A stretch of DNA of 64,000 nucleotides from Rheinheimera sp. (lineage in GTDB: Bacteria; Pseudomonadota; Gammaproteobacteria; Enterobacterales; Alteromonadaceae): assembly GCF_030824435.1 (NCBI RefSeq), contig NZ_JAVBXS010000026.1, positions 1-64,000 on the forward strand, written 5' to 3'. The notes beneath the pieces were generated by a model. That model had not been told where the DNA came from. It was given only the letters and a program-made list of their open reading frames with translations, and searched no databases. Both the position numbers and the translations under genes were made by a program. The stretch's first letter is position 1. Each line of letters begins with the position of its first letter. Positions 1 to 64,000 of this stretch are shown here, one piece after another.

Positions 1-1
1 G

Positions 2-1426
2 GCCAGTAATCTGAGCAGTGTGCCGCTGGCAATTCCCCTTACAGTGACAGTTCGAAACAGTCAGGATCAGGATGAAAGTCTGAACCTCGGTTTTGCCAAC
101 TCTATTGCCGTTTATGGTAACTGGCTGGCGGTTGCGGTTGAAAACAAAATAAAAACAGCAGCAGGAGCAGTGTTATTTTTTGATATCAGCGCCGCGCCGG
201 TATTTCGTCATGCGGTACAGGTGGGCGCTTTGCCCGATATGCTGACGTTCAGCGCTGATGGCACTAAGGTGCTGGTAGCCAATGAAGGTGAACCTTCGGC
301 TGATTATCAGACCGATCCTGAAGGTTCGGTTTCGGTGATACTGCTGAACCAGCAGCAACCAGCCTTGCAGGCTCAACATATTGATTTTAAATCGTTTAAT
401 AACCAGAAAACACAACTTGCTGCCAAAGGGATTAAATTTGCAAGTCCGGCCAATACCACAGTGGCGCAGGATCTGGAACCCGAATACATCACCCTGAGTG
501 TTGATCAGAAAAAAGCTTACGTGGCACTACAGGAAAATAATGCGCTGGCGGTGCTGAATTTAACCAACAATACAGTGGAAAAACTGTTGCCGCTGGGATT
601 TAAAGATCACAGCCAAAGCAAAAACGCATTGGATGTCAGCAACAGGGACGGTGTGAATCTGGTGACAGTGCCAAAACTTTATGGCATGTACCAGCCCGAC
701 ACTCTGGCCAGTTACAGCTGGAAAAACACCACTTTTATTGTCAGCGCCAATGAAGGCGATGCGCGGGATTACCCAGGTTATTCCGAACAGGCCAGAGTGG
801 CTTCGTTAACCAGATCCGACAGTCTGCTCCAAAGTCAGGCGCAGTTATACAGCGCCACTGGTCTTGGCCGGTTAAATATCAGCACCGCCATGGGACAAAA
901 CGGTGCAGGGGCGTTTGACGCACTTTATGCCTTTGGTGCCCGCTCTTTTAGTATCTGGGACCAGAATGGTCTGTTGGTGTTTGACAGCGGCAACGACTTT
1001 GAACGTATCAGCAGTGCATTGCATGGTGACAAATTTAATAGCAATCATCTGACAGTGGAAGGTGACAACCGTTCGGACGACAAAGGCCCTGAGCCGGAAG
1101 CGCTGGCTTTGGGTCAGGTAGGCGATCGCACCTATGCTTTTATCGGCACTGAACGTATGAGCAGTTTGTTGATTTATGACATCAGCAATCCTTATACACC
1201 GCAGTTTGTGGATTATGTGCTAAACCGTGATTTAAACGCCCAATACAGTATCAACGATGATGTTGTGCCGGCACAAATCAGTGGCAATGTGCAGCAGGCA
1301 GGTGATTTGGGGCCTGAATCTATAGTCTTTGTTGACGCCGCAAAAAGCCCGACCAAACAAGCGTTGTTGTTGGTCGCTAATGAGGTCAGCGGCAGTGTTA
1401 CCCTGTATCAAGTCACTAAAAAATAA
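2..1426 (+). CDS. Choice-of-anchor I family protein, 5' end cut by window
   Basis: The reading frame is open from the first bases of the window (codons from position 2), so the GTG at 20 is probably internal and the true start with any signal peptide lies upstream. About 470 residues remain. The sequence looks like a beta-propeller of the choice-of-anchor I family, often found on exported or surface proteins and sometimes fused to phosphatase domains. Family landmarks are GFANSIAVYGNWLAVAV near the visible start, ANEGEPSADYQTDPEGSVSV, the segment SANEGDARDY in the middle, and GPEPEALALGQVGDRTYAFI followed by GTERMS. The protein ends in VTLYQVTKK with no C-terminal anchor (no LPXTG, PEP-CTERM or membrane helix), so it is probably periplasmic or secreted. 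The family is well recognised but its biochemical role is not settled. A strong terminator follows directly. Confidence 0.8.
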   Translation, partial: ASNLSSVPLAIPLTVTVRNSQDQDESLNLGFANSIAVYGNWLAVAVENKIKTAAGAVLFFDISAAPVFRHAVQVGALPDMLTFSADGTKVLVANEGEPSADYQTDPEGSVSVILLNQQQPALQAQHIDFKSFNNQKTQLAAKGIKFASPANTTVAQDLEPEYITLSVDQKKAYVALQENNALAVLNLTNNTVEKLLPLGFKDHSQSKNALDVSNRDGVNLVTVPKLYGMYQPDTLASYSWKNTTFIVSANEGDARDYPGYSEQARVASLTRSDSLLQSQAQLYSATGLGRLNISTAMGQNGAGAFDALYAFGARSFSIWDQNGLLVFDSGNDFERISSALHGDKFNSNHLTVEGDNRSDDKGPEPEALALGQVGDRTYAFIGTERMSSLLIYDISNPYTPQFVDYVLNRDLNAQYSINDDVVPAQISGNVQQAGDLGPESIVFVDAAKSPTKQALLLVANEVSGSVTLYQVTKK

Positions 1427-1444
1427 CTGATCTTTTTACCATGC

Positions 1445-1481
1445 CAACAACGGCAGCAATTGCTGCCGTTGTTGTTTTTTT
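1445..1481 (+). terminator. Rho-independent terminator
   Basis: A perfect 15-base inverted repeat (1445-1459 and 1460-1474; CAACAACGGCAGCAA and its complement) is followed by seven T. It lies 18 bases after the stop of the choice-of-anchor I gene and ends that transcript. Confidence 0.9.
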
Positions 1482-1608
1482 ATCTGCTCAGCAGCTTGGC
1501 AACAGTACCGCTGATGTTTTCCTGCCAGACAGCCTTGTCATTTTTGTGGTTGAAAATATTAATCACAATTTGCTAACATAATCTAAATAACTGCTTTTTA
1601 TGACGTTA

Positions 1609-1639
1609 TTGGCCTTTTTCTGCTGGCTTCATCTATAAT
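1609..1639 (+). promoter_or_regulatory. Possible promoter for the PstS-like/porin/GGDEF-EAL run
   Basis: A consensus -10 box TATAAT lies at 1634-1639. The best upstream partner is TTGGCC at 1609-1614, with a long 19-base spacer, so the -35 assignment is weak. A start near 1646 would give a leader of about 105 bases. The rest of the 1482-1750 gap is AT-rich and holds no gene that I can support. Confidence 0.3.
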
Positions 1640-1750
1640 CTGCCAGATCTCAGACAAACATTTACCGGATTTGTCGCTTAGGATGGCAGCATGATGTGTA
1701 GTTGCTAAGTGTTATCAGGGTAAAATTTAGCGATTATTCAGAAGGACACT

Positions 1751-2182
1751 GTGATTAAGTCAGCATTTGGCATCCTTGTTTTGTTGTTCAGTGCGCTGCT
1801 GTTTGCTGACAGCCCGGCACCTGCACCTTTAGTTCTGGTGCATCCGGCCGTGACTGTTGATGCACTAACCCCAGCCCAACTTCGCAGCATTTATCTGAAA
1901 CGTCAGGTGATTTGGCCAGACGGCTTGCCGGTACAGGTTTTTGTGCTGCCGCTGCAGTCGGCGCTGCATAAACAATTCAGTCAGACCCAATTACAATTAT
2001 TTCCTTACCAGCTGGAACGGAACTGGCAAAAGTTAACCTTTTCCGGCATTGGCACACCACCTACTGAGGTCAAATCTGCCACGGACATGTTGCGCCTGAT
2101 CCAGACGACACCGGGCGCTATAGGCTATTTACCGTTTGATCATGAGACTACCGATGCAAAAGTTATTCAAATCAAGCCATAA
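1751..2182 (+). CDS. PstS-like phosphate-type periplasmic binding protein
   Basis: The 143-residue protein starts at GTG 1751 behind the Shine-Dalgarno GAAGGA at 1741. An N-terminal signal peptide (hydrophobic ILVLLFSALLFA) is followed by a small domain of the PstS-like type: VHPAVTVDALTPAQLRSIYL, IWPDGLPVQVFVLP, and the end TTPGAIGYLPF. In related short proteins this domain corresponds to part of a type 2 periplasmic binding fold; at 143 residues it is much shorter than classical PstS (about 320), so true phosphate transport is doubtful. No ABC permease genes are nearby. Instead it overlaps the next gene, a beta-barrel protein, which is followed 3 bases later by a GGDEF-EAL protein. Context suggests it serves as a ligand sensor for that set rather than a transporter; this is inference. 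Confidence 0.75.
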   Translation: MIKSAFGILVLLFSALLFADSPAPAPLVLVHPAVTVDALTPAQLRSIYLKRQVIWPDGLPVQVFVLPLQSALHKQFSQTQLQLFPYQLERNWQKLTFSGIGTPPTEVKSATDMLRLIQTTPGAIGYLPFDHETTDAKVIQIKP

Positions 2183-3356
2183 CGCAGCAGGAAGGCTGCT
2201 TGTTGCCCTTTGTCTTTATCAGGCAGCACCTGTTATTGCCAGCGAAACCTGGCATTGGCACGGTTATATTGCGCAGGGGCTGATGCGTTCGGCAGAAAGT
2301 AACTTTGTGAATAACGACGGTGCCATCAGTGCTGAACTGACCGAATTTGGTCTGAACTCGACCTGGCAATTAAGCAATACCCTTCGCCTTGCAGGGCAGC
2401 TGATGTATCTGGACGGTGGTAACAGATTCCAGCAAGGTGGTCGTATCGATTATTTGTTTTTAAACTGGACTGCCATCAGTGAACTTGATTGGCAACTGGA
2501 GTTATACGCAGGCCGTTATAAAAACATGCATTGGTTATATTCGGCCACCCGCGATGTGGCCATTACCAGGCCACTGATAGTACTGCCGCAGTCGGTGTAT
2601 TTTGACGCTTTTCGTGATATTGCCGTAGGTTCAGATGGTGTGGCGTTAAAATCTACCCATAACTTAAGTTGGGGTGAGCTGGAACTGAATTGGAGTCTGG
2701 GTGCAACGCCCATTCCCAAAGAGCAAAGTCAGCGGGTGATCAGCACCTTGATTAATGGCAAAACCGAACAGGATTTTGTGCATCAGCTCAGCGCATTTTT
2801 GCGCCCTGAACAAAGCAAAAGTCAATGGGGCTTAAGCCTTTTGGATTCAGATTTTAATTATCGCCGTGTGGCAGAGGATATTTTTGCCGATGGCGATTTT
2901 ACTGTGCAACGGGTGATGCTGAACTGGCGTTACAGCGAGCAGGACTGGGAACTATCCAGTGAGTTGTTTCAGGAGCGGGTGTCGGTTTATGGTTTTTATG
3001 CTCCGGGAACAGAACGTACCCAGTTTGGCTGGGGCGCTTATGTGCTGGGGCGTTACAATGTGTCGCCACAAAGCACTTTGTATCTGAGTCACGACCATTT
3101 TTTTGCCAACAAAGATGATAAAAGAGGCCATCTGTTGCCGCTGCAAAGTGGCGGTATGATCCCGTCTTATTTTGGTTACCAGCGTGATACTGCCCTTGGT
3201 GTCAGTTACGACATTCAACATAACCTGCGACTGAAAATGGAGTATCACTGGAATACCGGCACAGGCCGGCTTGGGCCTAATGTAGTGCCTGACATTGTGG
3301 TGAACCGCTCGCGGCATAATCAGTTGTGGGCAATGCAGCTGATGTATTGGTTTTAG
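2154..3356 (+). CDS. Outer-membrane beta-barrel (porin-like) protein
   Basis: About 400 residues. The gene overlaps the end of the PstS-like gene. ATG at 2154 gives a clear signal peptide (KLFKSSHNAAGR, then LLVALCLYQAAPVIAS, cleavage before ETWHWHGY); ATG 2142 is the alternative start, and neither has a strong ribosome site, so translation is probably coupled. The mature part is made of alternating amphipathic strands rich in aromatic residues and ends in MQLMYWF, the terminal aromatic signature recognised by the Bam machinery. I do not recognise a specific substrate. Position between a periplasmic binding protein and a GGDEF-EAL enzyme, 3 bases apart, suggests a joint function. Confidence 0.7.
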   Translation: MQKLFKSSHNAAGRLLVALCLYQAAPVIASETWHWHGYIAQGLMRSAESNFVNNDGAISAELTEFGLNSTWQLSNTLRLAGQLMYLDGGNRFQQGGRIDYLFLNWTAISELDWQLELYAGRYKNMHWLYSATRDVAITRPLIVLPQSVYFDAFRDIAVGSDGVALKSTHNLSWGELELNWSLGATPIPKEQSQRVISTLINGKTEQDFVHQLSAFLRPEQSKSQWGLSLLDSDFNYRRVAEDIFADGDFTVQRVMLNWRYSEQDWELSSELFQERVSVYGFYAPGTERTQFGWGAYVLGRYNVSPQSTLYLSHDHFFANKDDKRGHLLPLQSGGMIPSYFGYQRDTALGVSYDIQHNLRLKMEYHWNTGTGRLGPNVVPDIVVNRSRHNQLWAMQLMYWF

Positions 3357-3359
3357 CCG

Positions 3360-5783
3360 ATGCGGCCATTTTTAAGCCTGCCCTGGAAAATACTGGTATT
3401 AACCCTCGGCGCTTTGTTGCTGATGACAGTGGTGCTGACCAGTTTTAGTCTGGTAAAAATGGAGCAGGATTTTCGCCTGCAGCAGAACAAACAGCTGGAA
3501 CTACGGCAGCAGCAATTTAACCATCTGAATTTATTATTGGAAAACCAGCTGCGCAGCTGGATAGAGTCTTTTACCGACATGGTATTACTGCGCACCCAAC
3601 CCGACTTTGCCACCTTTGCCACTAAATTGGCAGAACATTATGACGCTATTTCTTTGCATCTGAATGTTGAAAGCATGTGGTTACTCGACGCCAAACTACA
3701 ACCTCTTTATGCATCTGTTGCCGAAATTCCCAAACCTGTGTTGACAGTTGCCCGTCAGGTTTTGGCGTTGCAGCAACCGCAATCGGCCATTTTTTGTCGT
3801 TTACAATGCACCAAACTGGTGATGGTGCCGGTACAAAACGCCAGCGGAGAATTGGCAGTGGTGGCCATTTCCACGACTTTGCTGGACGTACTGGCTTCGC
3901 TCAAACAAGGTGTTGGCTCTGAAGTGGCCATAGTGCGGATTGAAAGTGCCAATCAAAGCCCGTTGTTTAATTTTAAATTATTGTCCTTATCTAACCCCGA
4001 ACTGATGCGGCCGGTATTTGCGGAATTGTCCGAAGCTTTATCGTTGCAACAGGCCATCACTGCGGGCATAGATGTGGAGCTTAATCAGCAACAATATCTG
4101 ATTAGCCTGTTGCCGTTATTAACCCAGGATGAGGGGTTTTATCTGGCGTTGGTGGACGACATCAGTAAATTTGCACTAGCCAAACAACAATATCAGCAAC
4201 AAATTATCTGGTTTGCCTGTGTCAGCTTTTTTCTGTTAGCCCTGCTGATTTATATCAGTACCCTGAGATTAAGCAGGCGTTTGTTAAATCTGGCGGCGCA
4301 GTTACCTTTGCTGGCACAACGCCAGTTCCGCCAGTTCCGGCAGCAAAGTAGCCATGCGCCGCTGCTGTTTCAGGATGAAGTGGATGTGCTGACCCAATCG
4401 GCCCACCAGCTGAGCGTTGAGCTGGAACATCTGCACCAGCAAATTGAGGTAAATACCCAGGAGCTGGAAAACATTGCGATGTTTGATTTACTCACGGGTT
4501 TGCCCAACCGCAATATGTTGCAGTTTCAGCTGAAAAAATGTCTGGCAGCGCTGGAACGCCAGGATGGTGCTTTGTCGGTATTATTTCTGGATTTAGACGA
4601 CTTTAAAAAAATTAATGACAGTAAAGGTCATGCCGCCGGCGATCAGTTGCTGGTCGAAGCCGCCAGTCGTTTACGTTCCTGTATCCGCAGCGCCGATATT
4701 GCCTGTCGTTTTGGTGGTGATGAATTTGTGTTGGTGCTGACCCAGTCGAATGAGCTGAATTACCCTTATCAGGTGGCTGACCGTATTTTTGAAGCTTTTA
4801 AACAGCCCATCAGCCTTGGCAATCAGCTGTTTTATATATCCACCAGCATTGGCATCAGCATTACTGAAGATCCTGACGCTGTGCCGGATGAGCTGATTCG
4901 CCAGGCCGATATGGCCATGTATGAAGCCAAAGAGCGGGGTGGGAATAATGCCTTGTTGTACGATCAGCAGATGTATCAGCGGCTGGCGCAGCGTTTGGTG
5001 CTGGAGCGGGAAATTAAAGACGCTATCAGCCAACAACAATTCAGTTTAAGCCTGCAACCACAAATTGAACTTGCCACAGGCCGCTTGTCTGGTTTTGAGG
5101 CGCTGCTGCGCTGGCAACATCCACAACGTGGTATTGTGACGCCGGATGAATTTATCAGCATTTTGGAAAATTCACCCCAGATGATTGAACTGGGTTATTG
5201 GGTATTTAAACGTAGTTTTTTCCTGGCCAAAGAGCTGATTAATAAAGGTTATCCGGATATTCGTATTGCCATTAATTTGTCGGCAGAGCAGTTTTTAGAC
5301 CCAGCATTACCGGATTTATTGGCTTTGTGGCTGGAGGATTTAAATCTGTCGGCCGCCCATTTTGAGCTGGAACTGACCGAACGCACTCTGGTAAAAAATA
5401 TCGACGCTACTTTAACTGCCATGCGCGCGCTCAAAGCCCAGGGTTTTTATTTTGCCATCGACGACTTCGGCACCGGTTATTCGTCATTAAGTTATTTAAA
5501 ACAAATGCCGGTCGACATTATTAAAATTGATAAAAGTTTTGTGTTTGGCATGCTGGAAAACGATGCTGATTATCAGATTATTGTGTCGACCATTGCCATG
5601 GTGCAGAAGCTGGAGTTAAAAGTAGTGGCCGAAGGTGTCGAAAACCGCGCCCAGCTTCAGCTGCTGCGCCAGCACCGTTGTGACTATGCCCAGGGTTATT
5701 ATTTCGCCAGGCCACTGAATGACGTTCAGCTGCAGGAGTTTTTAACCGACAAGGTACCGAATGGGTATTTAATGCTGGGGTAG
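3360..5783 (+). CDS. Membrane GGDEF-EAL c-di-GMP enzyme with periplasmic sensor region
   Basis: The 807-residue protein begins 3 bases after the porin gene. Layout: TM helix about 9-30 (ILVLTLGALLLMTVVLTSF), a periplasmic sensing region of about 240 residues, a second TM about 275-300 (IIWFACVSFFLLALLIYI), a short HAMP-like linker, a GGDEF domain with intact RFGGDEF near residue 450, and an EAL domain with GFEALLRW near residue 580, NLS near 638, DDFGTGYSSLSYLK and EGVE. All main catalytic motifs are present (GGDEF, EAL, DDFGTGYS, EGVE), so either or both activities are possible; dual proteins often act as phosphodiesterases. It closes a three-gene run with a PstS-like protein and a porin, and its periplasmic part may read the state of the binding protein (inference). 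Confidence 0.85.
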   Translation: MRPFLSLPWKILVLTLGALLLMTVVLTSFSLVKMEQDFRLQQNKQLELRQQQFNHLNLLLENQLRSWIESFTDMVLLRTQPDFATFATKLAEHYDAISLHLNVESMWLLDAKLQPLYASVAEIPKPVLTVARQVLALQQPQSAIFCRLQCTKLVMVPVQNASGELAVVAISTTLLDVLASLKQGVGSEVAIVRIESANQSPLFNFKLLSLSNPELMRPVFAELSEALSLQQAITAGIDVELNQQQYLISLLPLLTQDEGFYLALVDDISKFALAKQQYQQQIIWFACVSFFLLALLIYISTLRLSRRLLNLAAQLPLLAQRQFRQFRQQSSHAPLLFQDEVDVLTQSAHQLSVELEHLHQQIEVNTQELENIAMFDLLTGLPNRNMLQFQLKKCLAALERQDGALSVLFLDLDDFKKINDSKGHAAGDQLLVEAASRLRSCIRSADIACRFGGDEFVLVLTQSNELNYPYQVADRIFEAFKQPISLGNQLFYISTSIGISITEDPDAVPDELIRQADMAMYEAKERGGNNALLYDQQMYQRLAQRLVLEREIKDAISQQQFSLSLQPQIELATGRLSGFEALLRWQHPQRGIVTPDEFISILENSPQMIELGYWVFKRSFFLAKELINKGYPDIRIAINLSAEQFLDPALPDLLALWLEDLNLSAAHFELELTERTLVKNIDATLTAMRALKAQGFYFAIDDFGTGYSSLSYLKQMPVDIIKIDKSFVFGMLENDADYQIIVSTIAMVQKLELKVVAEGVENRAQLQLLRQHRCDYAQGYYFARPLNDVQLQEFLTDKVPNGYLMLG

Positions 5784-5840
5784 TGGGTCTGACTTATTTG
5801 GGCGCTATGCGACGCCTTTGTCTCTCTGTATAAATTCATT

Positions 5841-5912
5841 TTCAGCTTGCAGCTGATGGCGCTGTGTAAGCCGGCGCGAAACCCGGTATAGCAAACTTAG
5901 CTGCAAGCTGAA
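5841..5912. repeat. Long-armed inverted repeat between convergent genes
   Basis: Perfect 14-base arms TTCAGCTTGCAGCT (5841-5854) and AGCTGCAAGCTGAA (5899-5912) enclose 44 bases that include a GC-rich inner segment (GCCGGCGCG...CCCGG). It sits between the GGDEF-EAL gene (+) and the histidine kinase gene (-). It could be a long-stem terminator for either strand, although no clean T tract follows, or a REP-like element. No second copy was seen in this window. Confidence 0.5.
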
Positions 5913-6004
5913 ACAACTGCATTTCTAATGGCTTACAGAAATCTGATTGAGTGCTGCCGATGAAAAGAAATAAAACCAACCGGTTACAATAAGTCCATAA
6001 CGGC

Positions 6005-8701
6005 CTAGTCCCCAGCCGTTGGTACCACCGGCTCCTCCTGCACTATTGGCAATGTTATAAAAAACGTACTGCCAACCCCTTCGGTGCTTTCATAGCCAAT
6101 GCTGCCATGCATTTTTTCCATTAGTTCTTTGCAGATACTTAAGCCAAGGCCGGTGCCGCCGCGTTGGCGTGAGTCGGAGCCATCGGCCTGGGCGAATTTC
6201 TGGAAAATTCTGCCGCGAAATTCCGCCGGAATGCCGGGACCCTGGTCGCAAACTTTCACCAGCACTTGCTTGTCCTGTAGCTCGGCTATGATTTGCACCT
6301 TGCTGCCGGCATCGGAAAACTTCACGGCATTGCTGATTAAATTACTCAGCACCTGTTGCAGGCGCTGACTGTTCACCAGTACCGGAACTTTGGCTGGCAA
6401 CTGTTGTATATCAAGGCTGAGACCCACGGCAAAAGTGGTGGCATACCCCAGGTTCTGTGACAACGCCAGCTCCAGCAGTTCACGCAGATCAGCGTGTTGC
6501 AGCGGCAAACTGGCGTCAGCCAATTCGAGTTTTTCAATATCCAGAATATCATTTACCAAAAGCACCAGACGTTCGGTGTTTTTCTGCGCCAGATTTAACA
6601 TATCGCCGGCGGCTTGCGGAAGCGAGCCTAACACCCCGGCATTTACCAGCTCCAGCGACCCTTTAATAGAGGTCAGTGGGGTACGGAGTTCATGACTGAC
6701 GGTGGCTACAAATTCACTTTTTAATCGTTCTATTTTTTTGCGTTCGCTGATGTCGTGCAACAAACAGATAAACCAGGTATGTCCTGGCAAACTGTAGCTG
6801 CTCAGGCTGATTTCCAGCTCCAGTCTGGTACGCCCGGCAGTCTGGCCCACAGCTTCAACCGCAGGTCCTTGCCGGCTTTGCAGCATTGCTTCATTGGCAT
6901 CTTGCAGCTCAGGTAACAAAGCACCTATCTGTAACTGCAATAACTGGCTGTTGTTGTAGCCAAAAAGCCGTTGTGCTGCTGTGTTGGCGCGTTCTATGTT
7001 ACCGGCAGAGTTGAAGATTAAAATGGCTTCGGCGGCATTGTCCAGAATGCCGCTCAGCTCCAGAGTGCGTTGTTTTACCTGCCGGCGTATTTGTTCAGCA
7101 CGGCCGGACACTGACAACAAAAAACCACCCAACAGGCTGCACAATAACAAACCGCCAGTCAATGTTGCCCAGGGGTGCAGGCTGCTTTGTGTTTGCAGAA
7201 ATTGCTCGCTTGGCTGAATGTCCATACGTAAACGCCGGCCTGCCACCTCAAACTCTTCTTGCCACAACAAAGGCCTGGCATAAGCAGGAATAGCAGATGT
7301 CAGCTTGCTGAATACCAGCTGTGACTGGCCTTCGCTGATATCGGCAAGCTGCAGCTGGAAGCTGTGTTGTGGATAATCAGCCAGGGCTGAAGCAATCACT
7401 TCAGTGATATGGAGCACTGCCACCACATAACCCCGCAATAAATGTTGCCGTTCAGCCAATGAAGTAGGGGGCTCTGAGCTGTGATAAACCGGATAAAACA
7501 GCAGCATACCGGTTTGATGCTGCTGATCCTGCACCAGTTTAAGCGGTGCAGTTAAAGTCGCAGTGCCGGTGTCACCTGCTGTAAGCATCGCCCTTCGCCT
7601 GACAGGTTCTGAAGCAACGTCGTAACCAATTGCCGCAGCGTTTTGTTCCAGGGGTTCAATAAAGGTGATGGGAAAATAACTGGCCCTGTCAGCTGCTCTC
7701 AGCAGTTGGCCCTGGTTGTTGCGTTCAGTGATTTGCCTGAGATTATCAGTGCTTGTCTGCAGCAAGGCTTCAAAAGAGCGGCGTTGTTCTGCTGTCACTT
7801 TGGCGTTCCAGCTCAGCGCACGGATGCCGGGATGATTTTTGGCCATAGCGTTAACAAAGGTGGCAAAATCTTCACTGGTTACTTCACCTGAAGCGGCAAA
7901 AAGCCGTTCAATTGGCATCACCGAGCTGGTGTATAAGCTGATCTGAGATTTGATGCTTTGTGCCATCAGTTTGGATTGTTCATGGAAACGTTGTTGCAGC
8001 CGGCTCTGCTCCCCTTCGATGGTGCGGAAAAACAGCACCACCATCAGTGCACAACTGAGCAGCAATGGTAGGCCTACACTGCTGATGCGGCTGCGCCAGA
8101 TGTCGCGGGGTTTGGCAAAAGCTATAAACATCAGTGGCATTGCTATCAGCACACCAATGCTGTCGCCCACCCACCAGCTCCACCAGCTAAACATGACCTG
8201 ACCGGGAGTAATAATTTGATGCAGATACAACACTGCGGTGCCGGCGCTGGCGCTCAGCAGACAACTTAAAGGGCCGCCAATCAATAATAACCACAAAATG
8301 TGTTTATCATCGGTCAGCGGGTTAGGAAAACCTACCCAATGTTTAATACACCAGCTGGCGCATAACGACTGTAATGTGGTGCCCAAGGCAATACTGCAGG
8401 GCACCACCAACTGGCCAATATTAAATTGCTGCAAACTGTCGATGGCAATCGTCAGGTTCAGCAAGGTAGAACCTAAAAATACCCCAAGCAACATGGGATA
8501 ACCCCAGATAAGCACCGCGGCCAGCGCAAGACCCACAGGCGGGAAAATAGCACTGACAAAACCAGGCGGCGCTGCCAGCAATATGGCCAGATGGCCGCTG
8601 CCAAGATAAGCCAGCGCCAGCAAAACGATTTTTGTTGTGACGGCAACAGCAGACTGCACTGATGCGGCTTGTGGCAGGTTTACCGGAGGCATTGGTTGCA
8701 A
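6005..8701 (-). CDS. MASE1-CHASE-PAS hybrid-type membrane histidine kinase
   Basis: The 898-residue protein has an N-terminal multi-helix membrane sensor of the MASE1 type (about residues 20-215, for example SGHLAILLAAPPGFVSAIFP and the following helices). A periplasmic CHASE domain (about 230-460, with GIRALSWNAKV and FYPVY) follows, then a further TM at about 495-515, a PAS domain (about 545-650, ILDNAAEAILIFNSAGNIER), HisKA with the phosphoacceptor in VSHELRTPLTSIKGS (His about 670), and HATPase_c with N box (NLISNAVKFSD), DQGPGIP and GGTGLGLSI. All kinase motifs are intact. There is no receiver domain and no response regulator next door, so it is an orphan in this window. The signal is unknown; CHASE domains sense small extracellular molecules. 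Confidence 0.9.
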   Translation of the reverse strand: MQPMPPVNLPQAASVQSAVAVTTKIVLLALAYLGSGHLAILLAAPPGFVSAIFPPVGLALAAVLIWGYPMLLGVFLGSTLLNLTIAIDSLQQFNIGQLVVPCSIALGTTLQSLCASWCIKHWVGFPNPLTDDKHILWLLLIGGPLSCLLSASAGTAVLYLHQIITPGQVMFSWWSWWVGDSIGVLIAMPLMFIAFAKPRDIWRSRISSVGLPLLLSCALMVVLFFRTIEGEQSRLQQRFHEQSKLMAQSIKSQISLYTSSVMPIERLFAASGEVTSEDFATFVNAMAKNHPGIRALSWNAKVTAEQRRSFEALLQTSTDNLRQITERNNQGQLLRAADRASYFPITFIEPLEQNAAAIGYDVASEPVRRRAMLTAGDTGTATLTAPLKLVQDQQHQTGMLLFYPVYHSSEPPTSLAERQHLLRGYVVAVLHITEVIASALADYPQHSFQLQLADISEGQSQLVFSKLTSAIPAYARPLLWQEEFEVAGRRLRMDIQPSEQFLQTQSSLHPWATLTGGLLLCSLLGGFLLSVSGRAEQIRRQVKQRTLELSGILDNAAEAILIFNSAGNIERANTAAQRLFGYNNSQLLQLQIGALLPELQDANEAMLQSRQGPAVEAVGQTAGRTRLELEISLSSYSLPGHTWFICLLHDISERKKIERLKSEFVATVSHELRTPLTSIKGSLELVNAGVLGSLPQAAGDMLNLAQKNTERLVLLVNDILDIEKLELADASLPLQHADLRELLELALSQNLGYATTFAVGLSLDIQQLPAKVPVLVNSQRLQQVLSNLISNAVKFSDAGSKVQIIAELQDKQVLVKVCDQGPGIPAEFRGRIFQKFAQADGSDSRQRGGTGLGLSICKELMEKMHGSIGYESTEGVGSTFFITLPIVQEEPVVPTAGD

Positions 8702-9191
8702 GTCCGGTTACACACAAAACACAGCAGCATCAGCTGCAGTGTGGCAAGCGCCTGACTGTGGGCAGATGTGATGAAACAGCATGTGGCTCCCTGATTGGTT
8801 TTTCTGACCTGATGGACAGGACCAACAGCAGTATATGGATGATTAAGTATTATTTTTCAATTTGATAGCACACAGAGCTAAGATAGCGCAAAGCCCGCAG
8901 CTACGCCATGCGCTGCTGTTGTTCAAATCTGAACTGTCTTGCATGCGCTTAGCCGGCTTTTCAGCTCAACATTGTGTATCCGCTGACAAGCGTTATCCAA
9001 AGGCGCCTGCACAGCTGCAGTTCTGTCCGCCTTATGGAAGATAAAATTTGGGTTTATTGTCTGCAGGCAACAAAATAACAGCACACAAACAGCGGATAAC
9101 TGCATTACAAAGCTCAATAAAGCTGACCTCTGAACAGCCTAAACTGCAGTTTGGCATAATAATTTACGCAACTATCTGATATTTAATTGCT
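8702..9191. other. 490-base gap without a supported gene
   Basis: The region lies between the 5' end of the histidine kinase gene (-) and the 3' end of lepB (-). Short open frames here (for example 8862-9044 and 8923-9117) have no ribosome site or recognisable protein features. A near-palindrome around 9138-9156 (GCC, AAACTGCAGTTT, GGC) lies just beyond lepB but lacks a T tract on the lepB strand. I see no convincing RNA gene. Confidence 0.4.
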
Positions 9192-10115
9192 TTATTGAAT
9201 TAAGCCTAATCGTTCAACCCGAATATTTACCGGCAACCAGCCAGGCACCCAGCTGTTTGTATCTTCGCTGTATTCCAGACTCATCCATTTAAATACGGCT
9301 TTGCCAACCAGATTTTGCTCAGGCACAAAACCCCAAAACCTGCTGTCGTGGCTGCTGTCTCTGTTATCACCCATCATAAAATAGTGTCCTGGTGGCACAA
9401 TAAATTCACCTGTTGCAGCACCGGATTGACGGTAATAGTTGTGAATAGGATCGGGCAACATGGTGTTTTGTAAAATGTCATAACTGTGGTTCGGGCCCTG
9501 TTCGGTCAAGCGGGTGGATGGATAAGGCCCTAAAAAAAATTCGCCTTCGGCTTGTTGATGTTGCGCCAGTGGTTCTATTGCCGGACATGCTGTTGTTGAT
9601 GTGTTGTCACAAAACTTTTGCAGATACAACTGCTTATTTTTATACAGAATACGGTCGCCAGGTAAACCAATCACTCTTTTAATAAAATCAACAGTTGGTT
9701 GCTCGGGGTTTTTAAATACAGCGACATCACCGTGTTGTGGTTTGCCCGTTGTTAACAAGGTGCTGCGCCACACCGGATCTTTGACATCGTAAGCGTATTT
9801 TTCCACCAGAATAAAATCATTGATCAATAAGGTGGGCATCATTGAACCTGAAGGTATTTGAAAAGGTTCATACAAAAATGAGCGGATAATGGTAATAACT
9901 GCTATTAACGGGAAAATCGACTGTGCGGTTTCAGCAATATAAGACTGAGGCGCAATTTTTTGTTTTTCTTCATCGGTAAGCACTGTGCCAGCGCCAGGCT
10001 GAAACTGCGCAAGTTTTAACTTTCTTTTTGGCGCCAGCAGCAGGGCGTCATACAGCCAGATTAAACCACTGCTGAGGGTTAACACCACTAAAAAAATTGC
10101 GAAATATCCTGACAT
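9192..10115 (-). CDS. lepB: Signal peptidase I
   Basis: The 307-residue LepB has two N-terminal TM helices (about 4-24 and about 66-82), the catalytic serine in IPSGSMMPTLL (about residue 92), the catalytic lysine in DFIKRVIGLPGDR, the box GDVAVFKNP, and the C-terminal box GDNRDSSHDSRFWGFVP. It removes signal peptides from exported proteins at the outer face of the inner membrane. The usual gammaproteobacterial neighbours lepA and rnc are absent; instead the gene is last in a minus-strand run with the borosin methyltransferase (37-base gap). Whether it is the only lepB or a second copy cannot be told from this window. Involvement in peptide maturation is possible but unproven; a housekeeping role is the default. 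Confidence 0.93.
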   Translation of the reverse strand: MSGYFAIFLVVLTLSSGLIWLYDALLLAPKRKLKLAQFQPGAGTVLTDEEKQKIAPQSYIAETAQSIFPLIAVITIIRSFLYEPFQIPSGSMMPTLLINDFILVEKYAYDVKDPVWRSTLLTTGKPQHGDVAVFKNPEQPTVDFIKRVIGLPGDRILYKNKQLYLQKFCDNTSTTACPAIEPLAQHQQAEGEFFLGPYPSTRLTEQGPNHSYDILQNTMLPDPIHNYYRQSGAATGEFIVPPGHYFMMGDNRDSSHDSRFWGFVPEQNLVGKAVFKWMSLEYSEDTNSWVPGWLPVNIRVERLGLIQ

Positions 10116-10152
10116 AAAAAATCCGTTCCTTGTTGAGATAAAGTTTTATCAG

Positions 10153-11031
10153 TTAGCTTTGCTGGCAACTCATGTCATCAGGCCGATATTCGCTTTCCGG
10201 CAGCTCAGCTGTAGCAGCTTCGGCAATATCCGCTGTTGTTTGAAGTTGCTCGGCAGCACGAATAGCAGCCAGTTTATCCAGTACAGCCTGGTTTTTTTTA
10301 AGGCTCGTAGCAGGCGGCAATACCAGCGTGGTTTTTAAATTCATTTCTGCTTGTGGCAGCGCTGATAAAGGCAGTTTGCTAATACGGGCTTGCTGGAAGG
10401 GCAGGCTGGCCGCTTCATATAAAATAACTTGATGAGAAAGCGGGTAATGCTCAGCCAATAACTCCACCAATACCTGGCGGTAAGCGGCGCCTGTGCCAAA
10501 ACGCGCCATGCTTTTATCACCGGCAATACCCACTTGCCACAGCACTAAATAAGCCGTTGGGTCGATATTGCGCTGATAAAACATATATTGGCTGGTTTCA
10601 AAATACTGACAACCCACTTTGCCGGGATCTATACCAAGTTCGGCATGTAAACAGTCGGCCGAACTGATACCAGGTTCCATATGGGCGGCATAACCTTCAG
10701 CACGGGCAAGTTCAATCACTTTATGCGGGGCATAAGCAAACACACCGGGGTGACCATAAAAAGCACAAACCACTTTTTTACCAAGCCGCACTTCAGCCAG
10801 CATTAAATCAATCATTTGCTGATACGTCTCATGGCGTGATTTGCCTTCTTCATACAGCGGGGCAAAACTGCGCACATCCTGGTGCATTTCTTTTAGCCAC
10901 AACTCGGTAATACCATCGGCCACCCCGGCAAATACCACATCGGCATTTTCAATATAACTGCGGGATAAAGGGCTGATATGTGAGCCTAAAGTAATACCAG
11001 TGCCGACTATGACGATGCTGCCAGTGGCCAT
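10153..11031 (-). CDS. Borosin-type peptide alpha-N-methyltransferase (SonM-like)
   Basis: The 292-residue SAM-dependent enzyme belongs to the tetrapyrrole-methylase fold. Landmarks are IVIVGTGITLGSHISPLSRS at the N-terminus, YEEGKSRHETYQQM, VVCAFYGHPGVFAYAPHKV, the block AHMEPGISSADCLHAELGID, YLVLWQVGIAGD, and HQVILYEAASLPFQ. From memory these match the Shewanella oneidensis split-borosin enzyme SonM (its ALYGHPGVFA, MEPGISAEACLWADLGIDPG and LLLWQIAIAGE) far better than cobalamin or siroheme methylases, and no corrin genes are nearby. Such enzymes methylate backbone amides of a separate precursor protein. A good SonA-like precursor is encoded 2.4 kb upstream in the same run. The start ATG has AAAGGAAG six bases ahead and lies 10 bases after the acetyltransferase stop. 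The region after about 255 is a poorly conserved tail of Ala/Glu-rich residues. Confidence 0.88.
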   Translation of the reverse strand: MATGSIVIVGTGITLGSHISPLSRSYIENADVVFAGVADGITELWLKEMHQDVRSFAPLYEEGKSRHETYQQMIDLMLAEVRLGKKVVCAFYGHPGVFAYAPHKVIELARAEGYAAHMEPGISSADCLHAELGIDPGKVGCQYFETSQYMFYQRNIDPTAYLVLWQVGIAGDKSMARFGTGAAYRQVLVELLAEHYPLSHQVILYEAASLPFQQARISKLPLSALPQAEMNLKTTLVLPPATSLKKNQAVLDKLAAIRAAEQLQTTADIAEAATAELPESEYRPDDMSCQQS

Positions 11032-11041
11032 TATGCTTCCT

Positions 11042-11662
11042 TTAAAAAACGGCTTCAGTTGTCAAAGCAGATTGTTGCTGGCTTTGTTGCAGCTGGACAA
11101 AACGAGCGGCCAGTTGCTGCAGATAGCAGATATTCTCTGCACTGGCAGCCAACAGATAGTTCTGTAATGGTTGTTGTTTTGGCATGTCGTCCGGCGCTTC
11201 GGTAAAACCAAAGTTCCGGATATGTTTGACGGCACCTTTATTCGACGGGTTCACCCTGGCCAGTAATGACGGTTGTTTTGCTTCTAAAAAACAATGTAAA
11301 AACAAAGCGGTTAAAGCTTCATCGGCATAACCCAGCCCCCGGGCTTCGGCACTTAACATAATGCCAAGTTCAAAAGGGGCTGCTCTGTGTTGTGTTGGGA
11401 TCAACGAAATAAAACCGATAGCCTGCTGTTGCTGGTGGAGTCGGATAGCAAAAAAATACCAGGGCGACTGCAGGTGCATGCTTTGTTTTAGACAACGCCG
11501 GAAAAACTGTTCACTTTGAGCCTGATCATAACAGGGGCCGATAAACTGCATTGTCGAAGCATCACCATACAACTGCTGATAAAGCGACAGCTCAGTTTCA
11601 GCCATGGCCGACAATGTCAGCCGGGCACTCTGGATCTGTGTTTGAATATGTGGTTTTGCCAT
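11042..11662 (-). CDS. GNAT N-acetyltransferase, RimJ/RimL type
   Basis: The 206-residue acetyltransferase of the GNAT superfamily opens with an N-terminal strand typical of the RimJ/RimL group (IQSARLTLSAMAETELSLYQQLYGD). It has the motif FELGIMLSAEARGLGYADEALTALF, which contains the acetyl-CoA pyrophosphate-binding loop (here ARGLGYA), and NKGAVKHIRNFGF near residue 145. It would transfer acetyl from acetyl-CoA to an amine on a protein or small molecule. The gene starts 9 bases after the GGDEF gene and stops 10 bases before the borosin methyltransferase, so it is almost certainly co-transcribed. N-terminal or side-chain acetylation of the peptide product is an attractive idea but is only inference; a general RimL-like role is equally possible. 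The last 30 residues are glutamine-rich. Confidence 0.82.
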   Translation of the reverse strand: MAKPHIQTQIQSARLTLSAMAETELSLYQQLYGDASTMQFIGPCYDQAQSEQFFRRCLKQSMHLQSPWYFFAIRLHQQQQAIGFISLIPTQHRAAPFELGIMLSAEARGLGYADEALTALFLHCFLEAKQPSLLARVNPSNKGAVKHIRNFGFTEAPDDMPKQQPLQNYLLAASAENICYLQQLAARFVQLQQSQQQSALTTEAVF

Positions 11663-11671
11663 GGTTGGATT

Positions 11672-13405
11672 CTATTTGCTTTTTGTCTGAGCAGACTCAA
11701 ACAAAGTGACTCTGTTTCGGCCCTGATTTTTAGATAGGTATAACGCGATATCAGCGTCACGGAACAGTTGCCTGAGTTCATAACCGGAAAGGTCGGTGCT
11801 GGTCACTCCAAAGCTGGCACTGGTTTTAATTGGGTGGCCACTGCCGCTGCAATCAATTTTTTCAATCACATCTCTGAGTATTTCTGCCAATAAGGCGGCT
11901 TTATCTGCTGAACAGGCTGGTAAAAATACCGCAAACTCTTCACCACCAATACGGCCAAAAGTGTCGACATTGCGGATAAACTGCCGGCAGTGTTCAACCA
12001 CAGTTTTTAAAATCCAGTCGCCGGTTAAATGGCCATACTGGTCATTCACCTGTTTAAACCAGTCCAAATCAAAAATAATAAAGGCATCCTGTTGTTGCTG
12101 CTGTTTGCTGCGCTCCAGCAAGGCAGATACCTTTTTGGTAAAGTGATATCTGTTACTGATGCTGACTAAACTATCGTTTTCCGCCAACGCCCGGTAAATA
12201 CGGGTATTCTGAAATGCACGGAAGGCAAAATAACTTAAAAAAACCAGCACTGTAATAAGCAAGGTAATAAACAGCTTTTTGTTGCTGTTTTCGACTTCAA
12301 TCAGGTTCTTTTGTAACGTCAGCAGGGTGTTGTTTTTTTCCAACAAGGCAATTTGCTGATTTTTGTTCAGAATTTCATTCTTGGCCAGATGGTAGGCGGT
12401 TTGTTGCAAAGATAAGGTGTTTTTGTAGAGTTTGTCTGCTTCCACAAAGTCTTTATAAAAATTCAGTGCACTTTGTGGCCGGCCAGACATTTCTTCCAGT
12501 TGGGCTTTTAACTTATAAGCTTCAACCATAGGTTCGCTACTGGATAACTGATGTTGAATGGTAAAAATCCGATCCAGACTCTGACTGGCCGTAGTGGTCT
12601 CGCCAAGCGCTAACTGGGCGCGGCTTAGCAGCACATAATAGTGTCCCAATAAGTGCACAAAACCTATTTTTTCCACTGCACTCAGATGTTGTTGTAACAC
12701 CTGCTGAGCCTGCTGATAATTCTGATGGTATAGATGGTGACGTGCAATCAATGCTTGTCCGAACAACACAGTTAAAGGGTCGTCCTGACTCTGGCAATAA
12801 TCAATACTGCTTTGTAACCGCTCCAGACTGACTTTCGCCGGGTTCAGTTCCTGCATACTGTAATCGTTGTAAAACAAGGCGGCGCAACGATACCTGCCGC
12901 GAATTTCTGCGGCAAGTAATTCCAGGCTAAGGTCTTGTGTTTCCTGATAAAGCTTCAGACTCATATAGGTCGACAAAGCGGTAACTTTTGCCACAGGTTT
13001 CAGATCCGCCTTCGACACTTTGTCGGCAAGTGCCACAGCTTCAAATAAATAACTGAAAGCAGCGGTCATATTTTGTTTAACCGTCATCAGGTTAGACAAC
13101 AGCACCAGTACTTTGTAATTAACGTCTATTGAATCACCTGTGTTTAGCGCTTGCTGGTACAGGTTTTGTGCTTTGTCGTGTTCGCCAACATATTGGGCAT
13201 GAAAGCCCTGCAGATACAGATAAAGCTGCTGTTCGTTGGCACTTAACGGCATTTTTTGCAGCTGCTGAAGCAACGGCTTCAGCGCTGATGGATTGGATAC
13301 TTTAGCTGTTTCGGCCTGTTCCAATAGTGCGGCAGGAGATGTGGCTGCCAAAGCTGGTGTTAGCAGTAATAACACCAGCCCAAAACTCAGGACAAAGCTT
13401 TTCAT
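11672..13405 (-). CDS. Diguanylate cyclase with periplasmic TPR-like sensor
   Basis: The start is set at ATG 13405, which gives a proper signal sequence (MKSFVLSFGLVLLLLTPALA) and a 577-residue protein; a longer frame upstream overlaps the preceding small gene and is rejected. Layout: signal, then about 330 residues of helical TPR-like repeats (for example GFHAQYVGEHDKAQNLYQQA), a coiled coil, one TM at about 375-397 (KKLFITLLITVLVFLSYFAF), then a GGDEF domain with AENDSLVSISNRYHF, DLDWFKQVNDQYGH and GRIGGEEFAVFLP (about 483-495). The signature is intact GGEEF, so active c-di-GMP synthesis is expected. It lies between the borosin precursor (10-base gap) and the acetyltransferase (9-base gap), an unusual place for such an enzyme. 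Confidence 0.87.
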   Translation of the reverse strand: MKSFVLSFGLVLLLLTPALAATSPAALLEQAETAKVSNPSALKPLLQQLQKMPLSANEQQLYLYLQGFHAQYVGEHDKAQNLYQQALNTGDSIDVNYKVLVLLSNLMTVKQNMTAAFSYLFEAVALADKVSKADLKPVAKVTALSTYMSLKLYQETQDLSLELLAAEIRGRYRCAALFYNDYSMQELNPAKVSLERLQSSIDYCQSQDDPLTVLFGQALIARHHLYHQNYQQAQQVLQQHLSAVEKIGFVHLLGHYYVLLSRAQLALGETTTASQSLDRIFTIQHQLSSSEPMVEAYKLKAQLEEMSGRPQSALNFYKDFVEADKLYKNTLSLQQTAYHLAKNEILNKNQQIALLEKNNTLLTLQKNLIEVENSNKKLFITLLITVLVFLSYFAFRAFQNTRIYRALAENDSLVSISNRYHFTKKVSALLERSKQQQQQDAFIIFDLDWFKQVNDQYGHLTGDWILKTVVEHCRQFIRNVDTFGRIGGEEFAVFLPACSADKAALLAEILRDVIEKIDCSGSGHPIKTSASFGVTSTDLSGYELRQLFRDADIALYLSKNQGRNRVTLFESAQTKSK

Positions 13406-13415
13406 CACAACCTGA

Positions 13416-13679
13416 TTATTGGAAGCGGATAGATTGTTGCTGCCGCGCTTTTTCGTCTTCTTCGGCTGGTTGTTCATCCTGCTGCTCTGGCGGAACCTGC
13501 AGCACACAGCGGTACACTGGTGTATCCATTAAGTCGCTCAGACCATCAATGTCGCCGCGCATTAATGCATCGAGTGCTTTCTGATCGGTATTGCCAAACA
13601 AAGACAGCAGCTGCGCCTGATTTAACTGTTGTAATGCTGCATTTGCGCCTAATTGTTCAATCATCTGAATAAGTGACAT
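13416..13679 (-). CDS. Putative borosin (split alpha-N-methylated RiPP) precursor protein
   Basis: This is an 87-residue protein. The start is chosen at ATG 13679 because AAGGAT sits 4 bases upstream on the minus strand; an upstream in-frame ATG at 13748 has no such site. Residues 1-53 look like the helical borosin-binding domain known from SonA of Shewanella: MSLIQMIEQLGANAALQQL, a loop of small residues, then KALDALMRGDIDGLSDLM (compare, from memory, the SonA stretch INAVMTGDMEKLKTL). The presumed core VYRCVLQV (55-62) follows. Aligning the tyrosine of both proteins places L60 and V62 at the residues methylated in SonA (recalled as L63 and I65). A charged Glu/Gln tail (63-87) comes after, ending SIRFQ. 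It heads a five-gene run that includes the methyltransferase. The family call rests on pattern and context, not on a search. Confidence 0.78.
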   Translation of the reverse strand: MSLIQMIEQLGANAALQQLNQAQLLSLFGNTDQKALDALMRGDIDGLSDLMDTPVYRCVLQVPPEQQDEQPAEEDEKARQQQSIRFQ

Positions 13680-13935
13680 AGCTATCCTTAAAGTACTTAC
13701 AGGGGGCCAAAGATGAAATGTGCATGCTGGAGACTGCCACAACATCAATGTTATGTTAATAGAATAAAAAGCAAACCAGCCTAACTGAAGCCGGTTGTTT
13801 TGAAAAGGAAAAAATCAATCAGAACCACGGAGCAAGCAGTGCAGCCAGGCTTGTGTACGGATAGGTAAAAATAACAAGAAGGCACCTCAAGGCACTACAA
13901 CAGACCGATATCAGCGCCTGCCGTAGTGCAGTGAG

Positions 13936-16900
13936 TTATTTGTTGTTGATGCTACACATCGACTCATCCTTCACCACATAAGGCTGTAGCAGCGGGGCCA
14001 TGCCTTTGAGTACCTGCAGCGGCAGGGCTGAAGTAAAGCTAAAACCGTCGGCGCCTTTGCCTGGCACAAAAGCGGTGAGGGTACCAAAGTAGTTGTCGCC
14101 TAAATAAAATACAAAAGTAGCGGTTCTGTTATTCACGGTAGAAGCCATTACTTTGCCGCGCACCACCTGAGTGGCAATACGGTTATCCCCTGTGCCGGTT
14201 TTACCGCCAATTTTTAGTGGTGTGCCATCGGTTTTGGTAAAGCTGCCGTTTAAGCGTCTGGCTGTACCCAGCTCAGCCACCTGGCCTAAAGTCTTTTTCA
14301 GCGCACGTGCTACTTCAGGGCGCATCACTCTTTCACCTGCACTGGCGTTATATTGCAGCAGGGTTTCATAAGGGGTTTTGGCGGCAAAATGCAGGCTGTC
14401 GATACGGATGGTCGGTAAACGTATGCCGTCGTTCTGAATAATCCCCATCAGTTCAGCCAGGGCGGCAGGGCGGTCGCCTGAGCTGCCAAGTGCAGTGCCT
14501 AAAGACGGCACTAAGTGGTCAAAAGCGTAACCCAGTTTGGCCCAGCGCTGGTGAATATCGAGGAAAGCTTCTACCTCGAGCATAATGCGGATGCGGTTGT
14601 CGCGGGCGCTGCGGTTACTGGTTTTAAATAACCAACGATACACTTGCTGACGTTGTTCACTGCTTTGCGCCACGGCGTCATTAAATTTGGCGTCCGGGTT
14701 TTTATTCATAAAACTCAGTACCCACAGCTCCAGTGGGTGCACTTTGGCAATATAACCCTGATCCGGCAAGCTAAATTTGCCCGGGCCATATTTGTTATAC
14801 AGCTCATTGAGCTTTTTCGGGCTCAGTTGTTCATCCGGCAGTTTGTCGAGTAAAAAGCGGCTAAACAGACTGAAATCAGATTCAGGTAATAAATAACGGT
14901 GCACGGCTGCTAACCGGTCCGGTGTTTGTTTTAAACCATCAAAAAATACTTCGAGGCGTTCATCTGCCGGTTTTTGCTGGTATTTTTTCCAGAATTTACG
15001 TAAAAACTCTGTGCCTTCTTTGTCGATAAAACGGCGCAGGTATTCTTCCCGTTTGGGGTCTTTGTCGCTTCTCAGCAATAACGAGCTGCTGCCCAGGGTT
15101 TGATAACTGCTGGAATAAGCCACGATGTCACGCATTAACCGCACAAAAGGCAGGTTGTGTGACTGTTGCAGACTTTCGGCAACTGTCGGTACTTTGCCAT
15201 CTTCTTTTTTGTCGAAGTTATTAAAGACCTGCAAACCACCACCGGTAAAAAAGCGCTCGTGCGGCGAGGCCGAATAAGTGCGGTTCAGCGCAGCGTCCAG
15301 CATAGCGGTGAGGCTGCGGTCTGAGGTTTGCGCCATATAGTTGGCGGCCCAGCGGGTAATATGGTCTTGTGGTGCTATATCGAGGTTCAGTAAATTCACC
15401 GGCAGTTCGTCGGCAAAATTCTGATGCAGCTCAGCCACTATTTCTAAATAAGTGCTGAGTACCCGCAATTTGGCAGTTGAGCCAAGCTCCAGTTTACTGT
15501 GTTCGTTTAAGTCAAAAGGCTGATCTGTACTGTCGGTTTGCACCCGCACTCTGTTGCCGTCCGGCGTTTTTTCAAACAAGGTAAAGCTATACAGCACATC
15601 GGCGGTGCCGTTGGTGCCGAGCAGCCTGTCGCCAATCAGGCCGTATTTGGCGGCAGTTTCGGCATTGGCCAAGCTACGCAAATAAGCGCTGACTTTTTGT
15701 TGTACGTCACCATGCAAGGTGCTGTGGGCGTTTAAATCCAGCCGGTCTAAATCGTACATTGGCTGGTTGAGTAAATTGCCAAGGCGCAAACGGGCGGCGT
15801 TAATGCCTTTTTTGGCGTCTTGTTCGGCTTTGTTTTTATTGGCTTTGGCAACGCGGAAAGTTAAGCGTTGTGACAGCGATTTATCGCGAAGGTCTTTATC
15901 TATCACACCGGCGCCGGAGAGCAAGCGGATATGGCTGTCGGTCAGCTCTTCTAAATCGTCATGGCCTTGCAGCAAATAATAAGAAGGACGGCGCTGCGCT
16001 ATCATCAGCGCAACAATTTGGCGGAAATATTGCGCACGTTCAGTGGCGTTTTCTTCATTGGCTGGCGTGCTTAACAGGCTGTTGGCTTTATCAAAATCAC
16101 TGCCAAACCAGGCATATAGCGCATCACCTACCCCATGTACTTCACCATGACCAGGTGCGGATGACAAAGGCACTGTATTTAAATAATCCTGTACTATGCG
16201 GGTACGCATGCCCATGGTATTGACACCATGCTGATACACCCTGATGGTGCCCGAGATAATCTGAATGGCTTTGTCTTTAAATCCGCGGGTTAATCCCATA
16301 GGGGAGTGGCGAAATTTTTCAATTTGAGTGGCCAGGGTACTGCCACCGGCCGACTGACCGCCGACTGACAATACTTTGCCGACCTGACTTGCCGCCGCCA
16401 TGATAAAACGCGGCCAGTCCATCACAGGGTTAGCCGTTGGTGGAATTTTTAATAAGTTTCTGTTTTCAATAAATAATAAACTTTGTGCCACCACCACAGG
16501 AATTTGTCTGGGGTCGCGGTACACCCGCTGTGGGTAGTTAAAGTCAAATAAGGTTTGGTTGCGGCAATCGGCTAAAAACAACCCTGATTGTACTTTTTCG
16601 CGATAAGGCGGAAATAAACCCTGCGAAGCATAATGATGCAGCGCCGGCGAAAACTCGGCCTGGCCTGTGATACTAAAATTGCGCTCCAGCAAACGGGGTA
16701 ATAATTCGGGTAATTTGCTGTAACCATGGCGTTCATCAAAAGGTCCACCCTGCGGATACACTACTTGTTTGGCTGGGCTCGATTGCAGCTGATAAGTGAG
16801 GGTTTTGGCGTATGCAGCAATTTTTGGCGCGCTGTAATTGGCGGTATGTAATTCATAAGCCACCAGGACCGCGATAGATGCCAGTAACAACAATAACAAC

Positions 16901-17052
16901 ACCGGGATCAGACTACGGCGCTGATAACGGATTTCCACCTGTGGTGCCGCTGCGCCTGATCGCACGCGCTCTTGCCCTGCGGGTTCGCGGTAGTTATCAA
17001 ACTGCATTTTTTCAACAGGTGGTGGGGTAGAGGTAGGCAACTTTAAATCCAT
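13936..17052 (-). CDS. Bifunctional glycosyltransferase/transpeptidase penicillin-binding protein, large
   Basis: About 1038 residues counted from ATG 17052 (a TTG at 17064 is the alternative). The layout has a cytoplasmic Pro-rich head, TM at about 46-70 (RSLIPVLLLLLLASIAVLVA), a GT51 transglycosylase region about 190-350 (VAQSLLFIENRNLL, GGQSAGGSTLATQIEKF), and a transpeptidase part with SxxK in LELGSTAKLRVL (about 523) and KTG in IGGKTGTGDNR (about 950). It would polymerise and cross-link peptidoglycan outside the inner membrane. The distance between SxxK and KTG, over 400 residues, is longer than in PBP1a/1b/1c because of a helical insert (roughly 600-850, rich in Lys and Asp). It is not obviously mrcA, mrcB or pbpC. 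Its stop lies 256 bases before the borosin precursor start, so it is probably a separate unit. Confidence 0.8.
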   Translation of the reverse strand: MDLKLPTSTPPPVEKMQFDNYREPAGQERVRSGAAAPQVEIRYQRRSLIPVLLLLLLASIAVLVAYELHTANYSAPKIAAYAKTLTYQLQSSPAKQVVYPQGGPFDERHGYSKLPELLPRLLERNFSITGQAEFSPALHHYASQGLFPPYREKVQSGLFLADCRNQTLFDFNYPQRVYRDPRQIPVVVAQSLLFIENRNLLKIPPTANPVMDWPRFIMAAASQVGKVLSVGGQSAGGSTLATQIEKFRHSPMGLTRGFKDKAIQIISGTIRVYQHGVNTMGMRTRIVQDYLNTVPLSSAPGHGEVHGVGDALYAWFGSDFDKANSLLSTPANEENATERAQYFRQIVALMIAQRRPSYYLLQGHDDLEELTDSHIRLLSGAGVIDKDLRDKSLSQRLTFRVAKANKNKAEQDAKKGINAARLRLGNLLNQPMYDLDRLDLNAHSTLHGDVQQKVSAYLRSLANAETAAKYGLIGDRLLGTNGTADVLYSFTLFEKTPDGNRVRVQTDSTDQPFDLNEHSKLELGSTAKLRVLSTYLEIVAELHQNFADELPVNLLNLDIAPQDHITRWAANYMAQTSDRSLTAMLDAALNRTYSASPHERFFTGGGLQVFNNFDKKEDGKVPTVAESLQQSHNLPFVRLMRDIVAYSSSYQTLGSSSLLLRSDKDPKREEYLRRFIDKEGTEFLRKFWKKYQQKPADERLEVFFDGLKQTPDRLAAVHRYLLPESDFSLFSRFLLDKLPDEQLSPKKLNELYNKYGPGKFSLPDQGYIAKVHPLELWVLSFMNKNPDAKFNDAVAQSSEQRQQVYRWLFKTSNRSARDNRIRIMLEVEAFLDIHQRWAKLGYAFDHLVPSLGTALGSSGDRPAALAELMGIIQNDGIRLPTIRIDSLHFAAKTPYETLLQYNASAGERVMRPEVARALKKTLGQVAELGTARRLNGSFTKTDGTPLKIGGKTGTGDNRIATQVVRGKVMASTVNNRTATFVFYLGDNYFGTLTAFVPGKGADGFSFTSALPLQVLKGMAPLLQPYVVKDESMCSINNK

Positions 17053-17190
17053 TTTGCACAGCAAAGAACAAGGCTGTGGATTTTATCCTGTTCCGGTGTG
17101 CTTTGCAGCTGAATTTTCTGGGTAAAAACCACAGCAGAATCGCTGTGCACCGATGTGCACAGCCTTTGCCTGTTGCCACAATAACCACTG

Positions 17191-17673
17191 TTAGTGGTGA
17201 TGATGACCGCCAACGCCATGCGCATGTCCGTGGGCAATTTCGTCTGCAGTGGCGGCACGAACATCCAGCACGTTAAACTTAAATTTTAAAGTTTTGCCAG
17301 CCAGTGGGTGATTGGTGTCCACATCTGCTTTAAACATGCCAACTTTTACCACTTTTACCTGACGTGGGCCATGTTCAGTTTGCACAACAGCCATCATGCC
17401 GGCTTGCCATTTTTTGGCGCCTTGTAAATGTTTCACCTGCACACTCTGAATGGCATCTTCACGGCGCTCGCCATAGGCGTCGCCTGGCGTTAACGTCAGT
17501 TCCAGCGTGTCGCCCGCTGCTTTGCCTTCCAGCGCCTTTTCAATGGCTGGCAACATATTCTGATGACCGTGCAGATATAACAACGGGTCGCTGCCTGTTG
17601 AATCTTCCAGCAAGCCGGTTTCATCATTTAACTGATAGTGCAGCTGCACTACGGTGTCTTTTGTGATCAACAT
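17191..17673 (-). CDS. slyD: FKBP-type peptidyl-prolyl isomerase SlyD
   Basis: The 160-residue FKBP-like isomerase has the arrangement of SlyD: N-terminal VQLHYQLNDETGLLEDSTG, the LYLHGHQNMLPAIEKALEGK core, GDAYGERRED, the inserted-flap domain (VQTEHGPRQVKVVKV, DTNHPLAGKTLKF), and a His-rich C-terminus (GHAHGVGGHHHH) that binds nickel or other metals. It acts in the cytosol as a folding helper and metallochaperone, classically for hydrogenase nickel insertion. No hydrogenase genes are in the window. The tail is shorter than that of E. coli SlyD. Confidence 0.93.
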   Translation of the reverse strand: MLITKDTVVQLHYQLNDETGLLEDSTGSDPLLYLHGHQNMLPAIEKALEGKAAGDTLELTLTPGDAYGERREDAIQSVQVKHLQGAKKWQAGMMAVVQTEHGPRQVKVVKVGMFKADVDTNHPLAGKTLKFKFNVLDVRAATADEIAHGHAHGVGGHHHH

Positions 17674-17766
17674 GTATTCTAAGTTCCTGAGCTACAAAAA
17701 AGGTCGTTATTATCCCGACTTGCACCACAAAGTGCGACCAGTTTTTACAGTTTCTGCAGCTGTGGT

Positions 17767-18228
17767 TTAGTCATGACGGTGATAATGCCGGCGTTCTTCA
17801 CGGCTTTGATGGTGGCGGCCGTCATAACCGTAACTTTCCCTGCTGTGGTAACGTGGACTGTCATAAACTTCAACAAACCTGACTTCGCGGCCACAGGCAT
17901 GATACTGATGACAATGTTTTTTCCAGTGTTTACGGTGTTTTTTTGGTGCATGAATAATAATGGGCTGCACCACAACAGGGGCATAATGCCGCTCAACATA
18001 AACGGGTTCGTGATAGACCCGAACCGGCTCATGGTAAATCACAGTCGGGCTGCGATCACCAATATTCACTGAACCATAAAGTCCGGGTTGTACCTGACCG
18101 TGCAGACTGATGCTGACATCTGCGGCTAAAGCGCTGCCACTGATAAGGGTCAAAACCCCCAGATATAACCAACGGGCATGTCGGCTTAATGAAGCTGGTA
18201 CTTTGCTGTTGTTGTTTGTGTCTGACAT
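17767..18228 (-). CDS. Exported His/Tyr/Arg-rich protein of unknown function
   Basis: The 153-residue protein starts behind a strong GGAGGG site. A basic n-region is followed by the signal core WLYLGVLTLISGSALAA. The mature part starts DVSISLHGQVQPGLYGSVNI, then has repeated V(Y/R)HEPV segments, a basic cluster KKHRKHWKKHCHQYHACG with two cysteines, and a His/Arg-rich end. This composition resembles small periplasmic proteins of the YXWGXW/PXPV type. It might bind metal or polyanions, but there is no direct evidence. It sits next to slyD, also His-rich, on the same strand. Confidence 0.65.
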   Translation of the reverse strand: MSDTNNNSKVPASLSRHARWLYLGVLTLISGSALAADVSISLHGQVQPGLYGSVNIGDRSPTVIYHEPVRVYHEPVYVERHYAPVVVQPIIIHAPKKHRKHWKKHCHQYHACGREVRFVEVYDSPRYHSRESYGYDGRHHQSREERRHYHRHD

Positions 18229-18331
18229 TTGATTACCCTCCGCCCTGCAAGTTGGGCTTGTTGATAATCACACTATGGCAAGCGGCGTCTGAATTTTGGC
18301 TGAACTGATTATTGAATTCAGCCTGGAAGTT

Positions 18332-19156
18332 TTAATGCTGCCAGTTGGCTGGATCCAGCCGGTAATATTGGCTTAACTGCTGATACAAAGCCGGATGTTG
18401 TGTTTTTAAAGCGTGAGGTTGTTCAAAAAACACTTCGGTGGTAACGGCAAAAAATTCTGCCGGATTGGTGGCGGCATAAGGGTTAAATAAGCCTGGTATA
18501 CCCTGACGCAGTTGTTTTTGTAGTTGATCAAATTCAGCACTCAGTACCTGACTCCAGACCCGGTAGGCTTCGTTGCTGGCTAAAAAGGGCGCACCGTTGG
18601 CTACACCGTTTTCCTGATCCAGCTGATGGGCAAATTCGTGTAACACCACATTATGGCCGTCAGACGGATCGGCAGCGCCCTGTTGACTGTCAGGCCAGGA
18701 CAATACCACTTTGCCTTGTTGCCAGGATTCACCAAGCCGGAGTTCGGTCTGTTCGCTGACAACGCCAGCAGCATCCGTGTTGTGCCCTGGCACCAGATAA
18801 GCCGCAGGGTAAACCAGAATACTACGCAGGTTTGGATACAAAGCAGTAGGGCGGTTCAGCATTAATAAACAGGCCTGAGCTGCAATATTCAAGCGGATTT
18901 CGTCGGTGATTTCCAAACCTTCACAACCAATAAACTGTTTTTGCGCAATAAACAGCTGGATCAGCTTTTTTAATCTGAGTTGCAAATCGGCCGGTAAACT
19001 GCGATACAAAGGCAGCTGACGTTTCAGGCTTTTGCGCCAGGCCGCTGGAAAAGCGGTATCGGCAATCTGACTTTTTAACCGGCGTTGTTGCCACACAGGC
19101 CAGAGCACCAACAGGATCACCACGAACATCAGTAAAAAAATCAGGCTGTTTTGCAT
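18332..19156 (-). CDS. mtfA: MtfA family zinc metallopeptidase (M90)
   Basis: With start ATG 19156 the protein is about 274 residues; the longer frame to 19207 lacks a ribosome site and would put charged residues before the membrane helix. A single N-terminal TM (SLIFLLMFVVILLVLWPVW) precedes a cytosolic peptidase domain with the zinc motif VVLHEFAHQLDQENG (HEFAH) and the downstream NPYAATNPAEFFAVTTEVFFE that supplies the third ligand. In E. coli MtfA (YeeI) binds the repressor Mlc and so affects glucose uptake through PtsG; E. coli MtfA is soluble, whereas this homologue carries a membrane helix. Confidence 0.85.
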   Translation of the reverse strand: MQNSLIFLLMFVVILLVLWPVWQQRRLKSQIADTAFPAAWRKSLKRQLPLYRSLPADLQLRLKKLIQLFIAQKQFIGCEGLEITDEIRLNIAAQACLLMLNRPTALYPNLRSILVYPAAYLVPGHNTDAAGVVSEQTELRLGESWQQGKVVLSWPDSQQGAADPSDGHNVVLHEFAHQLDQENGVANGAPFLASNEAYRVWSQVLSAEFDQLQKQLRQGIPGLFNPYAATNPAEFFAVTTEVFFEQPHALKTQHPALYQQLSQYYRLDPANWQH

Positions 19157-19324
19157 ATAAACCACAGTTATTGTTGCGCTCCGGCAGCAGTTGCCTTCTA
19201 CAGTCACAGAAATGGGTCAGGCATTGTGGTTTTTCAAGCAATGCCATGGCATTTCTGTTGGCGTCAGGCGCAAAAAATGTCATCTTTGTATACACTGTAT
19301 GCATTCTTGTTAGCGGAACCTCGC

Positions 19325-19978
19325 ATGAACATTTTTCAATTACAACAACAACTTTCCATTGCTCAATCTATTCTGGCCCAGCTGCGGGAACCACAAATTC
19401 AGCAAGACCGCATGCGTTTTCGTTTTAATCTGCAACGTCTTGGCAATCTGCTGGCTTATGAAGTTTCCAAAGCTTTGCCTTACCAGCAATTTGAGATAAC
19501 AACAGCACTTGGCACGGCCAAAGTGGCTGATTTAGCACAACAACCTGTGCTGATTTGTGTGATGCGTGCCGGCTTGCCTTTTTATCAGGGTTTTTTGGAT
19601 ATGTTTGAACAAGCCGACAGTGGTTTTGTCGGGGCTTACCGTGAAGAAGGTGCGGACGCCGGCGACCTGGATATTTTTTTAGGCTACAGTGCCGCACCTG
19701 ATATTGCCGGACGGGATCTGATCCTGATTGATCCTATGCTGGCGACAGGTTCATCTTTGTTAAAAGTCTGGCAATTGCTCAGACAAAAAGGTGAACCCCG
19801 TAGTTTGCATATTGCTGCCGCTATAGCGGCGCCTGAAGGGCTGTTACTGTTGCAGCAACAGCTGGATTTTACCGCGTCATTCTGGCTTGGCGCCCTTGAC
19901 GAACAATTGAATGCGCAGGCTTACATAGTGCCGGGTCTTGGTGACGCCGGTGATTTATGTTTCGGCAGCAAAAACTAA
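19325..19978 (+). CDS. upp: Uracil phosphoribosyltransferase
   Basis: The start at ATG 19325 gives 217 residues, a usual length for the family. It is divergent from mtfA. Motifs are PVLICVMRAGLPFYQGF, the PRPP-binding loop DLILIDPMLATGSSLL, and the uracil-binding end IVPGLGDAGDLCFG. The enzyme makes UMP from uracil and PRPP in pyrimidine salvage. Compared with E. coli Upp the segment upstream of the PRPP loop is diverged (AYREEGADAGDLDIFLGY rather than the usual RDEETL pattern), so it may be a second, atypical member of the family. No uraA permease is adjacent. Confidence 0.8.
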   Translation: MNIFQLQQQLSIAQSILAQLREPQIQQDRMRFRFNLQRLGNLLAYEVSKALPYQQFEITTALGTAKVADLAQQPVLICVMRAGLPFYQGFLDMFEQADSGFVGAYREEGADAGDLDIFLGYSAAPDIAGRDLILIDPMLATGSSLLKVWQLLRQKGEPRSLHIAAAIAAPEGLLLLQQQLDFTASFWLGALDEQLNAQAYIVPGLGDAGDLCFGSKN

Positions 19979-20008
19979 CAAGGACTGGTTGATGAAGAGG
20001 ACTGCGGT

Positions 20009-22129
20009 ATGATGCCGCGCGCACACTTGCCGCAGCCAACCCCACTGACTGCAGCACCTCAGGGCTGGGGTCTTTGGTTCAGCAGGCACAATGCATCCAG
20101 TTGGTTGGTGATGGCGTTGATTTTGCCGTTTTTCCTTTATTATTGGCTGAGTTACAGCCAACAGATAGCCCGTGAGCAGCAGCAGATTTTTCAGCAACAT
20201 GCCGATGCACTGGAGCTGAATTTAAAACAGCGCCTGCAGCATTTTGAGTTTTTGCTGGGCTCAGGCATGGCTTTTGTCACTTCATCTGAACGGGTGACAC
20301 AAGCTGAGTGGCAACGTTTTGTCACTGGTCTTGATTTAGACAAGCATTACAGCGGCATTCAGGCTTTTGGTGTAGTGAATTACCGTTCTGCCAGCGATAT
20401 TGACGCTCTGGAGCAACAAATCAGACTGGATGGTGTGACCGATTTTGCTGTGCACCCCGCCGGGAAACGGCCTTATTATGCAGTAGTAACTCATATTCAG
20501 CCGGTTAACGCCAAAAATACCGCAGTACTTGGTTATGACATGCTGACCAACCCGATGCGGCAAAGAACGGCGATGCGTTCAGCAAGTCTGGGTGCTATTG
20601 CGGTCACCCCGAGAATTTTACTGGCGCAGGACGGCAGCAATGCCGTGGACTCAGGCCTTGTGTTGATGCAACCTGTGTATCAACCTGGCGCCGAATTACA
20701 AAGTGCCGAGCAAAAACTGAAAGCTTTACAAGGTTTTGTCTATGCAGCTTTTCGGGTCAAAGACATGATGACCCGCTTGTGGCACAGTCAGCACACTGAG
20801 CTGGATTTTGGTTGGTATTCGTCGGCGCAACAGGCTCCGGCAGATTTGTTGTATCAGCGTCAGTCAGGTCAAGAACCAGGTAGTTTTGTGCTGCGAAAAG
20901 AACTGGAATGGTATGGTCAGCCGTTTTGGCTGCAAATCAGCAGCAACCAGGATTTTGTAAAAAACTATCTGCCGGTTGCCAATTATTGGTTGTTGTTCTT
21001 TTTGTTGTTGACCTTGTTGTTGTTGTTTGTAGTGTTAAGCAGGGTGAATTTGCGCAGATACCATGCTGAACGGCTGCAGCAGGAACTGCAGCATCAGTTA
21101 CATGCTCAATATCAGCAGCTTATTGCCAACGAACAACGTCAGGCGCTGGCGCTGAAAGCCAGTCAGCTGGCCTGGTTTGAATTTGATTTATCCAGCGGTG
21201 ATGCTTTTTATTCCGATAACTGGTGGAAATTGTTTGGTTTTCCGGGGCCGCAACAACATGCCACTGAACAAACCATGCTGGATTTATTATTGCCGGGGGA
21301 ACGGGATATATTCCGCCATGATGTACAACGTTTATTGGCATCAGGTCCGGAGCAGTTCAGTCAGCGTTATCAGTTTATGCATCGTCAGGGGCAGGTGCTG
21401 TCCGTATTGATGCAATGCCAGTTGTTGCGTGATGCCGAAGGTTCAGCTTTGCGTTTATCAGGCGCTTTACTTGATCAGACCCGGCAAGTCAGCCAAACCG
21501 AACAACAACAGCTTGTGATGCGGTTGTGTCAATACGAAATGGCAGCAGCAGTGACCAGTTGTCAACTCTTGCTGGTGAAAGACAGTGCTTCTGCCGCACG
21601 CCAGCTTAGTCACTGCCACTGGTTATGTCAGTGGTTTTGTCAGTTGTTGTCAGGCGCCGAAGTGCCGGAACCTGTGGTGGCAAGGCTTGATTTTGCCGTG
21701 ATGATGCCGGAATTACTGCAGGTGTTAACGCCTGTCGCGGCCCAACAACAGTTAAAGCTTAGATGGCGACAAAGCCAAAGCCCTTATGGTTTAACCGGCA
21801 GTGAAGGTGTGTGGTGGCAAGTTTGTACTGATTTGCTGCAGTTGGCGATATCACTCGCCAATCCAGGCAGCCAGATTGAGGTTGCTATGGAGTTCTACCC
21901 AGGCATTATCAGTTGGCAGGTTCAGCTGGACGTTGATGCCGAACAAACTGCAAATTTCCTTGCCACTCAGGACAATACCGCCATGTTGGATGGTCCGTCG
22001 GTGCAGAGTAATAACAGATATTGTGCGCTGTTGGCGGCAAGAACCTGGGCGATGCAGCTGGATGCTGAGCTGAATATCAAACATGAACAACAGCAGTTGT
22101 GGTTTTATCTGACGGTCAGACAACATTAA
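20009..22129 (+). CDS. CHASE-PAS membrane sensor with degenerate histidine-kinase-like C-terminus
   Basis: The 706-residue protein starts at ATG 20009 with AAGAGG at 19995-20000. A TM at about 31-50 (SSWLVMALILPFFLYYWLSY) leads to a periplasmic CHASE domain (about 70-290, with YSGIQAFGVVNY, FAVHPAGKRPYY, NPMRQRTAM and VLMQPVYQPG). A second TM at about 324-343 and a coiled coil follow, then a PAS domain (about 375-495, with KASQLAWFEFDLSSGDAFYS). The last 200 residues have the shape of HisKA plus HATPase_c, but I find no H-box histidine in an HELRTP context, the N box reads LLQLAISLANPGSQIEV without its asparagine, and there are no DxGxG or GxGL boxes. It may be a pseudokinase or sensor partner. 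No GGDEF or EAL is present. Confidence 0.75.
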   Translation: MMPRAHLPQPTPLTAAPQGWGLWFSRHNASSWLVMALILPFFLYYWLSYSQQIAREQQQIFQQHADALELNLKQRLQHFEFLLGSGMAFVTSSERVTQAEWQRFVTGLDLDKHYSGIQAFGVVNYRSASDIDALEQQIRLDGVTDFAVHPAGKRPYYAVVTHIQPVNAKNTAVLGYDMLTNPMRQRTAMRSASLGAIAVTPRILLAQDGSNAVDSGLVLMQPVYQPGAELQSAEQKLKALQGFVYAAFRVKDMMTRLWHSQHTELDFGWYSSAQQAPADLLYQRQSGQEPGSFVLRKELEWYGQPFWLQISSNQDFVKNYLPVANYWLLFFLLLTLLLLFVVLSRVNLRRYHAERLQQELQHQLHAQYQQLIANEQRQALALKASQLAWFEFDLSSGDAFYSDNWWKLFGFPGPQQHATEQTMLDLLLPGERDIFRHDVQRLLASGPEQFSQRYQFMHRQGQVLSVLMQCQLLRDAEGSALRLSGALLDQTRQVSQTEQQQLVMRLCQYEMAAAVTSCQLLLVKDSASAARQLSHCHWLCQWFCQLLSGAEVPEPVVARLDFAVMMPELLQVLTPVAAQQQLKLRWRQSQSPYGLTGSEGVWWQVCTDLLQLAISLANPGSQIEVAMEFYPGIISWQVQLDVDAEQTANFLATQDNTAMLDGPSVQSNNRYCALLAARTWAMQLDAELNIKHEQQQLWFYLTVRQH

Positions 22130-22154
22130 GCACAAAACCAGATAACAACAGTGT

Positions 22155-22182
22155 AAAGCTGCGCAGTTAATGCCGCAGCTTT
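22155..22182 (+). terminator. Possible terminator after the CHASE-PAS gene
   Basis: Nine-base arms AAAGCTGCG (22155-22163) and CGCAGCTTT (22174-22182) enclose a 10-base loop. The T tract is poor (TTTGTTGCTTG), so efficiency is uncertain. Confidence 0.4.
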
Positions 22183-22245
22183 GTTGCTTGTGCCGGCACG
22201 CCAGTGCTCAGGCTAAGTTGTTTTTAATGGCCAAAAAACAGCAGT

Positions 22246-23550
22246 TCAGGAGCGCCGGCCTGGTTTTCTTAATAGATACCAAAGGCCGCTGATCACCAGT
22301 ACCACCAGCGGCAAACTGAAGGCTTGCAGACTTTGCAGTGGCATGGCCGGCCACAGTGGTTGCAAGGAAATTAAAGCCTTATCCAGCAATTGCACAGCGT
22401 AATAACAAATAGCCACTGTTGACAGCCGTTCGACCGCAGTTTGCAGCTGCAGTTGTTGTCTGGCTCGTTTTTCCATCGACATTAACAGCACGCTGTTTTG
22501 CCGCTCCAGTTGCAGGTTAATGCGGGTTCTGAGCAGTTCAGTAGAGCGGCCGAGCCGGTTGGACAAACTGCGTTGACGGCTTAATACCGACTGCGCAGTG
22601 CGAAAAGCCGGTGTCAGTCGCCTTTCAGAAAAGTCCTGTAACGACATTAAACCATCCAAAGGCGTTTCTCTTAAGGCTTTAAGCCTGTCCAGCGTCAGTT
22701 GGTAATAAGCGGCACTTGCTTCCAGCCTGGCGCTGTTGTTGGCTATCAGATGTTCAGTTTGTGCCGCCATCTGACTGATTTCCTGCAGCATTTTTTCATC
22801 AGAGCCTTGTTGTTGTTCAATACGTTGGGTGATATCTGACAGTTGTTGCTCCAGAGTATGCAACTGGCTAAGCGCCTGACGGGTCAGCGGCCAGCCCAGC
22901 AGACTAAGTTTGCGGTAGTTGCCAAGGTCAAACAGTTGTTGCACTAAACGGGCTAACGCACTGGGCGACAGGCCTTTATCCAGCAGCACCATACGACCAC
23001 CCCCTTCAGGGTGTTTGCGAAAGTCGGTCCAGATTTGTGCTTGTTGGTTGGCCACCAGGCTGGAAATACAATGTTCGGCGGCAAATAAAGCGCCTGGCTG
23101 GTTGTGGCTGTGTTGCTCTTTCAGCACCAGCAACTGCACCACCCGAAACAGTTGGCCCGGCACTAAATCAAACCAGTCGGGGGAGGGTAAACAACTGGCG
23201 GGGTCAACAAAGTGCGCCTGTTGCCGGGGAACAATAAAACTGTAAGTTGAAAATTCACTGTGCCGCTCCCAGCGCAACATCATATCGCCCAGCTGCAAAT
23301 TGACGTCAGTGTCACCTTCGTGCAATTGCACACCGGCCGCCAAAGCGCGTTGTTGCATCAGCGCAAATTCGGCGGCTCTGGAGCCGGCATTCAGGGTCAG
23401 CATAAAATGGCAGATAGTGCAGGGTGCTGTTAAAGCCGGAAAAAAGCGCTGTTGCAACTCTTTTTCCAATAAGTCGCGTTGTGGATGGTTGCGGCTGTTT
23501 AGCCAGCCAGCTGCGCTGTTGTTGTCAGAATATGCTGGAGTTGTCGCCAT
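22246..23550 (-). CDS. DUF3422 family membrane-anchored protein
   Basis: The 434-residue protein starts behind a perfect AGGAGG. Family landmarks of DUF3422 are present: SRNHPQRDLLEKELQQRFFP near the N-terminus, GDMMLRWERHSEFSTYSF near residue 90, and a C-terminal coiled-coil region with QRSLSNRLGRSTELLRTRIN. Two hydrophobic segments end the protein (VERLSTVAICYYAVQLL and LQAFSLPLVVLVISGLWYLL). It is probably held in the inner membrane by its C-terminus with the bulk in the cytosol. The function is unknown. Members are widespread in proteobacteria. Confidence 0.85.
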   Translation of the reverse strand: MATTPAYSDNNSAAGWLNSRNHPQRDLLEKELQQRFFPALTAPCTICHFMLTLNAGSRAAEFALMQQRALAAGVQLHEGDTDVNLQLGDMMLRWERHSEFSTYSFIVPRQQAHFVDPASCLPSPDWFDLVPGQLFRVVQLLVLKEQHSHNQPGALFAAEHCISSLVANQQAQIWTDFRKHPEGGGRMVLLDKGLSPSALARLVQQLFDLGNYRKLSLLGWPLTRQALSQLHTLEQQLSDITQRIEQQQGSDEKMLQEISQMAAQTEHLIANNSARLEASAAYYQLTLDRLKALRETPLDGLMSLQDFSERRLTPAFRTAQSVLSRQRSLSNRLGRSTELLRTRINLQLERQNSVLLMSMEKRARQQLQLQTAVERLSTVAICYYAVQLLDKALISLQPLWPAMPLQSLQAFSLPLVVLVISGLWYLLRKPGRRS

Positions 23551-23823
23551 AAAAAACCTCCTGAGCGGACAAATGCTGTGGTGATAGTGCCAAAGTCCGG
23601 TGGCATTGCTGTGACAAAGGGTGTTGTCTGCTGAGGTTATATTTGAAGCAACGGTTATACCACAGTGTTTTTTTAGCTAAGTAACTGAAATTAAATTTGT
23701 TTTAATCTGTGTTGTTGGCTGTTTTTGCCTTGATTGCAAAAATTCAGTGCAACAGGCACAAAAACAGGGCGTTGATGGGTTTCTTCAGGCGCTGGCTTGG
23801 CGTAAAGTCGGTGTTTTCTGAGG

Positions 23824-24762
23824 TTGTTTGTGGTTGTGAGGTTGGTGGTGATCCCGGTAGAACTGATTTTGATCCTGGCAAGTCCGGTATTTTTTATTTT
23901 TATTGCGTACGAGTGGTATCAGTCGGAGCGCCGGCAAAAGGCCATTTACCAGTGGCGCGACAGTCTGGCCAATCTGGCCCTTGCTGCCATGCATCAGGCG
24001 GGGGACGCAGTTTCGCTGCTGATTTTATTGCCATTTTTTTATTGGTTAAGTCACTTTGCCCTCTTTGAGTTGCCCTTTAATGCACTGAATTTATTGCTGC
24101 TTTTTGTGCTGCAGGACTTTTTATATTATTGGTTTCACCGTGCATCCCACAGCATCCGCTGGTTGTGGGCTTCGCATGTGGTGCACCACAGTTCAAGGTT
24201 AATGAACTTCAGCACCGCCTTTCGCCAAAGCCTGACTTATCCGCTATCCGGCATGTGGTTATTCTGGACGCCGCTGGTGCTATTGGGCTTTGACGTCAAA
24301 TTGGTACTGGCTGTGGTGGCTATTAATCTGGCGTTTCAGTTTTTTGTGCATACCCGCTGGGGCAAACACTGGGGTTTTTTAGGGTTAGTGCTGAATACAC
24401 CAAGCTGGCATCGTGTGCATCACGCCTGTAATTCTGTTTATATCGACAAAAATTTTGCCGGTGTGCTGGTGGTGTGGGACCGCCTGTTTGGCACCTTCGA
24501 ACCTGAACATGAAGACATTCCCTGTGAATACGGCATTACCGACGATTTTGAATCGGTGAATCCTTTGACCATTACTTTTTACGAGTGGCGCCGCATTTGG
24601 GCCGATTTTTGTCAAAGCGCCGGCCTGAAAACAAAGTTACAGGCGCTGTTTGGTGCACCAAAACCCAAGCTGGCTGAAGGGCCCCCTGAGTTAGAACTGC
24701 CGCTTTATAGCAGCCAGCAGCAGAGCAGCCAGCAGCACAAGAGCGGTGCTACACATGATTAA
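23824..24762 (+). CDS. Sterol desaturase / fatty acid hydroxylase family membrane protein
   Basis: About 312 residues; the start is uncertain among TTG 23824, GTG 23830 and GTG 23836. A di-iron membrane oxygenase architecture is seen: several TM helices and histidine clusters YWFHRASHSIRW (HxxxH), ASHVVHHSSRLMNFST (HxxHH type), FQFFVHTRWG and a last cluster PSWHRVHHACN. Such enzymes hydroxylate or desaturate lipid or sterol-like substrates in the membrane; bacterial members of this class are mostly uncharacterised. It overlaps the next gene (LysE exporter) by 8 bases. The Gln/Ser-rich C-terminal tail (about 290-312) looks unstructured. Confidence 0.82.
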   Translation: MFVVVRLVVIPVELILILASPVFFIFIAYEWYQSERRQKAIYQWRDSLANLALAAMHQAGDAVSLLILLPFFYWLSHFALFELPFNALNLLLLFVLQDFLYYWFHRASHSIRWLWASHVVHHSSRLMNFSTAFRQSLTYPLSGMWLFWTPLVLLGFDVKLVLAVVAINLAFQFFVHTRWGKHWGFLGLVLNTPSWHRVHHACNSVYIDKNFAGVLVVWDRLFGTFEPEHEDIPCEYGITDDFESVNPLTITFYEWRRIWADFCQSAGLKTKLQALFGAPKPKLAEGPPELELPLYSSQQQSSQQHKSGATHD

Positions 24763-25375
24763 TCTGGCGTTGTTATCGGTGTTTATTCCGACTTTTTTAT
24801 TTGTGTCTATTACCCCTGGGCTTTGTATGACATTGGCGATGACCTTGGGCATTAGCCTTGGCGTGCGTCGTACCTTGTGGATGATGTGGGGCGAAATGCT
24901 GGGTGTGGTCATAGTTGCCACCAGCGCAGTGCTGGGTGTTGCTGCTATTTTGCTTGGCATGCCGGCTTTATTAGCGGTATTTAAATGGCTGGGCGGGCTT
25001 TATCTTTGTTATGTTGGCCTGCAAATGTGGCAATCCAAAGGCAAACTGGCTATCCCTGAGCCTGGTAGCGTGGTGCAGGTGTCACGCCGTCAGCTGTTCT
25101 GGCAAGGGCTTTTTACTGCAGTTTCTAACCCTAAAGGCTGGGCTTTTCACATGGCGCTGTTGCCGCCTTTTATCGATGCCAAACTGCCATTCTGGCCACA
25201 GCTGGTGGCGCTTTTGGCCATTATTTTGCTGCTGGAATTTGCCTGTTTATTGTTATACGCCAGCGGTGGCAAAGCGCTGCGGCTGATTTTTTCCAAAGAA
25301 GAAAATGTGCGCTTACTGAACCGTATTGCCGGCAGTCTGATGTTGCTGGTTGGCGTCTGGCTGGCGCTGTCATAA
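24755..25375 (+). CDS. LysE/RhtB family amino-acid exporter
   Basis: With start ATG 24755, overlapping the upstream gene by 8 bases, the protein is 206 residues, typical of the RhtB group. Six hydrophobic segments and the family signature FVSITPGLCMTLAMTLGISLGVRR near the N-terminus are visible, together with FWQGLFTAVSNPKGWAFHM in the middle. It likely exports a neutral or basic amino acid such as homoserine, threonine or leucine; the substrate cannot be told from sequence. Confidence 0.88.
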   Translation: MINLALLSVFIPTFLFVSITPGLCMTLAMTLGISLGVRRTLWMMWGEMLGVVIVATSAVLGVAAILLGMPALLAVFKWLGGLYLCYVGLQMWQSKGKLAIPEPGSVVQVSRRQLFWQGLFTAVSNPKGWAFHMALLPPFIDAKLPFWPQLVALLAIILLLEFACLLLYASGGKALRLIFSKEENVRLLNRIAGSLMLLVGVWLALS

Positions 25376-25412
25376 GGCTTAGTCATAAGGTTATGTGGCT
25401 GTACCTGAAAAG

Positions 25413-26672
25413 TCAGTCATAACGCCAGTTCAGTAACAATTGCAGCTGTGAAAAGGTTTGAGCAACAGGCCAGTCCTGCCACTGGGCTCTGCTGGCCTGA
25501 CTGCTGTGCAGTTGGTTAAGCTCCAGCGAAACGGCAAAAGTGGAGCTGAGCGGATATTGCCAGGCAAGCGTCCAGCCATGGCCATTGCCATTGTTATCAT
25601 CACCGGGGAACTGGTCTTTGTCCTGCTGGATAAAATGATCGTATCTCAGCGTCCACTGCATATTGTCCAGTTGCAGATTAAACAATAAAAACCAGCTTTG
25701 ATAATCAACCACTACGGCTTTTGGGCCCATTTCGGTGCTGCCGCTCAGGTATTGCCCCACCAGACGCAGCTGGTCATGCAATTGATGTTGCAAAGCCAGA
25801 CTTTGAAAACGGGTGTCCCAGGCATATTGACCATGGCGCAGCACCAGCGGATCGCCGTTATTATCATAATGATACAACCGCAGCTCAGTGTCCTGACGGT
25901 ATAACCAGTGCACACCGGCGTAATAACCAAAACGATGATCAAGCTCTCTGGTCGGTTGCACCCAATCTGGCTGGGCTGCTAAATCGCCACTGCGGATGCT
26001 GGGATAATTGGAAAAACGCACCCTTTCGCCAATATTGCTTTGATAAGGGTGGATAGCAAAACCACGCCAGCTGAGGATAGAGCCAAGCGGATCGTTACCC
26101 TGAAAAACACCGGCCACAAACTGATAACTGTGCTCCGACTGAAAAAAACGACCCGGGCGGCTTAAGTTCAATTCAACACCGCGGGCGCGCAGCTCTTCGC
26201 CAAGCCAGCTGTTTATCGCGGAAAAACTACTGCTATAAGGTGAACTCCAGGCGGTGTCAGTATTTTCCAGCGACATGGCCGGATAAAACCAGCCTGCTCT
26301 GGTAGAAAAGCGGTAACCTGAAAACGGCAAAGGTCGATAACTCACCCAGGCTTCGGTGATGCCAAATTCGCTGGAAGGTTTGTTGTGCCACTGCGCGTTG
26401 ACAGTGGCAAAAAGGTGATCTGTAGCCTCCAGCCCCAAAGCCAGCAGCTGAGGGCCAAACTGCAGACCATTGCCCGCTTCCGCCAGCTGGCCGGTGCCAC
26501 CTTGCCACCAGGGGCGTAAACCCGGTATTTGTTCTTTAATTTTCACCAGGCTCACGTCACCTTTAGCTTTAATGCTGACACCAGGTGTGACTTCAGCCGC
26601 CATACAGTTTATTGGCAGCATCACTGCAAGCAACAGGCTCAATTGCCGGTAACAATGTGAAATAAAAGACAT
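25413..26672 (-). CDS. Outer-membrane beta-barrel protein of unknown substrate
   Basis: About 419 residues from ATG 26672 (a longer in-frame start exists at 26729). The signal peptide (CYRQLSLLLAVMLPINCMAA) precedes a mature part of alternating strands rich in Trp, Tyr and Gln, with FQGNDPLGSILSWRGFAIHP and a C-terminus LLLNWRYD whose final strand is barrel-like. The length fits a 14-18-strand porin. It is divergent from a cupredoxin-like gene across a short shared control region; the pair is often seen together in related marine bacteria (recalled, not verified). No specific channel family is recognised. Confidence 0.65.
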   Translation of the reverse strand: MSFISHCYRQLSLLLAVMLPINCMAAEVTPGVSIKAKGDVSLVKIKEQIPGLRPWWQGGTGQLAEAGNGLQFGPQLLALGLEATDHLFATVNAQWHNKPSSEFGITEAWVSYRPLPFSGYRFSTRAGWFYPAMSLENTDTAWSSPYSSSFSAINSWLGEELRARGVELNLSRPGRFFQSEHSYQFVAGVFQGNDPLGSILSWRGFAIHPYQSNIGERVRFSNYPSIRSGDLAAQPDWVQPTRELDHRFGYYAGVHWLYRQDTELRLYHYDNNGDPLVLRHGQYAWDTRFQSLALQHQLHDQLRLVGQYLSGSTEMGPKAVVVDYQSWFLLFNLQLDNMQWTLRYDHFIQQDKDQFPGDDNNGNGHGWTLAWQYPLSSTFAVSLELNQLHSSQASRAQWQDWPVAQTFSQLQLLLNWRYD

Positions 26673-26795
26673 AAAAGACCGTAACATCAACCATTGGTGC
26701 TGCAATGATAGCAGCTGATGCAATGACACGGACAGTTACAATAAAGGGCGTTATACTGGTTTTCGGCCAAAATGGCTTTGTGGGGAGTGTGGTTG

Positions 26796-27458
26796 ATGTT
26801 ACAAAAATCTGTGGTGTTGTTCTGTGGCAGTGTCTTGTCTACTGTATTTTTTTCACTGGCTGCGGTGTTTGCAAGCCCATATGCAGAGGCTGCGCCAGTG
26901 CAGGTACTGGTGACAGATCAACAAGGCAAACCACTGGCCGATGCGGTGGTTGAATTGTATAACCCACAAAGCGCGGCCAAAACCAGTGGGGTTGCCGAAG
27001 TGGCGCAGCAGGATTTAACCTTCAGGCCTTTTGTGTCGGCTGTGCAGGTCGGTAGCAAGGTAGATTTTCCGAATCAGGATAAAACCCGTCACCACGTGTA
27101 TTCGTTTTCACCGGCTAAAAGTTTTGAACTGAAGTTATATGCCGGCAAACCAGAAGAGCCTTTAGTCTTTGATAAAGCGGGGGTTGTTGCCCTTGGCTGT
27201 AATATTCATGACTATATGCAAGCTTATATTTATGTCGGGGAAAGTGCGTATCTGGCGGTGTCGGGTGAAGATGGCATCGCCCGTTTTAATGAGGTGCCTG
27301 ATGCAGCTTATCAGCTGAAACTCTGGCACCCCTGGCAGGACGCTGAAGTAGCGGCAAAGCAGGTACAGGTGCCTTTTGCTGCGCTGAGCCTGCAGCTTGC
27401 TGTGACCCGGCAACAAAAACCCAGCAGGCCGAAAAAAGGTTTTGGTAATAATTATTAG
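26796..27458 (+). CDS. Periplasmic cupredoxin-like (methylamine-utilization type) protein
   Basis: The start at ATG 26796 is chosen because GGGGAG (26782-26787) is 8 bases upstream and the resulting signal peptide is clear (MLQKSVVLFCGSVLSTVFF). About 220 residues. The mature part begins APVQVLVTDQQGKPLADAVV, a carboxypeptidase-regulatory-like beta fold, and contains plausible type-1 copper ligands: His in TRHHVYSFSP, and Cys, His and Met in LGCNIHDYMQAY. The annotation methylamine utilization protein is customary for this family, but there are no methylamine dehydrogenase genes here, so the role is probably copper-dependent electron transfer or copper handling. It ends in a basic tail (KPSRPKKGF). 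Confidence 0.75.
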   Translation: MLQKSVVLFCGSVLSTVFFSLAAVFASPYAEAAPVQVLVTDQQGKPLADAVVELYNPQSAAKTSGVAEVAQQDLTFRPFVSAVQVGSKVDFPNQDKTRHHVYSFSPAKSFELKLYAGKPEEPLVFDKAGVVALGCNIHDYMQAYIYVGESAYLAVSGEDGIARFNEVPDAAYQLKLWHPWQDAEVAAKQVQVPFAALSLQLAVTRQQKPSRPKKGFGNNY

Positions 27459-27628
27459 TGTCATAGGGGTTGAAAAAGCCCTTTGCCGGCGTTATCTCGT
27501 TGCAACAACACAAGTTTTGTAATTGATCAATACGATAAACCAGCACTGCTTTTCAGAAATGAAGAGTACTGCAATCTTCATCACAGCCATTGAAGATATG
27601 GCAATCAAATAACTTTAGGAGCAAACAA

Positions 27629-28126
27629 ATGGCAACAGTGACTTTAAAAGGCAACCCGTTTCAAACCGTCGGCAATTTACCGGCTGTCGGCAGCAAAGCG
27701 CCGGATTTTACTTTAACAGGCGCTGGTCTTGCTGACGTAAAGCTGGCCGATTTTGCCGGTAAACGGCTGGTGCTGAACATTTTTCCAAGTGTAGACACGC
27801 CAACCTGTGCAACTTCAGTCCGTACTTTTAATCAGGTATTAAGTAGCCTGCAAAATACTGTGGTTCTGAACGTTTCTGCCGATTTACCTTTTGCTCAGGC
27901 GCGTTTTTGTGGTGCTGAAGGTCTGGAAAATGTGCAAAACGGCAGCAGTTTCCGCAGCGGCTTTGGTTCTGATTATGGTGTTGCTTTTGCCAATGGCCCT
28001 TTAACGGCTTTGTTGTCGCGCGCTGTGGTGGTGATCAATGAACAAGGCACTGTGATTTACACCGAGCAGGTAGCAGAAACCGCAGATGAGCCAGGTTACG
28101 ATGCGGCTGTCAAAGCCCTGAGCTGA
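27629..28126 (+). CDS. tpx: Thiol peroxidase (Tpx type peroxiredoxin)
   Basis: The start ATG 27629 has TTAGGAG just upstream, giving 165 residues. Peroxidatic Cys about 60 lies in VDTPTCATSVRTFN and resolving Cys about 94 in PFAQARFCGAEG, the same spacing as in E. coli Tpx (Cys61/Cys95). The N-terminus VTLKGNPFQTVGNLP and SKAPDFTL are typical. It reduces hydrogen peroxide and lipid peroxides in the cell, using thioredoxin. It is a single gene, ended by a strong palindrome. Confidence 0.95.
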   Translation: MATVTLKGNPFQTVGNLPAVGSKAPDFTLTGAGLADVKLADFAGKRLVLNIFPSVDTPTCATSVRTFNQVLSSLQNTVVLNVSADLPFAQARFCGAEGLENVQNGSSFRSGFGSDYGVAFANGPLTALLSRAVVVINEQGTVIYTEQVAETADEPGYDAAVKALS

Positions 28127-28165
28127 GCTTAATGGCCAGGTAGCTGTTACACTGAAGACGTAAAT

Positions 28166-28189
28166 CAAAGGCCGCTTAAGCGGCCTTTG
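28166..28189. terminator. Bidirectional terminator between tpx and the 1416-residue gene
   Basis: A perfect 24-base palindrome has half-site CAAAGGCCGCTT. It lies between two converging genes (tpx ends 28126, the minus-strand gene ends 28209), so it can serve both. The T tract is short. Confidence 0.75.
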
Positions 28190-28208
28190 TTATTGCCGGA
28201 AACTGTTG

Positions 28209-31200
28209 TTAGTCCTTTTGTTCCGGTTCTGGCTTGTTATTCTGTTGAGCTAAAGGGGCAGCCGGCCAAAAACCACCTTTACTCAGCTGTTGCCAGACCC
28301 AGGGTAACCAGCGTGTTAAAGCTGTTGCTAACCATAAAGACCATAACAACATGGCGAGCTGATAACACCAGAGTGGCAATGACAATACCCATGCTTGGGG
28401 AAGTTCAGGCTGACTAAAGTCCTGATACCAATACAGTTGTTGCTGATAAGAGCCATTACCAACCAGTTGCATATCAGGTGCAGACAACAGACCGTATGGG
28501 ATAGCTGAAAATAATGCCAGCAGCGCCGACAACGTCAGCAGGATCAGACCAAGCTGGCTTAGTCTGGCATAACTACCCTGTAACGTATTGTGCAGCTGGC
28601 CTCTTTTACTGACGGCCAACAACCACAGGCTGACCAGCAACGGGATCCAGAAACTAACGGTACAGATCCCAGCAAATAACAGTAACCAATGCCGGCGTCT
28701 GAGCGGACTTTGGATAACAGCTGGCAAAATCAAAGCCAGCAACAACATCACAGCCAGCATGCCCCAGAATAACAAGGCTGGTCCTATTGAAGGACCACCC
28801 AAAGCCAGGATCCAGCGGTCCGGTGCCAATGCCAGTTGCAGATAAATATTGGCGGCAGCCAAAGGCAAGGTGAGTTCAGTGCTATGTAATAACAGACTCT
28901 GGCCATTGTTTTCTTTAAAGTTAAGTTGAAGTTGTTGCCGGCCTGGTTTGAGCTGCAATGTCAGTTGTTGCTGATTAACCGTCAGGGGCAAGGCAACACC
29001 ATCCAGCGAGATAGCCTGCAACAGGGCATTTTGCGGCAAGGGCAGACTGAACTTTTGTGCCTGACTGGCATTCAGTTGCAAGGTCAGTTCCACATCACTG
29101 CTGCGGTTGCCTTGTTGTTGTTTTAACGCCACCTGATGAATGGTTAACATCTCACCTGCAACAGCTTCGGGTTGACTGATGTTCAGTGTCAGGGCTTCAC
29201 CAGGCCAGGGTTGCCATAACGAAGGCAAAGGGCTGTGCACCTGTGCCACAGCAGCGAGTCCGGCACTTTGCACATGCCATTTGGGCGCTGCGGCCAGTTG
29301 CCATATTTCAGTGTATTGCTGCTGTAGCGGGGTGTTGAGTTTAAGTTTGGTGTTTTGTTTCAGGCTGGATTGCCAGCTTATGGTCTGCTGATTGGCATTC
29401 AGTTGTAATTGCAACACAGCGTTTAATACCGGCAAAGGGCTCAACGGTGTTTCTCCATCAAGCAAGGGTACCTGCAATTGCAGCGCCTGTTGCGACTGAC
29501 CCACACGTCTGAGTGTTGAGGTCATCTGCCATTCCAGTCCAAGCGTCAGATGACGTTCCAGTACGGCAAAAGCCGGTAAATTTTGTTGGGCGGAAGTGCT
29601 GTGCTTTGTGTTGGCCGGCCCTTCTTTCTGCTTATCTGCCAGCCGTTCCAGCCGCAGTTGTTTTCTTGATTGTTGCAGCGCATCGGCATCCTGCAGATTG
29701 GTGCTATCCGGCACAATACGCCAGCCATTCAGGGTATCGGTCAGCTGATGCCAGGCGGTATCAAAGTTCAGCACCAGGCTTGGCTCAGTCGCCAGGATCC
29801 AAAGTTCCAGCTGATGGCGGCCCGCTGGCAACATCAGCCAGCTTTGTTGCTGTTGCTGTTGCTGGAAAATGGCGGCATTTTGCTGGTTGAGCTGAACCGC
29901 CAGCAGCTGCGCCGCCGGTACTGGCAAAGCCCAGGCACTTGGGGCCTGACTGTCGAGCTGCATTGTCAGTTTAATATTGTTATTGCTGTTACTCAGCGCC
30001 AGAGTGTTCAGACTGCTGCAGACAGGTAAACAAAGGGGCGGTTGCAGCAGTCGCTGTTCAAGTTCAGCCAGCAGCTGTTCATCCGGATAATGACCGGCTT
30101 GTGCCATTGGCGACTGCAACAGTGCATAACAGGGTAACAGCAAACCCAGCAGCATCATTTGTTGTCTGGTACGGATAAGAGTCCAGAATCCGCCGTTGTT
30201 AAATTTGGTTGCCCATAACGGCTGACAAAGTTGCCACAACAGCAGCAGCAACATCAGTACCGTCAGCAGATTCCCCAGCCGGTTTAACCAGGCCGGAACC
30301 AGATAAAGCCGGGTTTGTTCTTCTGCCAATAACGGACCTTGCCAGAATAACTGCACTTGTTGCCAATGCCATGCCGGTTCAGCCGGTCCGGTCTGAATAC
30401 GGGCATTTGGATCTCTTTGTAACACTGCAGGTTGCAAGCTACCTGAATGTTCTGCCCCGGCAGAATGTGCCATTTTGAGCCGTACCTGCGACTTTTTGCT
30501 GACCTGCTTTGCCAGTTCATCACTGCTGCTGTCGCCTGTGGCAACTGGTGCTGCTTGTTGTGGTGCTTCCTGAACCGGTGCAGATGCCACAGCTACAGCC
30601 TCAGCATATGCAGGGGCTGGCGCAGCAGCGTGTTCTATGTCCGGGTGCAGTTGCAGATAAGACAATTCCAGTTGCGGGTAAATGGCCTGACGGATTTGGT
30701 TGACGGCAAAAGGCACCACAATGATCAGTAATATCAACACATTCAGATAAGCGGCTTTTTTCAGCCATAGCTCAGCTTTGCCTTTGGCAAGCGGCAATAA
30801 TGCCAGTAACGCCAGCAGGCTGAGCCAGCTCCATTGTGGTGCATCAAAACGTTGATAACTCAAAAGCAAGGTGGCAAGGGCCAGTAATCCAAGCTGCCAG
30901 CCAAACAAACGGGCGCACGCCACGCTAAATAACAACACAAAAAAGATATCCCACAAAGTCCATTGCTCCAGCACAGAGCCGTCAATGCGGTCGGCGCCGG
31001 TAGCTGTGATTAATGACCAGCCAGGTGGCAGATTCAGCTGCCAGCTCACTTCACTAAAACTGCTTTGCCAGCCGCTGACCGGCAGCCTGTTGTTCAGTTC
31101 AGTGCGGCTTATTGTTTTGAGCTGCAGTGGATTTTGCCGCAGTTCAATACCGGCTTGTTGTTGTGGCAACTGAGTGATTAACTGAGCTTCACCATTTAAT

Positions 31201-32459
31201 TCGGCCCGTCCCAGCTGATAAGCGCTTTGTACTTCCAGCCGCGCCTGACTATGCAGCTGACCGCTGATTTGATCAGCCACAGTGATGCCAGCATTATTAA
31301 AATCAAGCCAAAGTTGTTTTTCCAGCCGCAGTTGATCGACAGGGCTGCCACCGCCGCGTTGCAGTTCGGTCAGCTGCAAAGTACTGTCCGCAGCCATGGC
31401 GTATAGCGGATATTGTTGCCAGGCTGGCGGCACCCTGGTCTGGTTTGGATCCAGACTGGCAACACCAGTCACATCGACGGTACGAAGTGAAGGCTTTGCC
31501 ACAAAAGCCCAGATCTCTTCGCCAGGCCAGGGCGCTGTGGTGACGGGCAGTTTTAATTGGGCCACACGCTGATGGCTGACAGCCTCCAGTTGCACCTGAT
31601 ACTGACCGGCACTGAGTTGCAAGGTTAATTGGCCTTTATCGTTCAGCAATACCGGTAAGTCACTCTGTAATGCTGAGGCGGAAAATCCCTGTAATAAAGC
31701 CGCATCCAGCGTGATTTCTCTTGCTTTACCACTGACATCAAGTTGCAGCAAAGTCGTTAAACTTGCCGGAATATCGTCACTGAATAAGCGGAATACTTTG
31801 ATCTGCAGTTGATCTGTGCTGTTGTCAGCTGCCACTTGTTGTTGCTGCAGCCATAACTCAGTACCAAGACGTTTGGGATCGCTGATGTCTTTACCCGACA
31901 ATTGCAGTTTTAGGATGCCACTTTGCTCCGGCACTCTGATACTCAGTGGTAATTCTTGCCAGTGAAATTCGCCCCGCAATTTCCAGCGCCCGGCACCCAG
32001 ATAAACTTCAGGCACACCATTGTTGTCACGCACAGTGGCTACAGTGCCGTTTTGCCGGTCGGTATTGGTCTGATCTTCAACGACCTGAACATCAAGCGGC
32101 CAGTTTTTCACATCGCCTGGCAGGCTGACCCAACCTTCAGCAAACAGTACCAGCTGATAACTAAAGCTGCCGCCTTCTGCTCCGGCAATCAGGCTTAAAG
32201 TTTCACTCCACTGGCATTGTTGATGCTGCTCACCAAGCCAGGGGCAGGGGTGTTGCGGATGTTTTGCCAATACCCAGTCTTGCCAGACGGCAAGATCTGC
32301 CGGTATTGGCGTTGGCAATTGTTGTGCCTGTGCCGGTATCGACAGGGCAAGGAGCGGCAAAAACAACAAAAAATGTAATTGCTGGCGCAAAAACAAGGTG
32401 GTAGTGGCAAAAAGAGCACCGCCTTGTCTGTATAAGCGAGTGGCAAAGCTGAAAGTCAT
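28209..32459 (-). CDS. Very large multi-membrane-segment protein of unknown function
   Basis: 1416 residues. The start ATG 32459 has GGAATGG upstream. A signal sequence ends near SIPAQAQQ (about 46). The mature protein alternates beta-rich periplasmic regions with groups of TM helices: about 505-600 (five or more, including WDIFFVLLFSVACARLF), about 725-790 (two), and about 1210-1390 (five or more). Between them is an Ala/Pro-rich linker (about 610-660) and a beta-rich region 800-1200 that ends in repeated jelly-roll-like strands. I recognise no catalytic motif. The alternation of beta domains with membrane bundles suggests an envelope-spanning assembly or transport protein. It is divergent from the desaturase operon. 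Confidence 0.7.
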   Translation of the reverse strand: MTFSFATRLYRQGGALFATTTLFLRQQLHFLLFLPLLALSIPAQAQQLPTPIPADLAVWQDWVLAKHPQHPCPWLGEQHQQCQWSETLSLIAGAEGGSFSYQLVLFAEGWVSLPGDVKNWPLDVQVVEDQTNTDRQNGTVATVRDNNGVPEVYLGAGRWKLRGEFHWQELPLSIRVPEQSGILKLQLSGKDISDPKRLGTELWLQQQQVAADNSTDQLQIKVFRLFSDDIPASLTTLLQLDVSGKAREITLDAALLQGFSASALQSDLPVLLNDKGQLTLQLSAGQYQVQLEAVSHQRVAQLKLPVTTAPWPGEEIWAFVAKPSLRTVDVTGVASLDPNQTRVPPAWQQYPLYAMAADSTLQLTELQRGGGSPVDQLRLEKQLWLDFNNAGITVADQISGQLHSQARLEVQSAYQLGRAELNGEAQLITQLPQQQAGIELRQNPLQLKTISRTELNNRLPVSGWQSSFSEVSWQLNLPPGWSLITATGADRIDGSVLEQWTLWDIFFVLLFSVACARLFGWQLGLLALATLLLSYQRFDAPQWSWLSLLALLALLPLAKGKAELWLKKAAYLNVLILLIIVVPFAVNQIRQAIYPQLELSYLQLHPDIEHAAAPAPAYAEAVAVASAPVQEAPQQAAPVATGDSSSDELAKQVSKKSQVRLKMAHSAGAEHSGSLQPAVLQRDPNARIQTGPAEPAWHWQQVQLFWQGPLLAEEQTRLYLVPAWLNRLGNLLTVLMLLLLLWQLCQPLWATKFNNGGFWTLIRTRQQMMLLGLLLPCYALLQSPMAQAGHYPDEQLLAELEQRLLQPPLCLPVCSSLNTLALSNSNNNIKLTMQLDSQAPSAWALPVPAAQLLAVQLNQQNAAIFQQQQQQQSWLMLPAGRHQLELWILATEPSLVLNFDTAWHQLTDTLNGWRIVPDSTNLQDADALQQSRKQLRLERLADKQKEGPANTKHSTSAQQNLPAFAVLERHLTLGLEWQMTSTLRRVGQSQQALQLQVPLLDGETPLSPLPVLNAVLQLQLNANQQTISWQSSLKQNTKLKLNTPLQQQYTEIWQLAAAPKWHVQSAGLAAVAQVHSPLPSLWQPWPGEALTLNISQPEAVAGEMLTIHQVALKQQQGNRSSDVELTLQLNASQAQKFSLPLPQNALLQAISLDGVALPLTVNQQQLTLQLKPGRQQLQLNFKENNGQSLLLHSTELTLPLAAANIYLQLALAPDRWILALGGPSIGPALLFWGMLAVMLLLALILPAVIQSPLRRRHWLLLFAGICTVSFWIPLLVSLWLLAVSKRGQLHNTLQGSYARLSQLGLILLTLSALLALFSAIPYGLLSAPDMQLVGNGSYQQQLYWYQDFSQPELPQAWVLSLPLWCYQLAMLLWSLWLATALTRWLPWVWQQLSKGGFWPAAPLAQQNNKPEPEQKD

Positions 32460-32690
32460 AATCCATTCCTGTACTTATCTGCCGCCAGCGCCATTGCTGC
32501 TGCGACAAGGCAAGTGTAACTCTGTTGTTGCAGGATGTAATAGATGGCCGCTGATTTTAATGGCTTTTTTGTGTTTCTGTTCAAACTTGATGGCTGATTG
32601 AGTGGCCGCAACAACGAAGCACTGATGCTGTTGTTGCGGCCGCTGTTAGCTCCGGCCGCATGATTTCCCACTGATATTTGCAGATGATAT

Positions 32691-32743
32691 TTGCTGGTAA
32701 GTTTGCGTACAGTTGTAATCTTATTGTGCGTACAGCTGTACAC
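32691..32743 (+). promoter_or_regulatory. desCB promoter with two FabR/DesT-like operators
   Basis: The candidate promoter has TTGCTG (32691-32696) and TGTAAT (32714-32719) with a 17-base spacer. Two palindromic sites overlap or follow it: GCGTACAGTTGTAATC at 32705-32720 and GCGTACAGCTGTACAC at 32728-32743, whose inner 12 bases GTACAGCTGTAC are a perfect palindrome. Their starts are 23 bases apart. The GCGTACA...TGTAC pattern recalls the operators of FabR and DesT, TetR-type repressors of unsaturated fatty acid genes. No regulator gene lies in the window. Confidence 0.6.
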
Positions 32744-32847
32744 TGATGCTTGCTGGTTTTTTCTGGGTTTTCCTGGTGATCTCTTATATTGCATGGTTTT
32801 CGTAAGTAATATTTTTATAAATTACGCTGGATGGAAAATAAAAAATA

Positions 32848-32863
32848 GAGTACAACTGTGCGC
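32848..32863 (-). promoter_or_regulatory. Third FabR/DesT-like operator in the desCB leader
   Basis: GAGTACAACTGTGCGC, whose reverse complement GCGCACAGTTGTACTC matches the two upstream sites. It ends 9 bases before the ribosome site of the reductase gene (GAGG at 32873). Its distance from the promoter would suit a roadblock or looping arrangement. Confidence 0.5.
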
Positions 32864-32885
32864 CGAAACTTTGAGGTGGGTTGTT

Positions 32886-34076
32886 ATGGTGCAAATTCAG
32901 GGCAAAGCTGCGATCACAAAAAATCAGGCTTTTGTGCATTTTTTAACAAAGTGCTGGCGCTGGTGCTGCAAAATGGCGCTGGTGCAACCGCGGCTTTGTA
33001 GTTATTTCGAACCGCTGATCCGGCTGTTTAACCCCGGTTATCGTGCGGGTTTGATCAGCGCACAGCTGTTGTCTGTGAGCCAGCAGCAGGATTACCTGCA
33101 CCTGCTATTAAAACCGGGCAAAAAGTTCCGTGCTTTTGTGCCTGGTCAACATCTGCAGCTGAGTGTCGAATTGGACGGCGCTTTGGTGCAGCGTACTTTT
33201 AGCATCAGCTCCCCGCTGCAACAGTTTCTGGCACAGGGTACTTTACAGCTGACATTAAAAATTCAGCCTCATGCTGGTTTAACCCGGCAGCTTGCCGCCA
33301 GAGCAGGTGAAAATCTGTTTTGTTATGTCAGCCAGGCGCAGGGAGATTTTGTACTCGACCAGCAGCGCAGTGCATTGATTGTTGTTGCAGGCAGCGGCAT
33401 TACCCCGGTGCATGCGATGTTGTGTTCATTAAGCCGGCTAACCCAGCCTGTCCGGCTGATATATAGCTACCGTGGTGCAGACAATTTGTTATTTGCCAGC
33501 AGCTGGCCGGAACTTAAAGCGCGTTTCCCGTTATTACAGATAGAACTTTGGGATACCAGTTCCGGGCCGCGGTTCAGCGCCGCTGCGCTCGCCGCCGCCT
33601 TTGCAGCATTGCAACAACAAAAAGCTGCACAAGCCGCACTGCAGGCCGAACCATGCATTTTGTATGTCTGTGGTCCCCTGACTTTTAGCCAGCAGTGGCA
33701 ACAGCAAGCTAAAACGCTCGGTATTTTGCAGGTCCGGCAGGAGTCTTTTGGCTGCCTGAATGCTGCTGATGGTGAGGCTGTGACCGTGACAGCCCGTCAG
33801 CATGGCCGCCTTGTGCAGTTACAAAGTCAGGGCAACTTATTGCAAAGCCTTGAGCAAGCTGGTTTATCACCCCGTTATGGTTGCCGTCGTGGTATCTGCA
33901 TGCAGTGCTTGTGCATAAAAACTGCAGGGCAGGTGCGTAACGAATTGACCGGGCAAATTTCAGATACAGGGGCCGGATTAGTACAACTTTGTATCAGCAC
34001 CGCTTTAACAAAGCTTGAATTACAACTTGATGCAGTCAGCACAACAGCACAGGACAACACCTCATGCACAACTTAA
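32886..34076 (+). CDS. desC: Ferredoxin reductase-type oxidoreductase, desaturase electron donor (DesC-like)
   Basis: The start at ATG 32886 follows GAGGTGGG (32873-32880); a longer frame from 32691 would run through the operators and is rejected. 396 residues. The FAD domain has RTFSISSP (RxxS), the NAD domain has LIVVAGSGITPVHAML and YVCGPLTF, and a C-terminal plant-type 2Fe-2S ferredoxin domain has the cysteine pattern GCRRGICMQCLCI with a last Cys in VQLCIS. It passes electrons from NAD(P)H to the iron centre of the desaturase encoded next; the two genes overlap by 13 bases. The arrangement matches Pseudomonas aeruginosa desCB, which introduces double bonds into acyl-CoA. Confidence 0.85.
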   Translation: MVQIQGKAAITKNQAFVHFLTKCWRWCCKMALVQPRLCSYFEPLIRLFNPGYRAGLISAQLLSVSQQQDYLHLLLKPGKKFRAFVPGQHLQLSVELDGALVQRTFSISSPLQQFLAQGTLQLTLKIQPHAGLTRQLAARAGENLFCYVSQAQGDFVLDQQRSALIVVAGSGITPVHAMLCSLSRLTQPVRLIYSYRGADNLLFASSWPELKARFPLLQIELWDTSSGPRFSAAALAAAFAALQQQKAAQAALQAEPCILYVCGPLTFSQQWQQQAKTLGILQVRQESFGCLNAADGEAVTVTARQHGRLVQLQSQGNLLQSLEQAGLSPRYGCRRGICMQCLCIKTAGQVRNELTGQISDTGAGLVQLCISTALTKLELQLDAVSTTAQDNTSCTT

Positions 34077-35152
34077 CGTCACAGCAACTGGATACACTGG
34101 CCACCGAGCTTGACACTCTGGCGGCGCAAACCCGCGCTAAAGTAGGGGCTGAAGACGCCCGTTATCTGGAGCGGGTATTATTGGTGCAGCGGCTGGCGGT
34201 CTGGACTGGCCGTTTGTTGTTACTTGGCATTATCTGGTCGCCCTGGTTATGGCTGCTGGGGGTGTTATTGCTGGCGCTTGGCAAAATTCTCGACAATATG
34301 GAAATTGGCCACAATGTATTGCACGGCCAATATGACTGGATGCAACATCCCTATTTAAATTCGCGGCAGTTTGAGTGGGATATTGCCTGTGATGCCAAAT
34401 CCTGGCAGCGCACCCACAATTTTGAACACCATACTTACACCAATATTATTGGTAAAGACCGCGATTTTGGTTATGGCCTGCTCAGGCTCAGCAACGACTT
34501 TCGCTGGCGGTTGCGTAATTTATGGCAGTTTGTCACTTACCTGCTGTTAAGCACTTTGTTTCAGTGGGGCGTTTCTTATCACGAGCTGGCGGCGCAGCGG
34601 GTGTTTTTTGGGAAAAAGAAAAATGACCGTCACAGCCAGGTGTCTGATCACGAGCTTAAAAAAGCGTTTTTTGGCAAAGGGTTACGCCAGCTATGCAAAG
34701 ACTATTTGTTGTTTCCGCTATTGTGTTTTCCGCTGTTTTTTGAGGTGTTAGTGGGTAACTTGCTGGCGAATATCATTCGCAACTGGTGGACAGCCACAGT
34801 CATTTTTTGTGGTCATTTCACCAAAGATGTTTATGTGTTTGCGGCTAAAGACTGTGAAAATGAAAGCCGCGGCCATTGGTATTTACGCCAGATGTTGGGT
34901 TCATCCAACTTTACCGGACCACGCTGGTTCCATATTCTTACCGGGCATTTAAGTTGTCAGATTGAACATCATTTGTTTCCGGACTTGCCGGCCTGTCGTT
35001 ACCCTGAGCTGGCACCTCAGGTGCGCGCTATTGCTGAGCGTTATCAGATCCCATATAACAGTGGCAGTTTTATTCGTCAGTACGCTACTGTATTACAACG
35101 TATTTTGCGTTATTCATTGCCTGCAGGGGCAGCACCACAACGGCAGATGTAA
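34064..35152 (+). CDS. desB: Membrane fatty acid desaturase (DesB-like)
   Basis: The 362-residue desaturase has all three histidine boxes: GHNVLHGQ (HxxxH, about 83-90), HNFEHHTYTN (HxxHH, about 120-128) and QIEHHLFPDLP (QxxHH, about 305-315). TM helices at about 45-75 and around 150-170 and 220-250 place it in the inner membrane. It introduces a double bond into an acyl chain, using electrons from the reductase encoded just upstream. The pair gives an aerobic route to unsaturated fatty acids, useful in the cold. The final QxxHH box resembles acyl-lipid or front-end types, so regioselectivity is open. Confidence 0.88.
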   Translation: MHNLTSQQLDTLATELDTLAAQTRAKVGAEDARYLERVLLVQRLAVWTGRLLLLGIIWSPWLWLLGVLLLALGKILDNMEIGHNVLHGQYDWMQHPYLNSRQFEWDIACDAKSWQRTHNFEHHTYTNIIGKDRDFGYGLLRLSNDFRWRLRNLWQFVTYLLLSTLFQWGVSYHELAAQRVFFGKKKNDRHSQVSDHELKKAFFGKGLRQLCKDYLLFPLLCFPLFFEVLVGNLLANIIRNWWTATVIFCGHFTKDVYVFAAKDCENESRGHWYLRQMLGSSNFTGPRWFHILTGHLSCQIEHHLFPDLPACRYPELAPQVRAIAERYQIPYNSGSFIRQYATVLQRILRYSLPAGAAPQRQM

Positions 35153-35164
35153 AAGGAAACTAAG

Positions 35165-35962
35165 ATGGATTTTGACAACTGTTTGCAGCAGCTTCAGCAC
35201 CAGAACGGGGATTCTCAGCAATTTCAGGTTCCGGCAGATTGGGGGCAGGGCCGGGCTTTGTTTGGCGGTATAGCTGCAGCGCTGGCGTTGCAATATCTGA
35301 CCCTCTGGGTGAACGCCGGTATGAGGTTGCGTTCTGTCACTCTGTCTTTTGTTGCACCGCTTGAACCCGGCGAAGCACTGGCAACCAGACGCATTTTGCG
35401 ACAGGGGAAATCTGTGTTACAGGGGCAGGTGGAGCTTTGGCAACATGGGCAGGTTGCACTGGTGTTGTTGGCAAGTTTTGGTATAGCGCGCAGTTCCGCA
35501 GTCACTTTAACACCAGCTGTTACCACTGCTATTGTGTCTGAGCCAGAAGGCTTGTGTTTACCGGCAAATGCAATGGTGCCTGAATTTACCAAACACTTTG
35601 ATTACCGTATTGCGCAAGGGGGGTTACCTTTTAGCGGGGTGAAAAGTGTCGATTTTGGCGGTTTTATGCGTTTTTGCCAGCAACAGCAACAACCTTGTAC
35701 TTTTATGCAATTGCTGGCTCTGGTAGATGCCTGGCCACCTGCAACTTTGCCCTGGCTCAGCAATCCGGCACCTGCCAGTACTTTATGCTGGACTCTGGAG
35801 TTGTTAACTGATCATCTGGAGGCTAAGGCGTCTGACTGGTGGCGTTATCTGGCGCATATCGACGCTGCCGCCGATGGTTATGGCCATATTCAGGCAAAAA
35901 TCCATGATAAAAATGGCAACCTGGTGGCGCTCAGTCGCCAGACTGTCACTTTGTTTGGCTAA
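35165..35962 (+). CDS. Acyl-CoA thioesterase-like (TesB-type double hotdog) protein
   Basis: 265 residues behind AAAGGAAAC. The two-hotdog pattern of TesB-like or thioesterase family proteins is seen: WGQGRALFGGIAAALALQYL in the first half and a second domain with WRYLAHIDAAADGYGHIQAKIHDKNGNLVA ending SRQTVTL. The gene starts 12 bases after the desaturase gene and is probably in the same operon. Likely it hydrolyses acyl-CoA, adjusting pools of substrate or product for the desaturase. The specific substrate is unknown. Confidence 0.78.
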   Translation: MDFDNCLQQLQHQNGDSQQFQVPADWGQGRALFGGIAAALALQYLTLWVNAGMRLRSVTLSFVAPLEPGEALATRRILRQGKSVLQGQVELWQHGQVALVLLASFGIARSSAVTLTPAVTTAIVSEPEGLCLPANAMVPEFTKHFDYRIAQGGLPFSGVKSVDFGGFMRFCQQQQQPCTFMQLLALVDAWPPATLPWLSNPAPASTLCWTLELLTDHLEAKASDWWRYLAHIDAAADGYGHIQAKIHDKNGNLVALSRQTVTLFG

Positions 35963-36175
35963 GGCACTGTGTCGGCGCCGCTTTATGCAGAAGTTTGCCA
36001 GCCACGGGAAGATAGGTATGGGTTGTGATGGCTGATGCATAAAGCGGTTAATAACAGGTTGTTTTCAGATAGAAACCGGACTTTGTGGCAATAAAAAAGA
36101 AAGCCGGTCACAGAACGCACGCTTTAGAAATTATGCACTAAGCTTGGTTTGGATAGACCAACAAAAGAGGCGCAT

Positions 36176-37084
36176 ATGAACAATCCTGCCCTTCCTTCGT
36201 CAGCAAAGTTGTTGTTTCATAACCTGTTTTACCTGATATTTCTGTTGGCGCTGAGTGGCTGTGAGCCGGCGGCAATAAAACCTGCAGCTGAAACCCCCGC
36301 CACAGCTGCTGCTCCGGCTGCGGCCACCGACAGCAACACTTCAGCTCAGGTACCGACTGCTGCCACTTCTGTACCTGCAGCTCCGGTCTGTGAGTTACGG
36401 CTGGGTTTTGAAACCTGGGAGCCTTATCAGTATCTGGGCATTGACCAAAAAGCCGGCGGGCTTGATATTGAGCTGGTGCAGGCCATCGCCAAACGGATGT
36501 CCTGTACTCTGGTGACACAACACAGCAACTGGCTGGAGCTGGTTGGTGCGCTAAAAGAGGGCAAAGTGGACTTGTTGATGGGGGCGTCCATGACACCATC
36601 CAGGCAGGAATTTGCACATTTTTCTGACCCTTACCGTAAAGAACAGTTTGTGCTTTTTGTACGGTCAGCCGATGCGGCCGGACTACCACAAAATACCATT
36701 GCAGATTTTATTGGCGCCGGTAAAAAGCTGGGTATCGTCAGCGAATATTATTACGGGCCTGAGCTGACTGAGCTTTATAGTAATGAAACATACAAAACTC
36801 AGTTTGTTGAAGCGTCCTTAAGTGAACTGAATATTGCCAGATTGGTCGACGAAGATATCGACGGTATGCTGGAAGATAAGTTTGTCGGGGTGTCGATGCT
36901 CAGGCGTAAAGGGCTGGACCGTGACATAGGTCAACACAGCATTACTCTTGGTAATACCGATGTGTATGTGATGTTCAGCAAAACAACGGTGAAACCAGAA
37001 ACTGTCGCAGCTTTTAATAAAGCATTGGCGGAGATCCGTCAGAATGGCGAATACGACGCCGTGTTGGCCCGTTATCAGTATTAA
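36176..37084 (+). CDS. Extracellular solute-binding lipoprotein (SBP family 3-like)
   Basis: The start is set at ATG 36176 with AAAGAGG at 36164; 302 residues. A lipoprotein signal with lipobox LALSGCE (Cys about 25) precedes a low-complexity Ala/Pro/Thr linker (about 30-70). A type 3 binding fold follows: LRLGFETWEPYQYLG, GGLDIELVQAIAKRMSC, LKEGKVDLLMGASMTPSRQEFAHFSDPY, and ADFIGAGKKLGIVSEYY. It is anchored in a membrane and faces the periplasm. No ABC permease is adjacent, so it may act with a sensor or a distant transporter. The binding residues resemble amino-acid binders (Arg in PSRQEF), but the ligand is open. Confidence 0.85.
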   Translation: MNNPALPSSAKLLFHNLFYLIFLLALSGCEPAAIKPAAETPATAAAPAAATDSNTSAQVPTAATSVPAAPVCELRLGFETWEPYQYLGIDQKAGGLDIELVQAIAKRMSCTLVTQHSNWLELVGALKEGKVDLLMGASMTPSRQEFAHFSDPYRKEQFVLFVRSADAAGLPQNTIADFIGAGKKLGIVSEYYYGPELTELYSNETYKTQFVEASLSELNIARLVDEDIDGMLEDKFVGVSMLRRKGLDRDIGQHSITLGNTDVYVMFSKTTVKPETVAAFNKALAEIRQNGEYDAVLARYQY

Positions 37085-37753
37085 TTAACGCACGCCAAAC
37101 TGGTGTTGCAATATGGCGGCAGTAAATGCCGCTTTTAGATAAAAACCGCGTGGCAGGGTCTGAATGGGTTCTCCATTCCGGCCCACTGCCTGAGTTAATG
37201 CCTTGCTGTTGGCAGCTTTAGGTCTGAGTTGCAACACCTTGCCGTGTGCGCCGCGAATTTGATGAATACCGCCCAGTACTATCAACTCCATCAGCTCTTC
37301 CCAGTCTTGTTGTAACAACAAAGCCTGTTCTGCATCAGGCTGCCATAAAAAAGCACTGCCAATCACTCTGTCGCACAGTGGTAAAGAACGCTCCGCCCAA
37401 ATAGGTACCCAAAGCACATGGCTGAGCTTGCGGCATACCCAGGAGTTGTGCCATTGCTGCATGGCGACGTCTGTTAAGGGGGCAGTGCAGACATAGGTAC
37501 TTTCCAAAGGTTTGCCTTTTGCATCAATAGGCAAGGATTTGAGCTCTATGCCAAGCTGCGGAAAATCCGGTTCAGCTTTGGATCCACTGCTGGCTCCGAG
37601 CGCTTGTTCCAGCATTTGTCCAATCAACCCTTTGTCTCTGAGTAAATTGGCTGGCAATTGTATTTGAAGTTCAGCGGCAAGTTCACCCAGTGTCAGACCA
37701 GCCAGTCGCTGGCTGCGGTTTAATAATTCAGCAATGGAAGCAGGGGCAGACAT
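37085..37753 (-). CDS. mutH: DNA mismatch repair endonuclease MutH
   Basis: About 222 residues from ATG 37753 ([11 protein letters not shown]); ATG 37768 is an equal candidate and neither has a strong ribosome site. MutH nicks the unmethylated strand at hemimethylated GATC sites during mismatch repair with MutS and MutL. Motifs visible are the D...ExK catalytic pattern in [15 protein letters not shown], followed by [17 protein letters not shown], and the C-terminal [20 protein letters not shown]. Divergent from rppH, as in many gammaproteobacteria. Its presence implies dam-directed repair in the host. Confidence 0.93.
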
Positions 37754-37835
37754 GGTCACTCGGCTCATTTTTCTAACTGTCGGCAAACTAACATTTTTTT
37801 GATGGTTTGGCTGGTTAATTTAGCAGCAATTCAAC

Positions 37836-38041
37836 TTATGCACAGCTGTTTTGGGATGATGACAACTATATTTCATCTGTAAGTGCATGAAAAATAATGA
37901 TTAGATATAGTTTCAATAGCCAGAATAAGCAGCAGGGAAAAAGTTATTCAGGGATAAGAACATGGATATGCACAGATTTATCGACAGGTGCTGTGTAGAA
38001 GTGCACAAAGTCTTGCTGTTCATTTGTTGAACTGTGGATAA
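37836..38041. promoter_or_regulatory. mutH-rppH intergenic region with DnaA boxes
   Basis: Two exact matches to the DnaA box TTATNCACA are present: TTATGCACA at 37836-37844 (+) and TGTGGATAA at 38033-38041 (complement TTATCCACA). A one-mismatch copy, ATATGCACA, lies at 37966-37974. The whole 37754-38135 gap is AT-rich and holds no gene. Promoters for mutH and rppH must lie here, but I cannot place them firmly. Confidence 0.55.
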
Positions 38042-38135
38042 CTTTTGCAAAACTGTGGCGAAATACCGTTTGCTGTGACAGCTACTTTATGAAAGAATCT
38101 TTTCACAAGCTGTTGTAAATAAGCTAGAGGTTAGT

Positions 38136-38636
38136 GTGATCGATGCCGAAGGTTTTCGGGCCAATGTCGGCATAGTGATTTGTAATCACCAGGGACAGGT
38201 GTTTTGGGCTCGCAGATTTGGCCAACATTCCTGGCAGTACCCGCAGGGTGGCATTGATGATGGTGAAACGCCGGAACAAGCCATGTATCGTGAATTACAT
38301 GAAGAAGTTGGATTATTACCGCAGGATGTGGAAATTGTCGCCACGACAAAACACTGGCTGCGGTATAAATTACCTAAACGACTGATTCGGCGTGATTCCA
38401 ACCCTGTATGTATCGGACAGAAGCAAAAGTGGTTTTTATTGCGTCTGACCTGCCGGGATGAGGATGTCAATTTGCTAAAAACTTCGCATCCGGAGTTTGA
38501 TGACTGGCGTTGGGTCAGTTATTGGTATCCGGTGCGTCAGGTCGTTGCTTTTAAACGGGAAGTTTACCGTAAAGTAATGAAAGAGTTTGCCCCGGTCGCT
38601 TTGCCGTTTATTCGTCGTGAAGTCAAAAAAAAGTAG
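38136..38636 (+). CDS. rppH: RNA pyrophosphohydrolase (Nudix)
   Basis: The 166-residue protein starts at GTG 38136 with AGAGG 5 bases upstream. The Nudix box is complete in [20 protein letters not shown] plus VGL. The flanking YPQGG and the C-terminal [20 protein letters not shown] are characteristic of RppH. It removes pyrophosphate from 5' triphosphate mRNA ends and so starts RNase E decay. The C-terminus is basic (IRREVKKK). It is followed by ptsP after a 38-base gap. Confidence 0.95.
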
Positions 38637-38674
38637 CATAACGGCATCCACCGTTATGTGAAGAAGGGGATGTT

Positions 38675-40939
38675 ATGCTCGGCCAGTTAAGGCGTATTGT
38701 TCAGGATGTTGCGCAGGAACCTTCACTGGCCAATGCCTTGGCCGGTTTGGTCAGTAACGTCAAAAATGCGCTGCATACCGAATGTTGTTCGGTATATCTG
38801 GCTGATTATCAACAACAACATTTTATGTTGATGGCAACAGACGGACTGAACCCTGATGCCATTGGTAAAGTGTCTATTGGTTTTTCTGAAGGTCTGATTG
38901 GTTGGGTGGGGCAACGTGAAGAACCTATCAATCTGGCCCAGGCGCATTTACATCCCCGTTTTAAAGTCACTCCAGAAGTCAGTGAAGACTGTTTTTCCGC
39001 TTTTTTAGGTTGCCCTATTATTCATCACCGCAAGGTGCTGGGCGTGCTGACCATTCAGCAATCGGCCTCCCGCGTGTTCAGCGAAGATGAAGAATCCTTT
39101 TTAGTCACCCTTGGTGTGCAGCTGGCTTCAGTACTGGTGAACGCTGAAATGCGGCAGCTTACCAGTCAAAGCCCGAGTCAGCATGTACATGTGGGTCAGT
39201 TACAAGGTTTAATCGGCGCGCCTGGTATTGCTATTGGTGAAGGTTTTGTATTGCAACCTGCCAGTGATTTTGATGCCATTTCTTTGCAAAAAACGGATGA
39301 CCCCGAGCGTGAACTGTCGCGTTTTTACCGCGCAGTAAAAGTCACCAAAGCTGAATTTAACCGGCTGGCAGAACGTATGTCCGGCCATTTGCCGCCGGAC
39401 GCTCTGGCCATTTTTGATGTGTACCATCAACTGCTGGATGCAGCGAGCTTAGGCCATGAAATTGAAGCGCAAATTGCCGAAGGTTGGTGCGCCAAAAGTG
39501 CATTAAAACGGGTGGTAGAAAAATTTGCCCGCCAGTTTGACGATATGGACGACGCTTATTTACGTGAGCGCGGTACCGACATTCGTGATTTAGGTCAGCG
39601 CGTGCTGAATCATTTACTCGACACTGAGCAGCGCCATTATAAGTTGCCCGAACATGTGGTGCTGGTGGCCGAAAATGTCACTGCTTCTATGCTGGCGGAA
39701 ATTCCGCGGGTGCAGCTGGTGGCCATAGTTTCGCTGAAAGGTTCTGTGAATTCCCATGCTGCTATTATGGCGCGGGCTTTGGGTATTCCGGCGGTGATGG
39801 GCGTGGACGAGCTGCCATTGATGCAGTGGCAGGGGCAGCGGCTGATTGTCGATGGTTATCAGGGCAATATTCTGGTGTCGCCGGCCGATGCCATTTGTCA
39901 TGAATATCAGCAGCTGATGAATAAAGACGCTGAGCTCAATGCCCGCTATCAGGCCGAGCTGCATTTACCGGCACAAAGCGCCTGTGGCACCCGTTTTAAA
40001 CTGATGGTGAACTCGGGTCTTGCGATAGAGCTTGAAACCACTCAGTCCGATTTTACCGACGGTGTTGGCCTGTACCGCACTGAATTTCCTTTTATTATGC
40101 GTAGCCGTTTCCCGACAGAGCAGGAGCAGATTGAGCTATATCGCAAGGTGATGCAAAGTTACCCGGACAAACCTGTGGTGATGCGTACCCTGGATGTGGG
40201 GGGTGATAAACCGCTGCCGTATTTCCCCATTTCGGAAGAAAACCCCTTTTTAGGCTGGCGCGGGATCCGGTTAACCCTTGATCATCCGGAAATTTTCCTG
40301 GTGCAAATCCGCGCCATGCTCAAAGCCAATATTGGCAGTGGCAATTTGCATATTCTGCTGCCGATGATTTCAGATTTAGCGGAAGTGGATGAGTCGTTAC
40401 GGCTTATTCGTCAGGCTTGGTTTGAAGTGGATGACGAGTTTAACAAAGAAGGTATAGTGCCCAAACCCAAGGTGGGGGTGATGATTGAAGTGCCCTCTAT
40501 TATGTATCAGCTGCCGGAACTGGCGAACAAAGTCGATTTTTGTTCTGTTGGCACCAACGATTTAACCCAATATCTGCTGGCGGTTGATCGTAATAACCCG
40601 CGGGTCGGTAATTTATATGACGCATTGCACCCGGCGGTATTGAGGGCGCTGCATCAGCTTGGTCAGCAATGTCAGGGGTTACAGTTCCCGGCGAGTATCT
40701 GTGGTGAACTGGCCGGCGAGCCTATTGGTATTTTGATCCTGATTGCGATGGGTTTTAAACGCTTTAGTATGAACCATCGCAATCTGGCGAAAATTAAATG
40801 GTTATTACGCCGTATTGATATTTCCGAATTAAAACTGCTGTTGCCGGAAATTTTGGCTTGTCAGTCTCCTAAACAAGTACGGTTACAAGTACAACGCTTT
40901 TTGGATCAGAAAAAGTTACTGAACCAACTGCGTGCTTGA
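38675..40939 (+). CDS. ptsP: PEP-protein phosphotransferase of the nitrogen PTS (EI-Ntr)
   Basis: The 754-residue protein starts after AAGAAGGGG. An N-terminal GAF domain (about 1-165) precedes the enzyme I N-terminal domain; the phosphorylated His is about residue 361 in GSVNSHAAIMARALGIPAV. The PEP-binding barrel then follows (YRTEFPFIMRSRFPTEQEQ, MRTLDVGGDKPLPYF, GWRGIRLTLDHPEIF, SVGTNDLTQYLLAVDR, SICGELAG). It transfers phosphate from PEP to NPr (ptsO) and links carbon, nitrogen and potassium status. The GAF domain may bind glutamine or oxoglutarate. The order rppH-ptsP is classical. Confidence 0.95.
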   Translation: MLGQLRRIVQDVAQEPSLANALAGLVSNVKNALHTECCSVYLADYQQQHFMLMATDGLNPDAIGKVSIGFSEGLIGWVGQREEPINLAQAHLHPRFKVTPEVSEDCFSAFLGCPIIHHRKVLGVLTIQQSASRVFSEDEESFLVTLGVQLASVLVNAEMRQLTSQSPSQHVHVGQLQGLIGAPGIAIGEGFVLQPASDFDAISLQKTDDPERELSRFYRAVKVTKAEFNRLAERMSGHLPPDALAIFDVYHQLLDAASLGHEIEAQIAEGWCAKSALKRVVEKFARQFDDMDDAYLRERGTDIRDLGQRVLNHLLDTEQRHYKLPEHVVLVAENVTASMLAEIPRVQLVAIVSLKGSVNSHAAIMARALGIPAVMGVDELPLMQWQGQRLIVDGYQGNILVSPADAICHEYQQLMNKDAELNARYQAELHLPAQSACGTRFKLMVNSGLAIELETTQSDFTDGVGLYRTEFPFIMRSRFPTEQEQIELYRKVMQSYPDKPVVMRTLDVGGDKPLPYFPISEENPFLGWRGIRLTLDHPEIFLVQIRAMLKANIGSGNLHILLPMISDLAEVDESLRLIRQAWFEVDDEFNKEGIVPKPKVGVMIEVPSIMYQLPELANKVDFCSVGTNDLTQYLLAVDRNNPRVGNLYDALHPAVLRALHQLGQQCQGLQFPASICGELAGEPIGILILIAMGFKRFSMNHRNLAKIKWLLRRIDISELKLLLPEILACQSPKQVRLQVQRFLDQKKLLNQLRA

Positions 40940-41142
40940 AGCTGCTGCACTACAGCGCGGAAAATCAGCCGGAACACATAAAATATGCGGACACTGAAGT
41001 TTGTTGATTTGCCTGGCGCCAGCTGAATTGACTGGCTCGCCTGGGGTCTGCTCTGTACAATAGCGCACCGCAAAAATACAGAATATCTGTTGCAGTTCTA
41101 CTGCCCGGATAGGATCTGGCCTTAGCCGCTTTAGGTAGTACT

Positions 41143-41937
41143 GTGCTGACTTTTATTTTGATTTGTATGGCGCTTGGCGCACTGGCTGGTTTATTGGCTG
41201 GTTTATTAGGCATTGGCGGCGGTTTGGTGATAGTGCCGCTGTTGACCTTGTTGTTGCCACTTTATGGCATAGTGCCGGCCGAACATGTGATGCTGGTTGC
41301 AGTTGCCACTTCGCTCGCCACTATAGTGATCACTTGTTCTTCTTCAACCCGGGCTCATCATCGTCTGCATAATATCCCGTGGCGTTTGACACCTGCAGTA
41401 TTGTCTGGTGCTGCCGTGGGTGCTTTTACCGTTGGTTCTTTTGCCCATCTGGTAAATGGTCAGTTTTTGCAATGGTCTTTTGCCTGTGCTGTGGCTTTAA
41501 TCGGGCTTCGGATGATATTCAGCCAAATGGCCAGTGGATTAAGGCCTTTACCGACAAAGCCTGTGCTTGCGCTTATTTCCGCTTTGCTTGCCAGTATCGC
41601 CAGTTTGCTTGGCATAGGCGGCGGTGCTTTGTTTGTGCCAACGCTTAACTTTTTTTCGGTGGATATGCGCCGTGCTATTGGGCTTGCTGCGGTAGCGGGG
41701 CTGGTGATTGCCATCTTTGCTGTGATAGGGTACGTCAGCTCCGGCTTAGCTTATTACGCTTTGGCCGATGGTTTTGTTGGTTTTGTCTATCTGCCTGCTG
41801 TTGCCGCTGTAGTGTCAACCTCGATGCTGGCGGCGCCGCTTGGCGCTAAACTGACACAAAAACTGCCGGTACTTCGGATAAAAAGGATATTTGGCCTGTT
41901 CCTGCTGTTGGTCAGTGCCAAGATGATGTTTAGTTAA
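41143..41937 (+). CDS. TauE/SafE (TSUP) family sulfite/anion permease
   Basis: 264 residues from GTG 41143. Eight or so hydrophobic segments are present, with the two glycine-rich family motifs GLLAGLLGIGGGLVIVPLL near the N-terminus and ASLLGIGGGALFVPTLNF in the second half. It is an inner-membrane exporter or importer of sulfite or small organosulfur anions; the substrate is not defined. It lies between ptsP and lgt; this insert is common in the order seen in Shewanella and relatives. Confidence 0.9.
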   Translation: MLTFILICMALGALAGLLAGLLGIGGGLVIVPLLTLLLPLYGIVPAEHVMLVAVATSLATIVITCSSSTRAHHRLHNIPWRLTPAVLSGAAVGAFTVGSFAHLVNGQFLQWSFACAVALIGLRMIFSQMASGLRPLPTKPVLALISALLASIASLLGIGGGALFVPTLNFFSVDMRRAIGLAAVAGLVIAIFAVIGYVSSGLAYYALADGFVGFVYLPAVAAVVSTSMLAAPLGAKLTQKLPVLRIKRIFGLFLLLVSAKMMFS

Positions 41938-41946
41938 GGGTTTTTT

Positions 41947-42753
41947 ATGTCTTCGAGTTATATCGTTTTTCCACAGATCGACCCCGTGATTTTTAGCCTT
42001 GGACCGCTCAGCGTGCGCTGGTACGGCCTGATGTATCTGATTGCCTTTTTGCTTGCCAATTTGTTAGCCAATAAAGCGGCCGATAAACCAGGTTCTGGCT
42101 GGACACGCGAGCAGGTCAGCGATTTGATGTTTTATGGTTTCCTGGGGGTGGTGCTGGGCGGCAGGCTGGGTTATGTGCTGTTTTATCAGTTTCCGTTGTT
42201 TTTACAAGACCCGCTGTATTTATTCCGCATCTGGGAAGGCGGCATGTCATTCCACGGTGGTGTAATAGGTGTATTGGCTGCCATGGCGTTTTTTGCCTGG
42301 AAAACCGGCAAAAACTACCTGAAACTGGGTGATTTTGTGGTGATTTTATTGCCTTTGGGTTTAGGTGCCGGTCGTATTGGTAACTTTATTAATGCTGAAC
42401 TCTGGGGCCGCACCACTGACGTGCCCTGGGCTGTGTTATTCCCAAATGCCGGTTTATTGCCACGTCACCCGTCACAACTTTATGAGTTTGTGCTGGAAGG
42501 TTTAGTGTTGTTTGTACTGCTGCTTTGGTATCGCAGCAAACAGCCACCAGCCGGTAATGTCGGTGGTTTGTTCCTACTGGGTTATGGTTGTTTCCGCTTT
42601 ATTGTGGAGTTTTTCCGTGAACCTGACGCGCACCTTGGTGTGTTGTCGCTGGGTATGTCGATGGGGCAGTGGTTGTGCCTGCCGATGATTTTTGCCGGTA
42701 TTGCATTGATTATCTGGGGTTACCGTCGCCGTAGCATGGGAGAAACCATATGA
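41947..42753 (+). CDS. lgt: Prolipoprotein diacylglyceryl transferase
   Basis: The 268-residue inner-membrane enzyme has the Lgt signature [16 protein letters not shown] and the conserved FHGGVIG. [17 protein letters not shown] sequence near the N-terminus ([17 protein letters not shown]) and [12 protein letters not shown] are also typical. It adds diacylglycerol from phosphatidylglycerol to the lipobox cysteine, the first step of lipoprotein maturation. It overlaps thyA by 4 bases (ATGA), the standard coupling for lgt-thyA. Confidence 0.96.
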
Positions 42754-43583
42754 AACAATATCTGGATTTAATGCGTCATGTGCTGGATACAGGTCATCAA
42801 AAAACCGACCGCACCGGCACCGGTACTCTCAGTGTGTTTGGTTATCAGATGCGCTTTGACTTAAGTCAGGGTTTTCCGCTGATCACGACCAAAAAGTGCC
42901 ATTTACGTTCCATTATCCATGAGCTGTTGTGGTTTTTAAAAGGTGAAACCAATATTGGTTACCTCAAAGACAACGGCGTGTCGATTTGGGATGAATGGGC
43001 AACAGCAGAAGGTGAACTCGGGCCGGTTTATGGCGCCCAGTGGCGCAGCTGGCAAGGGCCCAATGGCGAAGTGATTGACCAGATAAGTCAGCTTATCAGC
43101 GACATTCAACGCACTCCGGACTCACGCCGCCTGATTGTCAGTGCCTGGAATCCTGCGGTGTTGCCCGACACCCGCTTGTCGCCAAAAGACAATGCTGCCG
43201 CTGGTAAACAAGCTTTGCCACCTTGCCATACCTTGTTCCAGTTTTATGTGAATGACGGCAAATTGTCTTGTCAGTTATATCAGCGCAGCGCCGATATTTT
43301 ATTGGGTGTGCCTTTTAATATTGCCAGTTATGCACTGCTGACGATGATGGTGGCGCAGGTCTGTGATTTAACACCTGGTGATTTTATTCATACCTTTGGG
43401 GATGCACATTTGTATTCCAATCATCTGGAGCAGGTGAAGCTGCAGTTAAGCCGTGAGCCTTATCCACTGCCTTTGATGAAAATAAACCCGGCTATTAAAG
43501 ATATTTTTAGCTTCAGCATTGAAGATTTTGAACTGCAAAATTATCAGGCGCATCCACATATAAAAGCGCCGGTGGCTGTGTAA
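42750..43583 (+). CDS. thyA: Thymidylate synthase
   Basis: 277 residues. Motifs are [19 protein letters not shown], the active-site Cys about residue 159 in [32 protein letters not shown], and the end [10 protein letters not shown]. It methylates dUMP to dTMP with methylene-tetrahydrofolate. It is 13 residues longer than E. coli ThyA because of an insert before the active site ([13 protein letters not shown]), a known variant in Vibrio and related groups. Confidence 0.96.
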
Positions 43584-43704
43584 GGTGCAGTCAGGGCAAC
43601 AACAGCCTCATTATGCCGTTGTCATCGCTCTGTCACAGGCCTTTGTCATGATCAACCGGCTGCTGGACAGGGAGTCCATCAGCACATTCCTGCGTGTGTT
43701 GTTC

Positions 43705-43733
43705 AAACCGGCTCCATAGTGAGCCGGTTTTTT
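43705..43733 (+). terminator. Rho-independent terminator after lgt-thyA
   Basis: Ten-base arms AAACCGGCTC (43705-43714) and GAGCCGGTTT (43721-43730) enclose the loop CATAGT, and are followed by T. It sits 122 bases after thyA. The remainder of the 43584-44008 gap is AT-rich, with an imperfect palindrome AGATAAGTTAAGATTATCT at 43872-43890 that could belong to control of the sigma factor gene; no gene is seen. Confidence 0.88.
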
Positions 43734-44008
43734 CTATCTGTTGCCATAGTGGCAGCAGCATCTGCTGTCAGAGCCCACTTCTTGTCTTTTATTGTTATTG
43801 GCTCTTTTTCCCTCCTGTGTATATGCAGCTCAGTTTTTAAGTTTGTTGATGACCGGTATAACCTCAACTCTAGATAAGTTAAGATTATCTTATTGTTTTT
43901 GTTATCAATTTAATTATTTTGTATTTTATTTATTTTTCTTTTAAACCCCGGCAGCAGTCGGAGCGACTAATCTTGCATAGAAACAAAAAATCCGGAATTT
44001 AACCAAGA

Positions 44009-44521
44009 ATGCATGAGCAGCTCGACAGCTGGATACAACAGGCCAAAAATGGCGATCAGCAGGCTTTTTTTAAGTTGTATCAGCAATTTAAAGGCAAGGT
44101 CTATGCAATTTGCCTGCGGTTGCTCGCCGACAGGGCTCAGGCAGAAGATGGCTGTCAGGAAGCCTTTGTGCGGATTTGGCAACAGTTGCCTGGTTTTCGT
44201 GGCGACAGTAGTTTCAGCACCTGGTTACATACCATTGCCAGCAGAACCGCAGTGGATTTATGGCGGAAAAACAAAATATTACGTTTAAGTACTGACGAAG
44301 AAGTACCGGAGCAGCCTATTGAATTGTTGCCGCAAAACAGCGAACTGGAAGATGCAATTTTACGTTTACCCCACCAGGCCAGAGCCGTTTTTGTGCTTTT
44401 TGCGCTGGAAGGTTATCAACATCAGGAAATTGCCCAAATGCTGGATATCGCCGAAGGCAGCAGTAAAGCGCAGTATCACAGAGCGCGTCAGTTACTCAGA
44501 GGTTGGTTAGATGAAAACTGA
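44009..44521 (+). CDS. ECF RNA polymerase sigma factor
   Basis: The 170-residue sigma-70 family protein has region 2 (about 10-90, with AEDGCQEAFVRIWQQLPGF and FSTWLHTIASRTAVDLWR) and region 4 (about 112-168, with VLFALEGYQHQEIAQMLDIA). No region 3 or N-terminal extension, so it is of the ECF type. It overlaps the next gene by 11 bases. That gene encodes a membrane-anchored protein, probably its anti-sigma partner, and the third gene is an exported DUF4097 protein. The group likely answers an envelope signal, and often autoregulates (inference). Confidence 0.9.
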   Translation: MHEQLDSWIQQAKNGDQQAFFKLYQQFKGKVYAICLRLLADRAQAEDGCQEAFVRIWQQLPGFRGDSSFSTWLHTIASRTAVDLWRKNKILRLSTDEEVPEQPIELLPQNSELEDAILRLPHQARAVFVLFALEGYQHQEIAQMLDIAEGSSKAQYHRARQLLRGWLDEN

Positions 44522-45128
44522 ACAACAATTGCAGGCGCAGATTGATGCCCTTGCCAAAGACATTGAACCAGAACGCGATTTATGGCCAGAGCTGGCGGCG
44601 CGTCTGGCAACTACACCACAGCTAGCGCCGGCAAACGAAGTTGTGCCGGACGCAGCAGAGTTTCAGAACGCGCCTGAACGCTCGTTATTTTGGTGGACGG
44701 GTGGTATGGCCGCTGCGGTGCTGGTTTCTGTGTTGTTATGGCCACAGGGTGCGGATGTACCAAAGCTTGCACAACAAGCGCCTGCTGCTTCTGCAGAACC
44801 TTTGCCTTCGCAATTTACCGGCGACGACAACACCACAAGTCGTCAGTCGCAAGCCGGCAGCCAGGTGCAGTGGCAACTGACCAGTGATTTTGAAATACAA
44901 AGGGCAGCTTTGCTGGCGCAGGTGCAGCAAGTGCCTGATTTTTATCAGGATTGGCAGCAGCAGCTGGCTATCTGGCAACAAGCCAGATCTCAGGTGCTAC
45001 TGGCATTAAGTTACCAGCCGGACGAACCGGTTTTATTACGACAGCTGTCTCAGCTGCAACAACAACAAATGCAATATTTACAAAAATTAGTCAGTGTAGA
45101 ACTGACCTATTCCGGAGTGACATCATGA
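44511..45128 (+). CDS. Single-pass membrane protein, probable anti-sigma partner
   Basis: 205 residues, overlapping the sigma gene by 11 bases and the next gene by 4. A cytosolic N-terminus of about 60 residues (ALAKDIEPERDLWPELAARL) precedes a single TM at about 63-80 (WWTGGMAAAVLVSVLLWP). The periplasmic part is Gln-rich and coiled-coil-like (QQLAIWQQARSQVLLAL). No zinc-binding HxxxCxxC motif is seen, so if it is an anti-sigma factor it is not of the ZAS class. The call rests mainly on position and topology. Confidence 0.65.
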   Translation: MKTEQQLQAQIDALAKDIEPERDLWPELAARLATTPQLAPANEVVPDAAEFQNAPERSLFWWTGGMAAAVLVSVLLWPQGADVPKLAQQAPAASAEPLPSQFTGDDNTTSRQSQAGSQVQWQLTSDFEIQRAALLAQVQQVPDFYQDWQQQLAIWQQARSQVLLALSYQPDEPVLLRQLSQLQQQQMQYLQKLVSVELTYSGVTS

Positions 45129-46096
45129 AAAAATTTATCCCTCATACCCTGACGCTGGCTTTAGTTTCTGGCCTCTTGTTACCACAACTGGCTTTTGCCG
45201 CAGGTGCGCCTGTGAATGAAGCAAAAAACGTCAGTGCCAATGAAAAAATCTATATTGAAAACATGCGTGGTCATGTGGAAATTAAAGCGGTTAAAAGTCC
45301 GGCTTTTAGCGTAAAAGGCACTTTGGACGAAAAAGCCGAAGGTTTTGATTTTACCTCCAAAGACGGTATTACCCGTTTTGTTGTAAAAATGCCGCGCACC
45401 AATTTTGGCTGGGGTGACCATAGCGACAAAGAAGGTTCACAGCTGGTGATAGAAGTGCCGGAGGGCAGTGCGCTGGAATTTAGTGGTGTCAACAGCAGCG
45501 TCAGTGTCACAGGGGTGGCAGGCAGCAGCAAAATTCATACAGTCAATGGCACTATCACCGCTAAACAGCTGAGTAATGACGTAGAGCTGGAAACGGTCAA
45601 CGGTGAAATTGACAGTATTGGCAACAGTGGCCGCGTCCGGTTAAATACCGTCAATGGTTCAATAGATGATGAAGGCTCCAGCGGCCGTGTTAACGTCGAG
45701 TCGGTAAATGGTGAAATCAACCTACAAAGCAGTGCCAAAGAAATTGAAGTGTCAGTAGTAAACGGCGAAGCCGAGCTGATGCTGAGCGGCACAGAAAGGT
45801 TAGACTACAGTTCTGTGAACGGTGAAATCCGCGCAGCAGTGACCAACAGCAAAGCGCCGAGAATTAACGCCAGCAGCGTCAGTGGTTCTTCTATTCTGAA
45901 ATTAGACGCTGATGTCAGTGCCCGTTTTAAACTGGTGGCGAGCGCCGGTGGTGACATTAACAACAAAATCACAGAGCAAAAAGCCGACAAAGCCAAATAT
46001 GGCCCACGCCGTAGCCTGGAATTCAGCACTGGCAGTGGGGACGGCAGTATTGATATGAGCACTGTTAGTGGTGAACTCAGAGTTGAGAAAAACTAA
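45125..46096 (+). CDS. Exported DUF4097 beta-repeat protein
   Basis: 323 residues from ATG 45125, which overlaps the stop of the previous gene (ATGA). A signal peptide (LTLALVSGLLLPQLAFA) precedes a right-handed beta-roll of the DUF4097 type. Repeats with a VNG core appear roughly every 20 residues (for example TVNGTITA, TVNGEIDS, TVNGSIDD, SVNGEINL and SVNGEIRA). It is periplasmic or surface located and its role is unknown. DUF4097 proteins often sit behind ECF sigma or anti-sigma genes, as here. A strong terminator follows. Confidence 0.85.
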   Translation: MKKFIPHTLTLALVSGLLLPQLAFAAGAPVNEAKNVSANEKIYIENMRGHVEIKAVKSPAFSVKGTLDEKAEGFDFTSKDGITRFVVKMPRTNFGWGDHSDKEGSQLVIEVPEGSALEFSGVNSSVSVTGVAGSSKIHTVNGTITAKQLSNDVELETVNGEIDSIGNSGRVRLNTVNGSIDDEGSSGRVNVESVNGEINLQSSAKEIEVSVVNGEAELMLSGTERLDYSSVNGEIRAAVTNSKAPRINASSVSGSSILKLDADVSARFKLVASAGGDINNKITEQKADKAKYGPRRSLEFSTGSGDGSIDMSTVSGELRVEKN

Positions 46097-46140
46097 CAGG
46101 ACTCACAGCTTCCTGAAGGAACACCAGCACCAGCTGATAA

Positions 46141-46168
46141 AAAAACCGACGATAACGTCGGTTTTTTG
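46141..46168. terminator. Bidirectional terminator
   Basis: Twelve-base arms AAAAAACCGACG (46141-46152) and CGTCGGTTTTTT (46157-46168) enclose the loop ATAA. T tracts on both strands let it end both the sigma-factor operon (+) and fadL (-, ends 46278). Confidence 0.92.
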
Positions 46169-46277
46169 TTTTAGATACAGGAATGTACAGCAAATCCGCT
46201 ATGCCGCTATTGCAAGAGTAAATAGCGGCGTTGGTAGTGAGTGAGCGTCAGAGCTGTAATTGTCAGAGCTGTGAGTG

Positions 46278-47744
46278 TCAGAACAAGTAGTTCAGCTGAG
46301 CACCCAGTACCTGGGCATGGTTTTTATAATCAACCTGTACACCGGATTTATACAACTGCACGTCATTGGCGTTAAATTCGTGTTCGTTGATGCTGAGTTG
46401 ACCCATCCACATATAACCATAAGCCAGGTCCAGGCTCCAGTTGTGCGCAAGCTGCCAGTTGGCGCCAATGGTCAGCCAGGTGCGGTCTGCTGTAGGAACA
46501 CGGGCCGTTTTATGGCTGCTGCTGATTGGGTTTTCATCATAAGCCAGGCCGGTTTTCAGCTTTAAATTGGGTTGATACTGGTAGCTTAAACCCAAAGCGC
46601 CCGACAAAGTGTCGTGCCAGTATTCCGGGATATAACCAATGTAACCGGGTTTCGCCAGATTGGTTGGCTGCTGCGTTGATAAAGACAACGAAGGTTTAGC
46701 GTCAATACTGGTAATTTCAATATGTTCAAAAGCACTCCAGCCGGTCCAGCTCAGGCTTGCCTGCCATGCCCATTGTGGCGCAAATTGATGATCAAGACTC
46801 AGGCTCAGGTTGGCAGGGGTGGTCAGTGGTACCTGACTGCGCTCCACCAGTTGCGTGCTTGCTGCCAGTTTGCCGGTTTTTTTGTCAATGGCCGGAAGTT
46901 GTGGTGCCACCACTATATAGTTGGGTGAACCCGCAACATTAGCGCCTGTGATAGGCGTATTGGTAATCACCGAGTCCCCGGTTAACCGAAAACGCAGCTC
47001 TGAGTGGTACACCAGTGCAATGGCCAGATTGTCGGTTAATTTGCCATGTAAACCCAGGCTGTAACCCGGCGCTATATCATCACCACTGACTTCATAATGG
47101 CTGTCGCAATAAGCGCTGTTATACACATCAGCCTGATACAGAGCGTTAATGCGGTTGCCGGTTTCACATAAGCCGTTGTGATCTTTGTATTTGGATAAAG
47201 TGCCTTCAATATGGTTCACACTCAGGCCCACACCTAAAGACCAGTTGTGATTGAGCTGATAGGCCATTGAACCTTGCAGCGCAATAACCTGAATGGCGGT
47301 TTCATCGGCAAAATAACGGCCAACCCAGTCATTGTCGTAGTCGCTTGATAAGCCAAAAGGCACATAAAAACCGACGCCATAACTGAGCTTGTCATCGAGT
47401 TTGTCGGCATAAAATGCAAAAGGCACAGCTTCTAATAAACTATTTTCACCTTCGCTACGACCAACCACAGATAAACCACCGGCACTTTGTGCTTTGGCGT
47501 TTTTGTAATCCGTTTTGGCGGAGATCAGATTTAAACCAGTGGATAAAGAGGCTTTGGACAATTGGCTTAAAGCAGCAGGGTTAGAATACACCAGGCTGGC
47601 GTCGGTGATTTCTGCACCACGGCCTGCATAAGCGTTGCCCATAGCGCTGACCGATTGTTCATAAAGTTTGTAGCCTTCGGCATGAGCCTGACTGGCGCCA
47701 AATACCGCAATAATCGCCACAGCTAAAGACGATGGTTTAAACAT
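46278..47744 (-). CDS. fadL: Outer-membrane long-chain fatty acid transporter FadL
   Basis: The 488-residue protein has a signal peptide (SLAVAIIAVFGASQAHA) then the FadL N-terminal hatch region with EGYKLYEQSVSAMGNAYAGR and DASLVYSNPAALSQL, both hallmark family stretches. The barrel follows and ends ...LGAQLNYLF with a terminal Phe. It imports long-chain fatty acids or other hydrophobic molecules through the outer membrane by lateral diffusion. A FadR-like operator and a promoter lie upstream. The downstream terminator is shared with the sigma-factor operon. Confidence 0.95.
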   Translation of the reverse strand: MFKPSSLAVAIIAVFGASQAHAEGYKLYEQSVSAMGNAYAGRGAEITDASLVYSNPAALSQLSKASLSTGLNLISAKTDYKNAKAQSAGGLSVVGRSEGENSLLEAVPFAFYADKLDDKLSYGVGFYVPFGLSSDYDNDWVGRYFADETAIQVIALQGSMAYQLNHNWSLGVGLSVNHIEGTLSKYKDHNGLCETGNRINALYQADVYNSAYCDSHYEVSGDDIAPGYSLGLHGKLTDNLAIALVYHSELRFRLTGDSVITNTPITGANVAGSPNYIVVAPQLPAIDKKTGKLAASTQLVERSQVPLTTPANLSLSLDHQFAPQWAWQASLSWTGWSAFEHIEITSIDAKPSLSLSTQQPTNLAKPGYIGYIPEYWHDTLSGALGLSYQYQPNLKLKTGLAYDENPISSSHKTARVPTADRTWLTIGANWQLAHNWSLDLAYGYMWMGQLSINEHEFNANDVQLYKSGVQVDYKNHAQVLGAQLNYLF

Positions 47745-47808
47745 AAAAGCCCCTTGGTTGACATAAAGAGTTGTTATTATCAGTTAGTGTGAAGCATGGC
47801 CGGAAAGC

Positions 47809-47820
47809 CTGGTCAGACCT
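47809..47820. promoter_or_regulatory. FadR-like operator upstream of fadL
   Basis: CTGGTCAGACCT contains the symmetric GGTC-A-GACC core of the enterobacterial FadR consensus. It lies 65 bases upstream of the fadL start codon, downstream of the candidate -10 box. FadR represses fadL when acyl-CoA is absent; here this is inferred from the motif only. Confidence 0.5.
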
Positions 47821-47853
47821 CAAAAGGCGGGCAGTATAAAACGTGGTTATCTT

Positions 47854-47883
47854 AGAGTACAGGCTCTAAATCGACGCTTAATT
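47854..47883 (-). promoter_or_regulatory. Possible fadL promoter
   Basis: On the minus strand a good -10 box TATACT is seen in ..CGTTTTATACTGCCC (around 47838-47860), with a poor -35 (TGTACT, three of six matches) 17 bases before it. Positions are approximate. The rest of the 47745-48092 gap is AT-rich with a TATAAT at 48004-48009 that could serve the divergent RND efflux genes; no gene is seen. Confidence 0.35.
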
Positions 47884-48092
47884 GTGTTTAGTCGCAACAA
47901 GGGATGAGCTAAATCACTAATAGATAGTGAAATTCGCCAACAGCGTGAAACATCTTGTTGCACTCTAAAATAACAATTGCGGTATATCTTAATGATTTAT
48001 ATATATAATTTATGCAATAGCGACACTGGCACGACAGATGCTATGTGCACAACAGTGAAGTTTAAAACTGCAAATCAGCCAAGGAATTTATC

Positions 48093-49160
48093 ATGCACAT
48101 GCCATCCAAATTAGCCACCGCCATTTCTGCCTCATTAATTGCTGCAACCCTGTTGCTGAGTGGCTGTGAATCGGCCAGCGGCAGCCCGGATACTGAGAAA
48201 AAAGACATTGCAGTCAGTATCCCTGTTGAAACAGCAGCCGTCAGTCGTGGCGCTATCAGCAGCACTTATCGCACTACTTCAACTTTAGAAGCCAAAGCCG
48301 ATGCTGAAGTGAACAGCAAAGCAACGGGCCTGGTGCAGTCAGTGCTGGTGGAAGAGGGAGACCATGTAGAAGCGGGGCAGGTGCTGGCTACTTTAGACAC
48401 TGAGCGTCAGCGTATTCAGCTGGCTAAAGGAAAAGCTGAGCTGGGTCAGCTGCGCAGCGAAATGCAACGTATTGAAAAAATGTATGAACGTAAACTGGTC
48501 AGTGCCGATGTATATGACAAATTAAAATGGCAGTTAGAATCTATGACTGCAGCTGTCGATATGCAGGAGTTGTCATTACGCGAAACTGAAATCCGCGCCC
48601 CTATCTCCGGTGTGATTGCCCGTCGTTATGTCAAAGTAGGCCAGCTTATTACTGAATATTCATCAAAAGCTTTGTTTCATGTGGTGTCACAACAACGGCT
48701 GGAAGCTGTGATTAACCTGCCTGAGCATCAGTTACAAAGGGCCAAAGTAGGCCAGACTGCCTACCTGAACTTTGCCGGTATGCCACAACAACAAGCCCAA
48801 ATAGTGCGGATTTCCCCTGTTGTTGACGCAACTTCTGGTACAGCGCGTGTGACCATTGGTATTGATAACAACGATTTAAGCTTAAAAGCCGGTATGTTTG
48901 CCCAGGTTGAGTTGCAATACGATTCTAAAGCCGCTGCGTTATTGGTACCAAAACGTGCCGTGCTGGCGATGGACAACTCAAGTTCAGTATTTGTGGTGAA
49001 AGATGGCAAAGTCAGCCGTAAAGTGGTGAAAACCGGTTATGAATCTGATGCCGCTATTGAAGTACTGGAAGGCCTTGCCGAAGGCGACCAGGTGGTGACT
49101 GCAGGTCAAGCCAGCCTGAAAGATCAAAGTCTTGTCAATGTGGTGGGTAACCACAGCTAA
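48093..49160 (+). CDS. RND efflux periplasmic adaptor (membrane fusion) lipoprotein
   Basis: 355 residues behind AAGGAA. A lipoprotein signal with lipobox LLLSGCES (Cys about 27). Typical adaptor folds follow: a barrel-lipoyl stretch (ADAEVNSKATGLVQSVLVEE and VEAGQVLATLDTERQRI), a short alpha hairpin, the second lipoyl half (LRETEIRAPISGVIARRYVK), and the membrane-proximal region with VTIGIDNNDLSLKAGMFAQVE. It links an inner-membrane RND pump to an outer-membrane channel. Two RND pumps follow. No TolC-like gene is in the window. Confidence 0.92.
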   Translation: MHMPSKLATAISASLIAATLLLSGCESASGSPDTEKKDIAVSIPVETAAVSRGAISSTYRTTSTLEAKADAEVNSKATGLVQSVLVEEGDHVEAGQVLATLDTERQRIQLAKGKAELGQLRSEMQRIEKMYERKLVSADVYDKLKWQLESMTAAVDMQELSLRETEIRAPISGVIARRYVKVGQLITEYSSKALFHVVSQQRLEAVINLPEHQLQRAKVGQTAYLNFAGMPQQQAQIVRISPVVDATSGTARVTIGIDNNDLSLKAGMFAQVELQYDSKAAALLVPKRAVLAMDNSSSVFVVKDGKVSRKVVKTGYESDAAIEVLEGLAEGDQVVTAGQASLKDQSLVNVVGNHS

Positions 49161-49230
49161 TCCAACATTCCAACTGTCGCGGGCCATCAGGCCCGCGCTG
49201 TCTTAAAACTAAAACTACAGGAAGAACACA

Positions 49231-52200
49231 ATGAAACTGGTGGATTTGGCTGTTGCCCGCCCCGTAACCATGTGGATGTTTACGCTTGGCATTATGTTGT
49301 TTGGTCTGGTGGCGATGGCGCGACTGGCCGTGAATTTGTTACCGGATTTATCTTATCCCACTTTAACCATCCGCACTGAATATCAGGGCGCAGCGCCTGC
49401 TGAAGTCGAGCAGCTGGTCAGTAAACCTATTGAAGAAAGTGTCGGTATTGTCAAAGGCATTCGTAAAGTACAGTCGGTGTCGCGTGCTGGCCGCTCTGAT
49501 GTGATTATGGAATTTGAGTGGGGCACAGACATGGATCTGGCCGGCCTCGAAGTGCGGGAAAAGCTGGATGTATTGTTGTTACCGCTGGATATCAAGAAAC
49601 CTCTGTTACTGCGTTTTAACCCTAACTTAGACCCTATAGTCCGTCTGGCGTTAAGCCGCAGTGACGCAAAAGATCAATTAACCGAAGCCCAGCTGGTGGC
49701 GCTGCGTACTTTTGCCGATGAAGATTTGCGCCGCAAAATGGAAGCGCTGACCGGTGTTGCCGCTGTGCGGCCGGACGGTGGTTTAACCCAGGAAATTCAA
49801 ATTCTGATTGATAACGAAAAGCTCAGTCAGCTGAATCTGGATATCAGTGCGGTAAATGCGCGTTTAACCGAGCAAAATCTCAATCAGGCCGGTGGCCGGT
49901 TAGAAACAGCAGCTCATGATTATCTGGTACGTACTATCAATCAGTTTGAAAGCCTTGATGAAATGCGCAATTTGTATATTGCCACCGTCAACGGCAGTCA
50001 TGTGCGACTCAGTGACATTGCCGAAGTGCGGGATGGTTATGTTGACCGTCAGAGTATTACCTACGTTAATGGCAAACCTGCGATTGAAATTTCTATTTAT
50101 AAAGAAGGTGATGCCAATACGGTTCAGGTTGCCAAAACTGTCATAGCACAGTTGGAAAACCTGCGGAAAAACCTGCCGGCAGGTTACGAACTGACGTTAG
50201 TGTATGACCAGTCGGTGTTTATCAGCGACGCCATCGCCGAAGTGAAGTCGTCGGCCTGGCAAGGTGGTTTATTGGCGATGCTGGTGCTGTATCTGTTCCT
50301 GCGTAATGCCTGGACCACTTTGGTGATTTCAATTTCGATTCCGCTATCAGTGATTGCCACTTTTAACCTGATGTATGCTCAGGAAATCAGCCTGAACATT
50401 ATGAGTCTGGGTGGTATTGCGCTCGCTATTGGTATGCTGGTTGATAACGCTATTGTGGTGCTGGAGAATATCGCCCGTTATAAAGATCAGGGCATGTCAT
50501 CGCTGGAAGCCGCCAAAAAAGGTGCCAGTGAAGTATCTATGGCTATTACCGCCTCCACCCTGACCACTGTAGCAGTATTTTTCCCGCTGGTATTTATCGA
50601 CGGTATCGCCGGTCAACTTTTTAAAGATCAGGCCTTAACCGTAACTTACGCCTTGCTGGCCTCGCTGTTGGTCGCGCTGACGCTGATCCCGACCATGGCT
50701 GCTCATGAGCGTAATTTTTCGCCCGCTGACAGCCGCAACACAGAGACAACAGCAAAGCAAAAACCACAACGTTGGTATCAGTGGGTCATCTGGACTTTGA
50801 AGTTACCTTTTAAAGCGATTGGCCTGTTGTTGTCCTGGTTGATCTCGTTGTTGACTTTGTTATGGCGCGGCATAGCCGCTGGGTTTGGCTGGTTGTTTAA
50901 TCCTTTGCTGAACCTGATGCAACGCTTTTTAAAAATGCTGGAAGCTGGTTATCGCGGTGCTTTAACCGTGGCGCTGCGAGCCAAAACTATGGTGTTGATG
51001 ATTACACTGGCTGTGACTGCTTTATGTTTTAGTCTGGTACCAAGACTTGGTTTTGATTTAATTCCGGCGATGAGTCAGGGCGAGTTTTATGTCGAAGTGC
51101 AGTTACCTGTTGGCAGTGCCATTGAACGCACAGATACGGTGTTGACCAAACTTGCTGCTGTGGTAGCTCAAGAGCCTGCTGTTGAACGTAGTTATGCTCA
51201 GGCGGGCACTGGCCAGCAAATGACAGTGGATCCTTCGATAGGTGGCAGTCACTGGGGCAAGTTGAACATCGTATTAAAACCGGGGTCCAGCACAGCGGAT
51301 GAGCAAAAAGTGATGCAGCTGGTGCGTGATACTGTGGCTGCAATGCCGGATGTGGTTGCCAAAATTGACGCACCTGAACTGTTTAATATGGCAACGCCGA
51401 TGGAAATTGAATTGGCAGGTCATGAGCTGGCAGCGTTAAAAGAAGGCTCGGCCATGTTGGTAAAACAAATGGAAAGCAACGACCGTTTTACCGATGTCAA
51501 ATCCAGTCTGCGTGCCGGCCAACCGGAAATTACCCTGCATTTTGATCATCAACGTTTATCTCAGTTGAATATGACCGCTTCTGATGTGGCTAAACGTGTT
51601 GCCAACTACGTCGGTGGTGAAGTGGCTGGGCAATACTCCATTCAGGACCGTAAAGTGGATATCCGGGTGCGGTTGGCCGAACAATATCGCAATTCCGAGC
51701 AGGAACTGGCGCAGATTATTATTAACCCACAAAGTGAAATGCCATTGCCGTTATCTGCTGTTGCCAAAATAAGCCGGGAAATTGGCCCGAGTGAAATTAC
51801 CCGTATTGGTCAGCAGCGTGTGGCTGTAGTGAGCGCCAACCTGGCTTATGGTGATGTTGAACAAGGCGCGGTGGCGGTTGAAGTTATGCTGAAACAACTG
51901 CAATTGCCTTATGGTGTTACAGCCCGGGTGATGGGACAAAGTGAAGAAATGCAGCGTTCTTTTAATTCTTTGGTCATAGCGCTGACATTGGCGGTGTTTC
52001 TGGTCTATCTGGTGATGGCATCGCAGTTTGAAAACCTGCTGCAACCTTTATTAATTCTGTTTACTGTGCCTTTGGCTGGCGCTGGTGCTGTGCTGGGATT
52101 ATGGCTGACCGACACCCGTATTTCCGTCATCGTGTTTATTGGCTTGATTATGCTGGCCGGTATAGTCGTCAACAACGCCATAGTGCTGATTGACCGTATT

Positions 52201-52464
52201 AATCAGCTACGGGATGAAGGTATGGCGCTGGATGCGGCTATTGTCGAGGCTGGTGCCACCCGTTTACGTCCGGTGCTGATGACCACTTTAACTACTGTAC
52301 TTGGTTTAATGCCGATGATGTTTGGTGGTGACGGTGCAGAAATCCGCGCTCCTATGGCCATTACCGTTATTTTTGGTCTGAGTTTATCAACCTTGTTAAC
52401 CTTGTTGTTTATTCCGGTGTTGTACCGTCTTACAGCGCGTAACAAACTCACGGTTAAGGAGTAA
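49231..52464 (+). CDS. RND efflux permease, first of a tandem pair
   Basis: 1077 residues behind GGAAG. Twelve TM helices in two halves. N-terminal MKLVDLAVARPVTMWMF and the TM4 motif GMLVDNAIVVLENIARYKD (the first Asp of the proton relay kept, the second replaced by Asn). A second half with PLAGAGAVLGLWLT and GIVVNNAIVLIDRINQLRDE. An insert of about 60 residues after the first membrane block (about 495-565, with extra hydrophobic helices) makes it longer than AcrB. It pumps substrates from the inner membrane or periplasm, driven by protons. Paired with the next permease, 3 bases downstream. Confidence 0.93.
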   Translation: MKLVDLAVARPVTMWMFTLGIMLFGLVAMARLAVNLLPDLSYPTLTIRTEYQGAAPAEVEQLVSKPIEESVGIVKGIRKVQSVSRAGRSDVIMEFEWGTDMDLAGLEVREKLDVLLLPLDIKKPLLLRFNPNLDPIVRLALSRSDAKDQLTEAQLVALRTFADEDLRRKMEALTGVAAVRPDGGLTQEIQILIDNEKLSQLNLDISAVNARLTEQNLNQAGGRLETAAHDYLVRTINQFESLDEMRNLYIATVNGSHVRLSDIAEVRDGYVDRQSITYVNGKPAIEISIYKEGDANTVQVAKTVIAQLENLRKNLPAGYELTLVYDQSVFISDAIAEVKSSAWQGGLLAMLVLYLFLRNAWTTLVISISIPLSVIATFNLMYAQEISLNIMSLGGIALAIGMLVDNAIVVLENIARYKDQGMSSLEAAKKGASEVSMAITASTLTTVAVFFPLVFIDGIAGQLFKDQALTVTYALLASLLVALTLIPTMAAHERNFSPADSRNTETTAKQKPQRWYQWVIWTLKLPFKAIGLLLSWLISLLTLLWRGIAAGFGWLFNPLLNLMQRFLKMLEAGYRGALTVALRAKTMVLMITLAVTALCFSLVPRLGFDLIPAMSQGEFYVEVQLPVGSAIERTDTVLTKLAAVVAQEPAVERSYAQAGTGQQMTVDPSIGGSHWGKLNIVLKPGSSTADEQKVMQLVRDTVAAMPDVVAKIDAPELFNMATPMEIELAGHELAALKEGSAMLVKQMESNDRFTDVKSSLRAGQPEITLHFDHQRLSQLNMTASDVAKRVANYVGGEVAGQYSIQDRKVDIRVRLAEQYRNSEQELAQIIINPQSEMPLPLSAVAKISREIGPSEITRIGQQRVAVVSANLAYGDVEQGAVAVEVMLKQLQLPYGVTARVMGQSEEMQRSFNSLVIALTLAVFLVYLVMASQFENLLQPLLILFTVPLAGAGAVLGLWLTDTRISVIVFIGLIMLAGIVVNNAIVLIDRINQLRDEGMALDAAIVEAGATRLRPVLMTTLTTVLGLMPMMFGGDGAEIRAPMAITVIFGLSLSTLLTLLFIPVLYRLTARNKLTVKE

Positions 52465-52467
52465 CAG

Positions 52468-55400
52468 ATGGAACATAAACCCTTAGCCCTGACGCGCTGG
52501 GCACTGAGCAAGCCTGTCACCCTTTGTATGTTGTTTTTATCTTTGTTGGTGTTTGGTTTGTTGGCGAGCCGCATGTTGCCGCTGGAAAAGTTTCCGGGTA
52601 TTGATATACCGGAAATTTACATCAACGTGCCTTACCCGAATGCCACACCGGCAGAGATAGAAAGGTTGATCACCAGGCCGGTGGAGGAGGCTTTGTCAAC
52701 TGTCACCGGCATTAAAAAAATGCGTTCGTTTTCTAAAGAAGACAGTGCCGAAATTGGTCTGGAATTTAACTGGGAAGAAAACATCAATACCAAAAGTATT
52801 GAAGTGCGTGAACGGCTTGATGGTATTCGCCATTTACTGCCGGCTGACGTAGAGCGGGTGCTGGTATTTCAGTTTAATACCAACGATATGCCTATTTTTC
52901 AGCTGCGCATTTCCAGTGAACGTGATTTGTCGATGGCGTACGACTTGCTCGAGCGTCAGGTAAAAAGACCACTGGAGCGGGTGCCTGGTGTGTCCAAAGT
53001 TGAGCTTTATGGCGTGGACAAACGTCAGGTTATTATCAGGCTGCAACCCGAGAAATTGCGGGCGCTACAGGTTGACGCCAAAGCTTTGGTCGCCACCTTA
53101 TCAAAACAAAACTTTGCCATGACGGCAGGTGAAATCAGAAGTGCTGAGTCCAGTATTCTGGTGAAACCTATTGGTGAATTTGGCTCTTTGGAAGAAATTA
53201 AACAGCTGCCGATTGGCCGTGGTTTAAAGCTGGGTGATATCGCCGAATTGCAACTTGAATTGCCAAAAAGGGTAGAGGGTCGCAGGCTTGATCAGTCGTA
53301 CGCTGTAGGTATGAACGTGTTTAAAGAGTCAGGTGCCAACCTGGTTGATGTTTCAGCAGCTGCGCTGGAGGTCGTGAATGCTGCAGGTAAAGATCCGGCA
53401 TTTAATGGCATTAATATGTTTGTGATGGACGACACCGCCAAAGGGGTAACAGATTCGTTATCTAATCTGTTAGGCTCGGGCGCCATGGGTGCGGCTTTGT
53501 CTTTTGGTGTGTTATTCCTGTTTTTACGCCATATTCCGACCACTTTGCTGGTGGTGATGTCTGTGCCTGTGTCTATCGCTATCACCCTTGGCATGATGTA
53601 TTTCCTTGATTACAGCTTAAATGTGCTCAGTATGATGGGCTTAATGCTGGCTGTGGGGATGCTGGTGGATAACTCAGTGGTTGTGACTGAAAGTATCTTC
53701 CGGGAAAGAGCTACAGACAATAATGTGCGTCGTGCCACCGAGCGTGGAGTGTACAGGGTAAGCCTTGCTGTATTGGCTGGTACTGCCACCACCGCCATCG
53801 TATTTTTACCAAATATTATCGGCCAAAAAGTGGATGTGACTGTATTCCTTGAACATGTGGCTATCGCCATTACCATCTCGCTGGGCGTTTCTTTGCTGAT
53901 GGCACTGACGCTGATCCCCTGGTTATCTACCCGCATTACCAGTATTACCAGTTCGGAAAACGCCAAGGCCAGCAAGGCGGATGTTTTTTACGGTAAATGT
54001 TTACGCTGGGTGATGCGTAAACCAGCAGCTGCCACGCTGATTGCCATAGGCCTGCTGTTGAGTATTGCTATTCCAATCAGTCAGGTATCCGGCGGCGATG
54101 ACAACGAAGGTGATTCAAACCGATTATTTTTAAATTACAACATTCAGAGTAATTACGCTTTGGCTGAAGTTGAGCAGGAAGTCAGTAAAATGGAAGCTTA
54201 TCTTTATGCCAATAAAGAAAAATTCCATATCGACTCAGTGTACAGCTACTACCAGCCGGGTTTTGCCGTATCGACCATTATGTTTGTTGACCCACTGCCT
54301 GTGCCTGTCAGTGAGGTAAAAGAGGCGATTCGGAAAGACTGGCCGACATTGGTGCGTGCTAAACCACAATTTGGCTGGGGAGATGCCGGTGGTGGTATGC
54401 AGGTACATTTACTTGGTCCTTCCACCGCTAAATTGATGGAACTTTCACAAGAACTGGTGCCTGTGCTCAGTACCATCAAAGGTATTGAAGATGTGCGCTC
54501 AGAAGTCAGCGACGGCCAGTCTGAATTACAGGTATTGCTGCAACAAGAACAACTGCAGCGTCATGGTTTGTCAGCTCAGGATGTCGCCAACACTATTAGT
54601 CTGGCACTGCGTGGTTCTAATCTGCGCACTTTCCGCACCCTGGATCAGGGCGAAGTGCAGCTCAGAGTGCTGTACGATGAAAAAGTAGGTTTATCCCAGC
54701 AGGAGCTGGAAGCTGTACCTGTCAAACTGAAAGACAACAGTGTGGTGCGTTTGTCGCAGGTAGCGACCTTAAAAGTGGAAAAACGTCTGGGTGAAATCCG
54801 TCGTTTTAACCGCCAGACCGGTTTGGCTATTGGCATGAATATTAACAAAGAACTGAAAATGGACGATGCCCGCAAAGAGCTGACCCGCGTGATGGATCAG
54901 CTGCAACTGCCACCGGGTTACAGCTGGTCTTTTGAAGGTAGTTTCCAGTATCAGGATGAAGCGCAGGGCATTATGCAAACCAATATGCTGCTGGCGGTGG
55001 TGATGATTTATCTGGTGATGGCGGCACTGTTTGAATCTTTGTTATTACCAACAGCAGTGATTGGCTCTTTATTGTTCTCTTTTGTAGGTGTGTTCTGGGC
55101 CTTTTTATTCACCGGCACCCAAATGGGCATTATGGGTATGATTGGTATGCTGGTACTGATGGGCATAGTGGTGAACAACGGCATAGTGCTGGTTGACCGT
55201 ATTAATCAGATGCGGGAAGAGCAACCTGATACTGAGCTGGTGCCTTTGATTATCGAAGCTTGTGAAGCAAGGCTGCGGCCCATTCTGATGACAGTATCCA
55301 CCACAGTGCTGGGTTTGTTACCTCTGGCTTTTGGGGATGCCAATATTGGCGGGGATGGCCCAAGTTATGCGCCTATGGCGGTGGCTATTATCGGCGGTCT

Positions 55401-55533
55401 GGTGTTTTCAACCTTAACCAGTTTATTGCTGGTGCCACTGACGTACTGGGGGCTGATCCGCCTTGGCGCCAGATGGCAGCGGTTTAGCAGCAGCGCCAGA
55501 GCCAGGGTGAACCGCATATTACCGGCCCGCTAA
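52468..55533 (+). CDS. RND efflux permease, second of a tandem pair
   Basis: 1021 residues behind AAGGAG, three bases after the first permease gene. N-terminus ALTRWALSKPVTLCMLFLSL, TM4 motif AVGMLVDNSVVVTESIFRER (Asp-Asn, as in its partner), second half GIVVNNGIVLVDRINQMREE. Standard length for the family. The two permeases are clearly different in sequence, so they may form a heteromultimer as MdtB and MdtC do (known for that family; inferred here). The adaptor is encoded upstream. Confidence 0.93.
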   Translation: MEHKPLALTRWALSKPVTLCMLFLSLLVFGLLASRMLPLEKFPGIDIPEIYINVPYPNATPAEIERLITRPVEEALSTVTGIKKMRSFSKEDSAEIGLEFNWEENINTKSIEVRERLDGIRHLLPADVERVLVFQFNTNDMPIFQLRISSERDLSMAYDLLERQVKRPLERVPGVSKVELYGVDKRQVIIRLQPEKLRALQVDAKALVATLSKQNFAMTAGEIRSAESSILVKPIGEFGSLEEIKQLPIGRGLKLGDIAELQLELPKRVEGRRLDQSYAVGMNVFKESGANLVDVSAAALEVVNAAGKDPAFNGINMFVMDDTAKGVTDSLSNLLGSGAMGAALSFGVLFLFLRHIPTTLLVVMSVPVSIAITLGMMYFLDYSLNVLSMMGLMLAVGMLVDNSVVVTESIFRERATDNNVRRATERGVYRVSLAVLAGTATTAIVFLPNIIGQKVDVTVFLEHVAIAITISLGVSLLMALTLIPWLSTRITSITSSENAKASKADVFYGKCLRWVMRKPAAATLIAIGLLLSIAIPISQVSGGDDNEGDSNRLFLNYNIQSNYALAEVEQEVSKMEAYLYANKEKFHIDSVYSYYQPGFAVSTIMFVDPLPVPVSEVKEAIRKDWPTLVRAKPQFGWGDAGGGMQVHLLGPSTAKLMELSQELVPVLSTIKGIEDVRSEVSDGQSELQVLLQQEQLQRHGLSAQDVANTISLALRGSNLRTFRTLDQGEVQLRVLYDEKVGLSQQELEAVPVKLKDNSVVRLSQVATLKVEKRLGEIRRFNRQTGLAIGMNINKELKMDDARKELTRVMDQLQLPPGYSWSFEGSFQYQDEAQGIMQTNMLLAVVMIYLVMAALFESLLLPTAVIGSLLFSFVGVFWAFLFTGTQMGIMGMIGMLVLMGIVVNNGIVLVDRINQMREEQPDTELVPLIIEACEARLRPILMTVSTTVLGLLPLAFGDANIGGDGPSYAPMAVAIIGGLVFSTLTSLLLVPLTYWGLIRLGARWQRFSSSARARVNRILPAR

Positions 55534-55552
55534 AAATCTGCAGACGACCAAC

Positions 55553-55585
55553 AAAAGAACCACAGGCTTGCCTGTGGTTCTTTTT
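55553..55585 (+). terminator. Rho-independent terminator after the RND operon
   Basis: Fourteen-base arms AAAAGAACCACAGG (55553-55566) and CCTGTGGTTCTTTT (55571-55584) enclose the loop CTTG. The T tract is part of the arm. It lies 20 bases after the stop of the second permease. Confidence 0.92.
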
Positions 55586-55684
55586 GCCTGTGACAAAAAG
55601 TACCAGGCCCTGATAACAGGTTGCTGTTCGCCATGAGCCCGTGTAGTTGTAATTAAGAAATTTTGCATGTAAGTGATTTTTTGC

Positions 55685-55714
55685 TTGTGGCAACAATGAT
55701 GAAATAGCTACAAT
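55685..55714 (+). promoter_or_regulatory. Promoter for the riboswitch-controlled GDT1 gene
   Basis: TTGTGG (55685-55690) and TACAAT (55709-55714) with an 18-base spacer. A start near 55721 falls immediately before the conserved riboswitch 5' segment. Confidence 0.5.
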
Positions 55715-55724
55715 GCGCGCCTTC

Positions 55725-55895
55725 CTGCTTGGGGGAGTAATCTGTTGCCAGAGATGGCGGCGTTGTTGTCAACACACTTGTGCCGCATGCACATGGCAAC
55801 AACAACCGGTTGAACCGGTTTGATGAGACCTGAGACAGTACTGTGGCCCATAGCGGGAGCTGCGGTTCTGTCTTATGTCATTATCCCGCTGAGTA
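55725..55895 (+). ncRNA. yybP-ykoY-like manganese riboswitch
   Basis: The leader begins GCTTGGGGGAGTAAT (55728-55742), matching the conserved GGGGAGUA 5' element of the yybP-ykoY family. The other conserved half appears as TGATGAGACC (55821-55830) after the paired CCGG segments. The two halves are bridged by a variable stem-rich region (GTTGTTGTC ... GGCAACAACAAC). After the aptamer, AGCGGGA (55852-55858) can pair with TCCCGCT (55884-55890), a plausible expression hairpin just before the start codon. The gene downstream belongs to the Mn-handling TMEM165/GDT1 family, a usual target of this riboswitch. No covariance model was run. Confidence 0.72.
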
Positions 55896-55901
55896 CTATT
55901 G

Positions 55902-56465
55902 ATGGATGCCTTGTTTTATTCTTTTACCGGTGTTGCTATTGCAGAGATCGGTGACAAAACCCAGCTGTTGTCGTTATTTCTTGCAGCCCGTTTTCGCTCA
56001 CGTCTTGCTATTGTTGCCGGTATTCTGGTGGCTACTTTATTAAATCACGCCGCTTCAGCCTGGTTTGGCGCCTGGGTTGCAAACTTTATCCCACAAGGCT
56101 GGCATTCATGGTTGTTAGGTGGCTCTTTTATTGTGGTGGCTTTGTGGTTGCTTATTCCGGATAAAGACGACAGCGAAGAAAACGCCATGTTGAAATATGG
56201 TGCTTTTACCGCCAGTTGCGTGTTGTTTTTTCTTGCCGAAATTGGTGATAAAACCCAGATTGCTACTGTGCTGTTAGCGGCTAATTACCCAATGCAAACC
56301 TGGCTGGTGATAGTAGGCACTACCTTGGGTATGCTGGCAGCCAATGTGCCTGTGGTGTATGCCGGTCGTTATCTGATGGAAAGACTGCCGTTAAACCTGG
56401 CCCGCCGTGCCGCTTGTGCGGTGTTTTTTCTGCTTGGTGTGATCACTATACTCAGTGGTGTCTGA
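55902..56465 (+). CDS. mneA: TMEM165/GDT1 family (UPF0016) cation transporter, probable Mn exporter
   Basis: The start is at ATG 55902; 187 residues, six TM helices in two homologous halves. The two ExGDKT motifs are present as IAEIGDKTQLLSLFLAARF (N-half) and LAEIGDKTQIATVLLAANY (C-half). Bacterial members such as MneA of Vibrio export Mn2+. The upstream riboswitch-like leader fits manganese-induced expression. The symbol is given by function and context; the protein was not compared by search. Confidence 0.85.
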   Translation: MDALFYSFTGVAIAEIGDKTQLLSLFLAARFRSRLAIVAGILVATLLNHAASAWFGAWVANFIPQGWHSWLLGGSFIVVALWLLIPDKDDSEENAMLKYGAFTASCVLFFLAEIGDKTQIATVLLAANYPMQTWLVIVGTTLGMLAANVPVVYAGRYLMERLPLNLARRAACAVFFLLGVITILSGV

Positions 56466-56472
56466 ACATAAA

Positions 56473-56500
56473 AAAACAGCAGCCAAAGGCTGCTGTTTTC
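56473..56500. terminator. Bidirectional terminator
   Basis: Arms AAAACAGCAGC (56473-56483) and GCTGCTGTTTT (56489-56499) enclose a 5-base loop between the GDT1 gene (+) and the glutamine-rich protein gene (-, ends 56521). Confidence 0.85.
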
Positions 56501-56520
56501 TGCCGTGATGTCTGCCGGTT

Positions 56521-58065
56521 TCAACTGCCGGCAGCTTCGAGCTGTTTTAACCTTGCTTGTGCTTGCTCCCAGTTGCGCGTTAACCGCTCAATTGTGGCGG
56601 TGGAGTTGGTTTTCACAAAAGACACCTGCTCCAGCAATTGTTGATTTTGCTCTGCCATCTGTTTGCGCTCTGCTTGTGCCTGTGCTGTTTGCTCACGCAG
56701 TTGCAGCATTTCTTCACGCAATTGTTTGATGGTTTCGCGTTGACTGCTCTGATGTTCAGCAGTGCTGGCGTTTTGTTCTTTTAATAAACTGTTGACGTCA
56801 CGCAGTTGTTGCAGATTTTGTTCTAATTCCGGTAAATACTGGTTCAGCCGGGCGGCTTCTGTTTGTGCTTGTGTCAGCTGAAATTGCAAATCGTCCAGTT
56901 GATGTTGCTGGGCACTGGCGGCGGCAACGGCCTGATCCCGCTCTTGTCTCAGTGGCGCCACTTTTTGTTCGATATCTTGTTCAGCTGCGCTTAGTTGTTC
57001 GTTCAGCTGTTGCAACCTGCTGCATTCAGCTTGCAGTTGTGTCAGTTGTTGTTGTAATTCCTGCTGACCCGACAACGCCTGTTGTTGTGTGCTGGTTGAG
57101 CTGTTTAGTTGTTGTGCCAGCTGTTGTTGTTGGTTCTGGCTTTCTGCAAAAGCAGCAGTCAGCTGCTGTTTTTCCTGTTGTGCTTGTTGTAAGTCTTGTT
57201 GTAGTTGTTCCAACTGCTGCTGTTGCGTCTGACACTGAGTGTGCAGTTGCTGTTGTTGCTGCTGTTGTTCAAGCAGCTGTTGCTGCACTGTCTGTTGCTG
57301 CTCCTGCTGTTGTTGCAGCTGTTGTTGTAATGCCGACAACTGCTGCTCGGCCTGACGCAATTCCTGAGTGGCGCTGATCTGTGCCTGGTTTTTGCTGTCA
57401 AGTTGTTGTGCCAGCAAAGTGTTTTGTTCAGAAAGCTGTGCCAGCTGAGTGCTGAGATTGGCCTGATGTTGCAGTTGCAACAATTGAGCGTCTTCAAGAA
57501 GTTGGCGTTTATGTTCAGTGTCGGCCAGCTGTTGTTGGTTCTGCTGCAGTTCCTGTTGCAGCAGCGGCATTTGTTGTTGCAGTGGCTCCAGCAGATATTG
57601 TTGTTCCGTCAGCTGGCTTTTTAGTGACAGCAGCAGTTCCTGCAGTTGGTTTGTTTCGGCGTGAGATTCGTCAAGCTGTTGCTGCAAGCGGATTTGTTGT
57701 TGCTCCAGCGTGGCAGCATGGCTGCTGTGCCGGGTTTCACGTTGCTGGGCGGCGTAAAGCTCTTCCGTCAGCTGATGTTGCTGTTGTTGCAACTGATGAT
57801 AACTGTCCTGCAAAGTTTGCAGTTCATGTTGCAATTGCTGATTTAAACTTTGGGCAAAACGACTGGCCTGTTGTTTAAAAGCCGCAACAAACTCGGCATC
57901 AAAGGTAAAATCCGGATCAATCTGTTGCTGTTGCCATTTTAAAAAGTGAGGTTCAAGCTGGCGGGCTGCTTTTCCAGTGTAATTTGCCAGAGCACTGAGT
58001 GATATTTGTTGTCCGTTACTTTGCCACTCATCACACAATTCTTTTATTTGCAAATATTCACTCAT
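56521..58065 (-). CDS. Glutamine-rich coiled-coil protein with KfrA-like N-terminus
   Basis: 514 residues from ATG 58065 (GGAG nine bases upstream; the GTG at 58071 is too close to it). The first 60 residues (SEYLQIKELCDEWQSNGQQI through LEPHFLKWQQQQ) have the pattern of the KfrA_N DNA-binding domain: a helix, a short variable loop, then a helix ending with a Trp-containing segment. Residues 80-510 are almost wholly heptad coiled coil, extremely rich in Gln and Leu (long Q runs at about 255-320). KfrA proteins are plasmid-borne segregation-linked repressors; here it would be chromosomal. Codon bias to CAA and CAG makes the DNA a low-complexity run. Not an obvious horizontal insert, as GC content is similar to the neighbours. 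Confidence 0.7.
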   Translation of the reverse strand: MSEYLQIKELCDEWQSNGQQISLSALANYTGKAARQLEPHFLKWQQQQIDPDFTFDAEFVAAFKQQASRFAQSLNQQLQHELQTLQDSYHQLQQQQHQLTEELYAAQQRETRHSSHAATLEQQQIRLQQQLDESHAETNQLQELLLSLKSQLTEQQYLLEPLQQQMPLLQQELQQNQQQLADTEHKRQLLEDAQLLQLQHQANLSTQLAQLSEQNTLLAQQLDSKNQAQISATQELRQAEQQLSALQQQLQQQQEQQQTVQQQLLEQQQQQQQLHTQCQTQQQQLEQLQQDLQQAQQEKQQLTAAFAESQNQQQQLAQQLNSSTSTQQQALSGQQELQQQLTQLQAECSRLQQLNEQLSAAEQDIEQKVAPLRQERDQAVAAASAQQHQLDDLQFQLTQAQTEAARLNQYLPELEQNLQQLRDVNSLLKEQNASTAEHQSSQRETIKQLREEMLQLREQTAQAQAERKQMAEQNQQLLEQVSFVKTNSTATIERLTRNWEQAQARLKQLEAAGS

Positions 58066-58483
58066 AAACACAAACTCCGGCGCCAGCCTTACATCAGCAG
58101 GCCGCTTTTGGTCATTGTCAAAGTTAAAAAAATCAGGGGATCATCAAGCCGCGGTATTAGTTTGCAGCAGTGTCGCAAGCAAAAATTACGCTGCAACACA
58201 AGCACATAGTATTGAATTGTAACTTTTTGTTTATCTTTTGGCTACCGCTTAAATACATCCGCCCCGTAATTCGCCACTGAGTTTTATCAGAAAAATCAGC
58301 ATTCTGCACCTTATATCAGGCAAAGTTTTGTTGTGGTAAAAATCTGTGGCTGCAGGGGGTTACAAGATGCTTTGCCTTTTTGTTTACTGCAGTTACATAA
58401 CTTTGTTTATCACACTGAACGATCAGTGCTTTGATTTCTGCCTGATATGCGCTTGCCATCAAGCTGATGTTGTATTTGTGACA
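58066..58483. other. Gap without a supported gene
   Basis: About 420 bases between the start of the glutamine-rich protein gene and the terminator of the Tsx-like gene. An ORF at 58316-58498 (-) lacks a ribosome site and recognisable features. AT-rich stretches near 58206-58250 may hold the promoter of the glutamine-rich protein gene, but no clear boxes were found. Confidence 0.4.
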
Positions 58484-58507
58484 TAAAAAACGCCGCAAAA
58501 GCGGCGT
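58484..58507 (-). terminator. Rho-independent terminator for the MCP/Tsx-like run
   Basis: Arms ACGCCGC (58490-58496) and GCGGCGT (58501-58507), loop AAAA. On the minus strand a run of T (complement of AAAAAA at 58485-58490) follows, as expected for a terminator. It lies 32 bases after the stop of the Tsx-like gene. Confidence 0.88.
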
Positions 58508-58538
58508 CCTGATCAGGTAATTGTTGTGAACCTGAATG

Positions 58539-59267
58539 CTAAAAATGCCATTTTACCAACAGGTTCAGGTTTGATTCGTCAGTACGAAAGCCCGGACTGT
58601 CTTTGATGCCATATTTGTTAAGCCAGTAGGCATATTCAACTCCCAGATAAAGCCGGCTTTTGATGCCCAGCAGAGGATGCAAAGCCCATTTCAGCTGTGA
58701 GGTAAAATTCATATGGGCGGCCTGATCTGAACTGGCACTTGCCCAGTCGATAAAACCGTCGTACAAAAATTCCTGTCCCAACATTTCAAAGGGCAGGCCC
58801 CAGACAAAAGTGGCCTGCCAGCTGTCATCAACATTTTCATTCTGGCGGCGGTATAAATTCAGCTGACTGTGTTTAAACAGCGGGAATGCAAAATCGACCC
58901 CAACCCCATATAAATAATTGGTTTGCAAAGTCGACATTTCAATTTGGGTAGCAACTAACACATCTTTGATAACACCAAACGCCATAGTGTTACCAGAAAG
59001 TTTGCCGAGGCTAAAACGGGGTGCCCATTCGCCATAATTGCCACGAGCGCCATTGTCGCTTCTGGAGTGGTCGAGAAACATAAAGCTGTCACCCCAACTG
59101 GTGCCGGCCACATGTTCCAGCGTATAGACCTGCAGCTCAGGGTAACCGACTCTGTAGTTTTGCCCTTTTAAATAACTGACACTTAAATCCTGCCATAAAA
59201 TGTCGGCAGTGGCAGCACCACAGGCCAATAACGTAGCCGGCACTAAAGCCCATGTTGATAACTTCAT
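58539..59267 (-). CDS. Tsx/OmpK family nucleoside-specific channel-like porin
   Basis: 242 residues behind AAGGAGCAC. A signal peptide (TWALVPATLLACGAATA) precedes a 12-strand-size barrel of the Tsx/OmpK family, with DILWQDLSVSYLKGQNYRVG at the mature N-terminus (related proteins carry WSDNS/WQDNS here), VAGTSWGDSFMFLDHSRSD in the first part and a C-terminal NLLVKWHF. Members carry nucleosides or serve as phage and colicin receptors. It starts 10 bases after the chemoreceptor gene, which suggests a shared transcript. Confidence 0.85.
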   Translation of the reverse strand: MKLSTWALVPATLLACGAATADILWQDLSVSYLKGQNYRVGYPELQVYTLEHVAGTSWGDSFMFLDHSRSDNGARGNYGEWAPRFSLGKLSGNTMAFGVIKDVLVATQIEMSTLQTNYLYGVGVDFAFPLFKHSQLNLYRRQNENVDDSWQATFVWGLPFEMLGQEFLYDGFIDWASASSDQAAHMNFTSQLKWALHPLLGIKSRLYLGVEYAYWLNKYGIKDSPGFRTDESNLNLLVKWHF

Positions 59268-59277
59268 ATTGTGCTCC

Positions 59278-61212
59278 TTAAACTTTAAATTGGTTCACCA
59301 GAGTACGCAGCTGCTCAGCCCTTTGTGTCAGGCTGTCAATGGCAATAATTTGCTGCTGGGCATTGTGGTGAATATCTGCGGCACTGCCGGCAATCAGATG
59401 GGCCGATTCATTAATATGCTCCACCACACTGCCTTGTTCTTCGGTTGCGGCAGCGACCTGATGGTTGCCACCGCTGATTTCAGAAAACTTTTGCTGGATT
59501 TGGTTTAAAGACTGCACCGACAGCTGGGTATGTTCTGTCACCTGTTCGCTGCTTTGCATGCCTTGTTTAATGGCTTGTAGCGACTGATTGGAGGTTTGTT
59601 GTAACTGCGCTATCTGGTCGCGGATTTGTAAAGTTGAATCCTGAGTTCTTTTGGCCAGGTTTCGCACTTCATCGGCAACCACGGCAAAACCACGGCCCTG
59701 TTCACCGGCGCGTGCCGCTTCAATAGCGGCGTTCAGTGCCAGCAAGTTGGTTTGTTCTGAGATAGCGTTGATCACTTCCACCACTGAATTAATGTCAGAA
59801 GCCTGCCTTGCAAAATCGTTAATAGTGCCATCAACCATCAACATCACTTTATTCAGTTCACCCATGGTGTCTGCGGTTTTGGCCATATATGCACTGGTGG
59901 TCACAGTTTCCTGTACCGCTGATTCGGTATCTGACGCTGTGCGATGGGCGATGCCTGAAACTTCCACAATGGTTTGGCCCATTTCGGTAATAGCTGTTGC
60001 CACCTGATCGGTCTGGGCTCTTTGGGCTTCAGTGGCGCTAAAGGTGTTTCGTACTAAAGTAGCCAGCTGCTCAATATCGGTTTTAATAGCAACTTCTGCC
60101 GCTTTAATTTCCCCAACCAACTGACCCACTTTGGCAATAATACCGTTAAAACCTTTGGCTAAATGACCCAATTCGTTATTTGCGCTGTCATCGAGCCTTT
60201 TACTCAGGTCTCCACCATTGCCGGACATCGCCAATAAATCATCACCAACACGGCGGATGTTTTTACTCAGCGCATTACCAAATACCACGGTCAAAGCAAT
60301 AAAAATGGCGGCAATCACCAGACTGACGCCAACAGCAATAGCAGTGACTTCGTCTATGGCGGCAGTTACCTGCACTGTTGGCATCAGCGCCACTGCAGTT
60401 AAGCCTGTATCCCGTACATCCTGAATACCGTAATAGATAGGCTCACCGGCAACTTCAAGATTGCCAAAACGAAAACCGGTATTGCCGTTATTGGTCAGTG
60501 GAGCAAAAACACTGTAGTTACCGGCTTCTTTGATATTTTTGCCAATCAGGCTTTTGTCTTTGTGTGCGACCACCAAACCTTTGTTGTTGACTAAAAACAG
60601 ATAACCCTGCTCACCGAGTTTAAAACTGCTGACTAAATCCGATATTTTTGAAATATCGTAACCAAGTCCGGCCACACCAGAGCGATTGCCATCCACATTC
60701 ACCACCACATTCACAAACAAGGTCAGGGCGCCGGTTTTTTCATTGGGATCTATTGCCAGTTCACGTTTGGCAGTGCTTGCTAAAAAGTTAAAAAACCAGC
60801 TGTCGCGGGGTTCTGTTGTGGATACTGTTTTAAATACACCATCCTGAGTGTAATAAGTTTTACTGGTATCAGACACCCAAAACATGGTGGATGCGCCGGA
60901 GTTTTGTTGTAACTGCTTAAAATAATTCAGCACCTGCGGATGGTTGTTTGCTGTTGTTTCGCCACTTCGCATCCAGTCATGCAACAAAGCGTTGTCGGCC
61001 AAAGCTTCGGATAGCAGGATAGGGCGCATAATTTCGCCTCTGATCTGTTCGCTGATGCGCCCCACACTATTGGGTAAATATTCATGTTCAGTCTGACTGT
61101 AATAAAGGCTGGAGAATTGACTGGTATTGATCCAGGCGGTGACTAAAGTGATCAGCAGTAAAGAGACAAACATAAAACCGATAAAAATGGTTTTTATGGT
61201 GTACTTATTCAT
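59278..61212 (-). CDS. Methyl-accepting chemotaxis protein with dCache sensor
   Basis: 644 residues from ATG 61212 (GGAG seven bases upstream). TM1 at about 10-28 ([20 protein letters not shown]), a periplasmic dCache_1 domain (about 35-285, with [15 protein letters not shown] and [20 protein letters not shown]), TM2 at about 295-315, HAMP (about 315-370), then the cytoplasmic signalling helices with the hairpin tip in [20 protein letters not shown] and [18 protein letters not shown]. It reports ligand binding to CheA and CheW. The ligand is unknown. It is the first gene of a run with a Tsx-like porin, and its promoter resembles sigma-28. Confidence 0.93.
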
Positions 61213-61233
61213 TGGGAAACTCCGGTTGTCGTT

Positions 61234-61260
61234 TTATCGGGTTTTGCCCCGGGCTTTTAT
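61234..61260 (-). promoter_or_regulatory. Sigma-28 (FliA)-like promoter for the MCP gene
   Basis: On the minus strand CCCGATAA (plus-strand TTATCGGG at 61234-61241) matches the FliA -10 GCCGATAA in seven of eight bases. Upstream TAAAAGCC (around 61251-61259) has the TAAA core of the -35, with one base less spacing than the consensus. It would start transcription about 15 bases before the MCP start codon. Confidence 0.5.
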
Positions 61261-61509
61261 TAACCTCAAAGCAGCAACTTGCTCAGAACCCGACAGTAGT
61301 TTGTTACCATTTTGAGTGTAACTTGTTGAAATGACGCTTGGTTTTCCCTAACGAGCGATTCCTTCTTGAGTCTATGTTGTATTGTGAAAATAACAAGGTG
61401 ATGCTCACTGATCGGAGATCCTGATTTTTATTCAATGTCTTGCAGTTGCTGTGCAGCTTCAGGCCAAAGCAGCAGTAACAGCGCTGCCTGAGTGTGCCTT
61501 TGAAAGGTT

Positions 61510-61537
61510 AGTATTTAAGTGAATACTTGAGTATAAT
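61510..61537 (+). promoter_or_regulatory. ygiQ promoter with overlapping inverted repeat
   Basis: A consensus -10 TATAAT lies at 61532-61537. An inverted repeat AGTATT ... AATACT (61510-61527) covers the -35 position, where TAGTAT is a poor match. It may be an operator. The rest of the 61213-61591 gap holds no gene that I can support. Confidence 0.4.
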
Positions 61538-61591
61538 GCTCGGCTATTTTTGCCACCTTGTGCCGGCAATCACCCTTAGAGTACCCAAGTT

Positions 61592-63844
61592 ATGTCGACA
61601 ACAGCTCCAGCCTCGCGTAAATCAGCCCCGGTCGCCCGTATGGCGGCAGAACGTGGTTTATTCTCATACCCAAAATATTGGGCAGAGTCTTTTGGTCCGG
61701 CGCCGTTTTTACCTATGTCACGCCAGGAAATGAAAAAACTGGGCTGGGACAGCTGCGACATTATTCTGGTGGTGGGTGACGCTTATGTTGACCACCCCAG
61801 TTTTGGCATGGCGGTGGTGGGCCGTATGCTGGAAAGTCAGGGTTTTAGGGTCGGCATCATTGCCCAGCCAGACTGGAACAGCAAAGACGCTTTTATGGCT
61901 TTGGGTAAACCCAATCTGTTTTTTGGGGTATCGGCCGGCAATATGGATTCGATGATCAACCGTTATACCGCCGACAAAAAACTGCGCCATGACGATGCTT
62001 ATACGCCGGGTGATGAAGGCGGCAAGCGGCCAGACCGTGCTGTGATTGTGTATTCGCAGCGTTGTAAAGAAGCTTATAAAGATGTGCCTGTGGTGATAGG
62101 CGGTATTGAAGCCAGTTTACGCCGTATTGCCCATTACGATTATTGGCAGGAAAAAGTCCGCCGTTCTATTTTGTTTGATGCCAAAGCTGAAATTCTGATT
62201 TACGGCAACGCCGAGCGGCCTTTGGTAGAAGTGGCACACAGGTTAGCCGCCGGTGAAACTTTTGATACGATGAAAGATATCCGCGGCACCGCTGTTATTT
62301 TAAAAGATGCGCTGCCAGGCTGGCGCGGTGTCGACTCTACCGCTATTGATAAAGTCGGCAAAATTGACCCTATTCCTAACCCTTATGGCGCCGACGATGT
62401 GGGCTGCAGCTCTTATTCCGAGTTTGCCAAAGAAGGTATCGATTTAACCAAACCACAAATTGTTGAAGCCAAAGCTGTAATGGTGCAACCGGCCAAACCT
62501 AAGCCCTGGGAGCAAACTTACGTCAAGCTGCCGGCTTTTGAACAGGTGAGCGTCAATAAACCTTTGTATGCCCACGCTTCGCGTATTTTGCACCAGGAAA
62601 CCAACCCGGGTTGTGCCCGTGCTATTTTGCAGCGCCATGGCGATAGGCATATCTGGGTGAATCCGCCGGCATTTCCTTTAACGACTGAAGAAATGGATGG
62701 GGTGTTTGGTTTGCCTTATCAGCGGGTGCCGCACCCTGTGTATGGCAAAGCCAAAATTCCGGCTTATGAGATGATCAAAACGTCGGTCAATATTATGCGT
62801 GGCTGTTTTGGGGGCTGTTCATTCTGCTCTATTACCGAACATGAAGGCCGGATCATTCAAAGCCGCTCGCAGGAATCTATCCTGAAAGAAATTGAACAAA
62901 TCCGCGATAAAGTGCCTGGTTTTACCGGCGTGATTTCTGATTTGGGCGGCCCAACCGCCAATATGTACAAACTGCGGTGTAAAAACCCCAAAGCCGAACA
63001 AACCTGTCGCCGGCCATCCTGTGTTTATCCAACCATTTGTGAACATATGGACACAGATCAAAGCCCTACCGTCGATTTATACCGGGCAGCGCGCAAAATT
63101 ACCGGCATTAAAAAAGTGCTGGTGGCCTCAGGTGTGCGTTATGACTTAGCAGTGGAAGATCCAAATTATGTACGCGAGCTGGTGCAGCACCATGTCGGTG
63201 GTTATTTAAAAATCGCTCCTGAACATACCGAAAGCGGGCCATTGTCGAAGATGATGAAACCTGGCATGGGTGCTTATGACAAATTTAAAGCCATGTTCGA
63301 CAAATACAGTAAAGAAGCCGGTAAAGAGCAGTATTTAATTCCGTATTTTATTTCAGCGCACCCTGGCACTACAGATCTAGATATGGTGAATCTGGCGTTG
63401 TGGCTGAAAGAGCGCGATTTCCGCCTGGATCAGGTGCAAAACTTCTATCCAAGCCCGATGGCCAATGCCACAACTATTTACCACACTGAGCTGAATTCGC
63501 TGAAAAACCTCAAAGGCAACAGTGAAAAAGTGCCGGTGGCTAAAGGCGAACGTCAGCGGCGTTTACATAAAGCCTTGTTGCGTTATCACGACCCGAAAGG
63601 CTGGCCGATGATCCGTGAAGCTTTGCGCAATATGGGGCTTTCGAAACTGATTGGCAAAGGCAAAACTTGTTTAGTGCCGGAAGAAAGCCGCGACGAGCTG
63701 AAATTTAAGCCAAAAGGCGCTGGCCAGGTGGCTGTGACTAAACACACGGGCGTCAATCCGGTCAAAGCTGCTTTGATTAAAAAGCAACAACAAACCGGTA
63801 AATCATCAGGTCACGCAGCTTTTAAAAAGAATAAAGGTTCGTAG
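61592..63844 (+). CDS. ygiQ: YgiQ family radical SAM protein
   Basis: 750 residues from ATG 61592. An N-terminal UPF0313-type domain with [19 protein letters not shown] and [19 protein letters not shown], then the radical SAM core with the CxxxCxxC cluster motif [18 protein letters not shown] (Cys 405, 409, 412), a further cysteine-rich segment ([19 protein letters not shown]) and [19 protein letters not shown]. The N-terminal region resembles B12-binding domains. The reaction is unknown; the family is widely conserved. The basic, Lys-rich tail ([18 protein letters not shown]) is typical. Confidence 0.93.
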
Positions 63845-63873
63845 CTCCAGACAGACATTGGCATTGATACAAC

Positions 63874-63904
63874 AAAGCCGGCACATTAAGCGCCGGCTTT
63901 TTTG
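63874..63904 (+). terminator. Rho-independent terminator after ygiQ
   Basis: Arms AAAGCCGGC (63874-63882) and GCCGGCTTT (63892-63900) with a 9-base loop, followed by TTTTGTTTG. It ends the ygiQ transcript. The last 96 bases of the window hold no recognisable gene. Confidence 0.88.
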
Positions 63905-64000
63905 TTTGTGTTGATTTGTGCTGGCCTTGGTGTTGCAGTGCCAGCGCTTGCCCAAATTGGTGAAAGCCGGTTAGTCTGGTTTATCCCAATCAAAGGAGCT

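Follow-up and report, generated by a model that had tools for sequence, protein, structure and literature searches.

A split-borosin locus of Rheinheimera whose variable peptide core may be read by the neighbouring TPR-diguanylate cyclase

We analyzed a window of 64,000 nucleotides from Rheinheimera sp. (the whole stretch of DNA considered here) and found a five-gene locus that almost certainly represents a new member of the split borosins (type IV-like). In relatives, the predicted core of the borosin precursor and the TPR sensor of the neighbouring diguanylate cyclase vary jointly and are swapped as a pair; this suggests a signalling role for the peptide, with the sensor as its reader. We consider it rather probable that the borosin product would serve this TPR-diguanylate cyclase as its cognate ligand, the two forming a pherotype-like peptide/c-di-GMP signalling system.

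Methyltransferase and precursor

The five genes all lie on the minus strand and are separated, from the signal peptidase gene upwards, by gaps of 37, 10, 9, and 10 bases, a layout that was re-checked and agrees with an earlier, sequence-only reading of this DNA. That reading had also proposed a SonM-like alpha-N-methyltransferase at 10153-11031 (minus strand), and comparison with the PDB bears this out: the protein matches SonM (7ltc) at E 2e-80 and fungal borosin methyltransferases at E 8e-41 to 1e-46, and the SonM active site Tyr/Arg/Tyr/Tyr (Y58, R67, Y71, and Y93) is aligned to Y60, R66, Y70, and Y92 of the window protein. Pfam assigns it to TP_methylase. The prospect that it might belong with corrin or siroheme methylases, raised in the same reading, was rejected: its PDB similarity is to borosins, corrin methylases reaching only E 0.14-0.45 against 2e-80 for SonM, and all listed NCBIfam cut-offs were missed.

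The putative precursor, a protein of 87 aa, is encoded at 13416-13679 (minus strand), by a gene separate from that of the methyltransferase as in split borosins. As a single sequence it has no match in Pfam, NCBIfam, or the PDB. Since the single-sequence PDB search found nothing, profiles were used, and the profile of the precursor family matches SonA at E 1.1e-12, or E 1.3e-5 without the Shewanella rows (profile positions 1-64). In an AF2 model, the borosin-binding domain that would serve as leader (residues 1-52; 13524-13679, minus strand) is helical, with helices at 3-12, 21-27, 33-40, and 44-51, and SonA chains rank top among PDB folds compared with the model, with a TM(target) of 0.58-0.68 but weak E-values of 0.48 to 7. 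The alignment places the predicted core and an acidic tail at residues 53-87 (TPVYRCVLQVPPEQQDEQPAEEDEKARQQQSIRFQ; 13419-13523, minus strand). In the available part of the SonM/SonA study, the methylation sites of SonA are L63/I65 (PMC8429565); taking these as the analogue, the methylated residues of the window precursor are predicted within ~56-62. No signal peptide or transmembrane segment is predicted in the precursor. Its gene lies directly before that of the cyclase even where the methyltransferase gene is inverted (loci L035, L045, L085, and L088).

The profile match and the predicted helices agree with the earlier claim of a SonA-like precursor with a helical borosin-binding domain. Lack of any relation to SonA, or of co-occurrence with the methyltransferase, had been named as a weakness to look for, and the precursor family in fact has both. 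The proposal of a split borosin cluster is backed by sequence, active-site residues, predicted fold (at weak E-values), and co-occurrence.

A nearly constant diguanylate cyclase partner

Three further genes had been counted as partners, and one of them is nearly constant. A TPR-GGDEF gene lies beside the SonM homologue in 82 of the 83 stretches examined (three of them representing second copies) and in all 60 Shewanellaceae stretches fetched, four of which repeat loci of the 83-stretch set. The neighbours had been thought unlike those of the described example; for the GGDEF gene this is wrong, as SonM orthologues of 99% identity (Shewanellaceae) have the same gene directly after the SonA homologue. 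Moreover, when the TPR part alone was used in a single-sequence search of 60 genomes, 39 of 42 matches fell at most 3.5 kb from a SonM homologue. The arrangement was found again in loci of at least 10 named genera, and this recurrence places it beyond chance. Among eight class-wide matches of the SonM family, five lack the TPR-GGDEF gene in the fetched stretch; the gene is thus not general to borosins.

The two other supposed partners are less constant. The GNAT acetyltransferase gene (11042-11662, minus strand), present in 44 of 83 stretches, is a common but non-universal partner. The signal peptidase gene (9192-10115, minus strand), next in the run, encodes a second LepB-type copy with SGSMMPT and KRVIG intact, and is a patchy, lineage-specific LepB paralogue that does not belong to the conserved module. 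It was rejected as the conserved leader protease of the module, being not found beside L031-L034, and G013, G017, and G019 having a single lepB copy each; it could act as leader protease in the window lineage alone. The sequence-only reading had missed the main point of the locus, the link between the core of the peptide and the sensor part of the adjacent diguanylate cyclase.

The cyclase gene (11672-13405, minus strand, with its ATG at 13405) codes for 577 aa, arranged as a signal peptide, a predicted periplasmic TPR sensor, a transmembrane helix, and a GGDEF domain. The TPR superhelix (residues 24-306; 12488-13336, minus strand) is the hypervariable part of the family, yet two cysteines, C174 and C204, are retained in all 41 sequences compared. 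It is followed by the transmembrane helix, placed by hydropathy at residues 377-395 (12221-12277, minus strand), and by the GGDEF domain (residues 410-565; 11711-12178, minus strand), where both motifs of active diguanylate cyclases, GG(D/E)EF and RxxD, are present as GGEEF (11933-11947) and an upstream I-site RNVD. By its intact motifs the protein is a diguanylate cyclase of predicted activity. In the family, the strict RxxD plus GG[DE]EF pattern occurs in 59 of 74 cyclases and GG[DE]EF in 66 of 74. A profile search (cut-off E 1e-10) listed GGDEF matches, and the best 50 Foldseek matches listed for the whole model are all GGDEF proteins, informative for that domain and not for the TPR part.

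Joint variation and exchange of core and TPR sensor

Among 12 Rheinheimera modules, a set picked after its pairwise identity table was known, TPR distance follows core distance with a partial rho of 0.81 given methyltransferase and GGDEF (0.78 on codon data); the leader tracks the TPR part more weakly (0.32), and methyltransferase and GGDEF do not follow the core. The case is weakened by those six Rheinheimera modules that lack a close partner, where the TPR-core correlation is 0.24 (p 0.18). Among 39 Shewanella modules the TPR-core value is 0.56, against 0.05 for methyltransferase-core. Here, too, some values weaken the case: GGDEF-core reaches 0.18 (p 0.04), and the leader-TPR value (0.70) exceeds that of core-TPR, which falls to 0.35 with the leader as a further control.

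Exchange is best seen in two Shewanella pairs, L165/L167 and L164/L168, picked after the 39-module correlations were known, in which the DNA of methyltransferase, leader, and GGDEF is 82-100% identical and that of core and TPR ~50%. Per block of 60 bases, L165/L167 are 88-100% identical over methyltransferase and leader, 32-63% over core and TPR, and 90-98% over GGDEF, and L164/L168 show the same pattern, an insertion aside. In L165/L166, a pair of the same type, the differences lie elsewhere, in a portion of GGDEF and past it (53-90%). Among the close Shewanella modules, core type and TPR clade agree in 14 of 14 cases, whereas the methyltransferase tree mixes the types.

Other cyclases of the same genomes served as controls, in single genome pairs rather than across the 12-module set. 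For two other sensor cyclases, sensor identity is 94 and 98% in G017/G019 and 87 and 97% in G005/G013, far above that of the window-type TPR part (27 and 55%, respectively); in G017/G019 the GGDEF domain was replaced too (69%). A TPR-type control cyclase shows 48% identity over the sensor and 74% over GGDEF between G000 and G013, so sensors outpace GGDEF in divergence for cyclases generally.

Sequence comparisons across relatives show the gene content, its conservation, co-inheritance, and allele replacement, and by these measures peptide core and TPR sensor appear as a hypervariable cassette. As in a pherotype pair, putative ligand and receptor are both variable and exchanged together. The two are neighbours, and since a single recombination tract carries both along, linkage may well account for part of their match.

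That linkage is the whole explanation, with precursor and sensor hypervariable for separate reasons (e.g. phage or predator pressure on a non-cytoplasmic sensor), seems to us very improbable. Core and TPR part do adjoin and a single tract covers both, but the core is matched more closely by the middle third of the TPR part than by the first third next to it (0.78 versus 0.49 in Rheinheimera, although only 0.56 versus 0.50 in Shewanella), the exchange tract in the Shewanella pairs ends near domain borders inside two genes, and duplicated precursors with another core persist, loci L168 and L176 retaining an extra precursor of the other core type.

Matched, hypervariable, and exchanged pairs would likewise be expected if the peptide were a polymorphic, bacteriocin-like antagonist and the TPR protein a self-recognition or immunity sensor, the allele pairs being kept by toxin/immunity matching. 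We regard this as quite improbable, as the putative receptor carries a terminal GGDEF domain whose active and inhibitory sites are conserved, a better fit to signalling, and none of the five window genes was recognised as serving export or immunity. It is rather unlikely that the locus is a conventional split borosin with an unrelated natural product and a cyclase that regulates the pathway or merely travels with it while its sensor binds something else. Control of secondary metabolism by c-di-GMP is common, and the receptor function of the cyclase is itself deduced from sequence; nevertheless, core and TPR diverge and swap jointly while the methyltransferase, and GGDEF in the Shewanella pairs, stay constant, and a mere regulator offers no reason for such joint exchange.

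A candidate peptide/c-di-GMP signalling system

If the core is indeed the ligand of the cyclase, the methyltransferase would dock onto the precursor through its helical leader and N-methylate the short hydrophobic core, which, once freed, would reach the periplasm or the exterior. There it would be bound by the periplasmic TPR superhelix of the adjacent TPR-GGDEF protein, altering GGDEF output and hence c-di-GMP. Against this count the lack of a transporter gene among the five window genes and of a predicted signal peptide or transmembrane segment in the precursor. Core and TPR part would be inherited and exchanged jointly as alternative alleles (pherotypes), leader, methyltransferase, and GGDEF being more conserved. 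For the window locus, we infer that the core is methylated, released, exported, and bound, as well as the direction in which c-di-GMP would change. Whether SonM-type split borosins are more broadly a widespread form of Gram-negative signalling, with a backbone-N-methylated pheromone, a periplasmic TPR-diguanylate cyclase as reader, and pherotypes made of core and sensor, appears to us evenly balanced. On this broader view, N-methylation would stabilise the peptide and let it cross membranes with no exporter of its own.

For bacterial borosins, end products and functions are, to our knowledge, established only to a small extent. According to the available text of Xu et al., 2024 (PMC11395268), the number of mature borosin compounds known is low. 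If the proposed signalling role is true, the product of the SonM/SonA pathway would gain a function, none being given in the available part of PMC8429565, and the range of bacterial cell-cell signalling would be extended by ribosomal peptides with N-methylation and by TPR cyclases of the periplasm. Through a receptor-like cyclase linked with a variable core, a borosin role becomes directly testable in a model organism, and the allele sets provide natural core/sensor pairs for work on specificity. The titles and abstracts of the literature searched contain no receptor role for borosins; the link to GGDEF may have been noted earlier.

Comparison with known systems

The closest known system is the type IV split borosin SonM/SonA of Shewanella oneidensis (PMC8429565), which, as far as the available part describes it, shares with the window locus a separate methyltransferase and precursor, the borosin-binding domain as leader, and the active-site residues; the SonM orthologues of 99% identity mentioned above adjoin the same TPR-GGDEF gene. 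The window locus differs in its longer precursor with an acidic tail and in its gene order, precursor-cyclase-GNAT-methyltransferase, with the GNAT gene inside the run. A GGDEF domain is listed in the legend of a borosin-type overview (Xu et al., 2024; PMC11395268), while the TPR sensor, a receptor role, and allele exchange are absent from the available text of that work.

A TPR-GGDEF protein is also found in the RcbA/RcbB system of Vibrio vulnificus, where, in the available part of the report, its TPR represses the cyclase and a partner from the same operon relieves this repression (PMC12282931); unlike the predicted modified peptide of the window, that partner is itself a TPR protein. In the Rap-Phr systems of Bacillus, the available text describes paired receptor and peptide genes, fast co-divergence, horizontal allele exchange, and duplication of the peptide gene during specificity change (PMC5199041). 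The window locus resembles them in pairing, co-divergence, exchange, and duplicated peptide genes, a likeness of logic. Rap is a TPR protein and Rap-Phr acts inside Gram-positive cells on regulator proteins, whereas the window TPR part is predicted to be periplasmic and is fused to a diguanylate cyclase, and its peptide is predicted to be backbone-methylated. We accordingly do not assign the window protein to the RRNPP/Rap family of cytoplasmic TPR receptors, as its TPR part is flanked by a predicted signal peptide and a transmembrane helix.

A split borosin pair and its neighbours

The five minus-strand genes lie where the sequence-only reading had placed them, with gaps of 37, 10, 9 and 10 bases. 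The methyltransferase (MT, 10153-11031) is SonM-like, as that reading had held: its best PDB match is SonM (7ltc, E 2e-80, residues 4-255). Borosin enzymes of fungi come next (E 8e-41 to 1e-46), and the competing assignment, corrin methylases, scores at E 0.14 or worse in the PDB search. Four SonM residues whose mutation reduces activity according to PMC8429565 (Y58, R67, Y71 and Y93) align with Y60, R66, Y70 and Y92 of the window protein. In 12 sequences including that of the window, R66 and Y92 do not vary, and Y60 and Y70 hardly do.

As a single query, the 87-residue precursor (13416-13679) has no match in Pfam, NCBIfam or PDB. A profile of its family (40 members) matches SonA at 1.1e-12, and a 21-member profile, which leaves out the Shewanella rows and nine other divergent ones, still matches it at 1.3e-5, the next non-SonA match being at 0.025. 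Its AF2 model (mean pLDDT 79) has helices across residues 3-51 and an open tail, and the best PDB folds are SonA chains, with weak E-values (0.48 and above). The profile match and these weak top fold matches agree with the borosin-binding-type helical domain (BBD) proposed for it. Judged from sequence, the two proteins are a split borosin pair with predicted methylation of the core, and this locus adds a new member to the split borosins.

Three further genes had been counted as partners; the GGDEF gene holds that place (see below), the GNAT gene (11042-11662) does so in part, being present in 44 of 83 stretches with a SonM homologue, and the signal peptidase (9192-10115) is not conserved with the module. 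We rejected the latter as a conserved component: no LepB-type gene stands beside the module in the loci L031-L034, and the genomes G013, G017 and G019 have a single lepB copy (two in G005 and G020). The window copy, 76% identical to the lepA-adjacent one and with SGSMMPT and KRVIG intact, is separate from the housekeeping lepA-lepB locus of the same genome, which is followed by an Era-like gene (MMR_HSR1 plus KH_2). The distribution is patchy across Rheinheimera, with a LepB-type gene some 3-4 kb from the MT in nine other stretches and more distant in L073. In L082 an Era-like gene lies between the LepB-type gene and the MT, so this copy looks like the housekeeping operon.

A TPR-GGDEF cyclase accompanies SonM homologues

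Counted from the left, the gene at 11672-13405 (minus strand) is the fourth of the run, and it is the second to be transcribed. Its product has a signal peptide followed by a TPR superhelix, a membrane helix and a GGDEF domain with GGEEF and RNVD motifs (AF2 mean pLDDT 90). Profile searches found this gene in 82 of the 83 stretches with a SonM homologue. Besides the window, the set comprises 43 stretches from genome contigs and 39 from fetched genomes, and three of its members are a further copy of a locus already in the set. The lone exception, the 4-kb contig L072, shows neither a TPR nor a BBD match; its distant SonM relative (759-1679), in which two of the active-site tyrosines are missing, is perhaps no borosin enzyme. 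With single-sequence queries in 60 genomes, 39 of 42 TPR matches are no more than 3.5 kb away from a SonM homologue, and a TPR match was found for 38 of 45 SonM homologues; among the 59 relatives' genomes, 29 have both, four SonM only, one TPR only and 25 neither. A BBD-scoring precursor directly precedes 78 of 88 TPR-GGDEF genes, under a lenient profile call that admitted domain E-values as high as 1 in a small set, and precursor and cyclase remain paired in four loci where the MT is inverted.

A SonM homologue occurs in 74 of 96 genomes of Shewanella's family. We fetched 60 of the 101 matches (four repeat loci of the first set): all 60 stretches contain the TPR gene and 55 a BBD match too, consistent with the co-occurrence of MT and precursor expected from the earlier reading. 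The 99% SonM orthologues L164-L166 have the gene order SonM, SonA, TPR-GGDEF. A class-wide draw yielded the MT at E <= 1e-30 in 9 of 369 genomes (own included), and only three of the eight others carry the TPR gene within the stretch that was fetched, so the link is a property of the SonM clade and not of all borosins.

Strict RxxD plus GG[DE]EF is present in 59 of 74 cyclases, and GG[DE]EF in 66; since these motifs are mostly kept, c-di-GMP is the probable output. In the own genome, 58 GGDEF matches were counted. All 41 sequences compared keep the same two cysteines in their TPR part, which would be compatible with an oxidising periplasm. At least two tandem TPR-GGDEF genes stand beside a single MT in L102, L119, L190 and L192, with no precursor called before the second in L102 and L119. 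The cyclase gene is longer (about 900-1090 codons) in L154 (5871-9131), L117 and L120, and may encode an extra output domain there. The 9-kb stretch L105 has a TPR-GGDEF gene of the family (4216-5997) and no MT or BBD match.

Core and TPR are replaced together

We compared Shewanella loci by DNA identity per 60-base block. L165 and L167, whose MTs are 99% identical, share 92-100% from 33 bases inside the MT gene through the leader (one intergenic MT-precursor block at 88%), 32-63%, about 50%, across the 1.0 kb of core, gap and TPR, and 90-98% over the remainder of the cyclase gene. L164 and L168 repeat this pattern, with GGDEF at 82-100% and an insertion that is an extra precursor. The same-type pair L165/L166 runs through core and TPR without a drop (90-100%), part of GGDEF and beyond being at 53-90%, and L167/L168 are at 85-100% except in the insertion and at the end of the compared stretch. 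Upstream of the MT, at a distance of about 300 to 27 bases, L165 has a variable stretch (23-75% identity to L167, flanks closely similar); as it also varies against L166, it is another variable element, independent of the allele of core plus sensor.

Among 14 close Shewanella modules, the core classes that we assigned, F-type (YQAFLLVNHGNN and like) and Y-type (YQSYLIIS and like), fall on the two sides of one TPR tree branch (support 100/100). TPR identity in the SonM 98-99% group is 50-52% across core types and 92-99% within them. The types are mixed in the MT tree, where four changes are required, although the resolution of this tree is poor (1 of 11 branches starred).

In Rheinheimera, L031 (G019) and L032 (G017) have 96% identical MTs, with the final part of the penicillin-binding gene that lies upstream mostly at 93-97% and most of the MT at 85-95%; identity breaks at the MT start, leaving precursor and TPR at 30-60%, GGDEF at 45-75% and GNAT at 12-63%. 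Replacement of this kind was not seen between the window and L032; against L031, blastn matches the penicillin-binding gene (88%), MT (86%) and GGDEF (73%), with no match across precursor, TPR and GNAT. As controls we traced two further cyclases with sensor domains, encoded elsewhere in the own genome, through the genus (matches in 6 and 11 of 22 genomes). Between G017 and G019 the control sensors share 98 and 94% identity, against 27% for the TPR here, and between G005 and G013 they share 97 and 87%, against 55%. For the second control, itself TPR-like, G000 and G013 have the sensor at 48% and GGDEF at 74%; sensors generally diverge faster than GGDEF at larger distances, and the control set does not span the 12-module set described next.

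Core and TPR distances are correlated

Twelve Rheinheimera modules were picked for having similar MTs and for their gene order, a choice made once the pairwise comparison table was known. Their mean nonsynonymous difference is 0.026 for MT, 0.023 for GGDEF, 0.294 for TPR, 0.173 for leader and 0.255 for core. Given MT and GGDEF, the partial rank correlation of TPR with core is 0.81, reached by 0 of 2000 permutations (permutation values throughout take no account of relatedness); the leader gives 0.32, and MT and GGDEF do not track the core (0.00, -0.09). The value is 0.78 when MT and GGDEF distances, both synonymous and nonsynonymous, serve as controls, and the TPR thirds give 0.49, 0.78 and 0.38, so the core-nearest third is not the best correlate. 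Removal of near-identical partners (nine modules) leaves 0.67 (thirds 0.29, 0.72, 0.27), and removal of three more (six left) a non-significant 0.24 (p 0.18).

Across all 71 modules the values are 0.29 for TPR-core, 0.11 for MT-core, 0.02 for GGDEF-core, 0.28 for MT-leader and 0.20 for TPR-leader. In 39 Shewanella modules TPR-core is 0.56 (0.35 with leader as added control), MT-core 0.05, GGDEF-core 0.18 (p 0.04), TPR-leader 0.70 and MT-leader 0.12.

A putative ligand and receptor

The simplest account of these sequence patterns would be that the core and the predicted periplasmic TPR are matched ligand and receptor, with c-di-GMP as the presumed GGDEF output. Linkage is the chief weakness of this reading, because core and TPR are direct neighbours and a single recombination tract moves both. 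On the ligand-receptor reading, N-methylation may aid the core's passage across membranes; PMC8429565 mentions membrane permeability for N-methylated peptides. More speculatively, the GNAT may acetylate the peptide.

The GGDEF neighbour as such may already have been noticed by others, since an overview of borosins (PMC11395268) names a GGDEF domain in a figure legend. Within the partial texts reached by our borosin and SonM/SonA literature searches, we found neither a receptor role nor a core/TPR exchange.

Several loci carry extra precursors. L033 (1994-3594) has three in tandem, with differing cores, ahead of one TPR-GGDEF gene; L209 has three and L208 two. Four Rheinheimera stretches with a single TPR gene each have an extra precursor upstream of the MT, with a different and shorter tail (L087:7254-7655, L089:4747-5052, L091:4216-4536, L093:7745-8044). 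The Y-type loci L168 and L176 have a second precursor with the core YQSFLLVNHGN and a changed tail, and these resemble the duplicated autoinducers of Rap-Phr systems, as described in PMC5199041.
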